NCBI GenBank assembly: GCA_030429235.1
Contig: JAUIDB010000008.1
Location: 62,001-126,000 of the forward strand
From: Thermoanaerobaculia bacterium
GTDB taxonomy: Bacteria > Acidobacteriota > Thermoanaerobaculia > Multivoradales > JAIOJS01
Length of the DNA stretch: 64,000 nucleotides
Direction of reading: 5' to 3'
In this document: piece after piece, positions 1 to 64,000 of the stretch
Layout: the number at the start of each line of letters is the position of its first letter
Position numbering within the stretch: position 1 is the stretch's first letter
Program-made: the position numbers and the translations under genes
The notes under the pieces: model-generated
Seen by the model: only the letters and a program-made list of their open reading frames with translations
The model's database searches: none
Told to the model about the DNA's origin: nothing

Positions 1-403
1 GATTCTGCTCGTCGGCAAGGTGCTGTTGGTACTTGATGTAGCCGTCGCGGTCGAGTTCCTGCACGTCGACGACTCCCTGGGCTACGGCGGAGTGGCCGAG
101 GGTAGAGACCGGAAACTCGATCACGCCATCTTCTACCTTGATCTTGATCGCCTCTCCCGTAGCGTCGTCTGCGGCTACCAGCTCCATCCAGCAACCCATC
201 ATGCGGCAAACGTCCTGGACCTTGCCTTCCACCCGTACCGTTTGTCCGGCGTAGTCGGCAGGCTGGGCGAGCAGATCGGCCACGGCCACCGAAGTCTCGA
301 GGTCGACGCCTGCACCGTAGGTCGTCGGTGTGCACTCGCCGTCGGCCGCCAGTACCGTTGGTAGAGATAGGATAGCGAGGGTCAGGGTCAGTGTACGTAC
401 CAC
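1..403 (-). CDS. DUF4920-family exported protein, C-terminus cut by window edge
   Basis: The minus-strand reading frame opens at GTG 403 and runs off the left edge without a stop. An AGGAG ribosome site lies at 411-415. The first ~20 residues are hydrophobic (LTLTLAILSLPTVLA) and end at AxA-like residues, so it is probably exported. The body contains VRVEGKVQDVCRMMGCWMEL, the OB-fold-like signature with two conserved Cys seen in DUF4920 proteins, followed by IKIKVEDG. The biochemical role of this family is not known to me. It diverges from the DUF3052 gene at 492, sharing an ~88-base intergenic region. Family call is by motif recognition only. Confidence 0.75.
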   Translation of the reverse strand, partial: MVRTLTLTLAILSLPTVLAADGECTPTTYGAGVDLETSVAVADLLAQPADYAGQTVRVEGKVQDVCRMMGCWMELVAADDATGEAIKIKVEDGVIEFPVSTLGHSAVAQGVVDVQELDRDGYIKYQQHLADEQN

Positions 404-491
404 GTGAGATCTCCTAGGGTTGTTGTCGTGGACTACGACGAGCCGGGAGCCTATCAAATCGATCACCGCACAGGTATGACGAGGAACGGTG

Positions 492-899
492 ATGAGCGAA
501 ACGAGTGGCACGCCGCTAGTCCGAAAGCTGGGGATCAAGCCGGGGGCGACGGTCGCCGCCTACGGAGCCCCCGACGACCTGTCAGGGAAGCTCGAACCCT
601 GGCCCGAGGGGGCCGTGCTCCTTCCTGAGTCCCGGCGTCGGCGGGTCGACGTGGTGCTCTGGTTCGTCGATCGACAGGATCAGCTCGAGCGGCGACTCGA
701 CGTCATGGCTCGCCGGATCGGTACGGCGGGGAGTCTCTGGGTGGCGTGGCCGAAGCGGGCTTCCGGGGTGCCGACTGACCTGGATGGCAACGTCGTACGC
801 GAGGCGATCCTCGACAGTGGGTTGGTGGACAACAAGATCTGTGCGGTCGATGGGACCTGGTCAGCTCTGCGGGGTGTGGTCCGACTTCGGGATCGATAG
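492..899 (+). CDS. DUF3052 family protein
   Basis: A 135-residue soluble protein. The N-terminal segment LVRKLGIKPGATVAAYGAP is typical of DUF3052 proteins (short bacterial proteins of unknown function, often annotated hypothetical). The C-terminal half has the expected SLWVAWPK and DNKICAVDGTWSALR segments. The frame could also open at GTG 489, but GAGGAA at 481-486 is better spaced for ATG 492. It is divergent from the DUF4920 gene and 16 bases from the next gene. I see no catalytic motif and infer no function. Confidence 0.75.
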   Translation: MSETSGTPLVRKLGIKPGATVAAYGAPDDLSGKLEPWPEGAVLLPESRRRRVDVVLWFVDRQDQLERRLDVMARRIGTAGSLWVAWPKRASGVPTDLDGNVVREAILDSGLVDNKICAVDGTWSALRGVVRLRDR

Positions 900-902
900 C
901 GA

Positions 903-908
903 TAGGAT
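903..908 (+). promoter_or_regulatory. TAGGAT -10-like box 7 nt before start codon
   Basis: TAGGAT is followed by 7 bases and then ATG 916, which has no Shine-Dalgarno site. A start at or next to the ATG would give a leaderless mRNA. Part of a recurrent TAnnnT pattern in this window. Confidence 0.35.
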
Positions 909-915
909 CGGGACC

Positions 916-1647
916 ATGGCGAAAGTGATCTCACTGCTTCAGAAGCTCGGGCTGGTGCACGGCAAGGGAGACGGGGAGGCCGAGCAGGTGGTGGCCTCCG
1001 AACCTTCCCTCGAAGAGCCGACCGATCCAACTCCTCGCGGGGAGGCGACCGAGCGGGGTCCGGCCCCGCGGGTCGTCCGGCTGCCGTCGAGCCGTTTCGA
1101 CGAGTCGGTCGCCGATGAGCCAGACGCGGTGCCGATCGAGTTTCCGTTCGAGGAGATCTATCAACGCGCCGGCATCGAGAACCCCGAGCACGGCTTTACC
1201 GTCTACAAGTTGATGGAGATGATCGAGGCTGAAGGGATGCGCAGCCTGGAACCAGCCGAACGGTCCCGCGCCATCACCGCACTGCTGGCCCATCTTCCTG
1301 GCGGTGGGGTATCGATCGAGGAGATCGCTCGAGATGCGGCACAGCGAGACCGGGCGCTCGATGCCTTCGAGGAGTTTCTCGGACGGCGACTGGCCGATCA
1401 GATGATCGAGATCGAAACCGAGAACGAGACCCTGCAGGCCGAGATCGACCGGGTGACGCAGACTCACCGCCAGAAGATCGAGGCCAATGAAGCCCGCCTG
1501 GCCGCCGAACGGGAACGCTTCGAGACCTGGCGCGGGCAGAAGCGGCGCGAAGAAGAGAAACTCCACGCCGCAATCGAACCCTTCGTCGAACGTCACCCAG
1601 AAGGGCCACGAACGACGAGCAGCGCTCCTCCGGACGAGAGCGGCTGA
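916..1647 (+). CDS. Coiled-coil hypothetical protein
   Basis: A 243-residue protein not recognised as any family. ATG 916 was chosen over the longer open frame because that upstream extension overlaps the DUF3052 gene in another frame. The N-terminus (MAKVISLLQKLGLVHG) is an amphipathic helix, followed by a low-complexity acidic/proline linker (~25-75). A compact middle region (~75-150) contains YQRAGIENPEHGFTVYKLMEM, and the region ~155-215 is a strongly charged coiled coil (Glu/Arg heptads). No membrane segment or signal peptide is visible. It ends 87 bases before the microcompartment operon on the same strand; whether it belongs to that system is open. Confidence 0.65.
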   Translation: MAKVISLLQKLGLVHGKGDGEAEQVVASEPSLEEPTDPTPRGEATERGPAPRVVRLPSSRFDESVADEPDAVPIEFPFEEIYQRAGIENPEHGFTVYKLMEMIEAEGMRSLEPAERSRAITALLAHLPGGGVSIEEIARDAAQRDRALDAFEEFLGRRLADQMIEIETENETLQAEIDRVTQTHRQKIEANEARLAAERERFETWRGQKRREEEKLHAAIEPFVERHPEGPRTTSSAPPDESG

Positions 1648-1734
1648 GGGGCTCGGTCGCCGGTCCCGAGCCGCGGAAGGCGCGTCCGTTCGGTGGCCGT
1701 CAGGGGTTCGCGAGTGTGATAACTTCGCTGCCTC

Positions 1735-2343
1735 ATGAGTCCCCGAGATCCGCAGAGTTCGTCGCTCGAGACCGAGGTTCGAGAGCTCGTACGGCGCGCG
1801 GTCGACAACTTGTTGCCGTCCGGTTCGACCGCCTCGCCGGAGCCGTCTGGCTCCCACGCGGCCGAGCGATCCATCGCTCTGGGAGCCGACCATGGAGGCT
1901 ACCGGATGAAGGAGGCGCTGTCGGTCTGGTTGCGTGAGGCCGGCTGGCAGGTCGTGGATTGCGGGACCGACAGCGAGGAATCGGTGGACTACCCCGACTT
2001 GGCTCTAGAGGTGGCCCAGCGAGTGTCGCGCGGGGTTTGCCGCTGGGGCATCGTGGTCGACGGCGCTGGTATCGGCTCGGCCATAGTGGCCAACAAGGTC
2101 CCTGGGGTCCGGGCGGCGCTCTGCTACGATCTCTCCTCGGCCCGCAACAGTCGAGAACACAACCACGCCAACGTGCTGACCCTGGGAGCGGGTCTCATCG
2201 GGACCGGGTTGGCCCGACAGATCGTCGAGACCTGGCTGGCAACTCCCTGGGGACCGGACCGGCATGCTCGTCGGGTCGAGAAGATCGCTTCGATCGAGCG
2301 CCGCTTCAGTGCGCAGCCTTCGACCTGCAGCTGCCAGCACTAG
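1735..2343 (+). CDS. rpiB: RpiB-like ribose/deoxyribose-phosphate isomerase with encapsulation-peptide-like extension
   Basis: A 202-residue RpiB/LacAB-family sugar-phosphate isomerase, ~50 residues longer than typical RpiB. Residues ~8-27 form an amphipathic helix ([19 protein letters not shown]) joined by a Ser/Pro linker to the core at ~46. That is the architecture of an encapsulation peptide targeting cargo into a BMC lumen. Core motifs are ADHGG (Asp52-His53), RAALCYD and [12 protein letters not shown] (His142). The position of the E. coli catalytic Cys (ICGTGVG) is Asp109 here (VDGAGIG), so catalysis or substrate must differ. First gene of the shell operon, 22 bases before deoC. No clear ribosome site; GATAAC at 1718-1723 may be a -10 box. 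Confidence 0.88.
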
Positions 2344-2365
2344 GCTCGGTGAGTGGAAATCAACG

Positions 2366-3229
2366 ATGATCGATAAAGAGCAACTGATCGAGGCCGTCAC
2401 CCGCGAGGTTCTTCAGGTCCTGGCCGAACAGCAGGGGCGCTGCCCGGACTGTCCGGGATGCACGGGCTGTTGCGCTGCCGATTGTTGTGACCGAGTCCGC
2501 AAGCTGGTCGACGCTGGCGCGGAGTCGGTCAACTACAGCGGCAACGGGGCTGCGGTCCCCGAGGATCTCGCCCGGTACATCGACCACACGATGTTGAAGC
2601 CCGAGGTCACTGCCGATCAGATCGATGCGTTGTGCGACGAGGCACTGGAGTTCGGTTTTGCTTCGGTGTGCGTCAATCCGACCTGGGTGCAGCGCTGCGC
2701 CGACCGGGTGCGGGGCAGTACGGTACGCGTGGCTTCGGTGATCGGCTTTCCGCTGGGAGCCACGAGTCCCGAGGTGAAGGCCATGGAAGCGAGGCAGGCT
2801 CTTCGCCACGGGGCTCGCGAGATCGACATGGTCTTGAACGTAGGGGCGCTGAAGAGCGGTGACCACGCGCTGGTGCGACGAGATATCGCCGGCGTCAGCG
2901 ACGCCTGCCGGGAAGTTGGGGCCATCAACAAGGTCATCCTGGAGACGGTATTGCTCTCCGACGAGGAGAAGGTGATCGCCTCGCGACTCGCTCGCGAGGC
3001 TCGAGCCCACTACGTCAAGACCTCGACTGGTTTCAACGCCGGGGGAGCGACGGCGTACGACGTCGCTTTGATGCGCGAAGCAGTAGGTCCGGGGATGGGG
3101 GTGAAGGCCTCGGGCGGCATTCGCACCGCGGACGATGTACGAACGATGATCGCAGCCGGAGCCACCCGAATCGGAGCTTCGGCGGGCGTGGCGATCGTCT
3201 CTGGAGGAGAGTCGAATGAGTCGTATTGA
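2366..3229 (+). CDS. deoC: Deoxyribose-phosphate aldolase with N-terminal tag and Cys-rich linker
   Basis: A 287-residue DERA, class I aldolase cleaving 2-deoxyribose 5-phosphate into glyceraldehyde 3-phosphate and acetaldehyde. The catalytic residues are intact: Schiff-base Lys218 in HYVKTSTGF, Asp154 in EIDMVLNVG and Lys247 in GVKASGG. The TIM barrel starts at ~65. Residues 1-22 ([20 protein letters not shown]) form an amphipathic, encapsulation-peptide-like helix. Residues 26-41 hold seven cysteines in a CxxCxxCxxCCxxxCC array, absent from ordinary DeoC and possibly metal-binding or disulfide-forming. ATG 2366 was chosen because the upstream open frame overlaps rpiB. It overlaps the next shell gene by 14 bases. 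Confidence 0.93.
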
Positions 3230-3845
3230 TCTGAGGTCCTACGTGTTCCTCGATAGCTTGCAGCCGCAGTACGCGGCGTTTCTGGGGACGGTGGCCCAGG
3301 GTTTCATGCCGATCGCGGGCGACGCATCGCTCTTCGTCGAGATTTCGCCGGGCATCGAAATCAATCGACTGACCGACGTCGCCTTGAAGACCACCAGGGT
3401 GCGCCCGGGAATGCAGATTGTCGAGCGTTATTTCGGGCTGCTGGAGATCCACTCCCATTCTCAGGCGGAGACGCGGGCCGCCGGGGAAGCGATTCTCGAA
3501 GAGATCGGGCTGGAGGAGAAGGACCGGATCAAGCCAGCGATCCACTCGAGCCAGGTCATTCGGCGGATCGACGACTACCAGGCACAACTGATCAACCGTA
3601 CCCGCCATGGGCAGATGATCATCCCGGGCCAGACTCTCTACGTGCTGGAGGTCGAACCGGCCGCCTATGCCGCTCTCGCGGCCAATGAGGCCGAGAAGGC
3701 AGCGAACATCAACATCCTGGAGGTCCGTGCCTTCGGCTCGATGGGTCGGGTCTACCTCGGAGGTGAGGAGCGCGACATCGAAGTGGGTTGGGCGGCGGCG
3801 GTGGCCGCAATCGAAGGTGTCACGGGACGAGCGGCATCGAAATAG
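3216..3845 (+). CDS. Tandem-domain BMC shell protein (BMC-T trimer)
   Basis: A 209-residue protein with two fused BMC folds (~1-100 and ~105-205), the size and layout of pseudohexameric BMC-T shell trimers. Recognisable parts are [21 protein letters not shown] in domain 1 and [27 protein letters not shown] plus the C-terminal [20 protein letters not shown] in domain 2. The start ATG overlaps deoC by 14 bases. Such trimers often form the larger, sometimes gated pores for cofactors or bulky substrates. It is divergent from the PduT-like trimer at 5990. Family certain; exact subtype not determined. Confidence 0.9.
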
Positions 3846-3885
3846 GCCGCGATCGAATCTGATAGCAATCACACAGGAGTACGAA

Positions 3886-4179
3886 ATGGCAGATGCACTT
3901 GGGATGATCGAAACGCGGGGATTCGCCGCGATGGTGGAAGCTTCCGACGCCATGGTCAAGGCGGCCAAGGTGGAATTGGTTGGCTACGAGCGGATCGGTG
4001 GAGGGTACGTGACCGCCGTCGTCCGTGGTGACGTCGCGGCGGTCAAGGCGGCGGTCGAAGCTGGGGTCCGCGGGGCCGAGAAGGTCGGTGAGGTCGTCAG
4101 TACGCACGTGATCGCGCGTCCTCACGCCAACGTCGATTCGGTGCTTCCCCTCGGCCGTTCGACCGACGGCGACGACTAG
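3886..4179 (+). CDS. BMC-H hexameric shell protein
   Basis: A 97-residue single-BMC-domain protein, the bulk facet component of a microcompartment shell. It begins [23 protein letters not shown], has the canonical [37 protein letters not shown] core and ends [10 protein letters not shown]-like ([15 protein letters not shown]) as in CcmK/PduA/EutM proteins. CAGGAG at 3874-3879 is the strongest ribosome site of the operon, in keeping with high demand for the hexamer. It is the only BMC-H in the locus. A short acidic tail (RSTDGDD) follows the domain. Confidence 0.96.
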
Positions 4180-4190
4180 GCCCTCCGTCG

Positions 4191-4505
4191 ATGCTTCTGG
4201 GACGGGTAGCCGGCACGGTCGTGTCGACCCAGAAAGACCCCGGCCTGGTTGGCCAGCGCTTTCTGGTGGTGCGCCAGATCGATGTCGACGGTCAGGAGAC
4301 CGGTGGTTACGTGGTGGCTAACGATGCAGTGGGGGCTGGGCTCGGCGAGGTCGTGCTCTACGCCGCGGGCAGTTCGGCGCGTCAAACGGAACTGACCAAA
4401 GGCAAGGCCTGCGATGCAGTCATCATGGCGATCGTCGACAGTTGGGAGATCGGCGGTCACGAGGTCTACCACAAGAACCCGCCGCCGAGCGGTAGCGAGG
4501 ATTGA
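4191..4505 (+). CDS. BMC-P pentamer shell vertex protein (EutN/CcmL family)
   Basis: A 104-residue EutN/CcmL-fold protein that caps shell vertices as a pentamer. The signature is GRVAGTVVSTQKDPGLVGQRFLVVRQID at the N-terminus, then VGAGLGEVVLYAAGSSARQT and the C-terminal DAVIMAIVDSWEI. It is the first and longest of three pentamer paralogues in this operon (the others are at 6586 and 6858), with a C-terminal tail HKNPPPSGSED. It ends 4 bases before the TTG proposed for the aldehyde dehydrogenase. Confidence 0.95.
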   Translation: MLLGRVAGTVVSTQKDPGLVGQRFLVVRQIDVDGQETGGYVVANDAVGAGLGEVVLYAAGSSARQTELTKGKACDAVIMAIVDSWEIGGHEVYHKNPPPSGSED

Positions 4506-4509
4506 ACGG

Positions 4510-5967
4510 TTGCCTCCCCTGATCGACGAGCGCGAGGTTCAAGCCATCATTCAACGTGTGCGAGAGCGCATGGGGGAGCCTGGTGGGGAACCCGCCCCCG
4601 GTCCGGCCCTACCGCCGGCTCGCTCGGGGCGCGACGCTCTGGGCGATGGCGTCTACCGTACGGTGGATCAGGCAGTGACCGCGGCCCGAACCGCCTTCGA
4701 GGCGTACTCCGAGATGGGGCTCGAGCGACGGTACGCCATCGTCGACAGCATCCGCCGCTCGATGCGCCAGAACGCAGAATCACTGGCCCGCATGGCGCAC
4801 GAAGAGACGGGTCTCGGACGCTGGCGAGACAAGGTAAAGAAGAACCTCCTCGTCACCGAGAGGACGCCGGGGCCCGAGGACCTCGAGCCCAAGACGGTGA
4901 CCGGCGACACCGGCTTGATGATCACCGAGTACGCTCCCTACGGGGTGGTGGCTTCGATCACTCCGACCACGAATCCGACCTCGACGATCATCAACAACAC
5001 GATCGGAATCGTCTCCGCCGGCAATGCGGCCGTGTTCAACGTACACCCCAATGCCAAGCGCGTGTCGATGGAGAACATCCGGCTCTTGCATCAGGCGATC
5101 GTGGCGGCCGGTGGTCCCGAGAACCTCGTCACCGGGGTGGCCGAACCGACGCTCGATACCGCGCACGAGATCATGAACCACCCCAAGGTTCGGATTCTTC
5201 TGGTGACTGGCGGCCCAGGGGTGGTGCAGGTGGCGTTGGCGACCAACAAGAAGGCGATCACGGCGGGTCCGGGAAACCCCCCGGTCGTCGTCGACGAAAC
5301 GGCAGACATCGACCGCGCAGGTCGCGACATCGTGCGCGGGGCCTCCTTCGACAACAACCTGATCTGCACGGACGAAAAAGAGGTCTTCGTCGTATCCTCT
5401 GTGGCCGACGATCTGCTACGAGCCATGGCTCGACACGGAGCCGTGGTCCTGCGAGAGCACCAGCTCCGCAAGCTCGAGCGGGTGATCTTCGAAGAGCTGG
5501 GTCCACCGGGCAAACCGGGTCGAATCAACCGCAAGTGGATCGGTCAGAACGCGGGAAAGATCCTGGGAGAGATCGGCATCGCTGCGGGGGAAGAGGTGCG
5601 CTTGGTAGTGGCCGAGGTTCCGATCGAGCACAGTCTGGTGTGGACCGAGCAGATGATGCCGGTGATGCCGGTGGCTCGAGTCCGGGACGTGAATCAGGCG
5701 ATCGAGCTGTCGGTGCGCGCCGAGCATGGTTTCGGGCACACGGCTTCGATCCACTCCGAGAACGTCGAAGCGATCACGCGCATGGCGCGAGCCATGAACG
5801 CTTCGATCTTCGTCGCCAACGGACCGAATTTCGCCGGTTTGGGAGCGGGCGGTGAGGGGCATACATCCTTCTCGATCGCTAGCCCCACCGGGGAGGGTTT
5901 GACCCGTCCCCGCACTTTCTCTCGCGAACGCCGGATGAGCGTCATCGGCTCGTTGCGCATTGTCTGA
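4510..5967 (+). CDS. CoA-acylating aldehyde dehydrogenase (PduP/EutE-like), BMC cargo
   Basis: A 485-residue NAD- and CoA-dependent aldehyde dehydrogenase of the PduP/EutE group, expected to convert DeoC-made acetaldehyde to acetyl-CoA. The catalytic Cys286 lies in DNNLICTDEKEVF; other family marks are PTTNPTSTIINNTIGIVSAGN, TAGPGNPPVVVDETADI and HSLVWTEQMMPVMPV. TTG 4510 is chosen as start (AGCGAGG at 4494-4500). It gives an N-terminus PPLIDEREVQAIIQRVRERM followed by a Pro/Gly linker, a typical encapsulation peptide plus tether. The longer open frame would run through the preceding pentamer gene. The next trimer gene begins just after the stop. Confidence 0.93.
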   Translation: MPPLIDEREVQAIIQRVRERMGEPGGEPAPGPALPPARSGRDALGDGVYRTVDQAVTAARTAFEAYSEMGLERRYAIVDSIRRSMRQNAESLARMAHEETGLGRWRDKVKKNLLVTERTPGPEDLEPKTVTGDTGLMITEYAPYGVVASITPTTNPTSTIINNTIGIVSAGNAAVFNVHPNAKRVSMENIRLLHQAIVAAGGPENLVTGVAEPTLDTAHEIMNHPKVRILLVTGGPGVVQVALATNKKAITAGPGNPPVVVDETADIDRAGRDIVRGASFDNNLICTDEKEVFVVSSVADDLLRAMARHGAVVLREHQLRKLERVIFEELGPPGKPGRINRKWIGQNAGKILGEIGIAAGEEVRLVVAEVPIEHSLVWTEQMMPVMPVARVRDVNQAIELSVRAEHGFGHTASIHSENVEAITRMARAMNASIFVANGPNFAGLGAGGEGHTSFSIASPTGEGLTRPRTFSRERRMSVIGSLRIV

Positions 5968-5989
5968 TCGTGGCGACACGGCGAACCGG

Positions 5990-6586
5990 ATGATCGATCC
6001 TGCCCTGGCTCTGGTGGAGCTTCCCTCGGTTGCCCTCGGCATCCGCGTGGCGGATGCCATGGTCAAACGTGCTGCCTACCAGACGGTCCGGGCGGGGACG
6101 GTACAGCCCGGACGGTACCTGGTCCTGGTAGGGGGAACGGTGGCCGAGGTCGAGGAGGGCGTCGAAGCGGCCCGAGAGATCGCGGCGGGTCGCGAGTTGG
6201 ATCTGCTCTTCCTGCCGGCGGTAGATCGGGCCGTAGTCCATGCGCTGCTCGGGACACGCCGGTCGGAGGAGAACGGAGAGGCTCTCGGTGTCGTCGAGAC
6301 CCGCACGGTGGCCGCTACGTTGGCGGCGGCGGACGCTGCCGTCAAGGGGGCGCAGGTCGAGCTTCTCGAGGTCCATCTGGCCGACGGCCTCGGGGGCAAG
6401 GGCTACTTGCTTGTCTCGGGTGAGGTTTCGGACGTCGAGGCTGCCGTCGAAATCGGCGTCGGGTTTCCCGGGGTCAGCAGCCAGCTGATCGAAGCGTCGG
6501 TCATCGCGCAACTCCATCCCGAACTCCGGGCGGAACTGCGGGCGGGAGCCCGTTTTGGTGAGCGGATCCGGAGCCTCACAGAGTAA
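5990..6586 (+). CDS. PduT-like tandem-domain BMC shell trimer
   Basis: A 198-residue protein with two BMC domains. Domain 1 starts ALALVELPSVALGIRVADAM, domain 2 at ~95 with ALGVVETRTVAATLAAADAAVKGAQVELL. This is the PduT/BMC-TS pattern. Unlike PduT, the domain-1 loop has no cysteine (QPGRYLVLVGG), so no central iron-sulfur cluster is expected. ATG 5990 aligns with the usual family start. A TTG at 5960 in the same frame would overlap the aldehyde dehydrogenase by 8 bases and is less likely. Its TAA overlaps the next ATG (TAATG). Confidence 0.9.
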   Translation: MIDPALALVELPSVALGIRVADAMVKRAAYQTVRAGTVQPGRYLVLVGGTVAEVEEGVEAAREIAAGRELDLLFLPAVDRAVVHALLGTRRSEENGEALGVVETRTVAATLAAADAAVKGAQVELLEVHLADGLGGKGYLLVSGEVSDVEAAVEIGVGFPGVSSQLIEASVIAQLHPELRAELRAGARFGERIRSLTE

Positions 6587-6861
6587 TGCGGCTGGGCGAG
6601 GTCATCGGAACGGTGGTTTGCACCCAGAAGGTCTCGGGTCTCGAGGGGATCAAGCTCCTCGTGGTTCAGCCCGTGGATGCTGCCCGAAAGCCGGTGGGTC
6701 GGTCGGTGGTGGCGGCGGATGCCGTGGCCATGGCCGGACCCGGTGAGCTGGTCTACTTCGTGGCCAGTCGAGAAGCGGCGGTCGCCTTGCCAGAGCCCTT
6801 CGTCCCGGTAGACCATGCAATCGTTGGCATCGTCGATCAACTCGATCGGAGGCCCGAGTGA
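6586..6861 (+). CDS. BMC-P pentamer shell vertex protein (second paralogue)
   Basis: A 91-residue EutN/CcmL-family vertex protein. It starts MRLGEVIGTVVCTQKVSGLEGIKLLVVQPVD, has GPGELVYFVASREAA, and ends DHAIVGIVDQLDRRPE. The ATG overlaps the trimer stop by one base, and its TGA overlaps the next gene start by four (GTGA), so translation of these three is likely coupled. Clearly diverged from the other two pentamers. Confidence 0.94.
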   Translation: MRLGEVIGTVVCTQKVSGLEGIKLLVVQPVDAARKPVGRSVVAADAVAMAGPGELVYFVASREAAVALPEPFVPVDHAIVGIVDQLDRRPE

Positions 6862-7139
6862 AACTCGCGACGATCGTGGGTTCGGTCGTATCGACCATGC
6901 AGCATCCAACGCTCGACGGACGGCGACTTCTGTTGGCTCAGCTCTTGGATGATGACCGCCAACCGGTCGGGCCGGAACAGGTGGTGGTCGATCTCGTGGG
7001 CGCCGGTCCGGGAGAAGAGGTTCTTGTGCTCGACGAGGGGAGCTCGGCGCGACTCCTCCTAGCCTCGCCGGCAGCACCGGTGCGGGCTGTCGTGGTGGGG
7101 ATCGTAGACGCTCTGGAGGTGTCCCGTTCCGACGGTTGA
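6858..7139 (+). CDS. BMC-P pentamer shell vertex protein (third paralogue)
   Basis: A 93-residue EutN/CcmL-family protein starting at GTG 6858 (MKLATIVGSVVSTMQHPTLDGRR), with VGAGPGEEVLVLDEGSSARLLL and AVVVGIVDALEV. Last recognisable gene of the microcompartment operon. The following 173 bases to the convergent mscS stop hold no gene I can support. No PduL-type phosphotransacylase, alcohol dehydrogenase, kinase or regulator appears in the locus. Confidence 0.94.
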   Translation: MKLATIVGSVVSTMQHPTLDGRRLLLAQLLDDDRQPVGPEQVVVDLVGAGPGEEVLVLDEGSSARLLLASPAAPVRAVVVGIVDALEVSRSDG

Positions 7140-7312
7140 TCCTTCGCGTCCGAAGCATTCGCCTTCGACGACCCGGCATTCTTGGCAACCGTTCCAACCG
7201 ATCGGCGGAGGTGCCGGTCCGACGCGACCAGCAGCGCGACGCGAACTACGATCGCCGTGGCGGCCAACAGTAGGTCGGCCCTGAAGGAGTCGCGCTCCCC
7301 CAGTCTTCGAGA

Positions 7313-8386
7313 TCATTCTCGAGGAGGGACAGACGGCATCTCCTTGATGTGGAGATCCCTTTGCGGGAAGGGGATCTCGATCGCCTCGTTCTGGAAGCGC
7401 TTGTAGATCGCAGTGAGCAGGGAATCGACCACCCGCCCCCTCAGTACCGGCTGCTCGACCCAGCCCAACAGCTCGAAGTCCAGGCTCGAATCGCCAAAGG
7501 CCCGAAGCCGCACGCGTGGCTCCGGGTCGTCGACCAACCACTCGTTGGTTTGGGCGATGTCCATCAACACTTCGCGAACGCGGTCGATGTCGGACCCGTA
7601 GGCGACTCCCACCCGAGCCCGCACGCGGTACTTCTCCCACGGACCGCCACTCTCGTTGACGATCTTGGCGTTGGCGATCACCGCGTTGGGAATCGTCACC
7701 TCAACGTCGTCGCGCGTCAGCAAGCGAGTGGTGCGGAGGCCGATGTGGGTCACCTGACCACGCTCGCCGCTATCGAGCACGACGAAGTCACCGAGCTTGT
7801 AGGGAGCATCGGCCAAGATGAACAGCCCGCCGAAGAGGTTGGCGAGTGTGTCTTTGGCGGCGAAGCCGACGGCGATTCCGACGATTCCGGCGGAGGCCAA
7901 CCACGCCGTGAGTTCGATGCCCCAGATCAGGAAGAGGGCGTAGAGGCCGGCACCCAGCACCAGGACACGACCGACGTTGTCGAACAGAGGGAGGGTTCGC
8001 GCCTCGACGAACTGAACCCGGTCCGGTAGGCGGCTCGCTGCCCGCAAGAACAACCGCACGATGCGGACTGCGAAGAGGGTCCAGAGCAGGATTGCGAGGG
8101 TGGCCAGGACCTGCAGTAGGACCTCCCTGACCCGCGGCGACAGCTCGATCTCGCGGCTCGCCAGGGCGACGCCGCCGAGCAGGATCGATCCGAAGACGGG
8201 CTGGTGCAAGAATCCGAGGAACTGGTCGTCGAGGGTCGTCTCGCTCCTTCGGGCCAAGCGGGCGAGAATCCGATTCAGGACGAAGTCGACCACGATTCCG
8301 ACCACGACGCTGAGCAGAAGGATCGTACCCAGGCGAATCCAGGGATGGCTGCCGAGCAGAGCATCGAGTGCGGTCAGGTCAGGCAT
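7313..8386 (-). CDS. MscS-family mechanosensitive channel
   Basis: A 357-residue inner-membrane protein. Hydrophobic segments lie at ~17-37, ~62-78, ~86-110 and ~135-165. They are followed by the MscS pore-helix/beta-domain signature AGIVGIAVGFAAKDTLANLFGGLFIL and YKLGDFVVLDSGERGQVTHIGLRTTRLLTRDDVEVTIPNA. The C-terminal cytoplasmic domain (YGSDIDRVREVLMDIA) is present. Expected role: release of solutes on hypo-osmotic shock. It is convergent with the shell operon; ATG 8386. A second, shorter MscS homologue lies at 46053-47006. Confidence 0.92.
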   Translation of the reverse strand: MPDLTALDALLGSHPWIRLGTILLLSVVVGIVVDFVLNRILARLARRSETTLDDQFLGFLHQPVFGSILLGGVALASREIELSPRVREVLLQVLATLAILLWTLFAVRIVRLFLRAASRLPDRVQFVEARTLPLFDNVGRVLVLGAGLYALFLIWGIELTAWLASAGIVGIAVGFAAKDTLANLFGGLFILADAPYKLGDFVVLDSGERGQVTHIGLRTTRLLTRDDVEVTIPNAVIANAKIVNESGGPWEKYRVRARVGVAYGSDIDRVREVLMDIAQTNEWLVDDPEPRVRLRAFGDSSLDFELLGWVEQPVLRGRVVDSLLTAIYKRFQNEAIEIPFPQRDLHIKEMPSVPPRE

Positions 8387-8472
8387 GTCGGTATTCTAGC
8401 CACCGACTCCGAGTTCGCGTCGCCGTGCCGCTCGGCCACGAGGCAGTTGGCGAGTGGATCGAGTCCGCGGGC

Positions 8473-9648
8473 TCAGCTCTGGGCGGTCGGGTCGGTGGAG
8501 CCGATCCACTCGTGGCGCTCGATGTTGGCGGTCATGAAGCGACTGAACTCGTCGACGAGCTGCGGGTGGTACATCGTGCCACTGTTGAGTTGCAGGATCT
8601 CGATCGCGTCGAGGACTTCGAACTTCGCGTGGTAGGAGCGGCGACCGAACAGTGCGTCGAAGGTGTCGGCTACCGCGATCAGCTGGGACTGCAGGCAGGG
8701 GGCGTATTCGGTCTTAGGGTAGCCCCCGACTCCATCGTGGTGCATGTGGTGTTCGTAGGCAGCAGTGACGGCCAGATGGTTGACGTTGGCCTGCCGCATC
8801 AAGACCTCGGCACCCCGTTGCGGATGTTCCTGTACCGTCTTCCACTCCTCGGGAGTGAGTGGCCCCGGCTTGTCGAGGATCTCCCGCGGAATGAAGTTCT
8901 TGCCGACATCGTGGAGCAGGGCGGCGGTTCCCAGGTCGTAGGCGGCCTCTCCGCTGATTCCGAGGGCCAGCCCGAATCCCATCGAGAGGGTGGCTACGTT
9001 GCAGGTATGGAGGTACGTGAAGAGGTTGTGATCCCGCACCTCGGCGAGATTCAAGAAGATGTTCCCCTCGTGCGCCATGTGGGAGAGAAGCGACAAGACG
9101 ATCTCCTTGAAGTCGATCGTCTGCACGGCGTAGTCCTGGCTGAGCCGGTGGGACAGCTCTCGCAACAGGGTAGCCTCCTCGGCTACGGGGTCATCGCGGG
9201 ATCCACTGAGATCCTGCACTCGCAGTGCTTCCGGATTCTCGACCGGGTTCGTTCTCGGGTCGAGGTTGGCGGTCCCCACCTTGAGGTGACGGCTGGCGCG
9301 TACCGAAGTGGGGGAGGCGTCGGCCAGCGCGACGCAGAAGTCCTGCAACTCGGTCAAGGTCAGCCCGGCCTGGAACTCGAGGAACCCGATGCCCCGGTCG
9401 TCGAGGCGCCGCAGCAGACCGTAGGGCGGTCCCTTGGTGGCGTTGAGTCGATCCTGCCGATAGATCAGTTCGTCGCCGCTGACGGCGATCCGCAACGTGC
9501 TGTCCTCCGCCAGTTCGAAGCGGAGGTAACCGTAGAGTTCCTCGAGGGCCTGGCGGAAGAGGCGGTGCTCTACGCCGTAGAGGCGGCACCGACTGGCTGA
9601 CGTCAAGAGAAGCGTACAGACCTGGCTGCTGCGAGTGGGTCTCTGCAT
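8473..9648 (-). CDS. HD-GYP domain protein (putative c-di-GMP phosphodiesterase)
   Basis: A 391-residue protein. The C-terminal half is an HD-GYP domain with intact signatures: HTCNVATLSMG, LLHDVGK, HPQRGAEVL, HHMHHDGVGGYP and IAVADTFDAL. It should hydrolyse cyclic di-GMP. The N-terminal ~110 residues (LYGVEHRLFRQALEELYGYLRFEL) resemble the start of the upstream 695-residue protein (IYGVDHPTARRGFEKMDRSLRRALEL), suggesting a shared sensory or scaffold module. ATG 9648 overlaps the upstream stop (TGATG), so the two are translationally coupled. A GTG at 9651 is possible. Confidence 0.88.
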   Translation of the reverse strand: MQRPTRSSQVCTLLLTSASRCRLYGVEHRLFRQALEELYGYLRFELAEDSTLRIAVSGDELIYRQDRLNATKGPPYGLLRRLDDRGIGFLEFQAGLTLTELQDFCVALADASPTSVRASRHLKVGTANLDPRTNPVENPEALRVQDLSGSRDDPVAEEATLLRELSHRLSQDYAVQTIDFKEIVLSLLSHMAHEGNIFLNLAEVRDHNLFTYLHTCNVATLSMGFGLALGISGEAAYDLGTAALLHDVGKNFIPREILDKPGPLTPEEWKTVQEHPQRGAEVLMRQANVNHLAVTAAYEHHMHHDGVGGYPKTEYAPCLQSQLIAVADTFDALFGRRSYHAKFEVLDAIEILQLNSGTMYHPQLVDEFSRFMTANIERHEWIGSTDPTAQS

Positions 9649-11735
9649 CACTCGTGGAGGAGGTCGTCCAACTGCTCCTGGAAGCGACGTTGCATCCAGG
9701 TGAAGAGTGGTTGTCTTCCGTGTCGCGCCCGTTCGACGTAGCGGCGGGCCCGGGGACTCTCACAGCGAGCCAGGAGCCGCAGCATCGAGACGTGGTAGCG
9801 AGTACCCACCATCAGGCTCGACAGTCCGTCGATCCGTTGCTCGATCGTCTCGACGACGTCGTTTCGAGGGGTCTTGATTGCGACCCGCAGAACTTCCAGG
9901 ACCATGCGTCCATCCGGGTGGTGGAGCGCCTGCCAGAGGTAGTCGCAGCCGTCGGGATCGCCGCAGGCGAGGAGGTAGGCCAGGATCTCGAGTTGCAGGC
10001 GGCGTTTTCGTGTGCGCCAGCACCGTTTCGCCGCCTCCAGGCCGCTCGTGTCGTTCCGCTGTCTCAGAATGCCGACGACGTTGCGTTGGACGTACCAGGG
10101 CTGCCGGGGTGAGAGCAGCGGCAAGAGCAGGGGAGCTGGATCGTCCTGCATGGTGACCAGTGAAGCGATGGCCCGTTTGCGAGCTGAGATCTTCTCGCTC
10201 GTCTGGAGGATCTCGATCAGGCTGGGCACCGCGGCCGTGCCGATGGTGGTCAGGAGGTAGCCGCTGTCTTCCGACTGCCAACGGTCACTCCCGGCGAGTT
10301 GCTCGGTGAGAGGCCCCAGGACCTCCTCGGTCTCCCAGACGAAGGGTCCTTGTGAGAGTTCGCCACTGAGGGCGCGAGCTCGGCGCGCCAGTTGCATCGA
10401 CTGACGGCAGAGCGATGGAACTCCGGCTTCGATGAAGTAGGTGTACGAGCTCTCGGCCTCGCTTTGCACGTGACTGGCCATCTCAGCGTCTTCCGCGTTG
10501 TCTTCGAGAATCTGACCGGCAGCGAGGAGGAAGTGCTTCTCGGCCTCGTTCGGCGAGAGAGTCAACTCGAATTGTGCGGTCGAAACGTCCTGGACGAGGC
10601 GTTGCGCGTGACTCTGGATGTTCTGAATCGTCCGCTCGTACTCGGGACTCGTATAGGTCGACGCGCGGTCGGCTGCCATCAGGCCATCGAGCAGTCGTTG
10701 GACGTCGGAAGCATCTTCGGGACTTCGGTGGGCAGAGTGATCCAACGTCAGCGTCTCTTCGCCTCGGACCATCGAGAGCAGAGAGAGAGCCCTGAATGCA
10801 GTGGGTGGGATGGAGGAGCCCGATCGGTTCAATCGTTGCAGCGACTCGACGAGTTGGTCGTGCCCGACCAGGCCGACGAGACGCTGTAGGGTCTCCGCCG
10901 AGACCTCAGGGCTGCGAATGGCCGAGGACATGATCTGGTGCCGGAGGTTGGGGTTGACGTCCTGAAGGAAAGTGGCGACCTTCTGTCCGAAGTCCGTTTG
11001 CGCCAGCAGCGCGTCCTGCTGCTTGGAGCGCTCCAGCCGCTTGAGGTACTCGATGACGGCCTCGGCGTACTCCTCCTCGGACTGCGGATCGGCCTGCTCT
11101 CCCTCGGTCGGAGATGTCAACGGCTCGGCCCCTTCGGGTAGCGGACCGAGGGCCCTGAACCGCGCCAGCTGGGCCATGAATCCCTCCCACAGCTTCTCCT
11201 GCTCGGCCTTGCTGACCTGTCGGACCTCCTCACTGGCCTCGTAGGTCATCAGTTCGTGCAGGAACTCGAGACGGAGGTGGGGTAGTTGGCTGCCGCGCAG
11301 CTCTTGCTCAGTGCGTCGCCGACTCCAGTTCTCGGCTCGCGAGCGATTGACGATGGTCAGGAGCTGAACCAGATCAGGGACCTGCAGGCCACGCTCGAAC
11401 GACAGCCCGACCACGCCCAGTCGCCACATGCGGTCGGCAAAACGGCGGTAGATGGGGTGGCCGCGTTCCAGACACTGGACGCCACAGAAGATCGCCTCGG
11501 GTGTGAAGTGCAGCTCGAGTGGGTGACAGAGCTCCAGGGCGCGCCGCAAACTCCGATCCATCTTCTCGAAACCGCGGCGGGCGGTCGGGTGATCGACGCC
11601 GTAGATCTGTTGGTTGCGAGCACCGATGCTGAGATGGACGACGAACTCTGCCACCGCGCTCAGCGTGGCCAGGTCGTGGCCTCCCACGACGGGCCCTGGC
11701 GCTTCTTCGGGCGGAGTAGATGGAGCCTCCGACAC
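9648..11735 (-). CDS. Large helical (HEAT-like) hypothetical protein coupled to HD-GYP
   Basis: A 695-residue soluble protein of unknown function beginning at GTG 11735 with a good AGGAGAGG site. The N-terminal ~120 residues share a motif with the downstream HD-GYP protein. The middle is acidic and charged (EEYAEAVIEYLKRLERSK). The C-terminal third (~475-690) looks like HEAT/armadillo repeats: ISARKRAIASLVTMQDDPAPLLLPLL, NVVGILRQRNDTSGLEAAKRC, LQLEILAYLLACGDPDG, MVLEVLRVAIKTPRNDVV. Probable protein-interaction scaffold for the c-di-GMP phosphodiesterase, by coupling only. Confidence 0.7.
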   Translation of the reverse strand: MSEAPSTPPEEAPGPVVGGHDLATLSAVAEFVVHLSIGARNQQIYGVDHPTARRGFEKMDRSLRRALELCHPLELHFTPEAIFCGVQCLERGHPIYRRFADRMWRLGVVGLSFERGLQVPDLVQLLTIVNRSRAENWSRRRTEQELRGSQLPHLRLEFLHELMTYEASEEVRQVSKAEQEKLWEGFMAQLARFRALGPLPEGAEPLTSPTEGEQADPQSEEEYAEAVIEYLKRLERSKQQDALLAQTDFGQKVATFLQDVNPNLRHQIMSSAIRSPEVSAETLQRLVGLVGHDQLVESLQRLNRSGSSIPPTAFRALSLLSMVRGEETLTLDHSAHRSPEDASDVQRLLDGLMAADRASTYTSPEYERTIQNIQSHAQRLVQDVSTAQFELTLSPNEAEKHFLLAAGQILEDNAEDAEMASHVQSEAESSYTYFIEAGVPSLCRQSMQLARRARALSGELSQGPFVWETEEVLGPLTEQLAGSDRWQSEDSGYLLTTIGTAAVPSLIEILQTSEKISARKRAIASLVTMQDDPAPLLLPLLSPRQPWYVQRNVVGILRQRNDTSGLEAAKRCWRTRKRRLQLEILAYLLACGDPDGCDYLWQALHHPDGRMVLEVLRVAIKTPRNDVVETIEQRIDGLSSLMVGTRYHVSMLRLLARCESPRARRYVERARHGRQPLFTWMQRRFQEQLDDLLHE

Positions 11736-11832
11736 ACCCTCTCCTGACTAGGCCCTCCGGGTCGGGGTCGTCGAGTCCAGGTTCGGGGATCGGCGGTGGT
11801 TCGGTTCGGGGGGCGTCTCTGGGCGACGGCCA

Positions 11833-11854
11833 CTGACCCCGCGGTCAGCTGACC
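11833..11854 (-). terminator. Alternating inverted repeats just after STAS stop
   Basis: Three 6-base blocks follow one another: CTGACC (11833-11838), GGTCAG (11843-11848) and CTGACC (11849-11854). The central block can pair with either flank, giving two mutually exclusive hairpins starting 3 bases after the STAS stop. No U-run follows on the minus strand, so an intrinsic terminator is only a possibility. Confidence 0.35.
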
Positions 11855-11857
11855 TTA

Positions 11858-12208
11858 CTAGTCCGCCACATCGGCGAACGACTGCAGAGCTTCCTCTTCG
11901 CTCGAGAAGGTCTCGAACAGCGGCAAGATCATCCCTAGACGAAGGGTCCTCGCCACTCGATCTTCCAGGCGGACGAGCTTGAGAGCGATCTCGCGCTCCT
12001 CGGCGGTCCGTTTGGCGGCGACCAGCTCTCCGATCGCCGAGCTGTCGATGAAGGGGACCTCAGAGAGGTCGAGAAGGATCTGGCGGTGGTCCCCCTCCAG
12101 GATCTCGTCGAACGTCTCGCGAAAGACGACATCGCCCACGCCGCGGACAAACCGGCCCTGAAGGCTCAGAATGAGCACGCCGCCTTCTACGCGTCGTTCG
12201 ATTTGCAT
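11858..12208 (-). CDS. STAS-domain anti-sigma factor antagonist
   Basis: A 116-residue single STAS domain protein (SpoIIAA/RsbV type): MQIERRVEGGVLILSLQGRF, ILLDLSEVPFIDSSAIGELV with the usual phosphorylatable Ser region, and VRLEDRVARTLRLGMILPLFETF. It would act in a partner-switching system with an HPK/anti-sigma kinase and phosphatase, neither of which is encoded next to it. ATG 12208 is chosen; there is no Shine-Dalgarno site and a perfect TATAAT ends 6 bases upstream, suggesting a leaderless mRNA. The open frame extends 5' but without family similarity. Confidence 0.88.
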   Translation of the reverse strand: MQIERRVEGGVLILSLQGRFVRGVGDVVFRETFDEILEGDHRQILLDLSEVPFIDSSAIGELVAAKRTAEEREIALKLVRLEDRVARTLRLGMILPLFETFSSEEEALQSFADVAD

Positions 12209-12214
12209 AGCGGG

Positions 12215-12220
12215 ATTATA
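12215..12220 (-). promoter_or_regulatory. TATAAT box 6 nt before STAS start
   Basis: Reading on the minus strand, TATAAT is followed by CCCGCT and ATG 12208. Initiation 6-7 bases after the hexamer would fall on the A of ATG. No convincing -35 element is seen. Confidence 0.5.
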
Positions 12221-12257
12221 GAGCAAGTGCGTGCTACTTCTGATGACCCGTTCTGGA

Positions 12258-12352
12258 GGTAGCGATCCAACCTGCACCGGCTGGTCCCGACTGGGAGGAG
12301 ATCACGAGGGGGCCCAGCCGGCGGACCAGACGGTACAGACTGCATCGCTACC
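12258..12352 (-). other. Nested inverted repeats, candidate structured element
   Basis: An outer 9-base inverted repeat pairs 12258-12266 (GGTAGCGAT) with 12344-12352 (ATCGCTACC). An inner imperfect stem pairs 12272-12287 with 12323-12338 (16 positions, 2 not Watson-Crick; one is a G-U wobble in minus-strand RNA). An apical 5-base pair set is CTGGG 12291-12295 with CCCAG 12313-12317. It lies in the 264-base gap between the GGDEF-EAL stop and the STAS start. It could be a 3'-end structure, an attenuator or an unknown RNA. The rest of the gap shows no gene. Confidence 0.45.
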
Positions 12353-12472
12353 TGATGGAACTACGGGAGTCGGCACGGTAGGTTGCACCCACCTGCCGAC
12401 GAACGAAGCGGTCGTGCACGGACGGTGGCTCGATCGGAGGAAAGGCGATGGGATCCGGAGAGAACCGCGGAG

Positions 12473-14614
12473 TCAGGCTCCGAGCAGCTGTCGGAGTTCC
12501 GCCGGCGGGGCCGGGCGACCCAGGAGATACCCCTGGCCCAGCTCACAGCCGAGTTCGACCAGACTATGGGCTTGGTCCTCGGTCTCGATTCCTTCCGCGA
12601 TGACATCGAGATTCAAGCCGTGACCCAGCCTCAGGATGGCTTCGACGAGCCCCCGTCCATGGCCGTTGGTGCTGGGTTCGTTCGAAAGCTCCTCGACGAA
12701 GGCTCGGTCGATCTTGACGGTGTCGACAGGGAAGCGCCGCAGATGGTTGAGTGACGAATACCCGGTGCCGAAGTCGTCGAGTGCGAGGCGAACGCCCAGA
12801 GCGCGCAGGGAGGCCAGGCGGCGGGCGGCCGCGTCCGCGTCCCGCAGGATGGCGCTCTCGGTGATTTCGAACACGAGTCGATCGGGAGCGAGGTCGGTCC
12901 GATCGAGGACCTCGGTTACTTCGTCGGCGATCGACGGACCCTGCAGCCGCGCCGGAGACAGGTTGACGTTGAGCGCAAAGGGACGGTCGTCGGCCAGCCA
13001 GGGAGAGACGATGCGACAGGATTCCGCGAGGACGAAGGCGTCGATGGCGGGCAGGTGCCCGAGCTGTTCTGCCAGGGGAAGCCAGGTGGCGGCCGGCAGC
13101 AACCCACGGGCCGGGTGGTCCCATCGAACCAGGGCCTCGGCGCCGACCAGTTGGCGCGAGGCGAGTTCGACGATCGGTTGGAAGAAGACCAGGAATTCGC
13201 CCTGTTCCAGCGCTCGTTCGAGATCGGTTTCTAGATCGAACCGCTGCAGTATCTCGGTGTGCATACTCGGTTCGAAGAGCGTGATCTTGTTCTTGCCTTG
13301 TGCCTTGGCGACGTGCAGGGCGGTATCCGCTCCTCGGAGCAGTTCGCTCGCCTCTCCTTCTCCCGGTTGCGCCTCGATGGCGATACCGATGCTGGCCCCG
13401 ATACGGACGTCACGGCCATCGACCGAGATCGGGCGCCGCAACTCGGCGAAGATCCGATCCGCCGTTCGCCGTGCCTCGGTAGCATCGGGAACTCCGTCGA
13501 CCAGTACGGCGAATTCGTCACCTCCGAAACGGGCTACGGTATCAGCGGCCCGGGTCCCGGCTCGCAAGCGCTCGGCGAACGCGGCGATCACGCTGTCCCC
13601 GGCGCTGTGGCCGAGGCTGTCGTTGATGCGCTTGAAATCATCGAGGTCGACGAACAGCAGTGCGACCCGTTGCCCGCGGTCGCGCCGCCGAGACAATGCG
13701 TGTTCTACACGATCCAGAAAGAGGGTGCGGTTCGGGAGTCCCGTCAGCGCGTCGTGCAGAGCCTGGTACGAGGTCTGCGACGCGGTCAGCCGCTGGGCCT
13801 CGTAGAGCTGGGCGTTGGCGATCGCCGTTGCGGCCTGCTCGCCGAAGACGCCGAAGGCTCTGAGGTCGTGTTCGGTATATACGCGCCCGGCGCGAGCGTT
13901 GATGTTGAGGACTCCGAGCAGGGCGTTGCGGTGAACCAGGGGCACCGACATCGCGCTGGTCGGTGGGCTGGGGGTCGGGTTTCGCTTACCGGGATGCTCG
14001 ATCGAACCGTTGATCAGCACCGGTTCCAGCGTCGCCGCCACGCGTCCTGCAATCCCTTCGCCGATGCGGATGCGCGCTCCCTCCGCTCCCGACTCGCCGG
14101 CGACGTTCACCGTCCTCAGCTCGTCCTCGCCGTAGGACAACTGCATCGAGCAGTCGTGACCGTCGAGCAGTTCGCGAGCACAACGAAGGATGGTCGAAAC
14201 CACCTCTTCGAGATTGAGATCGAGGTTGAGGGCTTTGCCGGTCTCGAGGAGTGATTGCACCTCTCGGATGCGGTGGGTCAACGACGCCGTCAGCACCCGC
14301 TCGGCGATCAAGTGGTCGGTGAGGCGACCGAGCTGGATCTCCTTCTCCAGGGCGTAGAAGCAGAAGAGGAGGACCAGGCCCATCAGGCTGATCTGCACCA
14401 TACGCGGGCTCAACCAGGCGGGCAGGAGTACCGTCTTGAAGGCGGTGAAGAGAATCACAGAGGACGCGACGGTGCTGAGAAGCAACAGCGTGATCGCCCA
14501 CAGCTGAAACCGTCGGCGCTGGATCGCCTCCAGGGACGGCGTACGGAAACTCCCGAGCCCCGCAATCCGAGCCGCCTTTCGGAGGTCCGTTTCCGTCGTC
14601 CCTGGGTGATTCAA
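12473..14614 (-). CDS. Membrane GAF-GGDEF-EAL cyclic di-GMP enzyme
   Basis: A 713-residue protein. Two membrane helices lie at ~36-58 and ~70-90, then a GAF-like domain (~120-265: VQSLLETGKALNLDLNLEEVV, MSVPLVHRNALLGVLNINA). The GGDEF domain (~285-445) has an intact active site (RFGGDEFAVLV) and HDALTGLPNRTLFLDRVEHAL. The EAL domain (~455-705) has GAEALVRW, NVNLSPARL, EITESAIL, DDFGTGYSSL and KIDRAFV all preserved. Both synthesis and hydrolysis of c-di-GMP are therefore possible. GGAG precedes ATG 14614. Divergent from the Rieske gene. Confidence 0.95.
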   Translation of the reverse strand: MNHPGTTETDLRKAARIAGLGSFRTPSLEAIQRRRFQLWAITLLLLSTVASSVILFTAFKTVLLPAWLSPRMVQISLMGLVLLFCFYALEKEIQLGRLTDHLIAERVLTASLTHRIREVQSLLETGKALNLDLNLEEVVSTILRCARELLDGHDCSMQLSYGEDELRTVNVAGESGAEGARIRIGEGIAGRVAATLEPVLINGSIEHPGKRNPTPSPPTSAMSVPLVHRNALLGVLNINARAGRVYTEHDLRAFGVFGEQAATAIANAQLYEAQRLTASQTSYQALHDALTGLPNRTLFLDRVEHALSRRRDRGQRVALLFVDLDDFKRINDSLGHSAGDSVIAAFAERLRAGTRAADTVARFGGDEFAVLVDGVPDATEARRTADRIFAELRRPISVDGRDVRIGASIGIAIEAQPGEGEASELLRGADTALHVAKAQGKNKITLFEPSMHTEILQRFDLETDLERALEQGEFLVFFQPIVELASRQLVGAEALVRWDHPARGLLPAATWLPLAEQLGHLPAIDAFVLAESCRIVSPWLADDRPFALNVNLSPARLQGPSIADEVTEVLDRTDLAPDRLVFEITESAILRDADAAARRLASLRALGVRLALDDFGTGYSSLNHLRRFPVDTVKIDRAFVEELSNEPSTNGHGRGLVEAILRLGHGLNLDVIAEGIETEDQAHSLVELGCELGQGYLLGRPAPPAELRQLLGA

Positions 14615-14675
14615 GTCGGCTCCATCGCTGGTTGCGTTCGAGTATACGTGGATCGCCGTCCTCCGCCGCGAGTGG

Positions 14676-14681
14676 TAGGCT
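14676..14681 (+). promoter_or_regulatory. TAGGCT -10-like box 6 nt before Rieske gene
   Basis: TAGGCT, six bases, then ATG 14688 without a Shine-Dalgarno site. Fits the leaderless TAnnnT pattern of this window. Confidence 0.35.
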
Positions 14682-14687
14682 CACTCG

Positions 14688-15797
14688 ATGAGCGGGAACC
14701 GAGAGTTGGTACTGGATGATCTGGCCATCGATGCCAGGATCGAGGTTGCCGAGACCCTGCCGGGAGCCTTCTACCGGAGTGCGGTCTGGCACGAGCGGGT
14801 CCTCGACCGAGCGTTTCGTCCTTCCTGGCAGTTGCTAGGCGATTCGGACCTCGTGCGGGTGCCGGGACAAGCGACCCCCATCGTCCTGCTCGAAGGCAGC
14901 CTCGACGAGCCCCTGGTGGTGACCCGCGACCGGGAGGATCGGACGTACTGTCTCTCCAACGTCTGTACCCATCGCGCCAACCTGGTGTGCGAAGGAGCAA
15001 CCGTGGGACCGGCCCTCCGCTGTCGCTACCACGGGCGCCGCTTCGGCCTCGACGGCCGGATGCTGTCGATGCCCGAGTTCGAGGGGGTCGAGGACTTCCC
15101 TTCGGAGCGTGACGATCTGCCGCGGTTGCCCCTGCTCGAGTGGCGCCATTTGCTCTTCACGAGCCTCGCACCCGACCCCACTCCACCTCAATTCATCGAC
15201 GTCCTCGAAAGGCGCGTCGGCTGGCTGCCGATCGAAGAAGCGAGTTTCGACGCCAGCCGCTCCCGGGACTACCTCGTCGATGCGAACTGGGCTCTCTACT
15301 GCGACAACTACCTCGAGGGGTTTCACATCCCCTATGTACACAACAGTCTGGCCGGGGCCTTGGACTACGGTCGGTATCGCACCGAATTGTTCGAAGGCGG
15401 GGTCCTCCAGGTGGGTATCGCCGATGGTGCCGAGCCGGCCTTCGAACTGCCGTCCGATGCCGCCGATCACGGTGATGCAGTGGCCGCCTACTACTACTGG
15501 TTCTTCCCCAACCTGATGCTCAACTTCTACCCCTGGGGCCTCTCGATCAACGTGGTTCGCCCTCTCGGCGTCGACCGGACTCGGGTCTCTTTTCTGAGCT
15601 ACGTCTGGGACCCGGGTCGACTGAATCAGGGAGCGGGAGCGGGGCTCGACCGCGTCGAGAGGGAGGACGAAGCGGTGGTGGAGAGCGTTCATCGGGGGGC
15701 AGGATCCCAGCTCTATCGGCGAGGACGCTACTCCGCCAAGCGAGAGCGGGGAGTCCACCATTTTCATCGACAGCTCGTCGCGGCTCTTGCCGGATAG
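14688..15797 (+). CDS. Rieske [2Fe-2S] ring-hydroxylating-type oxygenase alpha subunit
   Basis: A 369-residue non-haem iron oxygenase. Rieske cluster ligands are CTH (CTHRANLVC) and CRYHG (CRYHGRRFGLDG) at ~93-117. The C-terminal catalytic domain has the mononuclear iron motif in NWALYCDNYLEGFHIPYVHN (Asp/His/His), and YYYWFFPNLMLNFYPWGLSINVV as in choline/carnitine and aromatic oxygenase families. No reductase or small subunit is next to it, so the electron donor and substrate are unknown. Monocistronic on context: divergent from GGDEF-EAL and 116 bases before fadJ, which has its own promoter. Confidence 0.9.
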   Translation: MSGNRELVLDDLAIDARIEVAETLPGAFYRSAVWHERVLDRAFRPSWQLLGDSDLVRVPGQATPIVLLEGSLDEPLVVTRDREDRTYCLSNVCTHRANLVCEGATVGPALRCRYHGRRFGLDGRMLSMPEFEGVEDFPSERDDLPRLPLLEWRHLLFTSLAPDPTPPQFIDVLERRVGWLPIEEASFDASRSRDYLVDANWALYCDNYLEGFHIPYVHNSLAGALDYGRYRTELFEGGVLQVGIADGAEPAFELPSDAADHGDAVAAYYYWFFPNLMLNFYPWGLSINVVRPLGVDRTRVSFLSYVWDPGRLNQGAGAGLDRVEREDEAVVESVHRGAGSQLYRRGRYSAKRERGVHHFHRQLVAALAG

Positions 15798-15807
15798 CGT
15801 CGAACCC

Positions 15808-15840
15808 TTGACACGGTGCGGCATGATTCCTAGCCTAGGA
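15808..15840 (+). promoter_or_regulatory. Sigma-70-like promoter of fadJ with palindrome over the -10
   Basis: TTGACA (15808-15813), a 17-base spacer and TAGCCT (15831-15836) make a near-consensus promoter. A perfect 13-base palindrome TCCTAGCCTAGGA (15828-15840) covers the -10 box, a natural place for a repressor. The predicted 5' leader is ~70 bases. Confidence 0.6.
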
Positions 15841-15914
15841 GGCCCGGGGACTCGCAGCCCCGCCCCTTCGACCATCAACAGGCCTGATCGATCGTGGCCT
15901 GAGAGAGGACGCCC

Positions 15915-18083
15915 ATGGCCCGAACCACCAAGTCCGATGTAGCCAACCCCAAACCTCCCGAGGGAGGAGCTCCGGCGCGCCTGCAGGTTCAGGACGGAGT
16001 CGCCTGGTTGACGATCGATCTGCCCGGCAAGAAGGTCAACACACTCTCCACTCGATTCATGGATTGGTTCGACGGAGTGATCGGACAGTTGGAGTCGTCG
16101 GAACACAGTGCTTTGATCCTGCGGTCTGGCAAGCCGGGGACCTTCGTCGCGGGTGCCGATATCGAAGAGCTGAAGGCACTCCAGGAGGTTTCGGAAGTCG
16201 AGGCGATGCTGCGCCGCGGACACTCGATCCTCAACCGACTCGCTGGACTGCCGTTTCCCGTAGTCGCCGCCATCGATGGGGCCTGCCTGGGAGGTGGTCT
16301 CGAACTCGCCCTCGGCGCTGACTGGCGCGTCGCGACCGACAGCGACCGAACGCGCCTCGGATTGCCGGAGGTGCAGTTGGGGCTGATCCCCGGTCTGGGC
16401 GGCACGCAGCGACTTCCACGTCTGATCGGCGTACCGGCCGCGCTCGACATGATCTTGACGGGCAAGCAGTTGCGAGCGCGGAAGGCCCTCAAGTTGGGAG
16501 TGATCGACGAACTCTGCCACCCCGCGAATCTCGGCGAGGCGGCCCTTCGCCTGGTGGCCCGGGGAAAACGGCAGAAGACGAAGGTCGTGGCAAGACAGGG
16601 CCTGGCGGCGCGGGTGGGCGATCTCCTGGCCCACAGTCCGCTCGGTGACAAAGTGGTCTACGAGAAGGCGCGAGAGACGGTTCGGAAGAAGACCGGCGGT
16701 CACTATCCGGCGCCGCTGGCGGCGATCGAGGTGGTTCGGGAGGGAACCGCGATGCCCCTCGAGCAGGCCCTGGAACGCGAGGCGCAGACCTTCGTCGAAC
16801 TCGTGGTTTCGGACGTGGCCAAGAACCTGATGGGGATCTTCTTCATGAAGAACGCCGTCGATGGCCGGGCCGCGGCACTGGCCAAGGAGGGGCGAGCGGT
16901 AGAGCGCGCCGCGGTTCTCGGTGCCGGCCTGATGGGGGCCGGCATCAGTCAAGGCCTGGTGCACAAGGGCTACTCGGTGGTGATGAAGGACCGCGACTTC
17001 GAGAGTCTGGCCAGGGGCGTCTCCTACGTCGGCGATCGATTCGGTGAGTTGAAGAAGCGGCGGCGATACAACAGCGTTCAAGTCAAAGAGGCGATGGCCC
17101 GCCTCCATCCGACGATCGAGTACAGCCCCCTCGAACACGTGGATTTCGTGATCGAGGCCGTTTTCGAGGAGATCTCGGTCAAGCACCAGGTACTGGAGGA
17201 GACCGAGTCGGTGGCTCCCGAAGAGGTGATCTTCGCCACCAACACCTCGACGATTCCGATCGCGGACATCGCGACGGGGAGCCGCCGACCGGAGAACGTC
17301 GTCGGGATGCACTTCTTCTCCCCCGTCCACAAGATGCCGCTGCTCGAGATCATTCGGCACCCAGCGGTGTCCTCCGAGACTCTGGCGACCACCGTGGCGG
17401 TGGGCAAGGCGATGGGCAAGACCGTCATCGTGGTGGAAGATGGTCCCGGCTTCTACGTCAACCGGGTCCTCGGCCCCTACATCCAGGAGGCCCTCTGGTG
17501 CCTGACCGAAGGGGCTCGGATCGAAGAGGTCGATGCGGCCCTCGAGGGTTGGGGCTGGCCCGTCGGAGCGCTGACGCTGCTGGACGAGGTCGGTCTCGAT
17601 GTCGGATACCACGCCGCCGAAGTGATGAAGAAACACTTCGGAGATCGCCTCGACATGCCGAGTGCCCTGCAGAACCTGATCGACGATGGTCGCAAAGGCC
17701 GCAAGGGTGGCAAGGGCTTCTACCTCTACGAGAAGGGTGAGCGCCAGGGCGCAGATCCGGCGATCTACGACCTCCTGGGTTGGAGCGAAGCGCCAATGCC
17801 GGCCGCCGAGATCGCAGAGCGGTGCTGGCTGCAGATGCTGAACGAGGTCGCCCGCACGATGGAGGACCAGATCATCACGAACCCGGAGGACGTCGATATC
17901 GGCATTCTCTTCGGCGTCGGGTTCCCTCCCTTCCGAGGGGGCATTCTTCGGCATGCGGATCGTCTGGGCCTCGACCATGTCGTGGCGCGGCTGCGGCACT
18001 GGGAGAAGGCCAAGGGGGGGCGTTTCGAGCCGGCTCGGATGCTGCAGGAGATGGCCAAGAGCAATGCGACCTTCCACGGCTAG
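15915..18083 (+). CDS. fadJ: Multifunctional enoyl-CoA hydratase / 3-hydroxyacyl-CoA dehydrogenase (FadJ/FadB-like)
   Basis: A 722-residue beta-oxidation alpha subunit. The N-terminal crotonase domain (~20-210) has GTFVAGADIEEL, GACLGGGLELALGADWRV and LPEVQLGLIPGLGGTQRLPRL with the catalytic Glu pair. The NAD-binding dehydrogenase domain (~330-515) has AAVLGAGLMGAGISQG and MHFFSPVHKMPLLEII with the catalytic His-Glu. The C-terminal domains (~520-720) contain GPGFYVNRVLGPYI and GRKGGKGFYLYEKGE. GAGAGAGGA precedes ATG 15915. No thiolase (fadI/fadA) neighbours it in this window. FadJ versus FadB cannot be decided by eye. Confidence 0.93.
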   Translation: MARTTKSDVANPKPPEGGAPARLQVQDGVAWLTIDLPGKKVNTLSTRFMDWFDGVIGQLESSEHSALILRSGKPGTFVAGADIEELKALQEVSEVEAMLRRGHSILNRLAGLPFPVVAAIDGACLGGGLELALGADWRVATDSDRTRLGLPEVQLGLIPGLGGTQRLPRLIGVPAALDMILTGKQLRARKALKLGVIDELCHPANLGEAALRLVARGKRQKTKVVARQGLAARVGDLLAHSPLGDKVVYEKARETVRKKTGGHYPAPLAAIEVVREGTAMPLEQALEREAQTFVELVVSDVAKNLMGIFFMKNAVDGRAAALAKEGRAVERAAVLGAGLMGAGISQGLVHKGYSVVMKDRDFESLARGVSYVGDRFGELKKRRRYNSVQVKEAMARLHPTIEYSPLEHVDFVIEAVFEEISVKHQVLEETESVAPEEVIFATNTSTIPIADIATGSRRPENVVGMHFFSPVHKMPLLEIIRHPAVSSETLATTVAVGKAMGKTVIVVEDGPGFYVNRVLGPYIQEALWCLTEGARIEEVDAALEGWGWPVGALTLLDEVGLDVGYHAAEVMKKHFGDRLDMPSALQNLIDDGRKGRKGGKGFYLYEKGERQGADPAIYDLLGWSEAPMPAAEIAERCWLQMLNEVARTMEDQIITNPEDVDIGILFGVGFPPFRGGILRHADRLGLDHVVARLRHWEKAKGGRFEPARMLQEMAKSNATFHG

Positions 18084-18208
18084 GCTAGCGCTCCCACGGT
18101 GCCACCCTCAGCCCTGGCGGCCGTCGCGCTGCTGGCGAGATGCCCACGCGATCAGAGAGGTAGCGGCGTAGTGGAATCGGACGCCAGCCCGTCGGGACTC
18201 GAGCGGCC

Positions 18209-19582
18209 TTGACCGGGACCTCCTGGGACGTCGTGATCGTGGGCGGCGGCCTCGCCGGCCTGACGGCAGCGCACCGCCTGCGCCAGGGGGGCTGCCGGAC
18301 ACTTCTGCTCGAAGCCGGATCGCGAGTCGGCGGAGCCGTGCGCACCGTGCGCCGGGAGGGATGGACCTACGAGTTGGGCCCGAACACGGTGATGGCTCGG
18401 GGGCCGTTGGACGACCTTATCGACGAACTCGGTCTCAGGCCCCAGGTCGTTACGGCCGATCCCGCGGCCCGTCGTCGCTACATCGTCAAGGCGGGCCGGC
18501 TGGAGCCCCTACCGCGGGGCCCCCTGGGTCTGTTGCGGAGCCGGGTGTTCGGTTGGCGAGACCGCTTCCGACTCCTGCGCGAGCCTTGGCTTCCTCCCCG
18601 TCGGGATCTCGCGGATCGGGACGAGAGCGTGGCGGCCTTCACCCGCCGGCGGCTGGGGGACAACTGGCTCGACTACGCCGTGGGCCCCTTCGTGTCCGGG
18701 ATCTACGCCGGTGATGCCGAGCGATTGTCGATGCGGTGGACGCTGCCCACCGTAACCGCCCTCGAGCGAGACCACGGCAGCCTATTGCGGGGGGCGATGG
18801 CTCGGCGAAAGCAGGGGGGAGGCAGAGGGACGATGCTCACCTTCGAGCAGGGGCTGCAGACCCTGCCGATGGCTCTGGCTCGGCAGGTGGGCGAGGTGCG
18901 ATGCGACGCTACCGTCGAGTCGGTTTCGAGGCTCGACGGTACTTTCCGGGTCGCGGGGAGTGGTTTCGAGGTAGCCGCGGATCGTGTCCTCCTGGCCCTG
19001 GGGGCTCGACCGACGGCCCAGATCCTGCACTCGCTGCCGCCGGCCTCGTCGGCGATCGCGGCGGTACTGTCCGAGGTGCCCCACGCCAGTCTGGCTGTCG
19101 TATCCCTGGGCTTTCGGCGTGAGCAGGTGCGCCACGCGGTCGACGGCTTCGGGTTTCTCGCTCCGCGGTGCGAGTCCTTGCGGCTCCTCGGCTGCCTGTT
19201 CCCTTCCACGATCTTCCCGGGACGAGTTCCCCACGATCATGTTCTGCTCTCCGCCTTCGTCGGCGGCCGTCTCGACGCAGAGGCGGTCGAGGGCTCTGAC
19301 GAGTCCCTCGTCGAGTTGGTCTACCGCGAACTCGACGCTCTGCTCGGGTTGGAGGGCGAACCAGTGCAAACGCAGCTGGCTCGCTGGCGTCCGGCCATTC
19401 CGCAGTACGAGTTGGGACACGAGCGGTTCGCGGAGGCGATCGACCAGCTCACTGCTTCCCAGCCGGGACTGTATTGCGTGGGGAGCTACCTGGGTGGCGC
19501 GTCGGTCCCGGCGACGGTGGCGAAGGGTGAAGAGGTCGCCCGACGGATGTTGGAGTCCGGCTGCGGTAGGATCAATCCATGA
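18209..19582 (+). CDS. hemY: Protoporphyrinogen/coproporphyrinogen oxidase, FAD-dependent (HemY)
   Basis: A 457-residue FAD-dependent oxidase of haem biosynthesis. It starts at TTG 18209 directly with the Rossmann motif VVIVGGGLAGLTAAHRLRQGG, then LEAGSRVGGAVRTV and YELGPNTVM. The middle has AGDAERLSMRWTLPTV (family-typical), and the C-terminus ends with the FAD-contact motif GLYCVGSYLGGASVPATVAKGEEVARRM. Haem synthesis also includes hemN at 33311. The stop overlaps the CcmD-like gene by 4 bases. Whether it uses protoporphyrinogen or coproporphyrinogen is not evident. Confidence 0.92.
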   Translation: MTGTSWDVVIVGGGLAGLTAAHRLRQGGCRTLLLEAGSRVGGAVRTVRREGWTYELGPNTVMARGPLDDLIDELGLRPQVVTADPAARRRYIVKAGRLEPLPRGPLGLLRSRVFGWRDRFRLLREPWLPPRRDLADRDESVAAFTRRRLGDNWLDYAVGPFVSGIYAGDAERLSMRWTLPTVTALERDHGSLLRGAMARRKQGGGRGTMLTFEQGLQTLPMALARQVGEVRCDATVESVSRLDGTFRVAGSGFEVAADRVLLALGARPTAQILHSLPPASSAIAAVLSEVPHASLAVVSLGFRREQVRHAVDGFGFLAPRCESLRLLGCLFPSTIFPGRVPHDHVLLSAFVGGRLDAEAVEGSDESLVELVYRELDALLGLEGEPVQTQLARWRPAIPQYELGHERFAEAIDQLTASQPGLYCVGSYLGGASVPATVAKGEEVARRMLESGCGRINP

Positions 19583-19683
19583 TCGACGAGGGAGGAAGCG
19601 CCGCCGTACTGATCGTCAACGCCATCATCTGGGCTGGCCTGCTGATCTATCTGTTCCGCCTGAGCCGCCGCCTGGAGAGCTAG
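19579..19683 (+). CDS. CcmD-like single-helix membrane microprotein
   Basis: A 34-residue protein, ATG 19579 to TAG 19683, overlapping hemY by ATGA. One membrane helix (AAVLIVNAIIWAGLLIYLFRL) is followed by a basic LSRRLES tail. The NAIIWAGLLIYLFRLSRRLE pattern is that of CcmD-family proteins, which hold the haem-exporter CcmABC complex together. The only other ccm gene would be elsewhere. TAGGAT at 19567-19572 sits 6 bases upstream, but the overlap suggests coupling to hemY. Probable, from short-sequence pattern only. Confidence 0.6.
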   Translation: MIDEGGSAAVLIVNAIIWAGLLIYLFRLSRRLES

Positions 19684-19711
19684 CCCGCTCGAGGACGTCC
19701 CGCGGTCGGAT

Positions 19712-20923
19712 TTAGCCGCCGGCGAGAACCTCGAGGCACTGGTCGATGTCGGCGGCCGTGTGGGATGCGTTCACCTGGAAGCGGATCTCCTCGTCGCCCT
19801 TGGGAACGACGGGGTAGTTGAGACCGGTGGCAAGGATGCCATTGTCCTTGAGGTGGCGCACCAACGCCGCGGTGCGGTCAGTGTCGCGGACCATCAGTGG
19901 GACGACGGGATGTTCACCGGGAATGGTCTCGAGCCCCTGTCCTTCGAGCCCGATCTCGAAGCGCCGGGTCATGGCCCGCAGGTGGTCGAGCAGGTCGCGG
20001 CCTTCGACCGAATCGAGGATCTCGACGGCTCGTCGGGCGGCGGCGGCCTCGCCGGCCGTAATCGGATTCGAGTAGATGTACATCGGCGCCGTTTCGCGTA
20101 GGTACTCGATCAGCGTGGCACTGCCCACGACGTAGCCGCCGTTCACCCCGAAGGCCTTGCCCAGCGTGCCGATCAGAACGTCGACGGCGGGAGCCTCGGT
20201 GTACTCTTCGGTTCCGCGGCCAGTCGCGCCGAAGGCTCCGACGCCGTGTGAATCGTCCACCACGAGCACGACACCCTCGGGATACCGCTCGTCGAACTCG
20301 CGGCAGATCGCGGAGATCTGGTCGAGCGGAGCGTGGTCGCCTCGCATCGAGAAGATCCCGTCGGTCACGACGAGGGCTCGCTGGGCCCCCACGGCTCCCT
20401 CCAGGCAGTTTCGTAGGGCCTCGAGGTCGAGATGAGGGTAGACGTCCTTCGAGCGCGGTCGCGCCAGCCGCATCGCGTTGATGATGCAGTTGTGGTTCAA
20501 CTCGTCCGAGATCACGGCGGTTTCCTTGGTGATGAGGGGACCGAGGACTCCCAGGACGGTCACGTACGCAGCGCTGAAGATCATGGCCGCCTCGCGCCCG
20601 TGGAACTGCGCCAGCGTCGCCTCCAGCTCGAGGTGGGGGGCCCAGGTTCCGCTGATGAAGCGGACCGCTCCGGGGCCGACGCCGTAGCGTGCCGAGGCCT
20701 CCTCTTCGGCTTGGCGGACATCGCCTCGCAAGGACATTCCCAGGTAGCTGTTGGAGTTCATCCGCAGGAACTCACGATGCCCCTCGCCGGCCAATCGGAA
20801 TCGGGGGCCTAGGTTCCCACGCGCCGGAACGACGTCCACAAAAACCTCTTCGGCGCCCTTGGCGGTTCCGAGGGAATGCAACTGGTCGAGATGCTGGCGC
20901 AGGGCAGCTTCCGTCTTCTTCAT
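19712..20923 (-). CDS. kbl: Glycine C-acetyltransferase (2-amino-3-ketobutyrate CoA ligase)
   Basis: A 403-residue PLP enzyme of the alpha-oxoamine synthase family, cleaving 2-amino-3-ketobutyrate with CoA to glycine and acetyl-CoA. Marks are NSYLGMSLRGDVRQAEEEASARYGVGPGAVRFISGT, ISDELNHNCIINAMRLA, VVDDSHGVGAFGATGRGTEEY and the PLP-Lys segment IGTLGKAFGVNGGYVVGS. AONS (BioF) is the close alternative, but the adjacent tdh gene 34 bases upstream on the same strand decides for Kbl. GAGGGG precedes ATG 20923. Confidence 0.93.
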   Translation of the reverse strand: MKKTEAALRQHLDQLHSLGTAKGAEEVFVDVVPARGNLGPRFRLAGEGHREFLRMNSNSYLGMSLRGDVRQAEEEASARYGVGPGAVRFISGTWAPHLELEATLAQFHGREAAMIFSAAYVTVLGVLGPLITKETAVISDELNHNCIINAMRLARPRSKDVYPHLDLEALRNCLEGAVGAQRALVVTDGIFSMRGDHAPLDQISAICREFDERYPEGVVLVVDDSHGVGAFGATGRGTEEYTEAPAVDVLIGTLGKAFGVNGGYVVGSATLIEYLRETAPMYIYSNPITAGEAAAARRAVEILDSVEGRDLLDHLRAMTRRFEIGLEGQGLETIPGEHPVVPLMVRDTDRTAALVRHLKDNGILATGLNYPVVPKGDEEIRFQVNASHTAADIDQCLEVLAGG

Positions 20924-20957
20924 GGGCTTTACCCCTCTTTCAGGTGGTTCCTCTCCG

Positions 20958-21932
20958 CTAGGGATCAGAGACGGAGAGTTTGGCGTCGAGCTCGCGGAGC
21001 ATCTCCTCGACCATCGCCGGGAGATCGTACTTCGGCGACCAGTCCCACTCCTGTCGGGCCGCCGAGTCGTCCAGGGAGTCGGGCCAGGAATCGGCGATCC
21101 CCTGGCGTACGGGGTCGATCTGGTACTCGATGGTGAACTGCGGCAGGTGCTTGCGGATCTCGGCCGTGAGTTCGTCGGGCGTGAAGTTCATCCCCGTGAC
21201 GTTGAACGCGTTGCGGTGGACGAGTCGCGTGGCGTCTGCGGCCATGAGATCGATCGCCGCGTCGAGAGCATCGGGCATGTACATCATGTCGAGTCGCGTG
21301 TCCGCTTGCAGGAAGCAGGTGTACTTCCCGTGTCGGATCGCGGCGTAGAAGATGTCGACGGCGTAGTCGGTGGTTCCTCCGCCGGGAGGAGCAGTGTGGG
21401 AGATCAGACCGGGGTAGCGAACTCCGCGCGTGTCGACGCCGAATCGCTGGTGGTAGTAGTCGCAGAGGAGCTCGCCCGCGACTTTGGTGACCCCGTACAT
21501 CGTGGTCGGGCGCTGGATGGTGTCCTGCGGGGTGTGCTCGGCGGGGGTTCCGCGCCCGAAGGCGCCGATCGAACTGGGGAAGAAGACCGCCAGTCCGTTC
21601 TCTCGGGCGATCTCGAGGATGCCGTAGAGGCCTCCCATGTTGAGGTTCCAAGCGACATGGGGTTTCTCTTCGGCCACCGCGGAGAGCAGCGACGCCAGGT
21701 GGAAGATCGTGCCGACGTTCCAGCGTCGCACCGCTTCCTGGATCTGTACCGCGTTGGTGCAGTCGACGTAGGCGAAGGGCTCCCAGCCGGCGGCGGCTTC
21801 GGGCGGTGCGTAGCGGATGTCGGAGGCGACGACGCGATCCTGGCCGTACCGAGCACGCAGGGCGTGGACCAGTTCCGAGCCGATCTGCCCCAGGGCACCG
21901 GTGACGAGAATCCTGCGGGGAGGGTGCGACAT
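20958..21932 (-). CDS. tdh: L-threonine 3-dehydrogenase, short-chain (epimerase-like) type
   Basis: A 324-residue NAD-dependent enzyme of the UDP-galactose-epimerase-like Tdh type, oxidising threonine to 2-amino-3-ketobutyrate. The N-terminus is RRILVTGALGQIGSELVHAL (GxxGxxG), then YVDCTNAVQIQEAV, FHLASLLSAVAEE, the PSSIGAFG region and catalytic YGVTKVAGELL (YxxxK). GVRYPGLISHTAPPGGGTTDYAVDIFYAA is characteristic of this Tdh class. ATG 21932 was chosen; the frame extends upstream without homology. TACGAT ends 10 bases before the ATG. Substrate passes to kbl directly downstream. Confidence 0.93.
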   Translation of the reverse strand: MSHPPRRILVTGALGQIGSELVHALRARYGQDRVVASDIRYAPPEAAAGWEPFAYVDCTNAVQIQEAVRRWNVGTIFHLASLLSAVAEEKPHVAWNLNMGGLYGILEIARENGLAVFFPSSIGAFGRGTPAEHTPQDTIQRPTTMYGVTKVAGELLCDYYHQRFGVDTRGVRYPGLISHTAPPGGGTTDYAVDIFYAAIRHGKYTCFLQADTRLDMMYMPDALDAAIDLMAADATRLVHRNAFNVTGMNFTPDELTAEIRKHLPQFTIEYQIDPVRQGIADSWPDSLDDSAARQEWDWSPKYDLPAMVEEMLRELDAKLSVSDP

Positions 21933-21942
21933 CGTGGCGGCT

Positions 21943-21948
21943 ATCGTA
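21943..21948 (-). promoter_or_regulatory. TACGAT -10-like box 10 nt before tdh
   Basis: Minus-strand TACGAT followed by 10 bases and ATG 21932 with no Shine-Dalgarno site. Could give a near-leaderless internal transcript for tdh-kbl. Confidence 0.3.
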
Positions 21949-21983
21949 ACGACGAAGCCCGGTCTGCTCAACCGTCCGGTGGC

Positions 21984-22709
21984 TCAGCCCGACCGCATCG
22001 CGGCCAGCATCTCCTGCACCGCTGGCCCCAGGCCGACCGCAACCGATCGCGCTACCAGGAAGTGCCCGATATTGAGTTCTTCCATGTGCGGCAGTGCAGC
22101 GACAGGTCCGACGTTGTCGGTGGTCAGACCGTGGCCGGCGAAGACCCGGAAGCCGGCCTCGAAGCCGAGTTCGGCCACCCGCCGCATCGCCTCGAGATGG
22201 TAGGCGACTCGCTCGCGGCTGGCTCGAGTGTAGGCGTCGGTGTTGATCTCGAATCCGTGGACGGTGCCGGGGACGAAGCTCGCCATCGCTTCGATCTGAC
22301 GCGGTTCGGGGTCGAGAAAGAGGGAGACCACGATCCCGGCCTCGGCGAGCCGCGTGCAGGCGTCGGCGATGCGATCGCGGTGCGCAGTGAGGTCGAGGCC
22401 ACCTTCGGTCGTGATCTCGTCCGGACTCTCCGGCACTAGGGTCACCTGGTCGGGGCGCAGACGGCCGGCGATCTCCAGCATCTCATCGGTAGCGGCCATC
22501 TCGACATTGAACTTGCCCCGCACGGACTCCAGCAGCTGCTCGACGTCGGCGTCCTGGATGTGCCGTCGGTCGCTGCGTAGATGGACCGTGATGCCCGACG
22601 CACCAGCGTCTTCGGCGATCCTGGCCGCCTCGAGAACCGAAGGGTACGAGGCGCGCCGCGCTTGCCGCAGGGTCGCCACGTGGTCGATGTTGACGGAGAG
22701 CAACGTCAT
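21984..22709 (-). CDS. pdxJ: Pyridoxine 5'-phosphate synthase
   Basis: A 241-residue TIM-barrel enzyme condensing 3-amino-2-oxopropyl phosphate with deoxyxylulose 5-phosphate to make pyridoxine phosphate. Marks are LSVNIDHVATLRQARR at the N-terminus, GITVHLRSDRRHIQDADV, VTLVPESPDEITTEGGLD, HGFEINTDAYTRA and AGHGLTTDNVG near the C-terminus. The length is normal for the family. It lies 13 bases after glmM and upstream of tdh-kbl, whose Kbl product needs PLP. Confidence 0.96.
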   Translation of the reverse strand: MTLLSVNIDHVATLRQARRASYPSVLEAARIAEDAGASGITVHLRSDRRHIQDADVEQLLESVRGKFNVEMAATDEMLEIAGRLRPDQVTLVPESPDEITTEGGLDLTAHRDRIADACTRLAEAGIVVSLFLDPEPRQIEAMASFVPGTVHGFEINTDAYTRASRERVAYHLEAMRRVAELGFEAGFRVFAGHGLTTDNVGPVAALPHMEELNIGHFLVARSVAVGLGPAVQEMLAAMRSG

Positions 22710-22722
22710 GACGGACTCCGGG

Positions 22723-24078
22723 TCAAGGTCTGGGATCCGAGGCAGAGAAGGCCGCCGCGATGCTCGCCGTCAGTCGGTCGAGTTCCGCCGCATCGGGACC
22801 CTCCAGCATGATACGAACGAGGGGTTCGGTACCACTGTAGCGGAGGACGAGGCGACCGCGATCGCCCAGTTCCTGGCGCGCCCTCTCGGCCGCGTCCTGG
22901 ACGGCGGGTAGCTCTTCGAAGGGTCGTTTCTCCGCTACCGGCAGATTGTGCAGTCGCTGCGGGAACCTGACGAAATCCGCGAGCTGTTCCGAAGCAGGCT
23001 TGGCTCCGCGGCGAAGAATGGCGGCGAGTTGCAGACCGGTCAGCATGCCGTCTCCGGTCGTGGCGAGGGGTGAGTAGACCAGGTGGCCCGATTGCTCTCC
23101 GCCGAGGTGGATGTCGTCGAGGAGCATGGTCTCGACGACCGCACGATCACCTACGTCGCAGCGTTTCACCGAGATGCCCTCTGCGGCCAGGGCTCGTTCG
23201 AGTCCGAGATTGGACATCGACGTTGCCACGATGGCTCGCGGCTCGAGCAACTGCCGTCGGGCCAGATCGCGCCCCCAGAGGAACAGCATGGCGTCTCCGT
23301 CTCGGAGCTGACCCTGCTCGTCGACCAGCAGGGCACGATCTCCGTCACCGTCGAAGGCGATGCCGAGATCGGCCCCCAGTTCGAGGACCCGTTGGGCGAG
23401 CCGTTCGGGATGGGTCGATCCACAGTCGAGGTTGATGTTGCGACCGTTGGGTGTGGCGTGGAGTAGTTCGACCGTGGCTCCGTGGTCGGTGAAGGCGCGT
23501 TGGGCAAACGCGCTGGTGGCTCCATGGGCCGCGTCGAGCACGATGGTCGATCCCGCGAGGTCGTCGGGCGCCAGGGAGCCCGCGAGATGGGCCAGGTACA
23601 ACGCGACGTCAGCCGGGTCCAAGGGGGGCAAGGTGACCTCGTGGATCTCGGGCGTGGGTTCGGTCAGTCGGCTCTCGAGTTCGGCCTCGGCGGCTTTGGT
23701 CCACTTGTGTCCCTGGTCGTCGAGTAACTTGATCCCGTTGTCCTGGAACGGGTTGTGACTGGCCGAAACGGCGATCCCGCAGACGGCGTCGTGTCGTCGG
23801 GCGAGGAGGGCGATGGCCGGCGTCGGCAGGACTCCCAGCGGGTGGGTTCGGGCTCCTCCGGCCGCGAGACCAGCGGCCAACCAGCTGACGAGGGTCTCGG
23901 TGCTGAACCGCGTGTCACCACCGACCACCACCAGGGGATCTGGGTGGCCATCGCTCACTAACTGGTGAGCCAGGTGGTAGCCGAGTGCAGTCACGGTGGG
24001 GCGGTCGAGCGGATAGTCCCCAAAGGGACCCCTCATACCGTCGGTTCCAAAGAGACGGGTCTGGGACGTGGTGGTCAA
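22723..24078 (-). CDS. glmM: Phosphoglucosamine mutase
   Basis: A 451-residue alpha-D-phosphohexomutase making glucosamine 1-phosphate for peptidoglycan and LPS. It starts at TTG 24078 (GGAG nine bases upstream) with RLFGTDGMRG. The phosphoserine loop is GIAVSASHNPFQDNGIKL, the metal loop is AFDGDGDRALLVD, then GGEQSGHLVYSPLATTGDGMLTGLQ and the phosphate-binding VLRYSGTEPLVRIMLEG. Linked to cdaA-cdaR, a widely conserved arrangement in which CdaA activity is tied to GlmM. Confidence 0.96.
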   Translation of the reverse strand: MTTTSQTRLFGTDGMRGPFGDYPLDRPTVTALGYHLAHQLVSDGHPDPLVVVGGDTRFSTETLVSWLAAGLAAGGARTHPLGVLPTPAIALLARRHDAVCGIAVSASHNPFQDNGIKLLDDQGHKWTKAAEAELESRLTEPTPEIHEVTLPPLDPADVALYLAHLAGSLAPDDLAGSTIVLDAAHGATSAFAQRAFTDHGATVELLHATPNGRNINLDCGSTHPERLAQRVLELGADLGIAFDGDGDRALLVDEQGQLRDGDAMLFLWGRDLARRQLLEPRAIVATSMSNLGLERALAAEGISVKRCDVGDRAVVETMLLDDIHLGGEQSGHLVYSPLATTGDGMLTGLQLAAILRRGAKPASEQLADFVRFPQRLHNLPVAEKRPFEELPAVQDAAERARQELGDRGRLVLRYSGTEPLVRIMLEGPDAAELDRLTASIAAAFSASDPRP

Positions 24079-24096
24079 GGCTCTTCTCCGGGCGGT

Positions 24097-24765
24097 CTAA
24101 CGAGCGCCGGTCTCCGGCAGGTCGGGAGGCCGCATCGGGATGGCCACGGTGACCACCTGAGTCTGCAGCTTGATGAGTGAATCGGGGGCCACCAGCAGAG
24201 TCGACTCTTCGAAGTCGAGGGCGTGGCCGTTCAGATTGATCGGATGCGTTTCGACGTACTCGAGGGCTCCGACCAGTCGGCCAGGACCGGTGACGAGAAC
24301 CTGTTCCGGCCGGCTCCTCGGGGTACCAGCGATCGCTCCGGCGGCGGGTTCGCCGGTGAATCGGACTCGAACCGGCAGCAGCCTTCGCTGTTCGCGATCC
24401 AGTTGCAGCTCGAGCCGGTTGGGCTCGATCGAGACGACCTCGATCCCCTCTGGAGTCAAGACGTTGCTCGGTTCGAGCGCGACCTCGAGGGTACCGGCAT
24501 CGTTGGCCTCCAGTGGTACCTGAACGTCGACCAGGAACGGGTTGACGTGGCGAATGGCCTGTTCGCTGCCGCGCAGTCGCACCCGCACGCGCTCGACGGG
24601 ATTCAGCAGGATCAGTCCGTTCGGAGTGTTGTAGGTGACGCTGGCGTCCATCACCTTCTCCGACCCGAATTCGCTTCGGTTGTCGGCGGTCACCACGATC
24701 CACAGGATGATCGCGATCGCGACACTGAATAGCCGCAATCCGAGGACGCCGTTCCGCTCGCTCAC
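24097..24765 (-). CDS. cdaR: YbbR/CdaR-domain membrane-anchored regulator of CdaA
   Basis: A 222-residue protein with one N-terminal membrane helix (LRLFSVAIAIILWIVVTA) and an extracytoplasmic part with YbbR-type repeats (VRVRLRGSEQAI, EPNRLELQLDREQRRLLPVRVRFTGEPAAG, VLVTGPGRLVGALEYVETHPINL). In Firmicutes CdaR modulates the diadenylate cyclase. It starts at GTG 24765 inside the cdaA stop (GTGA overlap) and sits 18 bases before glmM. Confidence 0.9.
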   Translation of the reverse strand: MSERNGVLGLRLFSVAIAIILWIVVTADNRSEFGSEKVMDASVTYNTPNGLILLNPVERVRVRLRGSEQAIRHVNPFLVDVQVPLEANDAGTLEVALEPSNVLTPEGIEVVSIEPNRLELQLDREQRRLLPVRVRFTGEPAAGAIAGTPRSRPEQVLVTGPGRLVGALEYVETHPINLNGHALDFEESTLLVAPDSLIKLQTQVVTVAIPMRPPDLPETGAR

Positions 24766-25550
24766 GCCGAGGCTCCGGCCGGGTACAGATCGGTGATGAG
24801 GTACTTGTAGAGCGTGCTGCGCAGGGCGTTCGAATCGAGGTCCTTGAGGAACTCACCCTCCACGGCAACGGCGATTCGACCGGTCTCTTCGGAGACCACG
24901 ACGGCGATGGCGTCCGTCTCCTCGGTGATGCCTAGCGCGGCGCGGTGCCGGGTTCCGTACTCCTTGGACAACTCGCCCCGCTTCGAGAGTGGCAGGAAGC
25001 AGGCGGCGGCGGCGATCCGGTCACCCTGGATGACCACCGCTCCATCGTGGAGCGGCGTCGCGGGGTTGAAGACGTTCAGCAGGATGTCGTAGGAGACCAC
25101 CGAGTCGAGACGGATCCCGGAGTCGACGTAGTTCTTGAGTCCCTCCAGGCGCTCCAACACGATCAGGGCTCCGACTCGTCGAGTGGACATGGCCGTCGCG
25201 GCCAGCACGATCTCGTGGAAGACCGAGTCGACTTGTTGCGGCTGGCCGATCCCCCAGGTGCGTCGGCTACCGAACTGCGCCAGAGCGCGGCGGATTTCGT
25301 CCTGAAAGAGGACGAGGATCGCCAGCGGAAGCACCGAGAAGAAGGTCTCGAGGGTGGTTTGTAGAGTCTGGAGCTCGGCGAGGCGCGAGACGTAGTAGAC
25401 CCCGACGAGGAGGAGGATCCCGAGCAAGATCTGGACGGCTCGAGTGCCGCGGATCAACAGGAGAAGGTTGTAGATGACGAGCGCGACGAGCACGATGTCC
25501 AGAATGTCGCGCCAGGACACCAGGTCGAGGTAGGTGACGAACTCGCTCAT
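24762..25550 (-). CDS. cdaA: Diadenylate cyclase (c-di-AMP synthase), CdaA type
   Basis: A 262-residue membrane enzyme. Three N-terminal helices (~15-33, ~38-58, ~68-85) precede a DAC domain. The active-site motifs are intact: LHDGAVVIQGDRI (DGA) and EYGTRHRAALGITEETDAIAVVVSEETG (RHR). It should make c-di-AMP from two ATP. ATG 25550 overlaps the folP stop by 4 bases and its stop overlaps cdaR by 4. Order cdaA-cdaR-glmM is canonical. Confidence 0.96.
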   Translation of the reverse strand: MSEFVTYLDLVSWRDILDIVLVALVIYNLLLLIRGTRAVQILLGILLLVGVYYVSRLAELQTLQTTLETFFSVLPLAILVLFQDEIRRALAQFGSRRTWGIGQPQQVDSVFHEIVLAATAMSTRRVGALIVLERLEGLKNYVDSGIRLDSVVSYDILLNVFNPATPLHDGAVVIQGDRIAAAACFLPLSKRGELSKEYGTRHRAALGITEETDAIAVVVSEETGRIAVAVEGEFLKDLDSNALRSTLYKYLITDLYPAGASA

Positions 25551-26583
25551 GGCGGCTCCCCGTCCAGGCTCTCGGGTCCGAGAGAGGGCCCCGCGGCACG
25601 GGCGATGGCAGTGTAGACATCGATGAAGTGACGCGTCTCGCGGACGTCGTGCACTCGCACCAGGGCGGCCCCCTGCTGCAGGGCCCAGGCCACGGTGGCG
25701 AGGCTGCCCGCGGCCCGTTGGTCCGCGGCGGCGCCGGTTACCGTACCGATGAACCGTTTGCGGCTGGCACCGACCAGTAGGGGGCAGCCCAACTCGTGCA
25801 GAGCGTCGAGGTGGCGCAGGAGAGCGAGATTGTGGTCGTCGTGTTTGGCGAACCCGAGCCCGGGATCCAGTACCACCCGCCGGGGGTCGATTCCCTGTTG
25901 GACGGCCCGCGCGAGGGTGGCCGCGAGTTCCTGGCGCACCTCGGTGACCACATCGTCGTAGACCGCGTACTGCTGGATGTCGGGCAGGACCCCGCGCAGG
26001 TGCATCAGGATGACGGGGGCTTCACTGGCCACCAGTAGGGGGGCCATCTCCGGGTCGCCGAGACCGGTGACGTCGTTGATCAGATCGGCTCCGGCGCGGA
26101 GTGCTGCTTTGGCCACCGACGCCTTGCGCGTGTCGACCGACAACGGAAGGTCGGTGGCCGAGCGTAGGGCTTCGAGGACGGGGAGCAGGCGGTCGATCTC
26201 CTCCTGGCTCGAAACGGAAACAGCGCCGGCTCCGTAAGCCTGGCTGGCCGGTCGGGTGGACTCGGCGCCGAGGTCGAGGCCGTCAGCCCCCGCTTCCAGC
26301 ATGGAGAGGCCTCGTTCGATGGCGGCGGCGGGCTCGTGGTACCGACCGCCATCGCTGAAGGAGTCGGGCGTTACGTTGAGAATCCCCAGGACCAGGGGGC
26401 CCTGGTCCCGCACCGCACTCAGGTCGAGGCGCCGACCTGCGGGCAGGTCGATTGCCGGTAGCGTCGGATCGAGGGCCTGGCCCGCAACGCACCGCTCGAT
26501 CGGGCGCGGCGACGGCTCGGCCTGAGAAGAGCGAGCGGAGAGCGCCCGGACCGCCCGGGACGTCGAACGCACCCGCCCCAAGG

Positions 26584-26587
<4 letters not shown>
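25547..26587 (-). CDS. folP: Dihydropteroate synthase
   Basis: A 346-residue enzyme of folate synthesis joining p-aminobenzoate to dihydropterin pyrophosphate. Family motifs are [81 protein letters not shown] and [11 protein letters not shown]. About 60 extra N-terminal residues precede the barrel; the GTG 26587 start (GTGA overlap with ftsH) is supported by the overlap, though a shorter start is possible. Confidence 0.95.
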
Positions 26588-28527
<1,940 letters not shown>

Positions 28528-28717
28528 CGTGGACCTTTCCTCGAATCGACGACCTGGGAGCCGTCGAATTAGCTCTTGAGTGTAGCAGGAACCCTGCCGG
28601 ATTGCCCCTGCCGGGGAACCCCGGCTGACGCGGGGGCTCTACCCAGTCCAACGCAGGAGGGCGCTGGTTATTCCGTCGTGCCGCTCCAGGGCGCAGCAGC
28701 CGGCGCCCAGTGGGAGT

Positions 28718-29233
28718 TCAATCGTCGAGATAACCGACGTAGGGCAGCCCTCCGTAGCGGCCCTCGAACTTCATCCCGTAGCCGACCAGTCGTTTGGTGC
28801 GCTCGGTGGTGAAGACCCCGTAGTCGACCTGAAAGTGCACGGTTCGCTCCTTGGGCAGATCGACCAGCGCGATGGTCTGGACCTTGCTCGCTCCCATCGC
28901 CAGGAACTGGCTGCGAAGGTAGGTCTCGATCACGGCACTACTCACCACGTCCTTGACCACCAGCAGGTGTTGACCCTCGACGTCGATCGGCACGGGATAG
29001 CTGAGTTCGACGGGACTCTCGGAGCCCTCCTCGTGGTGATCGACCTGTAGAAACTCATACCGCAAGGGAGTGCCGATGGCGCGTACGAGATCGGCGAGGA
29101 AGATCACCGAGCCCCCGAGAACCGAGAGGATCAGGGGATCGTTCGGGGCCACCTCGCGTTGGAGCTGTTGACCCAGGTCGCGAACACGATTGCTCAGGGT
29201 CCTGGCGTCGAACAGCTCTTTGATGTTTGGCAT
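28718..29233 (-). CDS. Hypoxanthine phosphoribosyltransferase-like protein with degenerate active site
   Basis: A 171-residue protein whose position (tilS-hpt-ftsH) and C-terminal fold (KRLVGYGMKFEGRYGGLPYVGYL) mark it as an HPRT homologue. The active site is not conserved. The PRPP loop usually read as VEDIIDTG is VKDVVSSA here, losing the Glu and the general-base Asp. Loop I LKGS/LRGS is LGGS, and the flexible SSYG loop is DHHEEGSES. It is thus probably not an active HPRT. In Bacillus, HprT with TilS was reported to activate ftsH; a purely regulatory role here is inference. Confidence 0.8.
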   Translation of the reverse strand: MPNIKELFDARTLSNRVRDLGQQLQREVAPNDPLILSVLGGSVIFLADLVRAIGTPLRYEFLQVDHHEEGSESPVELSYPVPIDVEGQHLLVVKDVVSSAVIETYLRSQFLAMGASKVQTIALVDLPKERTVHFQVDYGVFTTERTKRLVGYGMKFEGRYGGLPYVGYLDD

Positions 29234-29248
29234 GGCGGTGCCTCCGCT

Positions 29249-30688
29249 CTAGAACTCCTCGCGGTCGGCGGCGCCCTCCAGTCGGACGACCCAGGCGCTT
29301 CGATCCTCGGGTCGGAGTCGGTACTGATCGTTGATGGTAACACCCGGCACCCAAACCAGCGTCTCCTCGAGGAAGAGAAGTGGCAGCCGATCCCGCTCGA
29401 GCCGGGGGACCTTGCGATCGATGAGAAGGTCCTTCAGTCGTTTCGGGTGGGCCGACCCCAAAGGGCGGATACGGTCTCCAGGCCGGCGGGTTCGCACCGT
29501 GAAGGCTCGGCCAGGGAGGATCCGTGGGGAAAGAGCGGCACGGCGCGGTGAGCCGGTACGCATCCAGGCCGCCACCGGTTGCGACTCGAAGACGAGGGTC
29601 TGATCGAGAGTCGGGAGCGGCATCCGGAAGGTAGCCCCGGCCCGAGAAGGCCAGGCTCCGTGATAGCTCGTCCCGACCGGCTCGTCGGTCTGCGGCCGCA
29701 GGATCAAGCGATCGCCGTGCGTCTCCCAGAGCAGCGAGCCGCCGGCCGAGGTGCGGAAGCCCTGGTCTCCGGGGCGCTCCAGGAGTCGCGCCAGTTCTCG
29801 AGCCGCCCCGGCCGGGGCCGGATAGCGGTGTCCATGGGCTCGATGGAGGAGCGCCAGGGCCCAGGGAACGAGGGGTCGGGGCAGGCTCCGCAGCTCGTCG
29901 AGGGGCAGACTGGGTCCGTAGTCCGAAGGGGTCAGGGGAAGTTCCCGGCCCAGGACTCGACGGATGTGGTCCGTGGCGGCCTGGGCCGCCGCGGCCAGAG
30001 CGAGGAGTCGGTGGTGGTCGCCGGGAGCGAGCGCCGGCATCAGGTGGTGGCGAATCGCGTTGCGACGCAACCGGTGGTCCCGATTCGTCGGATCCTGACT
30101 GGGACCCAGCTGGTCCGAAGCCCCCAGCTCCTTCAGGGCAGCGACGATCTGCGCGCGCCGCAACGGCAGGAGGGGGCGCACGATGCCGCGAGCTGATCGG
30201 GCCCGCATCGCGCCCAGACCGGCGAGTCCCGAGCCGTAGAGGAGTCGGAGGCACACCGTCTCGGCCTGGTCGTCGGCGTGGTGCCCGGTGGCGACGACGT
30301 CGGCACCGACGTCCTCGGCGAGACGGAGGAGGAAGGCATAGCGCTGGTCCCGAGCGTCCGCTTCGGCGCCGCGGCTCGGTTCGTCCGTCTGGCGAACTCC
30401 GGGAGCCTGCGCCAGGTGGCAGGTGACTCGGAGTCTCTGGGTGAGGTGGCGGGCATGTGCGGCACGCGACGCGGAGCCAGCGTCCAGGTGGTGGTCGAAG
30501 TGTGCTGCCTCGACGGAGAGACCACAGCGCTCTCGGATTGCGACCAGACCCGTCAACAACGCCAAGGAGTCTGGACCGCCGGAGAAGGCGACCAGGATCC
30601 TCTGAGGGGGGTCGAAGAAGGCCTCGAGGGTCTCGACGAGGAGTGCGGCCGAAGGGCCGATGGTGGCGGTGACGGGACTTGAACCCAT
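29249..30688 (-). CDS. tilS: tRNA(Ile)-lysidine synthase; start codon inside tRNA gene
   Basis: A 479-residue N-type PP-loop ATPase that puts lysidine on C34 of tRNA-Ile(CAU). The PP-loop is ILVAFSGGPDSLALL, with HFDHHLDAGS, ATGHHADDQAETVCLRLLYGSGLAGLGAM and PLLPLRRAQI following; the C-terminal domain has RTRRPGDRIRPLG and KRLKDLLIDRKVPRLERDRLPLL. The only ATG/GTG/TTG before the PP-loop in frame is ATG 30688, which lies within the tRNA gene at 30661-30737. The next possible initiation would be at a non-standard codon such as ATC 30661. Ends 15 bases before hpt. Confidence 0.9.
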   Translation of the reverse strand: MGSSPVTATIGPSAALLVETLEAFFDPPQRILVAFSGGPDSLALLTGLVAIRERCGLSVEAAHFDHHLDAGSASRAAHARHLTQRLRVTCHLAQAPGVRQTDEPSRGAEADARDQRYAFLLRLAEDVGADVVATGHHADDQAETVCLRLLYGSGLAGLGAMRARSARGIVRPLLPLRRAQIVAALKELGASDQLGPSQDPTNRDHRLRRNAIRHHLMPALAPGDHHRLLALAAAAQAATDHIRRVLGRELPLTPSDYGPSLPLDELRSLPRPLVPWALALLHRAHGHRYPAPAGAARELARLLERPGDQGFRTSAGGSLLWETHGDRLILRPQTDEPVGTSYHGAWPSRAGATFRMPLPTLDQTLVFESQPVAAWMRTGSPRRAALSPRILPGRAFTVRTRRPGDRIRPLGSAHPKRLKDLLIDRKVPRLERDRLPLLFLEETLVWVPGVTINDQYRLRPEDRSAWVVRLEGAADREEF

Positions 30689-30737
30689 GACCTAACGGTT
30701 ATGAGCCGTTCGCTCTAACCAACTGAGCTACACCGCC
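30661..30737 (-). tRNA. tRNA with CAU anticodon (elongator Met, or Ile2), CCA encoded
   Basis: Cloverleaf read on the minus strand: acceptor GGCGGTG/CACCGCC, D-stem GCTC/GAGC with loop AGTTGGTTA, anticodon stem AACGG/CCGTT around loop CTCATAA (anticodon CAT), variable AGGTC, T-arm ATGGG-TTCAAGT-CCCGT, discriminator A, then a genomically encoded CCA at 30661-30663. Elongator Met is the default call; tRNA-Ile2 (lysidine-modified, the TilS substrate) has the same anticodon and cannot be excluded. It overlaps the 5' end of tilS. Confidence 0.93.
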
Positions 30738-30747
30738 CGGACGGGCA

Positions 30748-30776
30748 AAGATATCCTGTGCCCAGCCTGGAATCAA
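30748..30776 (-). promoter_or_regulatory. Promoter of the tRNA(CAU)-tilS unit
   Basis: On the minus strand TTGATT (30776-30771), a 17-base spacer and TATCTT (30753-30748) end 10 bases before the mature tRNA 5' end, so transcription would begin a few bases upstream of the tRNA. Confidence 0.65.
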
Positions 30777-30887
30777 GCCCCCGCGGGCTACCTTCAGCCG
30801 CTTCGGCCTCAGGGTCGAAGACTTCCCATCACCCTGGCGGAACCAGCTCGGTGGGGTAGGATCCCCGTCAGTGGAGGGACCGTAGGG

Positions 30888-31061
30888 ATGAAGAAGGTCA
30901 GAGTCTGCAAGACGTGCGACCGGGGAGAGAAGGAAACCCGGCTTCAGAAGTGCGTGATCTGCCACGGTTTCTACTGCTACAAGTGCCGCGTTCGGAAGTT
31001 CGGCAAACTCTTCTGCAGCAAGGTCTGCGCCGAACTCTTCTTCTTCGGCGACGAGGACTGA
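30888..31061 (+). CDS. Cys-rich zinc-finger-like microprotein (57 aa)
   Basis: ATG 30888 to TGA 31061. Eight cysteines and one histidine occur in paired order: CKTC (7, 10), CVICHGFYCYKC (22, 25, 30, 33) and CSKVC (43, 47), framed by basic residues, with a C-terminal ELFFFGDED. This resembles a double zinc-binding cross-brace finger. GGAGG lies at 30872-30876 and TAGGAT at 30857-30862. Base composition and Cys spacing support a real gene. It is divergent from the tRNA and convergent with sod. No family recognised. Confidence 0.7.
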   Translation: MKKVRVCKTCDRGEKETRLQKCVICHGFYCYKCRVRKFGKLFCSKVCAELFFFGDED

Positions 31062-31141
31062 AGTAGGGAACGGAAGGGGGCCGGAGGCCCGAGGCCGGCG
31101 TGCAGCCGATCGAGCCTCACAGCGCCCCCTACCCGTCACGA

Positions 31142-31747
31142 TCAGCTGGCGGCGGCGTAGCGAGCCGCTACCGCGTCCCAATCGACGACGTTGAACCAGG
31201 CCTGCACGTAGTCGGGCCGTCGGTTCTGGTAGTTCAGGTAGTACGCGTGCTCCCAGACGTCCAGTCCGAGAATCGGAGTCTTGCCGTCCATCAGCGGAGT
31301 GTCCTGGTTCGGCGTCGACGTCACCTCGAGTCCGTTGGTGCCGACCACCAGCCAGGCCCAGCCGGAGCCGAAGCGCGTGCCGGCGGCGGTGGCGAAGGCG
31401 CTCTTGAAGTCGTCGAAACTACCGAAGGCGCTGTCGATCGCAGCGCTCAGCGCTCCCGAAGGGGCGCCACCACCCGAAGGGGACATGACCGTCCAGAACA
31501 GGGAGTGGTTGGCGTGGCCGCCGCCGTTGTTGCGTACTGCGCCCCGGATGCTCTCCGGAACCTGGTCGAGGTTGCGCATGAGGTCTTCGACGCTCTTCGC
31601 GGCGAGTTCGGCGTGCCCCTCGAGGGCAGCGTTCAGCTTGCTGACGTAACCGTTGTGGTGCTTGCCGTGATGGATCTCCATCGTCCGCGCGTCGATGTGC
31701 GGTTCGAGGGCATCGTGGGCGTAGGGAAGTGCGGGCAGCTCGTGCAT
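31142..31747 (-). CDS. sodA: Superoxide dismutase (Mn/Fe)
   Basis: A 201-residue cytosolic Fe/Mn SOD. Metal ligands and signatures are [17 protein letters not shown] (His), [11 protein letters not shown] (His), [10 protein letters not shown] and [19 protein letters not shown] (Asp and His). [10 protein letters not shown] favours the manganese type. AGGAGAACCT directly precedes ATG 31747. A perfect inverted repeat lies 41 bases upstream (31788-31802). Divergent from the erythromycin-esterase-like gene. Confidence 0.96.
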
Positions 31748-31787
31748 AGGTTCTCCTCGGTTCGAGTTGGTCGGGGATGTTGACGGG

Positions 31788-31802
31788 GAGTTCCGCGAAC
31801 TC
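31788..31802. promoter_or_regulatory. 15-bp perfect inverted repeat between sodA and ere-like gene
   Basis: GAGTTC-CGC-GAACTC in the divergent intergenic region, 41 bases from the sodA start and 172 from the other start. Suits a dimeric regulator; no regulator is assigned. Confidence 0.4.
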
Positions 31803-31973
31803 GCGTCCAGCTTAGGCTATCAGGAGATCGTCCGGAGTGGCGACGGTGGTCGGGCGGTGGGCTAGACTCCGTGCCGTTGCGAACGGTCGATGTCGATCTG
31901 GAGGTGCGAGATGTGGAAGCGAACGGTCGTCCGCGATCAACGGACAGGCTCGCGGCCGGGAATCGGAGAACCG

Positions 31974-33296
31974 ATGAGCGGGTCGTGGCGTCGGGCTCGG
32001 CTTGCCGCGAGTTGCCTCGCGGGGATCGTGGGACTGATGGCGGGGCTGCCGGCTCTCGGGGTCTTCGGAGAGGCCGAGGTCGAGCCTGGAAAGGGCGAGT
32101 ACCCCCTGGCCCTGGACGATGAGGAGTTCGAGGATCTCCGCTTTCTGGCGACCGTACTCGAAGGGAAGCGGATCGTGCAGTTGGGCGAGAACACCCACGG
32201 TGTGCACGAGTACAACGTGGCGAAGTCGAGGCTCGTGCGCTACCTGCACCAGGAGCTGGGGTATTCCGTCCTCGCCTTCGAGAGTTCCGTCTACCAGTGC
32301 TACGACGCCGGGCTCACCGCCGCCACGGCCGAGGCGGCTACGACGCTCAGACGGTGTGCCTTCGGAGTCTGGCATACGCCGACTCTGGTGGATCTCTTCG
32401 AGTATGTGAAGCGCACCCAGGACGGTCCACATCCGCTACGACTCGCGGGATTCGACGTACAACCGATCGGTTCCAACAAGGCGGACCGGCCGCAGTTTCT
32501 CGAGCGAATCGTCGGTCAGGTCGACACCGACTACGCGGTGGAGGTGGGCAAACTGGACACGCGGTTCCTGGAGATCTACGGCCAGGGCGGCAGCCAGCGT
32601 CGCGCCTTCTATCGCTCGGCGGACGGATCGGAGATGGCGAGCGCCTACGAGCGGCTGGAGCGGTTTCTCGAAGAGCACCGGACGACCCTCGAGGCGGTGA
32701 CCGAAGACCCCGAGGCGCTGGGCATCGGCATTCGCACGGCCGCGTCGATGGCGGACTACATCCGCTTCCACGCGGCACCGAGCAACCTGGAGTACTCGGA
32801 GGGTCGAGATCGTGGAATGGCCGAGAACCTCATCAGATTGCTCGACGAGGTCTATCCGGACCAAAAGGCTATCGTCTGGGGGCACAACTTCCATCTCCGG
32901 CACCGCAACGCGGAGATCGTTCCCCGCGAGGACGTGTTCCCCGGGGTAGCGGCGAGGACGATGGGCACCTGGGTCCGCGAACACTACGGGGAGCAGGTCT
33001 ATACCGTAGGGCTGTACGCCTACCAGGGACAGGCCGCCGACAACCGCGGTCGGACCTTCGAGATCAGTCCGGCCGCGCCGGAGAGTCTGGAAGGCACTCT
33101 GCACGCTCGCTCCGAGCCCGTGCTCTTCGTCGACTTCTCGTCGCGAGCGGAGCGGTCCGACGCCGCCTGGTTCTCTCGTCCGATGACGGCGCGTTTCAAC
33201 GCCACCGTGCCCCAGGAACTCGTCCCCAGTGATCAGTACGATGGCGTCCTGTTCTTCGATCGGGTCACGCCGCGGCGCCCCCTCGATCCTCACTGA
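31974..33296 (+). CDS. Erythromycin-esterase-family exported protein
   Basis: A 440-residue protein of the erythromycin esterase superfamily. ATG 31974 is chosen (GGAGAA at 31965-31970) because it gives a clean signal peptide (RRARLAASCLAGIVGLMAGLPALG). Active-site region motifs include IVQLGENTHGVHEYNVAKSRLVRYL (His/Glu), VLAFESSVYQCYDAG, RLAGFDVQP and AIVWGHNFHLRHRN. The family contains true macrolide esterases but most members have unknown hydrolase substrates; resistance should not be assumed. Confidence 0.85.
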   Translation: MSGSWRRARLAASCLAGIVGLMAGLPALGVFGEAEVEPGKGEYPLALDDEEFEDLRFLATVLEGKRIVQLGENTHGVHEYNVAKSRLVRYLHQELGYSVLAFESSVYQCYDAGLTAATAEAATTLRRCAFGVWHTPTLVDLFEYVKRTQDGPHPLRLAGFDVQPIGSNKADRPQFLERIVGQVDTDYAVEVGKLDTRFLEIYGQGGSQRRAFYRSADGSEMASAYERLERFLEEHRTTLEAVTEDPEALGIGIRTAASMADYIRFHAAPSNLEYSEGRDRGMAENLIRLLDEVYPDQKAIVWGHNFHLRHRNAEIVPREDVFPGVAARTMGTWVREHYGEQVYTVGLYAYQGQAADNRGRTFEISPAAPESLEGTLHARSEPVLFVDFSSRAERSDAAWFSRPMTARFNATVPQELVPSDQYDGVLFFDRVTPRRPLDPH

Positions 33297-33310
33297 GGCG
33301 CGCTCGGTCG

Positions 33311-34726
33311 CTAGACCACCTTCGAGTAGCGCACCCGAGGCCCGGTTCCCAGGTAGGAGTCAAAGGCCATGGCGGCGTTGCGGAGCGTGAACCGACCACT
33401 TGGTGTCACCGCGATCCGACGCGGCGTCTCGACCAGGAGACCGTCTTCCAGCAGCGGTTCGAGGCGACGACGCGCGCCGGCGAAGTGCTCGTCGAAGCTG
33501 ATTCCGTGCAGGGTCTCGATCTCCCCCTTGTCGACCTCGAGTTGACAGAGCAGGCTCTGGATCACGTCTCGGCGGAGTCGGTCCTCGGGGGAGAGGGCGA
33601 TTCCCCGGGCCGTAGCCAGATCGCCTCCGTCGATACACCGCTGATAGTCGACCACGCCTCGCAAGTTTTGGAAGTAGTGGCCATCCAACTGGCCGATCGC
33701 TGAGTTGCCCAGGCCCAGCAGGTCACTCTCCCCGTGGGTGGAGTAGCCCTGGAAGTTGCGGGTCAACGTTCCGTGGCGGCGCGCGATAGCCAGCGGGTCG
33801 TCGCGGCGCGCGAAGTGGTCGAGCCCGATGAAGTCGTATCCCAGTTGGCCGAGTCGTTCGATCGCGAGTTCGAAGATCGAGAGCTTGGTGGAGGCGTTCG
33901 GCAACGCCGTGGCGTCGATCGCCCGTTGGTGCGGGATCTGTTCGGGTAGATAGGCGAAGTTGAAGAGGGCGATGCGGTCGGGATGCCACCGGCTCACAGC
34001 GTCGAGGGTTCGTTCGAAGGTCTCGACGCTCTGATGGGGCAGACCGTAGATCAGATCGAGGTTGATGCGGTCGAGACCACGGCGCCGACATTGCTGCAGG
34101 ACGGTGGAGATCGACTCTTCGGACTGGATTCGGTGGATGGCGCGTTGCACGGTCGGGTCGACGTCCTGGATCCCGAAGCTGAGCCGATTGACCCCGATTT
34201 CGGCCAGGACATCGAGGTGCTCGGACGTCACTCGCCGGGGGTCGACCTCCACTCCGAACTCGTAGTCGCTCGTCCAGTCTGCGCAGTTTCGAAGCCTGGA
34301 TCCCAGGGTCAGTAGTTCCTCCGGCCGCAGGAAGGTCGGCGTGCCGCCGCCCCAGTGGATCTGAGCGAGCGAGCGTCCTCCCGCTCCCGCCTCCAACACC
34401 CGGTCGAGTTCGGTGAGGAGCGATCCGAGGTAGTTAGCCCCTCGCGCTTCGCTTTGCGAGATGCTGACCTGACAGCCACAGAAGAAACAGCGCGTGCGAC
34501 AGAAGGGCACGTGGAAGTACAGCGAGAGTGGTGAGCGGGCTCGTCGTCGGGTGGCCAACTGGTCCCGATACACCTCGGGGCCGACCTCGGTGAAGTGCGG
34601 CGCTGTGGGGTAGGACGTGTAGCGTGGGCCGGGGTGGTCGTACTTCTCGAGCAGCGCCCGGTCGAACCTGGCCGGTGGGGAGATCTCGTGTTCGGTGGGC
34701 GAGCTGGTGGTCGGAGCGGTGGCCAT
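33311..34726 (-). CDS. hemN: Oxygen-independent coproporphyrinogen III oxidase
   Basis: A 471-residue radical-SAM enzyme of anaerobic haem synthesis. The [4Fe-4S] motif is FCRTRCFFCGC (CxxxCxxC), after YTSYPTAPHF and SLYFHVPF. IHWGGGTPTFL, FGVEVDPRRVT, LSFGIQDVDPTVQ and GLDHFARRDDPLAIA follow. The full CPDH/HemN length and motifs distinguish it from HemW. It opens at ATG 34726. The divergent intergenic region to the GT87-like gene holds a 12-base G-rich direct repeat (34768-34811). Confidence 0.95.
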   Translation of the reverse strand: MATAPTTSSPTEHEISPPARFDRALLEKYDHPGPRYTSYPTAPHFTEVGPEVYRDQLATRRRARSPLSLYFHVPFCRTRCFFCGCQVSISQSEARGANYLGSLLTELDRVLEAGAGGRSLAQIHWGGGTPTFLRPEELLTLGSRLRNCADWTSDYEFGVEVDPRRVTSEHLDVLAEIGVNRLSFGIQDVDPTVQRAIHRIQSEESISTVLQQCRRRGLDRINLDLIYGLPHQSVETFERTLDAVSRWHPDRIALFNFAYLPEQIPHQRAIDATALPNASTKLSIFELAIERLGQLGYDFIGLDHFARRDDPLAIARRHGTLTRNFQGYSTHGESDLLGLGNSAIGQLDGHYFQNLRGVVDYQRCIDGGDLATARGIALSPEDRLRRDVIQSLLCQLEVDKGEIETLHGISFDEHFAGARRRLEPLLEDGLLVETPRRIAVTPSGRFTLRNAAMAFDSYLGTGPRVRYSKVV

Positions 34727-34767
34727 GATGAGAGTCTTCCCGTTCGATCGCGTCGGCGAAACCCTCG

Positions 34768-34811
34768 CTGGGGTGGGGTGGAACCGGATGCCCTATCCCC
34801 TGGGGTGGGGT
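34768..34811. repeat. G-rich direct repeat in hemN upstream region
   Basis: CTGGGGTGGGGT occurs at 34768-34779 and again at 34800-34811, exactly 32 bases apart. The plus strand thereby holds four G4 runs in 41 bases, enough for a G-quadruplex; alternatively two same-face regulator half-sites. Confidence 0.5.
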
Positions 34812-34843
34812 CGGCCCGAACCGGAGGCACGGAGGGTGCGCCG

Positions 34844-34849
34844 TATACT
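34844..34849 (+). promoter_or_regulatory. TATACT -10-like box 8 nt before TTG 34858
   Basis: TATACT, 8 bases, TTG start, no ribosome site. Leaderless candidate. Confidence 0.35.
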
Positions 34850-34857
34850 CACCGCGC

Positions 34858-36033
34858 TTGAAGAACACAGAATCCTCTCGTCCCAGTCGGGCCTGGCCGC
34901 GGACTCGATTCGCCGAGCTAGTCGGGTTGCTGGTTCTCGTTGTGGTGGGTTGGTTCTGGTACCGGCCCGTTCTCGACTGGCCGGAGCCCAAGACCGACGA
35001 AAGCGTCTACCTTAGCGCTCTCGAGCACCTCTCCACCGGAGACAGCCCTTACGTCGAGCCGGGTTTTTTCTACACTCCGGCCTTTGCCATGCTGGCCCTC
35101 GAGGCCCGTCGCGGGCTCGAGGCCGCCTTTCTTCCTACCTTTCGCGGCTTGAATCTGGTAGGAGCGGCGCTGGCCTGCTGGTTCTCGCTGAGCCTGGTGA
35201 CGTGGCGTTGGCCCTGGCGCCTCCTGGCCGCGATCGTACTGCTCTGCTGCTCACCGCTCGTGCTGGATGGCCTGTGGACAGGGAGTGTCACGCTACTCTT
35301 CGGCGGGAGTCTCATCGCCGCCCTGACTCAGGTCACCGCGAGACCGGCCCTGGCTGGCCTCGTGGTGGGAGGAGTCAACGGGCTGAAGCCATTGGCACTG
35401 CCGATGTTGGCTGTACTGGGGGCGCAGGGTCTTCGCCGCCCGGTGCAGAAGTACGTTTGGTTGGCCGTTGGTACCGGTGTGGCCGCCCTCCTGTTCATGC
35501 TGATTCCCGGCTTGCGATTCCTTCCTGAGCTGTTCGGCCGGACAGGAGGAAGACCGGAAGTGCTGACCAACATCTCCCTCAACCGCATTCTGTACCTGGT
35601 GGGACTCTCGGTGCCAACTCCGGTGGTCCTGATGATGATCACCGGAGCAGCGAGTTGGATCGCGTGGAGGCACAAACTCGACCGCGCTCAACTGGTGGTG
35701 TTGGCGGCGACGACGTCACTGATCGCGGCTCCGGTGGCAAACCCCAGCACCTTCATCTTCTCGTTCCCTGCCCAGGCTGTTTCGGCGGGATTGGCTCTGG
35801 AACGCTTCCGGAATCGAGCCTGGTCTTCTCGCGGCCGCTACTACGAACTGATGGTCGTAACGGCGTTGATTCTCAGCCCCCACGGTAGTAGGGGTGTCGC
35901 GGCGACGGGCAACTTCTCCCCTTGGGGCCAGGGGATCGTGGTAGCGATCCCCCTGATCGCTACGCTCGTGCTGAGCGTCTACTCGCTCTTCGGCTCAGGG
36001 GTTGACCGAAGGCGAGCTACCGAGCGCGGCTAG
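34858..36033 (+). CDS. Polytopic membrane protein, GT87-like (DUF2029) glycosyltransferase candidate
   Basis: A 391-residue membrane protein with about nine hydrophobic helices. After the first helix (LVGLLVLVVVGWFWYRPVL) an extracytoplasmic loop contains TDESVYLSALEHLSTGDSPYVEPGFFYTPAFAML, similar in layout to polyprenol-phosphate-sugar-dependent GT87 mannosyltransferases (Asp in the first loop, YTPAFAML motif). The sequence VNGLKPLALPMLAVL also fits. It starts at TTG 34858. Substrate unknown. It overlaps the DUF1697 gene tail-to-tail by 4 bases. Confidence 0.65.
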   Translation: MKNTESSRPSRAWPRTRFAELVGLLVLVVVGWFWYRPVLDWPEPKTDESVYLSALEHLSTGDSPYVEPGFFYTPAFAMLALEARRGLEAAFLPTFRGLNLVGAALACWFSLSLVTWRWPWRLLAAIVLLCCSPLVLDGLWTGSVTLLFGGSLIAALTQVTARPALAGLVVGGVNGLKPLALPMLAVLGAQGLRRPVQKYVWLAVGTGVAALLFMLIPGLRFLPELFGRTGGRPEVLTNISLNRILYLVGLSVPTPVVLMMITGAASWIAWRHKLDRAQLVVLAATTSLIAAPVANPSTFIFSFPAQAVSAGLALERFRNRAWSSRGRYYELMVVTALILSPHGSRGVAATGNFSPWGQGIVVAIPLIATLVLSVYSLFGSGVDRRRATERG

Positions 36034-36545
36034 CCTTCCTGCAGCATCGCGACCAGTTTGGTGACCGTGTTGAGGTTGCGGGCCGTGCCGGACTTGGCGG
36101 CCGGGATCCTCAGCTTCGAGCGCCCCATGCCGGAGCCGTAGTGCACGTAGATCTCGCACGTCCCGAGAACGATGCTCTCGTTTTCGGCCTGGTGGCTGAC
36201 CGCCTCGAGTGCGTTGGCGGGCGGAGGCTGGTTGAGGAAGGTAACGAGGACTTGATTGGGCCGGGCTTCGGGGAACGGGTTGCGCTCGAGGACTGCCTGC
36301 ATCTCCGGCGCGGTGCGAACGCAAACACCGACTCGCTTGCCCATCACTGCTTCCAGGCGCTCCTCGAGCTGCGAGCGCACTTCGTCCCGACTCATGGCAG
36401 TCGAGAGGACGACGTTACCGCTCGCGATGTAGGTACGGACGTCGGTGCACCCGATCGCTTCGCAGAGAGCTCGGAGATCGGCCATCGGTAGCTTGCTGGT
36501 GCCTCCCACGTTGACGGCCCGGAGGAGGGCGGCGTACCGATTCAT
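36030..36545 (-). CDS. DUF1697 family protein
   Basis: A 171-residue soluble protein with the family hallmarks YAALLRAVNVGGTSKLPMADLRALCEAIG at the N-terminus, VRTYIASGNVVLST, and the C-terminal GRSKLRIPAAKSGTARNLNTVTKLVAM. Function of the family is unknown. ATG 36545; convergent with the GT87-like gene. Confidence 0.9.
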   Translation of the reverse strand: MNRYAALLRAVNVGGTSKLPMADLRALCEAIGCTDVRTYIASGNVVLSTAMSRDEVRSQLEERLEAVMGKRVGVCVRTAPEMQAVLERNPFPEARPNQVLVTFLNQPPPANALEAVSHQAENESIVLGTCEIYVHYGSGMGRSKLRIPAAKSGTARNLNTVTKLVAMLQEG

Positions 36546-36641
36546 CGGAGTCGATCACCGCGAGGATCGATTGCGGAGCGGGTTGCCATGACGGGGGATC
36601 GTATCAAGGGACCGTTCGCGGGGGGGCCTGATCGCAGCGGA

Positions 36642-38108
36642 CTACCCGGCGGAGACCCGATCGATCGCGCTCCTAATGTCCTCCAGACAGGCTTCCATGC
36701 GGTCCCGATGGGTTCGGAAGTTCAGTACGCAGATCCGGATGACGAAGCGGCCATCGAGGCGGGTGGGGGTCAGCAGGACCCGTCGCGAGTCGTTAATGTG
36801 GGCGAGGAGCCGTTGGTTCAACCGGTCGCACTCTTCCGCGTCCAGGTCGTTGCGGTCCAGGCGGAACGCCAGCGTCGAGAGCTGCGGCGGCGCGATGATC
36901 TTGATCCCGTCGACCTCCGACAGTCGGGAAGCCATCCACTCCGCCAGGTCGAGTTTCTCGTCGAGCGCGGCCTCGAACGGAGCCACGCCATGGAGCTTGA
37001 GGGGAAGCCAGACTCGCAGCCCTCGGAACGAGCGCGACAGCTCCGGTGAGATCTCCGAGAAGTCGACCCGCTGCGCGTCGCCCTGGATCGGCGGCATGTA
37101 GTCGGCCGCGACACTATGGGCCTGACGCAGCTTCTCCGGATCGCGGACCAGCAGGCAGCCAGTCCCGTAGGGGAGGAACAGACCCTTGTGGGGATCGAGA
37201 GTGATCGAATCGGCGCGTTCGATACCGTGCAGTCGCCTGCGGCCGCGGTGGGTCAGGCAGAAGAACCCACCGTAGGCGGCGTCGACGTGGAACCAGAGGT
37301 CCTGGTGCTCGGCCAGGGTCGCGAGCTCGTCGAGCGGGTCGATGGCACCGCTATTGGTGGTTCCGGCGTTGCCGACGAGGAGAAAGGGCTGGAATCCGTC
37401 GGCGCGGTCTCGATCGATCGTCTTGCCGAGAGCCTGGAGATCGATGCGGAAGTTTTTGTCGACCGGCAGCCGGCGCACGTTGGCCTGGGGCAGGCCGGCG
37501 ATCAACGCCGCCTTGGCTACCGAGTGGTGGGTCTGATCGGAGATGTACACCGTGCCGTGCCGGAAGTCTTCGGGCAGCCGATCGCGACGCGCCGAGACGA
37601 GTGCACTCAGGTTGGCGATCGATCCTCCCGAGGAGAGGAATCCGCCGGCCTCGGCCGGATAACCGACCATCGAGCAGAACCAGCGGATGACGTTGATCTC
37701 CAATTGGACGAGACCGGGCGCTGCGGCCCACACCGTGACGTATCGGTTGAGACAACCGGCCAGCAGATCGGCCAGAGCAGAATGGAAGAGACCGCCGCCC
37801 GGAACATAGGCGAGGAAGCCCGGACCGGGGTTGTTGAAGGACGTCGGAGCCAGCCGATCGAAGAGTTCGTCGAGCAGGCTGGGCAGGTCGGACACTGTCG
37901 GCGGCCAGCTCTCTTCGGCCGCCCGCGCCGTGGTGACGCCCTCGCTGCGGTCGGACGCCGGTTGCTGGTGAAGGGTCTCGAAGTGTTCGACGATCTTCGT
38001 CGCGGCGAGTTGGAGATGCCCGCGAACGGTGGCCGCGTCGACCTCGAGGGCCGAGCGGGACTGGGGTTCCAGCGGCCCTGGAGAGGGAGATTCAGGCGCT
38101 GTCTTCAT
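36642..38108 (-). CDS. Group II PLP-dependent amino-acid decarboxylase
   Basis: A 488-residue PLP enzyme of the aromatic-L-amino-acid/glutamate decarboxylase group. Marks are FNNPGPGFLAYVPGGGLFHSALADLLAGCLN, GGFLSSGGSIANLSALVSAR, VYISDQTHHSVAKAA, WFHVDAAYGGFF and the PLP-lysine segment SITLDPHKGLFLPYGTGCLLV. The substrate cannot be settled by eye. TACCGT ends 7 bases before ATG 38108, with no ribosome site. The following secreted-protein gene diverges. Confidence 0.9.
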   Translation of the reverse strand: MKTAPESPSPGPLEPQSRSALEVDAATVRGHLQLAATKIVEHFETLHQQPASDRSEGVTTARAAEESWPPTVSDLPSLLDELFDRLAPTSFNNPGPGFLAYVPGGGLFHSALADLLAGCLNRYVTVWAAAPGLVQLEINVIRWFCSMVGYPAEAGGFLSSGGSIANLSALVSARRDRLPEDFRHGTVYISDQTHHSVAKAALIAGLPQANVRRLPVDKNFRIDLQALGKTIDRDRADGFQPFLLVGNAGTTNSGAIDPLDELATLAEHQDLWFHVDAAYGGFFCLTHRGRRRLHGIERADSITLDPHKGLFLPYGTGCLLVRDPEKLRQAHSVAADYMPPIQGDAQRVDFSEISPELSRSFRGLRVWLPLKLHGVAPFEAALDEKLDLAEWMASRLSEVDGIKIIAPPQLSTLAFRLDRNDLDAEECDRLNQRLLAHINDSRRVLLTPTRLDGRFVIRICVLNFRTHRDRMEACLEDIRSAIDRVSAG

Positions 38109-38115
38109 GCGCGAG

Positions 38116-38121
38116 ACGGTA
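38116..38121 (-). promoter_or_regulatory. TACCGT -10-like box 7 nt before decarboxylase start
   Basis: Minus-strand TACCGT, 7 bases, ATG 38108. Leaderless candidate. Confidence 0.3.
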
Positions 38122-38276
38122 GCAGACCGATCTTCCTGGCGTCGAAGGGAGTCTGCGGTCGAACCAGCGGTCGGGTTTCGAGTAGTCTAGAGTCCGCCAA
38201 TCCGAGAGATCCCGGCCTTCCGAACCAGGTCGGGTCCCCGTACGACCAGGGAAACCCAGTTCCAGGAGATCTTCCA

Positions 38277-39443
38277 ATGCTCTCAATCGACCTCCGTCGA
38301 CTCCGGCGGCCCCTGCGCCAGGTGGCGTGTCTCGTCGGGCTGCTGTTCGGTGGTGCGACCGTACTCGCCGCGGGTTCAGTGTGTGGCAACGGCATCGTCG
38401 AGAGCGGAGAGCAGTGCGACGACGGTGGACTACTCGACCTCGATGGGTGCACCCGGACTTGTCGCTACGAGGCGATCCAGCGGCTCGACTCGCTGGCGAT
38501 CGCCGGTGCGACGGCGCCCTCCTACTGTGCGGTGACGACCAACGCGTTCGGCGGAGCGTTCTCGTCTCAGGCTCTGCCGACCGTGAACGGCACGCTGCAG
38601 GATGCCGTCGACACCGATCAGCTGATTCTGCTGCTCGATCTCCTCGGACTCGACGATGCCGCCGGACAGAACGACGACGACCTCGAGGTCGGTCTTCTCG
38701 GAGCCACTCGGGACAGCGAAGATCCGAACCCTGGCGGGCTCGACGACTGGTATCTGGTGGCGGAGGATCTGCTGGACCCCAACGGGATGCCGGTCGAACG
38801 TCTGAGTCCTGGCTCGATCACCGCTCTCGAGTTGAACGCGGGGCCGACCACCGTTTCGCTGCCCTTTCTCGACGGAGGCGCCCTGACGCTGCGAGACGGC
38901 GCCGTGCGGGCCCTGGTCTCGGCGGCGGTGAGCTCTCCGGCGCCACCGCCGACAGCCCTGGCTCCCGGGTTGATGGCGTTCGAGACTCTGGATGGTTCGG
39001 CCGACGGCCTGTGTGGCAACGCAACCGTGGGATCCCTGGCCGTGGTCCCGGTTCCGAGCGTGCCCTGCAACGCGGCGTGCAGCAACTCACGGAGCTACGT
39101 GGGGTGTGGAGGTGGGCCAGTGACGACCGCGTGTCATTCGCTGCTCGATCTGCTGGTTGGGGGTTGTCGCACCGACCTCGTGGTCCCCAACGACTGCCTG
39201 ATCGAGGTGGTGGAACCAACCCAACCAGACGTGGGCGTCGGGGCCAATCCGCCGGCGGTGCTGACCTTCGGTCCCAGTGGCGGCGGCATCAACAAAGTGT
39301 CGTTCAGCGAACCCGACGATGCCTACAGTAGCTGGTTCACCTTCACTTCGGAGAGGGCGCACGCGACCAACAACCTCGGAGTGGTCTTCCGAGACGGCTT
39401 CGAGTCGGGCGATCTTCTTGGCTGGACAGCCGCCAGTCCCTGA
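38277..39443 (+). CDS. Secreted Cys-rich repeat protein with DGFESGD C-terminal motif
   Basis: A 388-residue exported protein. AGGAG at 38264-38268 supports ATG 38277, giving a signal peptide (VACLVGLLFGGATVLAAG). Residues ~36-65 form a Myxococcus-type cysteine-rich repeat (CGNGIVESGEQCDDGGLLD, DGCTRTC). The rest is Asp/Gly-rich with further Cys pairs (CNAACSN, YVGCGGG, ACHSLLDLLVGGC) and no enzyme motif. The last residues are FRDGFESGDLLGWTAASP, a motif shared with the unrelated CSLREA protein at 57057. The long open frame 5' of 38277 is the antisense of the decarboxylase gene. Confidence 0.75.
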   Translation: MLSIDLRRLRRPLRQVACLVGLLFGGATVLAAGSVCGNGIVESGEQCDDGGLLDLDGCTRTCRYEAIQRLDSLAIAGATAPSYCAVTTNAFGGAFSSQALPTVNGTLQDAVDTDQLILLLDLLGLDDAAGQNDDDLEVGLLGATRDSEDPNPGGLDDWYLVAEDLLDPNGMPVERLSPGSITALELNAGPTTVSLPFLDGGALTLRDGAVRALVSAAVSSPAPPPTALAPGLMAFETLDGSADGLCGNATVGSLAVVPVPSVPCNAACSNSRSYVGCGGGPVTTACHSLLDLLVGGCRTDLVVPNDCLIEVVEPTQPDVGVGANPPAVLTFGPSGGGINKVSFSEPDDAYSSWFTFTSERAHATNNLGVVFRDGFESGDLLGWTAASP

Positions 39444-39525
39444 GCCAGAGCCCGCGATCGACTTCGGTACCGAACTGGAATGAACTGACGGCCAGGATCG
39501 TAGAACCAAGGCAGGAGGTACTCCC

Positions 39526-40446
39526 GTGAACGACGTCCAAGGCCCACCGACCAATCTATCGCTGATCGCTCCTCTCCAACGGGGGTGGGATCACATGGTG
39601 CAGATGCTGTTCCGACCCTTCGATCTCGGGAAGTGGTTCGTCGTGGGGTTTGCCGCCTGGCTCGCGGGTCTCGGGGGTGGAAGCAAGGGAGGCAGCAGCT
39701 GGTCGACCGACAGCGAGGTCGATCCCGTGGCGTCCGCGCAACAAGGGTGGGAGTGGCTGGCAGCTCACGGGGTGGTGGCTCTGCTCATCGCGCTCGCGGT
39801 GGTGGCGATCCTCGTGCTGGCCGTCCTCGTTCTCTGGGTCAGCTCACGGGGCAAGTTGATCTTCCTCGACAACGTAGTCCACAACCGGTCCGGTATCGTC
39901 GAGCCCTGGAAGCGCTTTCGTCGACTCGGCAATTCGCTGTTCGCTTTCCGCATCGCGGTGTTTCTGATCTGCTTTCCGCTGTTCCTGGGGGCACTGGGAT
40001 CGGTAGGTTGGCTGGCATTCAGGCCCGGAGGCTGGGCGCACACCGGCGGACCCGTTCCCTGGATCGGGCTGCTGATTACCATGGCAGTCGCGCTGCCGGC
40101 CTTCATCGCTCTGCTCTATGTACGCTTCTTTCTCGATGCCTTCGTGGTCCCCCTGATGCACCGCTACGACCTGACGGTACTCGACGCCTGGCGGCGCTTC
40201 CTGATCTCGTTTCGGCGCCGCCCGGGGTGGTTTCTGCTGAGTGGCTTGTTCGTTTTCCTGCTCTTCCTGATCGCCGGCGTGCTGATCATCACCACTGGCC
40301 TCATGACCTGTTGTCTGGGGTTCATGCTTCTGGTCGTGCCCTACATCGGCACGGTGGTCTTGCTGCCCCTCATCGTCACGTACCGGGCCTTTACCGTCGA
40401 GTTCCTGGCCCAGCTCGAGCCCGAGCTGCGGCTGACGACTCGCTAG
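39526..40446 (+). CDS. Multi-pass membrane protein (DUF7544-like)
   Basis: A 306-residue membrane protein with six or so helices (~37-50, ~80-105, ~145-165, ~180-205, ~235-260, ~262-290). The opening SLIAPLQRGWDHMVQMLFRPFDLGKWFVVGFAAWLAGLGGG is typical of conserved bacterial membrane proteins recently grouped as DUF7544; a Gly/Ser-rich loop follows. Strong site GCAGGAGGT at 39511-39519 before GTG 39526. Function unknown. Confidence 0.7.
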   Translation: MNDVQGPPTNLSLIAPLQRGWDHMVQMLFRPFDLGKWFVVGFAAWLAGLGGGSKGGSSWSTDSEVDPVASAQQGWEWLAAHGVVALLIALAVVAILVLAVLVLWVSSRGKLIFLDNVVHNRSGIVEPWKRFRRLGNSLFAFRIAVFLICFPLFLGALGSVGWLAFRPGGWAHTGGPVPWIGLLITMAVALPAFIALLYVRFFLDAFVVPLMHRYDLTVLDAWRRFLISFRRRPGWFLLSGLFVFLLFLIAGVLIITTGLMTCCLGFMLLVVPYIGTVVLLPLIVTYRAFTVEFLAQLEPELRLTTR

Positions 40447-40471
40447 CTAGCCGGCCGGGTGGCTTCGCTCG

Positions 40472-41679
40472 TTACCTGACCTGGAAGAGGGCGAAGTCGA
40501 GGTAGCGACCCTCGTCGAAGGCAGCCGGCGTCGGGTGGTCTGGTCCCTGGTGACGGAGCTCGAGAAGATCGAGCGACCGCCGTAGGCGCTGACCGGCAGC
40601 GGCCGTCTCCCGCAGCAGATCCGAGGTGGTGATCGCCGCCGAGCACGAGCAGGTGGCCAAGAGACCCCCGGGAGACACCAACCGCAGGGCGGCGGTGTTG
40701 AGGTTGCGGTAGGCGCCGAGGGCCCGCCGTCGGTGCTTGCCGGTGGGAGAGAGTTTCGGAGGGTCGAGAACCACCAGGTCGTAGCGCGCGCCCGCCTCGG
40801 CCCAGGGCACCAGGTCCCGCCGGACATCCGCGGTCCGCACCTCGATCCGGTCGGCGAGGCCATTGGCCTGCGCCTGACTCGCCGCGACGTCGAGCAGCGC
40901 CTCGGACCGGTCGACGGCGACCACGGCCTCCGCTCCCCCCCGGGCCGCAGCCAGGGCGAAGGCTCCCACGTAGCAGCAAAGGTCGAGCACTCGCCGGCCA
41001 CTGGCGAGCCTCTCGATCAGAGCTCTGTTTTCGCGCTGGTCGAAGTAGAAGCCAGTCTTCTGGGTCAAGGAGATGGGAAGCTGCCACTCGAAGGAGCGTT
41101 CGTGGAACCGGAGCTGGTCGATGCTCGCACCGCGGACCGTACCACCTTCGGTAGTGAAGCCTTCGTGCTTTTCAGGAGTGGTACTGGCGGTCTCGACCAC
41201 GGAGTCGATGCCTTCGAGCGACGCGAGCAGGTCGTAGATCGACTCTCGCCGCCGGTAGGTTCCGATCGTCAGCAGCTGGACCACCAGGGTTCGGTCGTAG
41301 CGGTCGACGATGAGCCCCGGCAGTTGGTCTCCTTCGGCGTGAATCAGGCGGTAGCCGTTGGTCGCGCCCGAAGGAAGACCGAGCGATTTACGCCGTGCTA
41401 CGGCGCGGTGGATCCGGCGAGCGAATGCGGCCTCGTCGAGGCTCTCGTCCGCCTCGCGGCTCAGGATCCGTACGGGGATCGCCGAGTCCGGGGAGTAGAA
41501 GCCGCGGCCGAGGAACCTCTGCTCGGCGTCGAGGACGTCTACGACATCGCCGGCGGCGGGCTGTCCCTCGCACCGCGCGATGGCCTGGGCATACACCCAG
41601 GGGTGGCCGGCCCAGATCGGTTTGACGTGTCCCGCGGCCAGGTGGAGACGTGCCGCGGACGACTCCGTGGTCGGTGGGC

Positions 41680-41683
<4 letters not shown>
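40472..41683 (-). CDS. Class I SAM-dependent rRNA methyltransferase (RlmI-like, PUA + Rossmann)
   Basis: A 403-residue RNA methyltransferase of the RlmI/RlmK group (23S rRNA m5C-type). The N-terminal PUA-like domain (~10-75: GHVKPIWAGHPWVYAQAI, GDVVDVLDAEQRFLGRGFYSP), a central EEHEI-type domain, and a Rossmann domain with VLDLCCYVGAFALAAARGGAEAVVAVDRS (SAM site), LVVLDPPKLSPT (catalytic DPP) and LLATCSCSAAI. ATG 41683 overlaps the ABC-F stop by 4 bases (ATGA), so both ribosome-related genes are coupled. Confidence 0.88.
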
Positions 41684-43599
<1,916 letters not shown>

Positions 43600-43707
43600 G
43601 ATGGTCGCAGTGAAGGGTCGACGCCAGGAGGGCGCAAAGGGTCCGATAGTGTACCCGAGCCAATCGCCCCCTGGGACCTTCTAGCAGCCCCGAGTGAGGT
43701 GGGCCCT

Positions 43708-44691
43708 TCAGGCGCGCCGAGCGAGATGCACCAGGGCGTCGCCCTGGTGCACGAGAGGGGTCATCGTGGCCCCGATCACCAGCCCGCTGAACGGAGCGTG
43801 GATCTGGCTCCTTCGACCGGTGAACAGAGGCGCGACCTGCCCCAGGAGCTGGTCCTTCTTGACCCGCTGCCCCAGTTCTGCCTCGAGGTAGAGGATCCCC
43901 GAGCGGGCGGCGCGCAGCCAGCGGGTCTTGCCGGCCTCGAAGGAGGAGGCGCCCGGTTCGGGTGCCGACCCGATCATGCCGAGTTCGTGCAGCACCCGCA
44001 GGGTCCCCTCGACGCCGGTATCGATGACGTCGGAGTCGAAGCGCTGCGGGCCCCCGGCCTCGTAGACCAGGGTGTGGACACCGCGCTTGCGGGCCGCTCC
44101 CCGCAGTGACCCCTTGATCTCCTTGGCCTCGTAGATCATGGGGGCGGCAAACGCCTCCGCGATGCGGCGAGTCTCCGGGTCACTGAGTCTCGCTCGGATC
44201 TGGGGCAGGTTGCTACGGTCGTGGGATCCGGTATGGAAGTCGATTCCGTACTGACACCGCGCCACGATCTCGGTCATGAACAAGTAGGCCAGACGGGCCG
44301 CGGTGGAGCCTCGGGTCGAGCCCGGGAAGGACCGGTTCAGGTCGCGGCGATCGGGGAGGTAACGGTCCTTCTGGACGAAACCGAAGACATTCACGACCGG
44401 TACCGCGATGACCGCTCCCTTGAGGCGGTCCGTGCGGAGTCGGTCCAGAACGCGCAGAATGATCTCCATACCGTTGAGTTCGTCGCCGTGGATCGCGGCG
44501 TCGAGAAAGAGGGACGGTCCGGGTTGGGAACCGTTGACGATCCATACTGGTAGCGAGAGCCAGGTACCGGTGAACAGGCGGGCCACCGGGATCTCGATCC
44601 GCCGTCGGCTGCCGGGTGGGATCCGCTCGCCTCCCACCCTGAGGTCGACGTTCTCGTACTTCGGTGCGGCGTTGGTATCGAGCTCGCTCAT
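43708..44691 (-). CDS. Succinylglutamate desuccinylase/aspartoacylase-family zinc hydrolase
   Basis: A 327-residue M14-like zinc hydrolase (AstE/AspA family). Zinc motif [13 protein letters not shown] (HxxE), then [31 protein letters not shown] (third ligand His) and [14 protein letters not shown] (catalytic Glu). The C-terminal ~90 residues are a barrel-sandwich-like domain ([25 protein letters not shown]). ATG 44691 overlaps the rimK stop by 4 bases. Its link with rimK suggests that it processes an N-acyl or glutamyl substrate; the exact one is unknown. Confidence 0.88.
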
Positions 44692-45590
44692 GCGCTTCCT
44701 CCGAGTCCCGCGGCCGCATGGGGGACCCTTCGTTCGATGAACTCGATGATGCGGCTGGCCACGTCCACGCCGGTCGTGCTCTCGATACCTTGGAGCCCGG
44801 GGGAGGAGTTGATCTCCAGGGCCAGGGTGCCGTGGTTCGACCGTAGGAGGTCGACTCCGGCCACGTTGAGCCCCAACGTCTGCGCCGACCGGACCGAGAG
44901 TTCGATCTCTTCGGGGGTCAGCTCGATGCGGCTGGCGGTACCGCCGCGGTGCAGGTTCGACCGGAACTCGCCCGAGGCGGCCTGGCGCTGCATGGCGGCG
45001 ATGACCTGATCACCGACTACCAGGGCCCGCAGGTCAGCGCCGTCGGCCTCGGCGATGAACTCCTGTACCAGGATGTCGGCATTGAGCTGGCGGAACGCTC
45101 CGATGACCGATTCGGCGGCCTTGGTGGTCTCGGCGAGGACCACACCGAGCCCCTGCGTTCCCTCCAGCAGCTTGACCACGACCGGCGCTCCGCCGACGGT
45201 CTCGAGCAAGCCCGAGATGTCTTTGGGCGAGCTGGCGAAGCCGGTGTTGGGGAGCTGGATCCCCTCTCGGGCCAGGAGTTGCATCGAGCGCAGTTTGTCG
45301 CGCGCTCGCGTGATGGCTTCCGATTCGTTGACCGAGAAGACACCCGTCATCTCGAACTGCCGTACCACCGCGGTGCCGTAGAAGGTCTGCGAGGCGCCGA
45401 TGCGCGGGATGATGGCGTCGAAGTGCAACGGGCTACTACCGAGCATGACCGCCGGTTGCCGGCGGTTGATGCTCATGTAGCACCGCAGGTAGTTGACGAC
45501 GCGCACGTCGTGGCCGCGTTGCTCGGCCGCTTCGCGGAGGCGGCGGGTCGAGTAGAGGTTGGCGCCGCGGGAGAGGATTCCGATCTTCAT
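44688..45590 (-). CDS. rimK: RimK-family ATP-grasp alpha-L-glutamate ligase
   Basis: A 300-residue ATP-grasp ligase, the same length as E. coli RimK, which adds glutamates to the C-terminus of ribosomal protein S6. It starts [28 protein letters not shown] and contains [25 protein letters not shown]-type ATP loop [33 protein letters not shown] and [29 protein letters not shown] (metal site). ATG 45590 overlaps the rimB stop by 4 bases; the longer open frame runs antiframe through rimB. Confidence 0.95.
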
Positions 45591-46066
45591 TGTGCCTCGG
45601 ACGAGAGTTGTGGGAAGCCGTGCCGAAAGGACCTTCCGGCGTCGACGAGGAAGTTGCGACGGACGGCGTGACGCCCCAGCAGCATGCGGAACCCCATGAG
45701 ATCGCGTCGCACCAGGGTGATCTCCACTGGCCAGCTGCGACCACCGATCACGATGGGGGTTTCGATGACCGGCCGCAGGGTCGCGGCGCCGGTCGAAGAA
45801 CGCACCTCTCGCTCGTCGATCCACCGCGCCGTGGCCCAGACAATGGTGCGGTCGTCCCGCTGTCGCGGATGGATCTGGAAGCGCAGCCAGGGTTGGCCGT
45901 CGCGTTCGAAGCGCTCGAGGGCAAATGCGTGCAGCGCCGACGAGCGGGCACCGGTGTCGACCTTCACCTTGATGCAGCGCACCCCGAGTTCGGGCAGGGC
46001 TGCCCATTCCCGCCAGCCGATCGACGGCAGCGGCACCAGAGGATGTCGGCGCCTAGCCTTGGGCAT
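45587..46066 (-). CDS. rimB: RimB-like retropepsin-type aspartic protease (ATP-dependent zinc protease family, DUF785)
   Basis: A 159-residue protein with the aspartic-protease-like motif [17 protein letters not shown] (DTGA) and a later [15 protein letters not shown] hydrophobic-Gly segment. These are marks of the family found beside RimK. In Pseudomonas, RimB acts with RimK in S6 modification. ATG 46066 overlaps the MscS gene by 14 bases. Part of the coupled order mscS-rimB-rimK-AstE/AspA-like. Confidence 0.88.
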
Positions 46067-47006
46067 CGGGAGTGGTGGGCGACGGAACGAGTCCCGGCTT
46101 GCCTTCGCGACGATGGTCGTAGAACCGGCTGGTCGGATAGGCCAGGTCGATCTGCGGCTCGTCGGCCAGGCGACGGAGCAGGCGTTCGGCGATCGCGGAC
46201 TCGATGCCGCGACGTCGACGGGGCGGACAGATGTGCCGGGCGGTGAGCAACACTCCAGAGTCCGCGATGCGGGTGTAGACGATCGGGGTCAGATGCTGGA
46301 ATTGGAGGTAGTAGCGGCGGGAAGCCCGTTCCAGGGTGCCGCGGGCGGCCTCGACGAACGTGGCCGCCTCTTCCTCGACCAGCTCGAGCAGGATCTCCTT
46401 GGCTCGTTCCCAGTCACTCTCGAAGGTGACGAGAATCGGGATCTCGTGCCAGATGTAGTGGAACCCCCGGCTGTAGTTGTAGAGGGGGTGGAGGATCACG
46501 TGGCTATTTGGGATGTGCACCACGCGGCCGGTGCTCTGGTCGGCGTTGACCCAGTTTCCGATCTCGATGAGCGAGAACTTGAAGAGTCGGATGTCGATGA
46601 CATCGCCGCGGATTCCCTGGATCTCCACCCGATCGCCGGCATCGAACGGCGCTCGAATCACGATGTAGAGCCAGGCCGCGAGGCTCGAGATGAAATCCTT
46701 GAGGGCGATGGCGAGACCGGCCGAGAGCAGGCCCAGGAAGGTACCGAGCGATCGGAACTGATCGAACCAGATCAATCCGATACAGAGGAAGCTGAGCAAC
46801 CCGGCCGTCCAGGCGGTGGCTTTGCGCCAGCGGTAGATACGCTCGGTCTCGACGCCGTTGCGTTCGACCAGGCCGACGAGCAGACGGCGCACCAGCCAGA
46901 GTCCGGCGAGAGCTAGCAGGGTCAGGGCGAGCTTGGTCGGCCAGCTGACGCCGGGGCCGAAGAAGGAGTCGAGCGATCGCGACCAGTCGGGATTCACATC
47001 GACCAT
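46053..47006 (-). CDS. MscS-family mechanosensitive channel (short)
   Basis: A 317-residue membrane protein with helices at ~22-42, ~66-84 and ~86-113. The pore helix region LGTFLGLLSAGLAIALKDFISSLAAWLYIVI is followed by the beta-domain APFDAGDRVEIQGIRGDVIDIRLFKFSLIEIGN and VHIPNS. The C-terminus has a basic patch (CPPRRRRGIE). It starts at ATG 47006, 37 bases divergent from uppP, and leads the rimB-rimK cassette with a 14-base overlap. Clearly different from the 357-residue homologue at 7313. Confidence 0.9.
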   Translation of the reverse strand: MVDVNPDWSRSLDSFFGPGVSWPTKLALTLLALAGLWLVRRLLVGLVERNGVETERIYRWRKATAWTAGLLSFLCIGLIWFDQFRSLGTFLGLLSAGLAIALKDFISSLAAWLYIVIRAPFDAGDRVEIQGIRGDVIDIRLFKFSLIEIGNWVNADQSTGRVVHIPNSHVILHPLYNYSRGFHYIWHEIPILVTFESDWERAKEILLELVEEEAATFVEAARGTLERASRRYYLQFQHLTPIVYTRIADSGVLLTARHICPPRRRRGIESAIAERLLRRLADEPQIDLAYPTSRFYDHRREGKPGLVPSPTTPDAQG

Positions 47007-47028
47007 TATCCGCTTCGGATGGCAGAGT

Positions 47029-47034
47029 TACAAT
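47029..47034 (+). promoter_or_regulatory. TACAAT -10-like box 9 nt before uppP
   Basis: TACAAT, 9 bases, GTG 47044, no ribosome site; would give a 2-3 base leader. Confidence 0.4.
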
Positions 47035-47043
47035 CACAGTCCC

Positions 47044-47871
47044 GTGTCGATCGAGCAAGCCATCCTCGTCGCCCTCATCCAGGGGCTGACCGAGTTCCTG
47101 CCGATCAGTTCGTCGGCGCATTTGATTCTGCTTCCCAGATTCCTGGGGTGGCCCGACCAGGGGCTGAGCTTTGATCTCATCACGCACGTCGGAAGCCTGG
47201 TGGCAGTCCTGCTCTACTTCCGACGGGACCTGGTTGCCGTGGCGCGGGAGGGTATTCCGCGAGCCCTGTCACGGCGTGGCTGGCAGGAGCGGTGGGCCCC
47301 CGGTACTCCCGGCTTTCTGGCCGCCGCCTTGGCCGTCGGAACGCTGCCGGTGGGGGTAGCTGGACTCGTGGCTCAAGATTGGTTGGCCGGAGCCGGGCGT
47401 AGCGTAGTGTTGATCGCCATCACCTCGATTCTCTTTGGAATCCTGCTCGGCGCGGCGGATTGGTGGGGCGGCCGAAGTCGGAGCTTCGAGGCGCTGCTCT
47501 GGCGGGACGTACTGATCATCGGTGCCTTCCAAGCACTCGCACTGGTACCGGGCACCTCGCGATCGGGGATCACGATCACGGCGGCTCTGCTCCTGGGCCT
47601 GTCACGACCGGCGGCGGCGAGGTTCTCGTTTCTGCTGGCCGTTCCGATCGGGCTGCTGGTGGCGGCCAAGGACCTCTGGGACTTGAGCCAGGGAGGGGTG
47701 GCGGTAGGAAGCCCAGGGCTCTATCTGCTCGGTTTCCTGGTGGCGGCCGCTTCGGCCTACGCCGTGATTGCCTTCCTGTTGCGCTGGCTCGAGCGACAGA
47801 GTCTGCAACTCTTCGTCGCCTACCGCGTGCTGTTGGGAGCGGGTCTCCTGCTCTGGTGGTGGGGGTCCTGA
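47044..47871 (+). CDS. uppP: Undecaprenyl-diphosphatase
   Basis: A 275-residue BacA/UppP membrane phosphatase recycling the undecaprenyl carrier for peptidoglycan and other glycans. Catalytic motifs are LTEFLPISSSAHLILLP and VPGTSRSGITITAALLLGLSRPAAARFSFLLAVP. About eight helices. GTG 47044 begins exactly where the family starts (SIEQAILVALIQGLTEF); the longer open frame overlaps mscS antisense. Confidence 0.96.
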   Translation: MSIEQAILVALIQGLTEFLPISSSAHLILLPRFLGWPDQGLSFDLITHVGSLVAVLLYFRRDLVAVAREGIPRALSRRGWQERWAPGTPGFLAAALAVGTLPVGVAGLVAQDWLAGAGRSVVLIAITSILFGILLGAADWWGGRSRSFEALLWRDVLIIGAFQALALVPGTSRSGITITAALLLGLSRPAAARFSFLLAVPIGLLVAAKDLWDLSQGGVAVGSPGLYLLGFLVAAASAYAVIAFLLRWLERQSLQLFVAYRVLLGAGLLLWWWGS

Positions 47872-48130
47872 GGCGGCTGGAGGGGACTCCGTCCGGTGGC
47901 ACGCGACCCGCCGGTTCCCGATCTCGGCCCCACGCGACTCGGCCGCTAGAGACGCCCCCGCGACCGGAGGGCGGATTTCGCCTCGTGATGACGACAAGGT
48001 GTCTCTTCGGGGACGTCTTGCGTATCATCGGACCACCGTAACGAAACGCGAGGTTCTTCCGACGTCTCCCGCTGGGAACCTGGGACGTTCGCTTCCGTAG
48101 TCCATCCCGAGACGTCACGAGGGAGTCCGA

Positions 48131-48739
48131 ATCATCGAAGATCGCAGCCTGGTAGCCGAGACCCTGGCCGGGTCGGAGGATGCTTTTCGACAGTTGGTCG
48201 AGAAGTACGAAACCCCGGTGTACCGTCTGTTGCTTCGTCTCGTCCGCGACCCCTCACGGGCCGAGGACCTGTCCCAGGAGGCCTTCATCAAGGCCTACCG
48301 AGCGTTGCGGAGCTACGATCCCAACCGGCGCTTCCTGAGCTGGATCTTCAAGATCGCGCACAACACGGCGATCGACTCGATGCGCCGCAAGCAACTCGAC
48401 ACGGTCGCCCTGGAGACACCGGGCGAGGAACTGCCGGGCCCGATCGCAAGGACCGAGGATGCGACCGTGCTGGCTCCCGACACGGTGGTCCAGGGCAGGG
48501 ATCTGGCGCGCGACCTCACGGCCGCGGTGGCCGAGCTGGATCTGCACTACCGAGAACTCGTCCTGCTGCGCTTCCAGGAGGGCTTGTCGTACCAGGAGAT
48601 CGTCGAAGTGACGGGCCTGGCGATGGGGACGGTGAAGACACGGCTCCACCGGGGCCGCAAGCAATTGGCCGATCAGTTGCGAATGGCCGGCTGGGCTCCT
48701 GCCGGGGAAACGGCTCCGAAACCGTCGGAGGGGAAGTGA
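48131..48739 (+). CDS. ECF-type sigma-70 factor, apparent ATC start
   Basis: About 202 residues. Region 2: AFRQLVEKYETPVYRLLLRLVRDPSRAEDLSQEAFIKAYRALRSYD, RRFLSWIFKIAHNTAIDSMRRK; region 4: LDLHYRELVLLRFQEGLSYQEIVEVTGLAMGTVKTRLHRGRKQL. The usual family opening (DRSLVAETLAGSEDAF) lies upstream of the first ordinary start codon, TTG 48194. Reading back to an in-frame TAG at 48098 there is no ATG, GTG or TTG. GAGGGAG at 48119-48125 is placed for ATC 48131 or 48134. CTG 48149 is another option. Followed by a candidate anti-sigma gene. Confidence 0.85.
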   Translation: MIEDRSLVAETLAGSEDAFRQLVEKYETPVYRLLLRLVRDPSRAEDLSQEAFIKAYRALRSYDPNRRFLSWIFKIAHNTAIDSMRRKQLDTVALETPGEELPGPIARTEDATVLAPDTVVQGRDLARDLTAAVAELDLHYRELVLLRFQEGLSYQEIVEVTGLAMGTVKTRLHRGRKQLADQLRMAGWAPAGETAPKPSEGK

Positions 48740-48785
48740 AACATAGCTCGAGACGGCCTCGTAGGCCTGGATGGAAGGTGACCCG

Positions 48786-49307
48786 ATGACGATGAGCAAC
48801 TTCAAACCCAATGCCCGCAACTCGGTAGTCCAGAGATGGCTTGCCGCCGAGGAGCGTGGTGAGCTGTCGCTGGCCGAGCGCTACCTGACGGCGCTGTTGG
48901 CTCTGCTGCCGGCGGTGCGACCGGCAGAGGGCTTCTCGGACCGCGTGTTGAACCGACTGGCCGAGGAGGCCGTGGCGAGCCGGCGTCGGCGGGTCCCGCT
49001 CGAACTCCTGGCGGCGATGCTCTTCCTGGGGACGGGGCTGGCTCTTCGGTTGGCTCCCTACTGGCTGACTCCTTTGATGTCTCGGGTGGCGCTACCGACC
49101 TGGCCCGCACGGCTCTGGGATGCAGCCAGTGGTGCGGGAGCGGCTCTGGTCGAGCTGTTGGAAGCCGCGGTCGGCTCGCTCCACCTTTCGCAACTGATCC
49201 TCACCTCTCCGCAGGGGATGACCTTCGTCGCCGCCTGCATCGCCGTGGCCTTGATCTCGGTCCGGTTCCTCTACGCTCTGCTCGAAAGGAGCTCCGACGA
49301 TGTTTGA
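48786..49307 (+). CDS. Candidate anti-sigma / membrane protein following sigma gene
   Basis: A 173-residue protein beginning at ATG 48786 (GGAAGGTG at 48773-48780). The N-terminal ~65 residues are soluble and helical (VQRWLAAEERGELSLAERYLTALLALLPAVRPAEGFSDRVLNRLAEE), resembling the sigma-binding half of membrane anti-sigma factors but without a ZAS HxxxCxxC motif. Two or three hydrophobic segments follow (~75-95, ~110-130, ~140-165). Position directly after the sigma gene and an 8-base overlap with the next gene support a regulatory trio. Function inferred from context. Confidence 0.65.
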   Translation: MTMSNFKPNARNSVVQRWLAAEERGELSLAERYLTALLALLPAVRPAEGFSDRVLNRLAEEAVASRRRRVPLELLAAMLFLGTGLALRLAPYWLTPLMSRVALPTWPARLWDAASGAGAALVELLEAAVGSLHLSQLILTSPQGMTFVAACIAVALISVRFLYALLERSSDDV

Positions 49308-51258
49308 TCTTGTCAATGACTCGCTCGACCGCCGCAGGGCGAAGCGGCCCGCACGGTTCTCACGAACCCTGCTGCCGGCCCTCGCCGTACTGTTTTTGGT
49401 TGCGATTCTGCCGACCGTCGTCTGGTCCCAGGTCACCGACGCGGAGAGTCTGCGGGCCACCATCGAGGAGCAGTTTCAGGTCCTTCCGGTGCAGGGAGGA
49501 GTTCTCCTTACGCCGCGAGGGGAGGCTTCGGTCGCTGCGATCGAAGTGCGCCACGGTGAGGTAGCGATCGATGGCCGCGAGGTGGATCGCGGTGCACTGG
49601 GAGCTCGTCTGGGTCGCGCTCGAGCGGGGCAGGTCGTCGAGCTGGCGGATCTCGAACCGAGTGAGCTCTTGGAGCTGTTCGGTTTCGCGTCCGCGTCCGA
49701 GTCCGAGTCCGAGTCCGACGATCAAACCGCGGAGTCGGTCGAGTCCGAGATGCGAGAGGAACTTGCCGAGGCCAAGCGCCGGGTCGAGGAGTCTCTGCAG
49801 GACGCCGAGGATCGTCGTCAGGAACTGCTGGAGCAGGCGGCGGAGGAACGGGACGAGCGGCGGGAAGAGATCGAACGGGAGCTAGCGGAGATCGAAGAGA
49901 CGCACCGCGCCATCACCGAAGAACTGCGGGAGCGCACCCGAGAGATCAAGCGCCGCGATCGTGAACGTCGGGAGGCACTCCGCCATCGCGGCGGTGACGG
50001 CGAGTCACGGGTCGTAGTGGGGAGTTCCGTCACCGTCCGCGAGGGTGAAGAGGTGGCCGAGGTGGTCGCCATCGGCGGCAGCGTCACCGTGGACGGTGAC
50101 GTCGCGGGAGATGCCGTGGCGATCGGAGGGCGAGCCCGCGTCGATGGCACGGTGTCAGGGGGAGTGGTTTCGGTCGGTAGCTCCGTCCACCTGGGAGAGG
50201 ATGCCGAGGTCGGCGGTGACGTCGTCAGTGTCGGAGGCAAGATCCACAGCGCCCCTGGCGCTCGGGTGCACGGCCAGACTACCGAGGTCAACGTGCTCTC
50301 CGGGTGGGTCGGTCCCTGGCTCAGCGGTTGGGACTGGGAGTTCGACGACCACCGTCCGCGCAGCTACTTCGACGGTGCGGTGGGCGACCTGATCGGTACC
50401 ACCGTACGAGCGGTCCTGTTGGGCATCGCGGGTCTGTTGTTGATCCTGTTCGGTCGTCGTCGCTTCGAGCGAGCTGCGGCCTACGCTGGAGCCGAGCCGC
50501 TCAAGGCCGGTCTCGTGGGTCTGGTGGTGCTCTTCATGTCGGTGCCGCTCTTAGTGGTCCTGGCGCTCGTTCTGGCGGTCTCGGTCATCGGGATTCCGCT
50601 GATCCTCCTGCTCCCGTTCCTCTTCCTCGGGTTGATTCTGCTGGCGCTCTTCGGCTATCTGGCGGTGGCCTACCAACTCGGTCGCTGGAGTCAGAATCGG
50701 TTCGGCTGGCGGGTGCTCGAGCCGGTAGCAGCGCTGGTGATCGGATTGGTCTGGTTGCACGGCTGGAGCTTCATGGCCGATCTGCTGGACATCCTGGACG
50801 GTCCCCACGATCTGGCTGGCTTCCTGGTCCTGCTGCTGGCGCTGTTCGGGTGCCTTCTGAAGCTCGGCGCCTGGTCGGTCGGTCTGGGGTCGATGCTCCT
50901 CACGGCCGGTCGCGGCTCGACGCCGGTGGCGACCGGGGCTCTGCCACCAGTGCCTCCCGCCCCGCCGACGATCGAGCCTCCGCCGGGCCCCGGTGACGGC
51001 GAGGGGCCGGTTCCCGAGTTCGACGAGTCGATGGATGTCGAAGGGGTGGTGAATGCCATCTGGGACGAGGTGGCGGAAGAGGAAGCGGCGGAAACATCGG
51101 CTCCCGAGGTCGACGGGTTGGAGGCCGTGAAGCTGGAGTCCAACCCTGCCCCCGAGCTCGAAAAGCCAGACGCTATCGAGGCCGAGGTGCCTGTCGACGG
51201 TGCCGCCGAGGACTCGGTGGATTCCGAGGAGGACGACTCCAAGCCCGAAGGGCAGTGA
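49300..51258 (+). CDS. Membrane protein with coiled coil and bactofilin-like polymer-forming repeats
   Basis: A 652-residue protein. A signal/anchor helix (~23-43) leads to an extracytoplasmic part, a SESESESD tract (from a hexanucleotide repeat), a long Glu/Arg coiled coil (~145-235) and a beta-helix of short Val/Gly repeats (VVVGSSVTVREGEEVAEVVAIGGSVTVDGDVAGDAVAIGG and on, ~240-325) like bactofilins. Four or more membrane helices (~370-535) and a Pro/Glu-rich tail follow. Third gene of the sigma operon (8-base overlap). Probably an envelope-stress target or sensor; exact role unknown. Confidence 0.75.
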   Translation: MFDLVNDSLDRRRAKRPARFSRTLLPALAVLFLVAILPTVVWSQVTDAESLRATIEEQFQVLPVQGGVLLTPRGEASVAAIEVRHGEVAIDGREVDRGALGARLGRARAGQVVELADLEPSELLELFGFASASESESESDDQTAESVESEMREELAEAKRRVEESLQDAEDRRQELLEQAAEERDERREEIERELAEIEETHRAITEELRERTREIKRRDRERREALRHRGGDGESRVVVGSSVTVREGEEVAEVVAIGGSVTVDGDVAGDAVAIGGRARVDGTVSGGVVSVGSSVHLGEDAEVGGDVVSVGGKIHSAPGARVHGQTTEVNVLSGWVGPWLSGWDWEFDDHRPRSYFDGAVGDLIGTTVRAVLLGIAGLLLILFGRRRFERAAAYAGAEPLKAGLVGLVVLFMSVPLLVVLALVLAVSVIGIPLILLLPFLFLGLILLALFGYLAVAYQLGRWSQNRFGWRVLEPVAALVIGLVWLHGWSFMADLLDILDGPHDLAGFLVLLLALFGCLLKLGAWSVGLGSMLLTAGRGSTPVATGALPPVPPAPPTIEPPPGPGDGEGPVPEFDESMDVEGVVNAIWDEVAEEEAAETSAPEVDGLEAVKLESNPAPELEKPDAIEAEVPVDGAAEDSVDSEEDDSKPEGQ

Positions 51259-51278
51259 TCGCAGCGCCGACCGATTCC

Positions 51279-53561
51279 TCAGCGGAGTCGGTCGGCGAGA
51301 CCACTGTTCCGGTGGCGGGTGCGGGCGTTGCGTACCGCCCGCCGTAGGGCGCTGCGACTCCCCACGATAACGGCGAGCCTCTTGCCTCGAGTCAGCGCGG
51401 TGTAGAGCAGATTGCGCTGCAGCATGACGTAGTGCTGGTCGTGCAAGACGATGACGACACCGGGATACTCACTCCCCTGCGACTTGTGGATGGTGCAGGC
51501 GTAGGCGAGTTCGAGTTGGTCGAGATCTCCGCCTTCGTAGCGTACGATCCTGTCGTCGATCCGCACTAGGACGTCGCCACTCTCCTCGTCGACTCCTTCG
51601 ATTCGACCCAGGTCTCCGTTGAAGACTTCGAGTTGATAGTTGTTCTTCACCTGCATGACCTTGTCGCCGATGCGCAAGCCCTGGGACGGCAGTCCGACCG
51701 CTTCGCCTCGAGGGTTGAAGAGTCCCTGTAGGTTGGCGTTGAGGTGGGTCGTGCCGAGGGCGCCTTTGCGCATTGGTGCCAGCACCTGGACCTCTTCCGG
51801 GGTGGCGAGGCCGAGACCTTGCGGTATCCGCTCACCCAGGAGTTGGTGGACGACAGAGACCGCGTCCTCGGGATTGGCCTTGCCGATGAAATAGAAGTCG
51901 CTGGGCCGCCCGACAGCCGGAAGTCGTGGTAGTTCGCCCATCAGGATCCGGTGAGCGTTGGCCACGATCAGACTCTCGTCGCCCTGGCGGAACACCTCGG
52001 TCAGTCGCACGGTATCGATGCCACCCTGGATCAGGTCGCCGAGAACGTTGCCGGGGCCAACCGAGGGCAGCTGATCGACGTCTCCGACCAGCACCAGTCG
52101 GGCTTCGTCGGGAAGGGCCTCGAGCAGGTGCCGGGCGAGGACGATGTCGACCATCGACACCTCGTCGACCACCAACACATCCAACTCCAGTGGGTCGTCG
52201 CGGCCGCGCTCGAACTCGTTGGCCTGGGGAGAGTAGGCGAGGAGGCGGTGCAGGGTGGTGGCCGTCTTGCCGGTCGCTTCCGCCAGTCGCTTGGCGGCTC
52301 GTCCGGTGGGGGCGGCCAGCGCGATCCGCTGCTGTCGCTGGCCCAACAGCACGACGAGCGACCGAATCAGTGTCGTCTTGCCGGTGCCCGGACCGCCGGT
52401 GATGACCGTGACCTTGCCGGCCAGCGCCAGTTCGATCGCCTGACGTTGGCGCGGCGCGAGTCGGATTCCCTGATCCTCTTCCAGCTGAGAGAAGGCTCGA
52501 TCGAGCCCGGCCGCGAGGGTGATGGCTCCGTGACTTCTCAGTTGGTCGAGGCGCGCGGCGGTACCCGTCTCCGCCTCGTGGAGGGCTCGAGGGTAGACGT
52601 GCACAGCACCCTCGCGTGGTGTCTCCACCACGATCCGGCCGAGTCGCTTCAACTCGTGCAGACCCTCGACGAGCTCCTCCTCTGGGAGGTCCAGCAGCTC
52701 CTGGCTCTTGCGGACGAGCTCGTCCCAGGGGAGGAACACGTGTCCGGCCAGGGTCGCGTCCCATAGGGTGTGGAGGGCTCCCGCCCGGACCCGCTGCGGT
52801 GAGTCCCGAGCCACGCCGAGATGCCGAGCGATCTCGTCGGCAGTGAGGAAGCCGATGCCCCGGATCTCGGTCAGGCGGTAGGGATCCTCGGTGACCACCT
52901 GGATCGCCCGGTCGCCCAGATTGCGGAAGATCCGCAGCGCGTGGTGGGTCGCCACGCCGTGGGTCTGGAGGAAGAGCATCACCTGCCGAATCTGTCGTTG
53001 TTGGTTCCAGCCGCGGGACAACCGCTCGGCCCGGACCCGCCCGATCCCTTCGACCTCGGTCAATCGCTGCGGTTCTCTTTCGATCACCTCGATTGCTTCG
53101 AGCCCAAAGTGCTCGACGAGCCGGCGGGCCATGACCTTGCCCACTCCGGGGACCAGGCCCGAGGCCAGATACCTCTCCAACCCCCGCTTGGTTTCGGGGA
53201 GGAGGGCCAGATAGGAGTCTGCCTTGAACTGGCGCCCCCACTTTCGGTCCGTGGCGAAGCGACCAGAGACGCGGATCCGCTCCTTCTCCCGCACTCCGAT
53301 CAGCGGGCCCACGACCGCGTGTTCGGTGCCCGGCCCCGAACGAAGCCGGAGAACGGAGAAGGTGCCGTCATCCGAGGTGAAGAGGATCTTGCGCACTTCA
53401 CCTTCGAGCGTCGTGAGCCCCGGCCCCGCTCCTGCATCGTCCTTCGTCACGGAACGAGCATAGTGCACCGCCCCGGCCTCGCGGAGTTGCCGGGACGGCG
53501 TTGGGAGGACCTCGTTGTTCGCCACCGGGAGATGTGAGACGATCTGATTTCGCTCCGTCAT
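51279..53561 (-). CDS. recD2: RecD2-like ATP-dependent DNA helicase
   Basis: A 760-residue SF1B helicase of the RecD2/TraA type, 5'-3' unwinding without RecBC. The N-terminal OB-like part (~50-110: LEGEVRKILFTSDDGTFSVLRL) and tandem helix-hairpin-helix (~135-240: LVPGVGKVMARRLVEHFG, VEGIGRVRAERLSRGW) precede motor domains with Walker A VITGGPGTGKTTLIRS, DEVSMVD, LVGDVDQLPSVGPGNVLGDLI, DKVMQVKNNYQLEVFNGDLG and ACTIHKSQGSEYPGVV. ATG 53561 lacks a good ribosome site; GTG 53450 is possible since the first ~37 residues are not family-like. Confidence 0.92.
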   Translation of the reverse strand: MTERNQIVSHLPVANNEVLPTPSRQLREAGAVHYARSVTKDDAGAGPGLTTLEGEVRKILFTSDDGTFSVLRLRSGPGTEHAVVGPLIGVREKERIRVSGRFATDRKWGRQFKADSYLALLPETKRGLERYLASGLVPGVGKVMARRLVEHFGLEAIEVIEREPQRLTEVEGIGRVRAERLSRGWNQQRQIRQVMLFLQTHGVATHHALRIFRNLGDRAIQVVTEDPYRLTEIRGIGFLTADEIARHLGVARDSPQRVRAGALHTLWDATLAGHVFLPWDELVRKSQELLDLPEEELVEGLHELKRLGRIVVETPREGAVHVYPRALHEAETGTAARLDQLRSHGAITLAAGLDRAFSQLEEDQGIRLAPRQRQAIELALAGKVTVITGGPGTGKTTLIRSLVVLLGQRQQRIALAAPTGRAAKRLAEATGKTATTLHRLLAYSPQANEFERGRDDPLELDVLVVDEVSMVDIVLARHLLEALPDEARLVLVGDVDQLPSVGPGNVLGDLIQGGIDTVRLTEVFRQGDESLIVANAHRILMGELPRLPAVGRPSDFYFIGKANPEDAVSVVHQLLGERIPQGLGLATPEEVQVLAPMRKGALGTTHLNANLQGLFNPRGEAVGLPSQGLRIGDKVMQVKNNYQLEVFNGDLGRIEGVDEESGDVLVRIDDRIVRYEGGDLDQLELAYACTIHKSQGSEYPGVVIVLHDQHYVMLQRNLLYTALTRGKRLAVIVGSRSALRRAVRNARTRHRNSGLADRLR

Positions 53562-53581
53562 TCACTCTCGAGGTATCTGCC

Positions 53582-54415
53582 ATGACTCAGTCTCCCCCTC
53601 CGCCTCCTCCCGCGACGCCTCCCGTACCCCCTGCTGCCACCCCACCCCCGCCTCCCGCTCCTCCCGCGGCACCGGCGGCAGTTTCTAACAAGAAGAAGCT
53701 GTCTCCCTGGGCCTGGGTTGGAATCGGCTGTGGTTGCCTGCTCCTGGTCGTGACTCTGGTGCTGGGAGTTCTCGGCTACCTGGCGACGAAGAAGGTGAAG
53801 GAGGTGGCAAGGAACTTCGAGGAGGATCCCACGCGAGCGACCGCCGAACTGTTCGTAGGCCTCAATCCCGACCTCGAACTGGTGGATACCACCGAGGATG
53901 GTCGGGTGACGGTGCGGCAGGTTTCGAGCGGCGAGGAGATGACGCTGGATCTCGAGGACCTCAAGGAGGGCAAACTGTCCTTCGAGGGCCCGGACGGTGA
54001 GGTCACGCTCGACGCGAGCGAGGTGGAAGGAGGCGGCACCGTCAGGGTGACGACCGACGAGGGCACGTCGACGTTCACGGCCGATAGTTCCCTCGAGGAT
54101 GTACCGGATTGGGTCTTGTTGTATCCGAACGCCACCGAGGTGGCCGGCACCTTCCACTCCCAGAACCCGCAGGGTGTGTTCGGCATGGTCTCGGTAGCTA
54201 CGGACGACTCGGTCGACGAGGTGCTGGAGCACTATCGCGACGACTTCGAGCGTCAGGGATTCGAAGTGACCAACGACACGGTGACTAGCTCCGGCGGGAA
54301 ACGGGTGGGTTCGTTGACCGGAAAGGACGCCGCGGGTCGTCAGTTGACGGTGGCCGTGACCATGGACTCGGACCAGCAGGTCACGGTGACGCTGAACTAC
54401 TCTGGCCAGCCCTAG
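53582..54415 (+). CDS. Membrane-anchored hypothetical protein with proline-rich N-terminus
   Basis: A 277-residue protein not recognised. Residues 3-33 are Pro/Ala-rich, followed by NKKK and a membrane helix (~43-66: WVGIGCGCLLLVVTLVLGVLGYLA). The extracytoplasmic part has an acidic repeat-like beta region (EGKLSFEGPDGEVTLDASEVEGGGTVRVTTDEG) and a C-terminal domain (VPDWVLLYPNATEVAGTFH, EVLEHYRDDFERQGFEV). Architecture is a type II single-span protein. ATG 53582 diverges from recD2 across only 20 bases. Confidence 0.65.
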   Translation: MTQSPPPPPPATPPVPPAATPPPPPAPPAAPAAVSNKKKLSPWAWVGIGCGCLLLVVTLVLGVLGYLATKKVKEVARNFEEDPTRATAELFVGLNPDLELVDTTEDGRVTVRQVSSGEEMTLDLEDLKEGKLSFEGPDGEVTLDASEVEGGGTVRVTTDEGTSTFTADSSLEDVPDWVLLYPNATEVAGTFHSQNPQGVFGMVSVATDDSVDEVLEHYRDDFERQGFEVTNDTVTSSGGKRVGSLTGKDAAGRQLTVAVTMDSDQQVTVTLNYSGQP

Positions 54416-54455
54416 CCGGATTCCGTCCGAGATCGGGACCGGCGGGGTCGGCACC

Positions 54456-54474
54456 GCGTCGGCGCGGCCGACGC
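54456..54474 (+). terminator. 8-bp GC hairpin after the proline-rich protein gene
   Basis: GCGTCGGC-GCG-GCCGACGC, perfect 8-base stem with a 3-base loop, 40 bases after the stop. No U-run; a pause or Rho-type end is possible. Confidence 0.4.
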
Positions 54475-54642
54475 TGCCGGTCGAGGTTCTTTCGGATCGG
54501 CGTACGTTCTGACCGTGCCCAGACGGACATCGCAGTCTCGGAGGCAGGACTTCGTCCCATCCAGGCTCCGCCTTTCGGCGCCCCTGGCGCCCAGTTTCCG
54601 GGGGTGGTTCTCGATACCGGATTCTGCCAGAATGGCACTTCC

Positions 54643-56031
54643 GTGGAAGACCCGAAAGTTCTGATCATCGATGACGAGAGCGGCTCGCGCGAGTCGATGG
54701 CGTTGGCCATCGAGAAGGCGGGACTGGAGGTCCGTACCTTCGACGACGCTCGTAAGGCCCTGGAATACCTCGAGGAAAACCCAGGTCCGAACATCGCCCT
54801 CTGCGACCTGCGAATGCCAGGCATGGACGGCATCGAGTTTCTCAATCTCGCTCAGCAGAAAGAGTACGACCTCAGCGTCATCCTGATCACCGCCTACGGC
54901 TCGATCGAATCAGCGGTCGAAGCGATGCGGGTGGGAGCCGACGACTATCTGACCAAACCCGTCGACCTCTACGAACTCCGAAAACGGGTCTCGAACTTGA
55001 TCGACAAGCGGCGCCTCGAGGAGGAGGTCTCGGTGCTGCGGGAACGCCTCGAACAACGCTCCGGGTTCGATCACATCATCGGGCATTCGGCGCCGATGGA
55101 GAGGCTATTCGAACAGATCCGTATGGTGGCTCCGACGCGCTCCAGCGTTTTGATCGTCGGTGAGAGTGGTACCGGCAAGGAACTGGTAGCCAACGCTCTC
55201 CACGACGCCAGCCCGCGGCGAGACGAGCGGTTCCTGGCCATCAACTGCGGCGCGATTCCGAACGACATTCTGGAGAGTGAGCTCTTCGGTCACGAGCGCG
55301 GAGCCTTCACGGGCGCGGTCGGACGGAAGATCGGCAAGTTCGAACTCGCCCACAACGGGACCCTGTTCCTAGACGAGATCTCGGAGCTCTACCCCGAACT
55401 CCAGGTGAAGTTGTTGCGGGTACTCGAGGAGCGGCAGGTGATGCGGGTCGGCGGCAGTGAGCTGATCGACGTCGACTTTCGCCTGGTCGCGGCGACCAAC
55501 CGAGACATGGAGCAAGCCGTGGCCGAGGGCCGGTTCCGCGAGGACCTCTACTACCGATTGAAGGTCGTGACCCTCAATCTTCCCCCGTTGCGAGAGCGTG
55601 GTGGCGACATCCTTCTGCTGGCGGAGCACTTTCTCGAGGAGTTCTGCCGCGAACACGGAAAGGGGCCGAAGACCTTATCGGCCGATGCCATCCACGTCCT
55701 CCAGCACTACGAGTTTCCGGGCAACGTTCGGCAGTTGAGGAACCTGATCGAGTCCACGGTGGTCTTTCACCAGGGGGATGTGGTCGAGGCTTCGGACCTG
55801 CCGGAGGAACTCCAGGGCGAGGGCATTGCCATCGTCGAGAGTGGGGCACCGGTGCAACCGGCAGCCGGCACTCCCCGTTCGATGGACGACATCGAACGGC
55901 AGGCGATTCTCGAGACCTTGGAACGTACCGGTGGCCATCGGGGGAAGGCGGCGGCGATCCTAGGCATTGGATTACGAACCCTGCAACGCAAGTTGAAGGA
56001 CTACAAAGAGCAGGGATACTGGGAGGAGTAG
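54643..56031 (+). CDS. NtrC-family sigma-54-dependent response regulator
   Basis: A 462-residue activator. The receiver domain (~1-125) has Asp10-Asp11, phospho-acceptor Asp55 (LCDLRMPG) and the LTKPVD lysine. The AAA+ domain (~145-385) has GESGTGKE, ELFGHERGAFTGAVG (sigma-54 contact loop GAFTGA), FLDEISEL and AATNRDMEQAVAEGRFREDLYYRLKV. A Fis-type HTH ends the protein (RSMDDIERQAILETLERTGGHRGKAAAILGIGLRTLQRKLK). GTG 54643 fits the family start (EDPKVLIIDDE); GTG 54604 is in frame upstream. No histidine kinase is adjacent. Confidence 0.93.
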   Translation: MEDPKVLIIDDESGSRESMALAIEKAGLEVRTFDDARKALEYLEENPGPNIALCDLRMPGMDGIEFLNLAQQKEYDLSVILITAYGSIESAVEAMRVGADDYLTKPVDLYELRKRVSNLIDKRRLEEEVSVLRERLEQRSGFDHIIGHSAPMERLFEQIRMVAPTRSSVLIVGESGTGKELVANALHDASPRRDERFLAINCGAIPNDILESELFGHERGAFTGAVGRKIGKFELAHNGTLFLDEISELYPELQVKLLRVLEERQVMRVGGSELIDVDFRLVAATNRDMEQAVAEGRFREDLYYRLKVVTLNLPPLRERGGDILLLAEHFLEEFCREHGKGPKTLSADAIHVLQHYEFPGNVRQLRNLIESTVVFHQGDVVEASDLPEELQGEGIAIVESGAPVQPAAGTPRSMDDIERQAILETLERTGGHRGKAAAILGIGLRTLQRKLKDYKEQGYWEE

Positions 56032-56033
56032 CG

Positions 56034-56249
56034 ATGGACACACCGTGCGACGTCATGATTCACAATCAGCTCCTCGGGCTGAAGGGCAGCGTAGGCTCCC
56101 TGGTCCAGGTGCACGAAGCGGGGTACTACGAGATCAACCTCAAGTTCGGGGCGAACCTTCACCGGGTTCTGCTCCCGATTGCCGGCACGGTGATCATCGC
56201 CAAAGAGGAGGAGCCCGAGCTCGGGCCCGCGATCGAAGTCGAACGCTGA
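56034..56249 (+). CDS. Small hypothetical protein downstream of NtrC-type regulator
   Basis: A 71-residue protein starting 2 bases after the regulator stop, with GGGAGGAG at 56021-56028 as a strong ribosome site, so clearly translated. Sequence is mixed alpha/beta (CDVMIHNQLLGLKGSVGSLVQVHEAGYYEINLKFGANLHRVLLPIAGTVIIA) with an acidic tail. Could be a small beta-barrel or OB-like fold. No family recognised. Confidence 0.75.
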   Translation: MDTPCDVMIHNQLLGLKGSVGSLVQVHEAGYYEINLKFGANLHRVLLPIAGTVIIAKEEEPELGPAIEVER

Positions 56250-56279
56250 TCGGTCGGCGTTGGTTTCGGCGCCCGCCGA

Positions 56280-56978
56280 TCAGGACGGACCCGACCTGGC
56301 CAACTGCTCGAGCGCCCCGAGGTCGAGGATCTCGACTCGGCGCCGACCGCTGGACAGAATTCCGGCTTGACTCCAACCCGACACGATGCGGCTAGCGGTG
56401 TAGAGGGTGGTTCCCGTGAGTTCGGCCAGGTCCTGTCGCGTCAAACGCAGGTCGAGCAGCAGGCCCTGGTCGCCGGGTCTTCCGTGCTCGTCAGCCAGGC
56501 GGAGTAGGGTTCGAGCCAATCTCTGGGGGACGGCCAGGGTCGCCAGTTCGTGGTACCGATCCTGTAGCTCCCGCATCCGGGCGGCCACGATCTCCATGGC
56601 GTTGACCACGAGTTCCGGGTGGCGGCCGAAGAGGGCCGCCATGTCGGAGCGACCCCAGCTGAGGAGTCGGCTCGGGGTCATCGCATCGGCGCTGACGGGA
56701 TAGGTCGTCTCCCGTAGGCCGGCCACGACGGCAAACAGGTTGTCCTTTCCCAGGACCGCCACGATCACCTCTTCGCCCTGTTCCGTGACCTTGGATAGCC
56801 GGATCTGCCCAGACTCGATCCAGTACACCCTATCTGCCGGATCCCCCATCAAGAAGAGGTTCTCCCCCGCCCCGCGTTCGTCGAGCCTGGCGGCTCTCGC
56901 CAGGTCGCGGAGCTCCTCCTCCTGCAGGTCGGTGAATAGGGCGCAACGGCCGAGGCTTTCCTGGTTCTCCCGGTTCAC
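56280..56978 (-). CDS. Crp/Fnr-family transcriptional regulator
   Basis: A 232-residue regulator. Cyclic-nucleotide-binding-type beta roll (~15-125: LFTDLQEEELRDLARAARLDERGAGENLFLMGDPADRVYWIESGQIRLSK), dimer helix, and a winged HTH (~165-225) with LRLTRQDLAELTGTTLYTASRIVSGWSQAGIL. No N-terminal cysteine cluster like Fnr, so not an obvious oxygen sensor. It starts at GTG 56978; TAAGCT ends 6 bases upstream, with no ribosome site. Confidence 0.93.
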   Translation of the reverse strand: MNRENQESLGRCALFTDLQEEELRDLARAARLDERGAGENLFLMGDPADRVYWIESGQIRLSKVTEQGEEVIVAVLGKDNLFAVVAGLRETTYPVSADAMTPSRLLSWGRSDMAALFGRHPELVVNAMEIVAARMRELQDRYHELATLAVPQRLARTLLRLADEHGRPGDQGLLLDLRLTRQDLAELTGTTLYTASRIVSGWSQAGILSSGRRRVEILDLGALEQLARSGPS

Positions 56979-56984
56979 CTTGTG

Positions 56985-56990
56985 AGCTTA
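56985..56990 (-). promoter_or_regulatory. TAAGCT -10-like box 6 nt before Crp/Fnr gene
   Basis: Minus-strand TAAGCT, 6 bases, GTG 56978. Leaderless candidate. Confidence 0.35.
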
Positions 56991-57056
56991 CGAGATGGGC
57001 AGCGAACTGAACAGCTCGGGATGGCTGGACCGCTCGCCTTCGGCAGAGCGCGACGT

Positions 57057-58913
57057 TCAGTTCCAAGCGGTGGTGTCGCCGCTTTCGAATCCGTCGGTGA
57101 ACAGAGCGGGCTCCGAGGGATTCGGCTCTTCGCGGGCCCCGATGTCGCAAACGAGGCCACCACCTCCGTCGAGCGGGCGCGGCTGTCCTGTTTGGTCGAT
57201 GGTCTGGCAGCTGCCGTTGTCGCCGTGGTCGAGAGCTGCGCTACCGAGGAGTAGCCCGTGCACTGGTTGACCGTTGACGGTGGTCAGGGGGGCGAGCCCA
57301 GCGGCGAGCGGTTGGGCCGCGGTACCGGTCTGGTCACCGGCGGTAGGGGTGATCGAGCAGCTGTCGGCGTTGCCGATCAGGTTGTGCCCGATCGACAGGA
57401 TCGACCCGCCGCAGTCGCTGGCGGCGCCACCGGTTTGGGTGTTGCCGGCCAGAATCGTGTTGGACATCTCGGGAGCGGCGGCCCCTGGTCCGACGTACAG
57501 TCCGCCAGCGCTGCTCGCCTGGTTGGCGGTCACGGTGACGTTGTTGAGCAGGAAGTCGGCACCCTCTTCGAGGGCGAGCCCTCCGCCATTGCTGCTCAGG
57601 GTCCGGTTGCCGCTGAAGGTGACGTTGCGGAAACTCGCCTCGGCCGCGACTCCCAGGACCCTGACTCCAGCCCCACCATCGCCCGACCGCAGGTTGTCGA
57701 CGAAGGCGCTGCGCGAGACGATGAGATTGCAGTCGTCACACTGTACGCCTCCCTTGAGGTTGCCGACGAAGACGCTTCCCTGAACCGTGGCCGAGCTGCC
57801 CTCTCCTAGGTACAGGGCCGGTTGCGACGTATTGTCCTCGAAGCGAACGCCGTCGAGTTCCACCATGGTGTTCCGAAGGCTGTAGATCGCCCCGAAACTC
57901 CCGTTGGCGAACGTGGCCCCAGAGACCACGGCGGCGCCCCCGTCGACGAAGTAGAGGGTGTCCGAGATCGCGCCTCCGGTGACGAAGAGAGTCGCGATCG
58001 GCGACTCGGAATAGAAGCCGTCCTTGGTTGCACCGACTCCTTGGTTGCCGTGCATTTCGGTGTTGGTGAGATGAACTGCGGCCGAGCCCGTGGGTGGGAT
58101 CGAAATACCGCCGCGGTTGGCGTTCGAACTCGTGTTGTCGAGAAGGTGGGAGTCCTCGAACCGCAGGGTGGCCAGCTCCAGGGGGGTGACGAGCGCCACG
58201 ATCCCACCTCCGGCCGCCGCCTGGTTCGTCTCGATCGAGCAGCGCAGACACTCCCATACAGCGCCGCTGCCCCGAGTGCTCCAGTGCACCGCGCCACCGG
58301 TCTGGAAGGCCTCGTTGTCGTTCAGGGTTACGTCCTCGAAGTCGAAGGTGGGGACGGCAGTGGGAGGATCGCCGGCGAGGGCTGGGAAGAGAGCGATCCC
58401 ACCGCCGCCACCAGCTCGGTTGTTTTCGATCGTCACGCTATCGAGCACCAGCCCGACCGATTCGTGGGTGAGGATGGCACCACCGGAGTCGGGCAGACCG
58501 TCGGGGTCGCCGTTGCGCAGGGTGAGGCCCTGGAGCGTGACCGTGCCGGCGGTCTTGGCGATGTCGAAGATCCGATCGATCTGGCCAGCGTCGATGGTGG
58601 CGGCGCCGACCATCTCCACTTCATCAGTGACGTGGAGGTCTCCCGAAGATCCGTCGTCGGGGAGGCTCGGAAGCCGTGTCAAAGCGTAGGTCCCCGCGCC
58701 GATCAGAATGAGGTCGGCGTCGTGACCTGCAGCACAACCGCCGAAGGCCGCATCGGTGTTGGCGGCATGAACTGCTTCACGCAGCGAGCAGCCGGAAGAA
58801 GGGCTGTCACCAAACTCGTCGACGGTCGTGTTGACCGTGATCAGGTTGGCGTGGATCGGGCTCGTCGCTACGGCCAGCGATACGAGAGCGAGTAGAAGCG
58901 AACGTTCGGACAT
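57057..58913 (-). CDS. Secreted CSLREA-domain parallel beta-helix protein with DGFESGD C-terminus
   Basis: A 618-residue exported protein: signal peptide (SLLLALVSLAVATSPIHA), then the CSLREA domain (ITVNTTVDEFGDSPSSGCSLREAVHAANTDA). Next comes a long right-handed beta-helix with polymorphic-outer-membrane-like repeats (GGAILTHESVGLVLDSVTIENNRAGGGGGIAL, NVTFSGNRTLSSNGGGLALEEGADFLLNNVTVTANQASSAGGLYV). It ends FTDGFESGDTTAWN, nearly identical to the end of the protein at 38277. Probably surface or secreted adhesin-like. Follows the LRR lipoprotein gene by 21 bases. Confidence 0.85.
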   Translation of the reverse strand: MSERSLLLALVSLAVATSPIHANLITVNTTVDEFGDSPSSGCSLREAVHAANTDAAFGGCAAGHDADLILIGAGTYALTRLPSLPDDGSSGDLHVTDEVEMVGAATIDAGQIDRIFDIAKTAGTVTLQGLTLRNGDPDGLPDSGGAILTHESVGLVLDSVTIENNRAGGGGGIALFPALAGDPPTAVPTFDFEDVTLNDNEAFQTGGAVHWSTRGSGAVWECLRCSIETNQAAAGGGIVALVTPLELATLRFEDSHLLDNTSSNANRGGISIPPTGSAAVHLTNTEMHGNQGVGATKDGFYSESPIATLFVTGGAISDTLYFVDGGAAVVSGATFANGSFGAIYSLRNTMVELDGVRFEDNTSQPALYLGEGSSATVQGSVFVGNLKGGVQCDDCNLIVSRSAFVDNLRSGDGGAGVRVLGVAAEASFRNVTFSGNRTLSSNGGGLALEEGADFLLNNVTVTANQASSAGGLYVGPGAAAPEMSNTILAGNTQTGGAASDCGGSILSIGHNLIGNADSCSITPTAGDQTGTAAQPLAAGLAPLTTVNGQPVHGLLLGSAALDHGDNGSCQTIDQTGQPRPLDGGGGLVCDIGAREEPNPSEPALFTDGFESGDTTAWN

Positions 58914-58934
58914 GGTGGGGTCTCCGTCGAAGGG

Positions 58935-60338
58935 TCAATCGGCCGGGCGTACGTCGAGGTGGAGGTCGTGAGCGGGACCGTCGATCGCTTCCAGCCAGAG
59001 TAGGACGCGAGATCCCAGGAGCACCGGAGTTCCCTGCACGGTGGCGGGCGACTCCGGGGTAGCCAGGAGGCGGCGAGAGCCTTGGAATCGATCCGCGGGC
59101 TGCCGATACGATTCCGCCTTCTCGAGGGGGTAGTTCTCGACCTGGGCGGCCAGAGTCAGGTAGTCGAACTCGGTGGGGATGTAGAGCCAGACTCGGCCGC
59201 TGCCGACGCGCAGAGTCGCTTCGATGGTGGGTGCTCCGCCGCCGCGGAAGGGAAACGCCGGATCCGTCGTGCCGAGGCGCGCGGCGGCGAGTCCCTCGAG
59301 TCGAGCGAAGTTCAGTGAACAGCGGACGCGTGCGGCTTGGTTCACACCGGTGTGCCACCGACAGTCGCCGTGTGTGTCGCGAAACTGTCCACTCCGCGCT
59401 TCGGGACCGGCGACGAGTTCCCCCGGGGCCCCTTTCTGGTTCCGACGCAGGCGGTCGAGCATCGCCTCGAAGCGACGGCGCGCCTGATCGGCGGAGTCGA
59501 AACGAACCCGAAGGTCGACGAGGGCAGCGAGGCCTTCGGGGGCACTGTGGAGAGGGGTTCGGCGGAGATCGAGAGAGCGAAGCCCGGGGAGGTTGTGCGC
59601 TGACAGTGCGAAGTCGGTGGAGAGCGGGTTGCCGGCCAAGTCGAGAGTGCGCAACTGCTCCAGGCGCGGCAGCGTGTCGACGTTCTGGAGACCGTTCTCT
59701 CCCAGGTCGAGGTGTTCGAGGCGAGCTAGGGAACGGAGTTCGGAGAGATCGGTGACCTCGTTGGCGAGGAGCGACAGCGACGTCAGGGACTGGGGGAGGG
59801 CTGGCAGCTGTCGGATCCCTAGGCGTTCGAGGGCGAGCGAGGTGAGCTGTGGCAGGTCCTCGGCCTCGAAGCGCTGGAGACGACCGCCGCCGATGACTGC
59901 CTCCCGCAACTGTGGCAGCCCACTCAGCCGCACCTCGGCCAGTCGGTCGTCCTGTCCTTGCACTTGAAGGTGGCGGAGGGCGGGCAGATCGGTCGCTTCG
60001 ACCGTGACGAAACCTCCACCCAGGTGCAGTACCTCGAGTGCCGGGAATCCCGCGATTCTCGGGGACTCCCGAAGGCCTTCCAGCGCGAGTTCGGTGATGC
60101 GCTCGCCTTCGATGGTGAGGTACCGGGGCTGGCCTGCGGCCGCGCCCCTGTCCACCAAGGGCAGGTCGGTAGCGGGGATCGAGTTCGCGTCGAGCAGTTC
60201 TTGCACAGAGTTGCGGTCGGAAGCCGCGAGCACTACCGAGCCGGACTCGACCGCTTCCCAGGTGCTGGGACGAGTACAGCCGAAGGTCGCGAGCATCGAG
60301 AAGGCCGCGGTCCAGGAGGTGAGAGTGCGTCGCGACAT
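58935..60338 (-). CDS. Leucine-rich-repeat lipoprotein
   Basis: A 467-residue protein with a lipoprotein signal (FSMLATFGC lipobox, Cys21). Residues ~75-290 are leucine-rich repeats (LPQLTSLALERLGIRQLPALPQSLTSLSLLANEVTDLSELRSLARLEHLDLGENGLQNVDTLPRLEQLRTLDLAGNPL), an interaction surface. The C-terminal ~130 residues look like a beta-sandwich (VWLYIPTEFDYLTLAAQVENYPLEKA). Likely periplasmic or surface-anchored. Same strand and close to the CSLREA gene, so perhaps one unit. Confidence 0.8.
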   Translation of the reverse strand: MSRRTLTSWTAAFSMLATFGCTRPSTWEAVESGSVVLAASDRNSVQELLDANSIPATDLPLVDRGAAAGQPRYLTIEGERITELALEGLRESPRIAGFPALEVLHLGGGFVTVEATDLPALRHLQVQGQDDRLAEVRLSGLPQLREAVIGGGRLQRFEAEDLPQLTSLALERLGIRQLPALPQSLTSLSLLANEVTDLSELRSLARLEHLDLGENGLQNVDTLPRLEQLRTLDLAGNPLSTDFALSAHNLPGLRSLDLRRTPLHSAPEGLAALVDLRVRFDSADQARRRFEAMLDRLRRNQKGAPGELVAGPEARSGQFRDTHGDCRWHTGVNQAARVRCSLNFARLEGLAAARLGTTDPAFPFRGGGAPTIEATLRVGSGRVWLYIPTEFDYLTLAAQVENYPLEKAESYRQPADRFQGSRRLLATPESPATVQGTPVLLGSRVLLWLEAIDGPAHDLHLDVRPAD

Positions 60339-60419
60339 GGATCGGTTCGGTGGTGATGGATTCGTGTTGAGGCAGTCGAGCGGCCAGCGGTCCCGCCCGG
60401 CTGCCGCCGATCTGGGGGC

Positions 60420-61001
60420 CTATTTCAGGATGAGGCTGTCGAAGATCGCCCGCACACCCGGGTCCGTGCTGTAGTCGGCGCCCATCACCGTGAAGGTGAC
60501 CTTGTGTCCCGCATGGGAGGCGATGTTCATGGTCTGGGTGATTCCCGAGTAGGTATAGCGGGTCGAAGCCCACTCGACGCCGTTGCGGGTCGAGCTGGCG
60601 GCGGCCGATCCGTCGTAGTTGGCCGCCAGCTTTGAGACATTTGCCATGGGATCGCCGGAGTAGCCCGGTTCGAACTTCATATAGACACCGTGCGCGCCTC
60701 CAGTTCCTTTCTCCGCCAAGGTCATGAGTCCCATCGCCTCCAGGTCATCCGCCAGGATCTCCCACCCCTCCGGAACGACCGTGGTGAAGTACTTGGTGTC
60801 GAGGTCCGAGGCGGCCTTGGCCGGTGGAACCGAAGGGAGCTCCGAATCGCGGGCGGTACTACGGTCGGCGACCACTTCGGAAGTGGCCTTGTCGCCGCAG
60901 GCGAGGGAGGCGAGTCCTAGGAGAAGAACAACCCCCAGGACCAGGGTCTGAGTGGGGGATCGCCGCCGAGAAGGGGAGGGGACGAAGTGACAGGTGGACA
61001 T
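60420..61001 (-). CDS. Small lipoprotein of unknown function
   Basis: A 193-residue lipoprotein. ATG 61001 is chosen over the longer frame because AAGGAGAT lies just upstream. The signal is TLVLGVVLLLGLASLAC with Cys at ~35. Mature part contains YFTTVVPEGWEILADDLEAMGLMTLAEKG and a C-terminal KVTFTVMGADYSTDPGVRAIFDSLIL, a fold seen in photosystem-II-like or PsbP-type stress lipoproteins, but no firm family is recognised. 81 bases upstream of the LRR gene on the same strand. Confidence 0.7.
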   Translation of the reverse strand: MSTCHFVPSPSRRRSPTQTLVLGVVLLLGLASLACGDKATSEVVADRSTARDSELPSVPPAKAASDLDTKYFTTVVPEGWEILADDLEAMGLMTLAEKGTGGAHGVYMKFEPGYSGDPMANVSKLAANYDGSAAASSTRNGVEWASTRYTYSGITQTMNIASHAGHKVTFTVMGADYSTDPGVRAIFDSLILK

Positions 61002-61448
61002 CGAGATCTCCTTGGTTGACGGACCGGGCGGTAGGACTTGCCGATCGGTGGTTGGATACACCTCCCCCTAGAGCAGGGGGCGTGCCAACGCTTCGAGGGC
61101 GGGAAACCCTTGGCGCAGAGGTACCTTCTCCTCTACCTGGAGGTCCCGAGCTGTGTCGAACGCGGGATGAGTGTCCCGCTCCTGGCACAGGGGCGGGGGG
61201 CTAAGCCGCGGGCACGGGGACGACCCTGGGAGCCAATCTGCTGCCAGCGATTGCCAGGCTCGAGCCCCGGCTCGCAACCGGGCGGTTTCCACTACCTCCG
61301 ACGAGGGTCGAGGCGGCGGGTCGAGCCGGTGGTGGCTTGGGATCGGGAGGGGCGGGCCGCGAGAGCGAGGGCGGGTCCGGGTGCGAGATGGCCCGTCGAG
61401 GCCATCTCGTATCCCGTGGGGTTCGCCCGGAATCCGGAGTCACCAGGC
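61002..61448. other. 447-base intergenic region without supported gene
   Basis: Lies between the lipoprotein start and the ric stop. Frames here are short and lack initiation signals. It contains the lipoprotein gene ribosome site next to 61001 and a strong hairpin at 61384-61409. Nothing else recognised. Confidence 0.6.
61384..61409 (-). terminator. 10-bp perfect hairpin downstream of ric
   Basis: CGAGATGGCC-CGTCGA-GGCCATCTCG, a perfect 10-base stem with a 6-base loop, ~40 bases beyond the ric stop. No U-run follows on the minus strand. Confidence 0.45.
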
Positions 61449-62183
61449 TCAGGAGAGAGCCAGCGGCCGGGGGTCTGGTTGCGCCACCAACTGCTGAGCG
61501 CGGGGGAAGAGGATGTTGTTCTCGAGGTGGATGTGCTGATGCGTGTCCTTCTCGAGTTCGGACAACCCCTGGAACAGTCCGCGGTAGCTGTTGCAGGCGC
61601 TCGACGGTGGCGTGAACTGGTCGGTCAACTGGAACAGCCGGGCCAGGAAGTCACCGACCTCTCGATGATCGTCTTCCATGGCGGCCACGGGACCGTCGAT
61701 CGGAGGGATGGGAGTCCCGTCGTCCGAGTTCAGGACGGCTCGATTCTCCAGGCGTTCGATCATCGGAAACAGCACGACCTCTTCTTTGCGCAGGTGCGTC
61801 AGCATCTCATCGGCCAGGCGCGCAAAGACGGTTTCGACCTCGCGCAGCTTCGGGTTGGCCTCACCGTGACGAGTTGCTACCCGGCGAGCGAGTTCGCCGA
61901 GTGCGGGAAGGTCCTGCCGCAGTCGGTCGTGATAGCGCGTGATGATGTGGTCGATCAACTCGACCAGCGGTTTGTCGTCCCAGCCTGTGCTGTCTTCGGT
62001 GCGTGCGAGCTCCCGAAGGTCGGTCAGAACCTCCTGCAGGTCCTGGCCGGCGCGCTCACAGGCGTCGGCCAGAGGGATGTTCCCACTACAACAGAAGTCG
62101 ATACGGTAGCGTTGGAAGATCTTGACGGTGGAAGGGTACTGGCGGGCGACGGAGGCGACGATGGACTGGTCGTCGAGTTGCAT
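61449..62183 (-). CDS. ric: Di-iron iron-sulfur cluster repair protein (Ric/ScdA/YtfE, hemerythrin-like)
   Basis: A 244-residue protein. The N-terminal ScdA_N domain (~1-55) contains VARQYPSTVKIFQRYRIDFCCSGNIPLADAC with the conserved CC. The hemerythrin-like four-helix domain (~75-235) supplies His/Glu ligands in LIDHIITRYHDRLRQDLP, HLRKEEVVLFPMI, MEDDHREVGDFL and HQHIHLENNILFPRA. Such proteins repair iron-sulfur clusters after nitric oxide or peroxide damage. GGAG precedes ATG 62183. Upstream lies an FNR-like palindrome at the activator position, divergent from a Crp/Fnr regulator gene. Confidence 0.93.
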   Translation of the reverse strand: MQLDDQSIVASVARQYPSTVKIFQRYRIDFCCSGNIPLADACERAGQDLQEVLTDLRELARTEDSTGWDDKPLVELIDHIITRYHDRLRQDLPALGELARRVATRHGEANPKLREVETVFARLADEMLTHLRKEEVVLFPMIERLENRAVLNSDDGTPIPPIDGPVAAMEDDHREVGDFLARLFQLTDQFTPPSSACNSYRGLFQGLSELEKDTHQHIHLENNILFPRAQQLVAQPDPRPLALS

Positions 62184-62233
62184 GTCTTTTTTCTCCTGCA
62201 CTGGGGTCGGTTCATTCCGACGGTGTGGCGACA

Positions 62234-62239
62234 ACCCTA
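62234..62239 (-). promoter_or_regulatory. Putative ric -10 box (TAGGGT)
   Basis: Minus-strand TAGGGT. With a start about 7 bases downstream (near 62227) the palindrome at 62262-62275 is centred at about -41.5. Confidence 0.4.
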
Positions 62240-62261
62240 GACTCGTGCGAGGTGGCGAACG

Positions 62262-62275
62262 TTGCGCTAGCGCAA
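62262..62275. promoter_or_regulatory. FNR/DNR-like operator palindrome
   Basis: A perfect 14-base palindrome TTGCGCTAGCGCAA (TTG-N8-CAA, FNR-like half-sites TTGCG/CGCAA) in the divergent region between ric and the Crp/Fnr gene. It is the right size and symmetry for a Crp/Fnr dimer. Confidence 0.6.
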
Positions 62276-62309
62276 AGTAGCGCATGGTCTCCGGTGGCAG
62301 GATGCAGGC

Positions 62310-63041
62310 ATGATGAGTCGCTACCACGCTCCCACAGCCTCCCTCACTCCTACCGACGGTCTCTCCGGGGAGACCTCGGTCGAGGAGCACTTCTTCCCCG
62401 GTCTGTCGCTCGCAGCGCGCGTGGCCCTCAGTCAGGTCTCCCGGCGTCGCCAATACGCGGCGGGATCGACGGTGCAGCGAGAAGGGGAGTCCTCTGATCG
62501 GTTGATCGTCTTGCTTCGAGGGCAGGCCAAGATGTGCCGCATGACGGCGGCGGGGAAGAACCTGATCGTCTCCCTCCTCACGGCTGGAGATCTGTTTGGG
62601 ATCGCCTCCGCCATCGGCGGTGAAGTGTGCTCCCACAGCGTGGTCGCGCAGTCGGATCTGGACGTGATGATTCTGAGCCGAGATGCGATCTTCGGACTGC
62701 TCGCTCGCCAGCCCAGCCTGGTACGAGAGATCCTCCCCAGGCTGACCGGCCACGTCAAGGAATGCCGCAACTGCCTGGTCGAGGTGAGCTGCTCGAAGGT
62801 GGAGTCGAGGTTGGCGCAGCTCTTCTGCGACCTGGTCGAGCGACACGGCGAGGCGAACGGTACTTCGATCAAGGTGCCGATCTCCCTGTCCCGTCAAGAG
62901 CTCGCTGACCTCGCCGGTACGTCGATCGAAACCGCGATTCGGGTGATGACGGATTGGGGGCGTCGCGGCCTGGTAGAGACCGATCGACGTCAGTTCGTGG
63001 TCCACGATCTGGAGAGCCTCGAAGACCTGGCCCTCGACTAG
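62310..63041 (+). CDS. Crp/Fnr-family regulator, probable nitric-oxide/redox regulator of ric
   Basis: A 243-residue regulator. The cyclic-nucleotide-type beta roll (~30-125) carries YAAGSTVQREGESSDRLIVLLRGQAKM. A Cys pair occurs in ECRNCLVEVSC at ~150, and the winged HTH has SLSRQELADLAGTSIETAIRVMTDWGRRGLV with ETAIR in the recognition helix. It lies next to ric with an FNR-like palindrome between them, as for NnrR/DNR-type nitric-oxide regulators. ATG 62310 or ATG 62313. The Cys residues might bind haem or iron-sulfur, which is unproven. Confidence 0.92.
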   Translation: MMSRYHAPTASLTPTDGLSGETSVEEHFFPGLSLAARVALSQVSRRRQYAAGSTVQREGESSDRLIVLLRGQAKMCRMTAAGKNLIVSLLTAGDLFGIASAIGGEVCSHSVVAQSDLDVMILSRDAIFGLLARQPSLVREILPRLTGHVKECRNCLVEVSCSKVESRLAQLFCDLVERHGEANGTSIKVPISLSRQELADLAGTSIETAIRVMTDWGRRGLVETDRRQFVVHDLESLEDLALD

Positions 63042-63093
63042 AATCCTCCCTTCGGGCTCCGTCTCCGGAGCCCGACTCCAGGGAGGTAGCTTC

Positions 63094-64000
63094 ATGCGTC
63101 GAGTAGTAGCGTCGGGTGTTCTCTTGGGGCTGTTGGCGGGGGCGGGTTTGGTCTGGGCCGACCGTCTGCCGACCTCGGTCGTCCCCGTCCACTACGACCT
63201 GGTGCTGCAGCCGGACCTCGCGGCGGCGCAGTTCGTCGGTTCCGTCGGCATCGAGGTGTCGGTCCAACGAAGGACCTCGGAGATTCTGCTGCACGCCGTG
63301 GACCTCGAGATCAGCGAGGCGTCGGTCGAACAGTCTGGGCATCCGATGGAGCCTCAGGTGGTCTTGCAGCCGGACCAACAGAGGATACGACTCGACTTCG
63401 AGGAGCCTCTGCAACCAGGGCCGGCGCGGATCTTTCTGCGCTTCGATGGTCACCTCGACGACAGTCTGCGGGGTTTCTATCGCGGATCCTCCAATGGCAA
63501 GACGTACGCTGCCACCCAGTTCGAGGCCACGGAGGCACGGCGAGCGTTTCCCTGTTTCGACGAACCACGGTGGAAGGCGACCTTCTCGGTTGCACTGGTG
63601 ACCGAGGCGGGCCTCACGGCGCTCTCGAATGGCGCGGTGGTCGAGACCTCCGAGGGGCCCGAGGAAGGCCTCCAGACGGTGCGGTTTGCCACGACGCCAA
63701 GGCTGCCGACGTATCTCGTGGCGTTCGCGGTGGGTGACTTTGCCTGTCTGGAGGGTGGAGCCTCCGGCATACCGATCCGGGTGTGCGCCGATCCCGCTCG
63801 GACCCATCTCGGACACTACGCCCTCGAAGTGTCGGAGTGGCTGCTGCCCTATTTCGAGGAGACCTTTGGGGTGTCGTATCCCTTCGACAAGCTCGATCAC
63901 CTCGCGGTCGCCGACTTCGAGGCGGGGGCGATGGAGAACGCAGCTGCCATCTTCTACCGAGAGACTGCTCTGCTCGTCGACGATACGCGGTCCGCTTTCT
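63094..64000 (+). CDS. M1-family zinc aminopeptidase, C-terminus cut by window edge
   Basis: Open from ATG 63094 (GGGAGGTAG upstream) to the window end, 302 residues seen. A signal peptide (VVASGVLLGLLAGAGLVWA) precedes an M1 N-terminal domain: LPTSVVPVHYDLVLQPDL, GFYRGSSNGKTYAATQFEATEARRAFPCFDEPRWKATF, and the substrate-binding exopeptidase motif FEAGAMENAAAIFYRE (GAMEN). The zinc site HExxH lies beyond the edge. Exported puromycin-sensitive-aminopeptidase-like enzyme. Confidence 0.92.
   Translation, partial: MRRVVASGVLLGLLAGAGLVWADRLPTSVVPVHYDLVLQPDLAAAQFVGSVGIEVSVQRRTSEILLHAVDLEISEASVEQSGHPMEPQVVLQPDQQRIRLDFEEPLQPGPARIFLRFDGHLDDSLRGFYRGSSNGKTYAATQFEATEARRAFPCFDEPRWKATFSVALVTEAGLTALSNGAVVETSEGPEEGLQTVRFATTPRLPTYLVAFAVGDFACLEGGASGIPIRVCADPARTHLGHYALEVSEWLLPYFEETFGVSYPFDKLDHLAVADFEAGAMENAAAIFYRETALLVDDTRSAF

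What the first reader, a model, noticed from the sequence alone, without database searches (positions are those of the whole stretch)
30661..30737. tilS has its only ordinary start codon inside a CAU tRNA gene
The tRNA and tilS are on the same strand behind one promoter (30748-30776). In the tilS frame the sole ATG/GTG/TTG before the PP-loop is ATG 30688, in the variable/T-arm part of the tRNA. Processing the transcript to mature tRNA would remove that start. So one RNA may be either tRNA or tilS mRNA, or tilS starts at a non-standard codon (ATC 30661) after cleavage. TilS modifies CAU-anticodon tRNA-Ile, so if this tRNA is Ile2 the enzyme would be coupled to its substrate.
Basis: partly seen in the sequence, partly recalled or inferred. 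Interest (0 to 1): 0.75.

Follow-up and report, generated by a model that had tools for sequence, protein, structure and literature searches.

The report
tRNA-Met gene abuts or overlaps tilS
In this acidobacterium the only usual start codon of an essential tRNA-editing enzyme (TilS) lies inside the neighbouring methionine tRNA gene; comparison shows that tRNA-then-enzyme abutment, without a ribosome-binding site, recurs across the phylum, so the cell must somehow make both a tRNA and a protein from overlapping sequence.

Summary
A CAU tRNA (30661-30737, -) sits directly upstream of tilS behind a tRNA-type promoter. In the tilS frame the only ATG/GTG/TTG before the PP-loop is ATG 30686-30688, in the T-stem of the tRNA. 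The one congener held is the same, so this is not a sequencing error. Three corrections. (1) The tRNA is elongator tRNA-Met, not Ile2: a separate Ile2-like gene exists elsewhere, so TilS is linked to the CAU tRNA it must reject. (2) ATC 30661 begins with the last A of CCA, so it does not survive cleavage after CCA. (3) The linkage is not local. It occurs throughout the order, in most sampled Acidobacteriota, and in scattered other phyla. There tilS often starts 4-20 nt past CCA without a Shine-Dalgarno motif (1/35 have one; 36/48 next genes do), resembling mitochondrial tRNA punctuation. The window's genus is an extreme case with no standard start left downstream; three other genomes also lack one. 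Best reading: TilS is made at low level from unprocessed tRNA-Met transcript, starting at AUG 30688 (or AUC 30661), so each RNA is either tRNA or TilS message. Which start is used is unproven.

The parts
30771..30776 (-). -35-like hexamer TTGATT of the tRNA promoter
   Evidence: read directly; TTGCTT at the same spacing in congener G001
30748..30753 (-). -10-like hexamer TATCTT; predicted transcript start only a few nt before the tRNA 5' end
   Evidence: identical in G001 within the conserved stretch
30661..30737 (-). elongator tRNA-Met (CAU) gene with encoded CCA; only elongator Met gene found in the genome
30686..30688 (-). ATG in the T-stem of the tRNA, in frame with tilS; only ATG/GTG/TTG before the PP-loop
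30659..30661 (-). ATC in the tilS frame; its A is the final A of CCA; candidate non-standard start, 72 nt before the reference point of the PP-loop, inside the usual 69-84 nt of most relatives
30646..30660 (-). 15-nt trailer TCGGCCCTTCGGCCG identical in the congener; folds as a 5-bp hairpin (CGGCC-CTTC-GGCCG), no T-run after it
30566..30583 (-). PP-loop motif SGGPDS of TilS
   Evidence: SGG and DS invariant in alignment A1
29249..30688 (-). tilS reading frame from the in-tRNA ATG (479 aa)
28718..29233 (-). hpt-like gene (hypoxanthine phosphoribosyltransferase family, below the equivalog cut-off), next downstream, with a Shine-Dalgarno motif
26584..28527 (-). ftsH, following hpt

Best explanation
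One promoter makes a precursor RNA that begins just before elongator tRNA-Met and runs into tilS (and probably hpt and ftsH). Across Acidobacteriota tilS is commonly placed directly behind this tRNA and translated without a Shine-Dalgarno sequence. In most relatives the start codon lies shortly beyond CCA, so tRNA excision would leave a leaderless or short-leader tilS message. In the window's genus no standard start remains outside the tRNA, so TilS is most likely made at low level from precursor molecules that escape tRNA processing, starting at AUG 30688 in the T-stem (AUC 30661 is the rival start). A given RNA then yields either mature tRNA-Met or TilS. Shown: anatomy, linkage, lack of SD, lack of a standard downstream start in two species. 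Inferred: co-transcription, use of the precursor, which codon starts.
For: No ATG/GTG/TTG between the tRNA end and the PP-loop in both species of the genus. tilS and the elongator tRNA-Met are each single in the genome, so both products must come from this locus. Among 11 class genomes whose tRNA carries this ATG, the 7 in which it is in the tilS frame have no in-frame ATG downstream, versus 3 of 4 with one where it is out of frame (Fisher p 0.024); over all junctions 0/8 with an in-frame in-tRNA ATG have a downstream ATG versus 42/64 without, genus g3 left out (p 5e-4); within the order 0/6 versus 14/31 (p 0.065). SD motif before the first tilS start in 11/68, in 1/35 when the start is within 20 nt of the tRNA, against 36/48 for the next gene and 33/45 window ORFs (control motifs 22-24 of 45). 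Near-unbroken conservation from the -10 through the tRNA to +15 in the two species, then divergence.
Against: No RNA or protein data. The ATG is dictated by tRNA sequence and also occurs out of frame in four genomes, so it may be chance. Five other genera with the in-frame ATG also have a usable GTG/TTG downstream. Three other genomes (G037, G012, G067) lack any standard start, even in the tRNA, so non-standard starts may be what matters. The counts are small, related genomes are not independent, and the test was made after looking at the data. A structured T-stem without an SD is a poor initiation site.
Confidence: 0.45

Rival explanations
1. TilS starts at a non-standard codon at or just beyond the tRNA 3' end (AUC 30661 first), at the same place as the standard starts of relatives.
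For: AUC 30661 is 72 nt from the PP-loop reference, inside the cluster of 69-84 nt for most of 35 near-tRNA starts; G304 (L290) has ATG at exactly this position; G037 and G012 have no standard start at all but ATC/ATT within 20 nt of the tRNA end; the 15 nt after CCA are conserved in the genus.
Against: No SD; from general knowledge AUC is a very weak start and leaderless initiation favours AUG/GUG. Its A belongs to CCA, so a cut after CCA destroys it (a cut before CCA, with CCA re-added, would not). G067 lacks even near-cognate codons near its tRNA.
Confidence: 0.25
2. A second promoter inside the tRNA gene makes a separate, near-leaderless tilS transcript starting close to AUG 30688, so tRNA and mRNA come from different RNAs.
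For: CATAAC of the anticodon loop lies 9 nt before the ATG and resembles a -10 (4/6, read); E. coli metY-nusA-infB has an internal promoter at the 3' side of its tRNA gene (PMC6511841).
Against: The hexamer is fixed by tRNA function and has no good -35; the scan found no promoter-like site at its threshold.
Confidence: 0.15
3. Ordinary tRNA-mRNA operon: the tRNA is excised and TilS is made from the remaining mRNA from a poorly matching codon well inside the downstream region; nothing special happens at the tRNA.
For: Most relatives have a downstream GTG/ATG/TTG; E. coli metY-nusA-infB releases its tRNA by RNase III.
Against: In the window the only near-cognate codons left beyond the junction are AGG, ATC and CTG at +59 to +65, directly at the PP-loop strand.
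Confidence: 0.12
4. Artefact: a base error or frameshift hides a normal start.
For: Possible in draft assemblies in general, for instance in G067 (about 400 contigs, 5% contamination).
Against: Two species of the genus share the layout; the G000 assembly is rated 100% complete and 0% contaminated; the frame is intact.
Confidence: 0.03

Closest known systems
E. coli metY-rimP-nusA-infB operon
   Same: A CAU tRNA gene (initiator tRNA2-fMet) heads an operon of translation-related proteins; the tRNA is excised from the shared transcript; an internal promoter lies at the 3' side of metY (PMC6511841).
   Different: Initiator rather than elongator tRNA; metY is one of several initiator genes and not essential. 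Here the tRNA is the only elongator Met gene found and no standard start of the next gene lies outside it.
Mitochondrial tRNA punctuation
   Same: tRNA excision defines the 5' end of the next mRNA, which is leaderless or nearly so (general knowledge). About half of the junctions scored here have the matching anatomy: start within 20 nt past CCA and no SD.
   Different: Processing is not shown here; a single locus, not a genome-wide principle; in the window the start itself overlaps the tRNA.
Bacterial RNase Z that cuts after encoded CCA (Thermotoga maritima)
   Same: Such an enzyme could free tRNA-Met in one step and leave a tilS mRNA beginning right after CCA (PMC7479834).
   Different: No processing data for this organism; RNase Z-like matches in the genome stay below the curated cut-off.
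Standard tilS (TilS of E. coli, Geobacillus)
   Same: Both TilS domains are recognised.
   Different: Start context and overlap with the tRNA.

Membership tests
TilS (tRNA-Ile lysidine synthetase) | TilS N-terminal PP-loop domain and C-terminal domain over curated cut-offs | tested here: met
   TIGR02432 154.5 (cut-off 93.6), TIGR02433 59.1 (cut-off 20.2)
tRNA-Ile2 (CAU, TilS substrate) | C4:G69 and C5:G68 acceptor pairs used by E. coli TilS | tested here: not met
   Linked tRNA has G4:C69, G5:C68 (sequence; determinants from PMC12514573). Identity elements vary between species, so this alone is not decisive.
tRNA-Ile2 (CAU, TilS substrate) | No other Ile2 candidate in the genome | tested here: not met
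   Another CAU tRNA (G000:C70) is 82% identical to E. coli ileX and 69% to metT/metU and is conserved in the order (39 of 40 genomes have a match)
Elongator tRNA-Met | CAU anticodon, not initiator-type, the CAU tRNA left once Ile2 and initiator are assigned | tested here: met
   Three CAU tRNAs in the genome: the linked one, an Ile2-like one, and an initiator starting CGCGGGG. Raw identity of the linked one to E. coli ileX and metT is equal (74%), so the call rests on elimination and the acceptor stem
tRNA-mRNA co-transcribed operon | tRNA and protein gene on one strand behind one promoter, no terminator between | tested here: met
   Anatomy only; the terminator scan found none
tRNA-mRNA co-transcribed operon | One RNA spanning both genes | not testable with these tools
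   needs RNA data
Leaderless or tRNA-punctuated mRNA | Start codon at or within a few nt of the processed 5' end, no SD | tested here: inconclusive
   Anatomy fits 34 of 68 junctions with a standard start (within 20 nt and without SD); in the window the start would lie upstream of the cut; processing not observed

The most novel reading that the evidence does not exclude
A bacterial transcript that is read either as a single-copy tRNA or as the mRNA of the tRNA-modifying enzyme TilS, whose start codon lies inside the mature tRNA, so that tRNA maturation and TilS synthesis exclude each other on each molecule and tRNA-Met processing capacity sets the TilS level; with a phylum-wide tRNA-punctuated tilS as its background.
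Probability: 0.4. Interest if true: 0.8.

Novelty: new variant of a known kind. Interest (0 to 1): 0.6.

Why it matters
tRNA-mRNA operons are known, but here two products that the cell should need, each from one gene, overlap or abut so tightly that ordinary processing and ordinary initiation conflict. It gives a directly testable case for whether bacteria use tRNA excision to define mRNA 5' ends and whether a ribosome can start inside a tRNA sequence. The linked tRNA is the very CAU tRNA that TilS must leave alone, so the linkage might balance methionine (AUG) and isoleucine (AUA) decoding. It also warns annotators: the true TilS N-terminus is uncertain across Acidobacteriota.

Tried and rejected
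Ile2 coupling: rejected. ATC after cleavage at CCA: rejected on sequence, since its A is part of CCA (a cut before CCA would allow it). Sequencing error or frameshift: rejected because the congener shares the junction. Family-level sampling gave only two genomes. A class-wide pattern search for more tRNAs carrying the ATG was meant as an independent test of the in-frame effect, but all 11 genomes were already in the sample, so the effect remains post hoc. Trailer hairpin as terminator: rejected, no T-run. Literature searches for a described tRNA-Met/tilS overlap or bacterial tRNA punctuation found no matching report in the open library; this does not show absence elsewhere. One pattern search and one paper search failed on syntax.

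Full report
What is there. The window holds one tRNA, CAU, at 30661-30737 on the minus strand, the best-scoring tRNA of its genome. Directly downstream on the same strand is tilS, followed by hpt and ftsH. In the tilS frame a stop lies within the tRNA, then GTC ATG; this ATG (30686-30688) is the only ATG/GTG/TTG before the PP-loop and forms the first bases of the T-stem. A TTGATT-17-TATCTT promoter ends 10 bases before the tRNA. The congener G001 keeps TTGCTT-17-TATCTT at the same place. From TATCTTTGCCCGTCCG through the tRNA to 15 nt past CCA (TCGGCCCTTCGGCCG, a 5-bp hairpin without T-run) the two species differ only at two bases of the anticodon stem, which pair with each other; beyond it the sequences diverge.

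Which tRNA. The genome has three CAU tRNAs. One is initiator-type. One (G000:C70) is 82% identical to E. coli ileX and 69% to metT/metU, and 39 of 40 relatives have a match to it. The linked one is therefore elongator Met by elimination; its acceptor pairs 4:69 and 5:68 are G:C, not the C:G pairs that E. coli TilS reads (PMC12514573). Its overall identity to E. coli ileX and metT is equal, so identity alone does not decide. TilS enzymes largely refuse tRNA-Met. The linkage is thus of TilS with its forbidden look-alike, not its substrate.

How widespread. The organism belongs to Acidobacteriota (inferred): order member G008 matches the named contig CALMKX010000084 (uncultured Acidobacteria) in length and junction. 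Of 29 other order loci first fetched, 28 have a CAU tRNA upstream of tilS on the same strand. Of 56 loci from outside the order but within the phylum, 36 do, 16 do not, and 4 could not be scored by my motif; these were mostly chosen from the better-scoring matches, so the fraction is a rough guide. Among 80 named loci of many phyla the linkage appears in few outside Acidobacteriota: two Calditrichota and one KSB1 (initiator and elongator Met in tandem) and one Atribacteria.

How tilS starts. I collected 73 distinct junctions with the PP-loop within 160 nt of the tRNA. In 68 a standard start exists after the tRNA; in 35 of these it lies within 20 nt, four times as ATG at exactly +5, and once (L290) as ATG using the A of CCA. 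The window genome uses such motifs in general (33 of 45 ORFs against 22-24 for control motifs). So tilS in this phylum is typically begun without SD right behind a tRNA, an anatomy that suits a leaderless or short-leader message made by tRNA excision. RNase Z of Thermotoga can cut just after an encoded CCA (PMC7479834), but nothing is known for this organism.

The window's special case. Five junctions lack a standard start between tRNA and PP-loop: the window, its congener, G037, G012 and G067. In the first two the tRNA ATG is available; in the others nothing standard is. In the window the near-cognate codons are ATC at 30661 and AGG/ATC/CTG at the PP-loop strand itself. ATC 30661 is at the usual distance from the PP-loop (72 nt; most near starts 69-84 nt) but its A is part of CCA. 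ATG 30688 would add nine residues. Genomes with an in-frame ATG inside the tRNA never have an in-frame ATG downstream (0 of 8, against 42 of 64 with genus g3 left out; among genomes with this same ATG, 0 of 7 in frame against 3 of 4 out of frame, p 0.024; within the order p 0.065). This suggests that the in-tRNA ATG can stand in as start, but the numbers are small, not corrected for relatedness, and were examined after the fact.

Verdict. Shown: the overlap, its presence in two species, elongator-Met identity by elimination, the wide linkage, and SD-less starts. Inferred: co-transcription, processing, and the actual start. I favour translation of TilS from unprocessed precursor starting at AUG 30688 (0.45), then AUC 30661 or another non-standard start at the junction (0.25), an internal promoter in the tRNA (0.15), and an ordinary excised-mRNA scheme with a far downstream start (0.12). 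The closest known case is the E. coli metY-nusA-infB operon (PMC6511841). I found no paper describing this junction in the library searched.

Noticed in passing
L027 (G037), L207 (G012), L223 (G067): tilS frames with no ATG/GTG/TTG between the upstream stop and the PP-loop, not even inside the tRNA; in L223 the frame is open about 370 nt upstream without any standard start.
   Followed up: partly
L124, L167, L176: In Calditrichota and KSB1 contigs an initiator tRNA and an elongator tRNA-Met stand in tandem directly upstream of tilS.
   Followed up: partly
L290 (G304): tilS ATG that uses the last A of the tRNA CCA (CCATGTCCATGG), with a second ATG 6 nt later.
   Followed up: no
L217, L221, L223-L226: In one subclade of genus g3 the tilS frame stays open through the whole tRNA gene and about 300-370 nt upstream, which will invite misannotation as an N-terminal extension.
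   Followed up: no
L028, L029, L031 and other genus g3 loci: TilS matches end early (open frames often about 377 aa), suggesting the shorter form that lacks the second C-terminal domain, while the window's TilS is full length.
   Followed up: no
L006, L018, L019, L211 (tRNA-Met): tRNA-Met copies with a U50-U64 mismatch in the T-stem where the ATG arises.
   Followed up: no
L213 (G020:C171): A second tilS-like gene in G020 without a linked tRNA.
   Followed up: no
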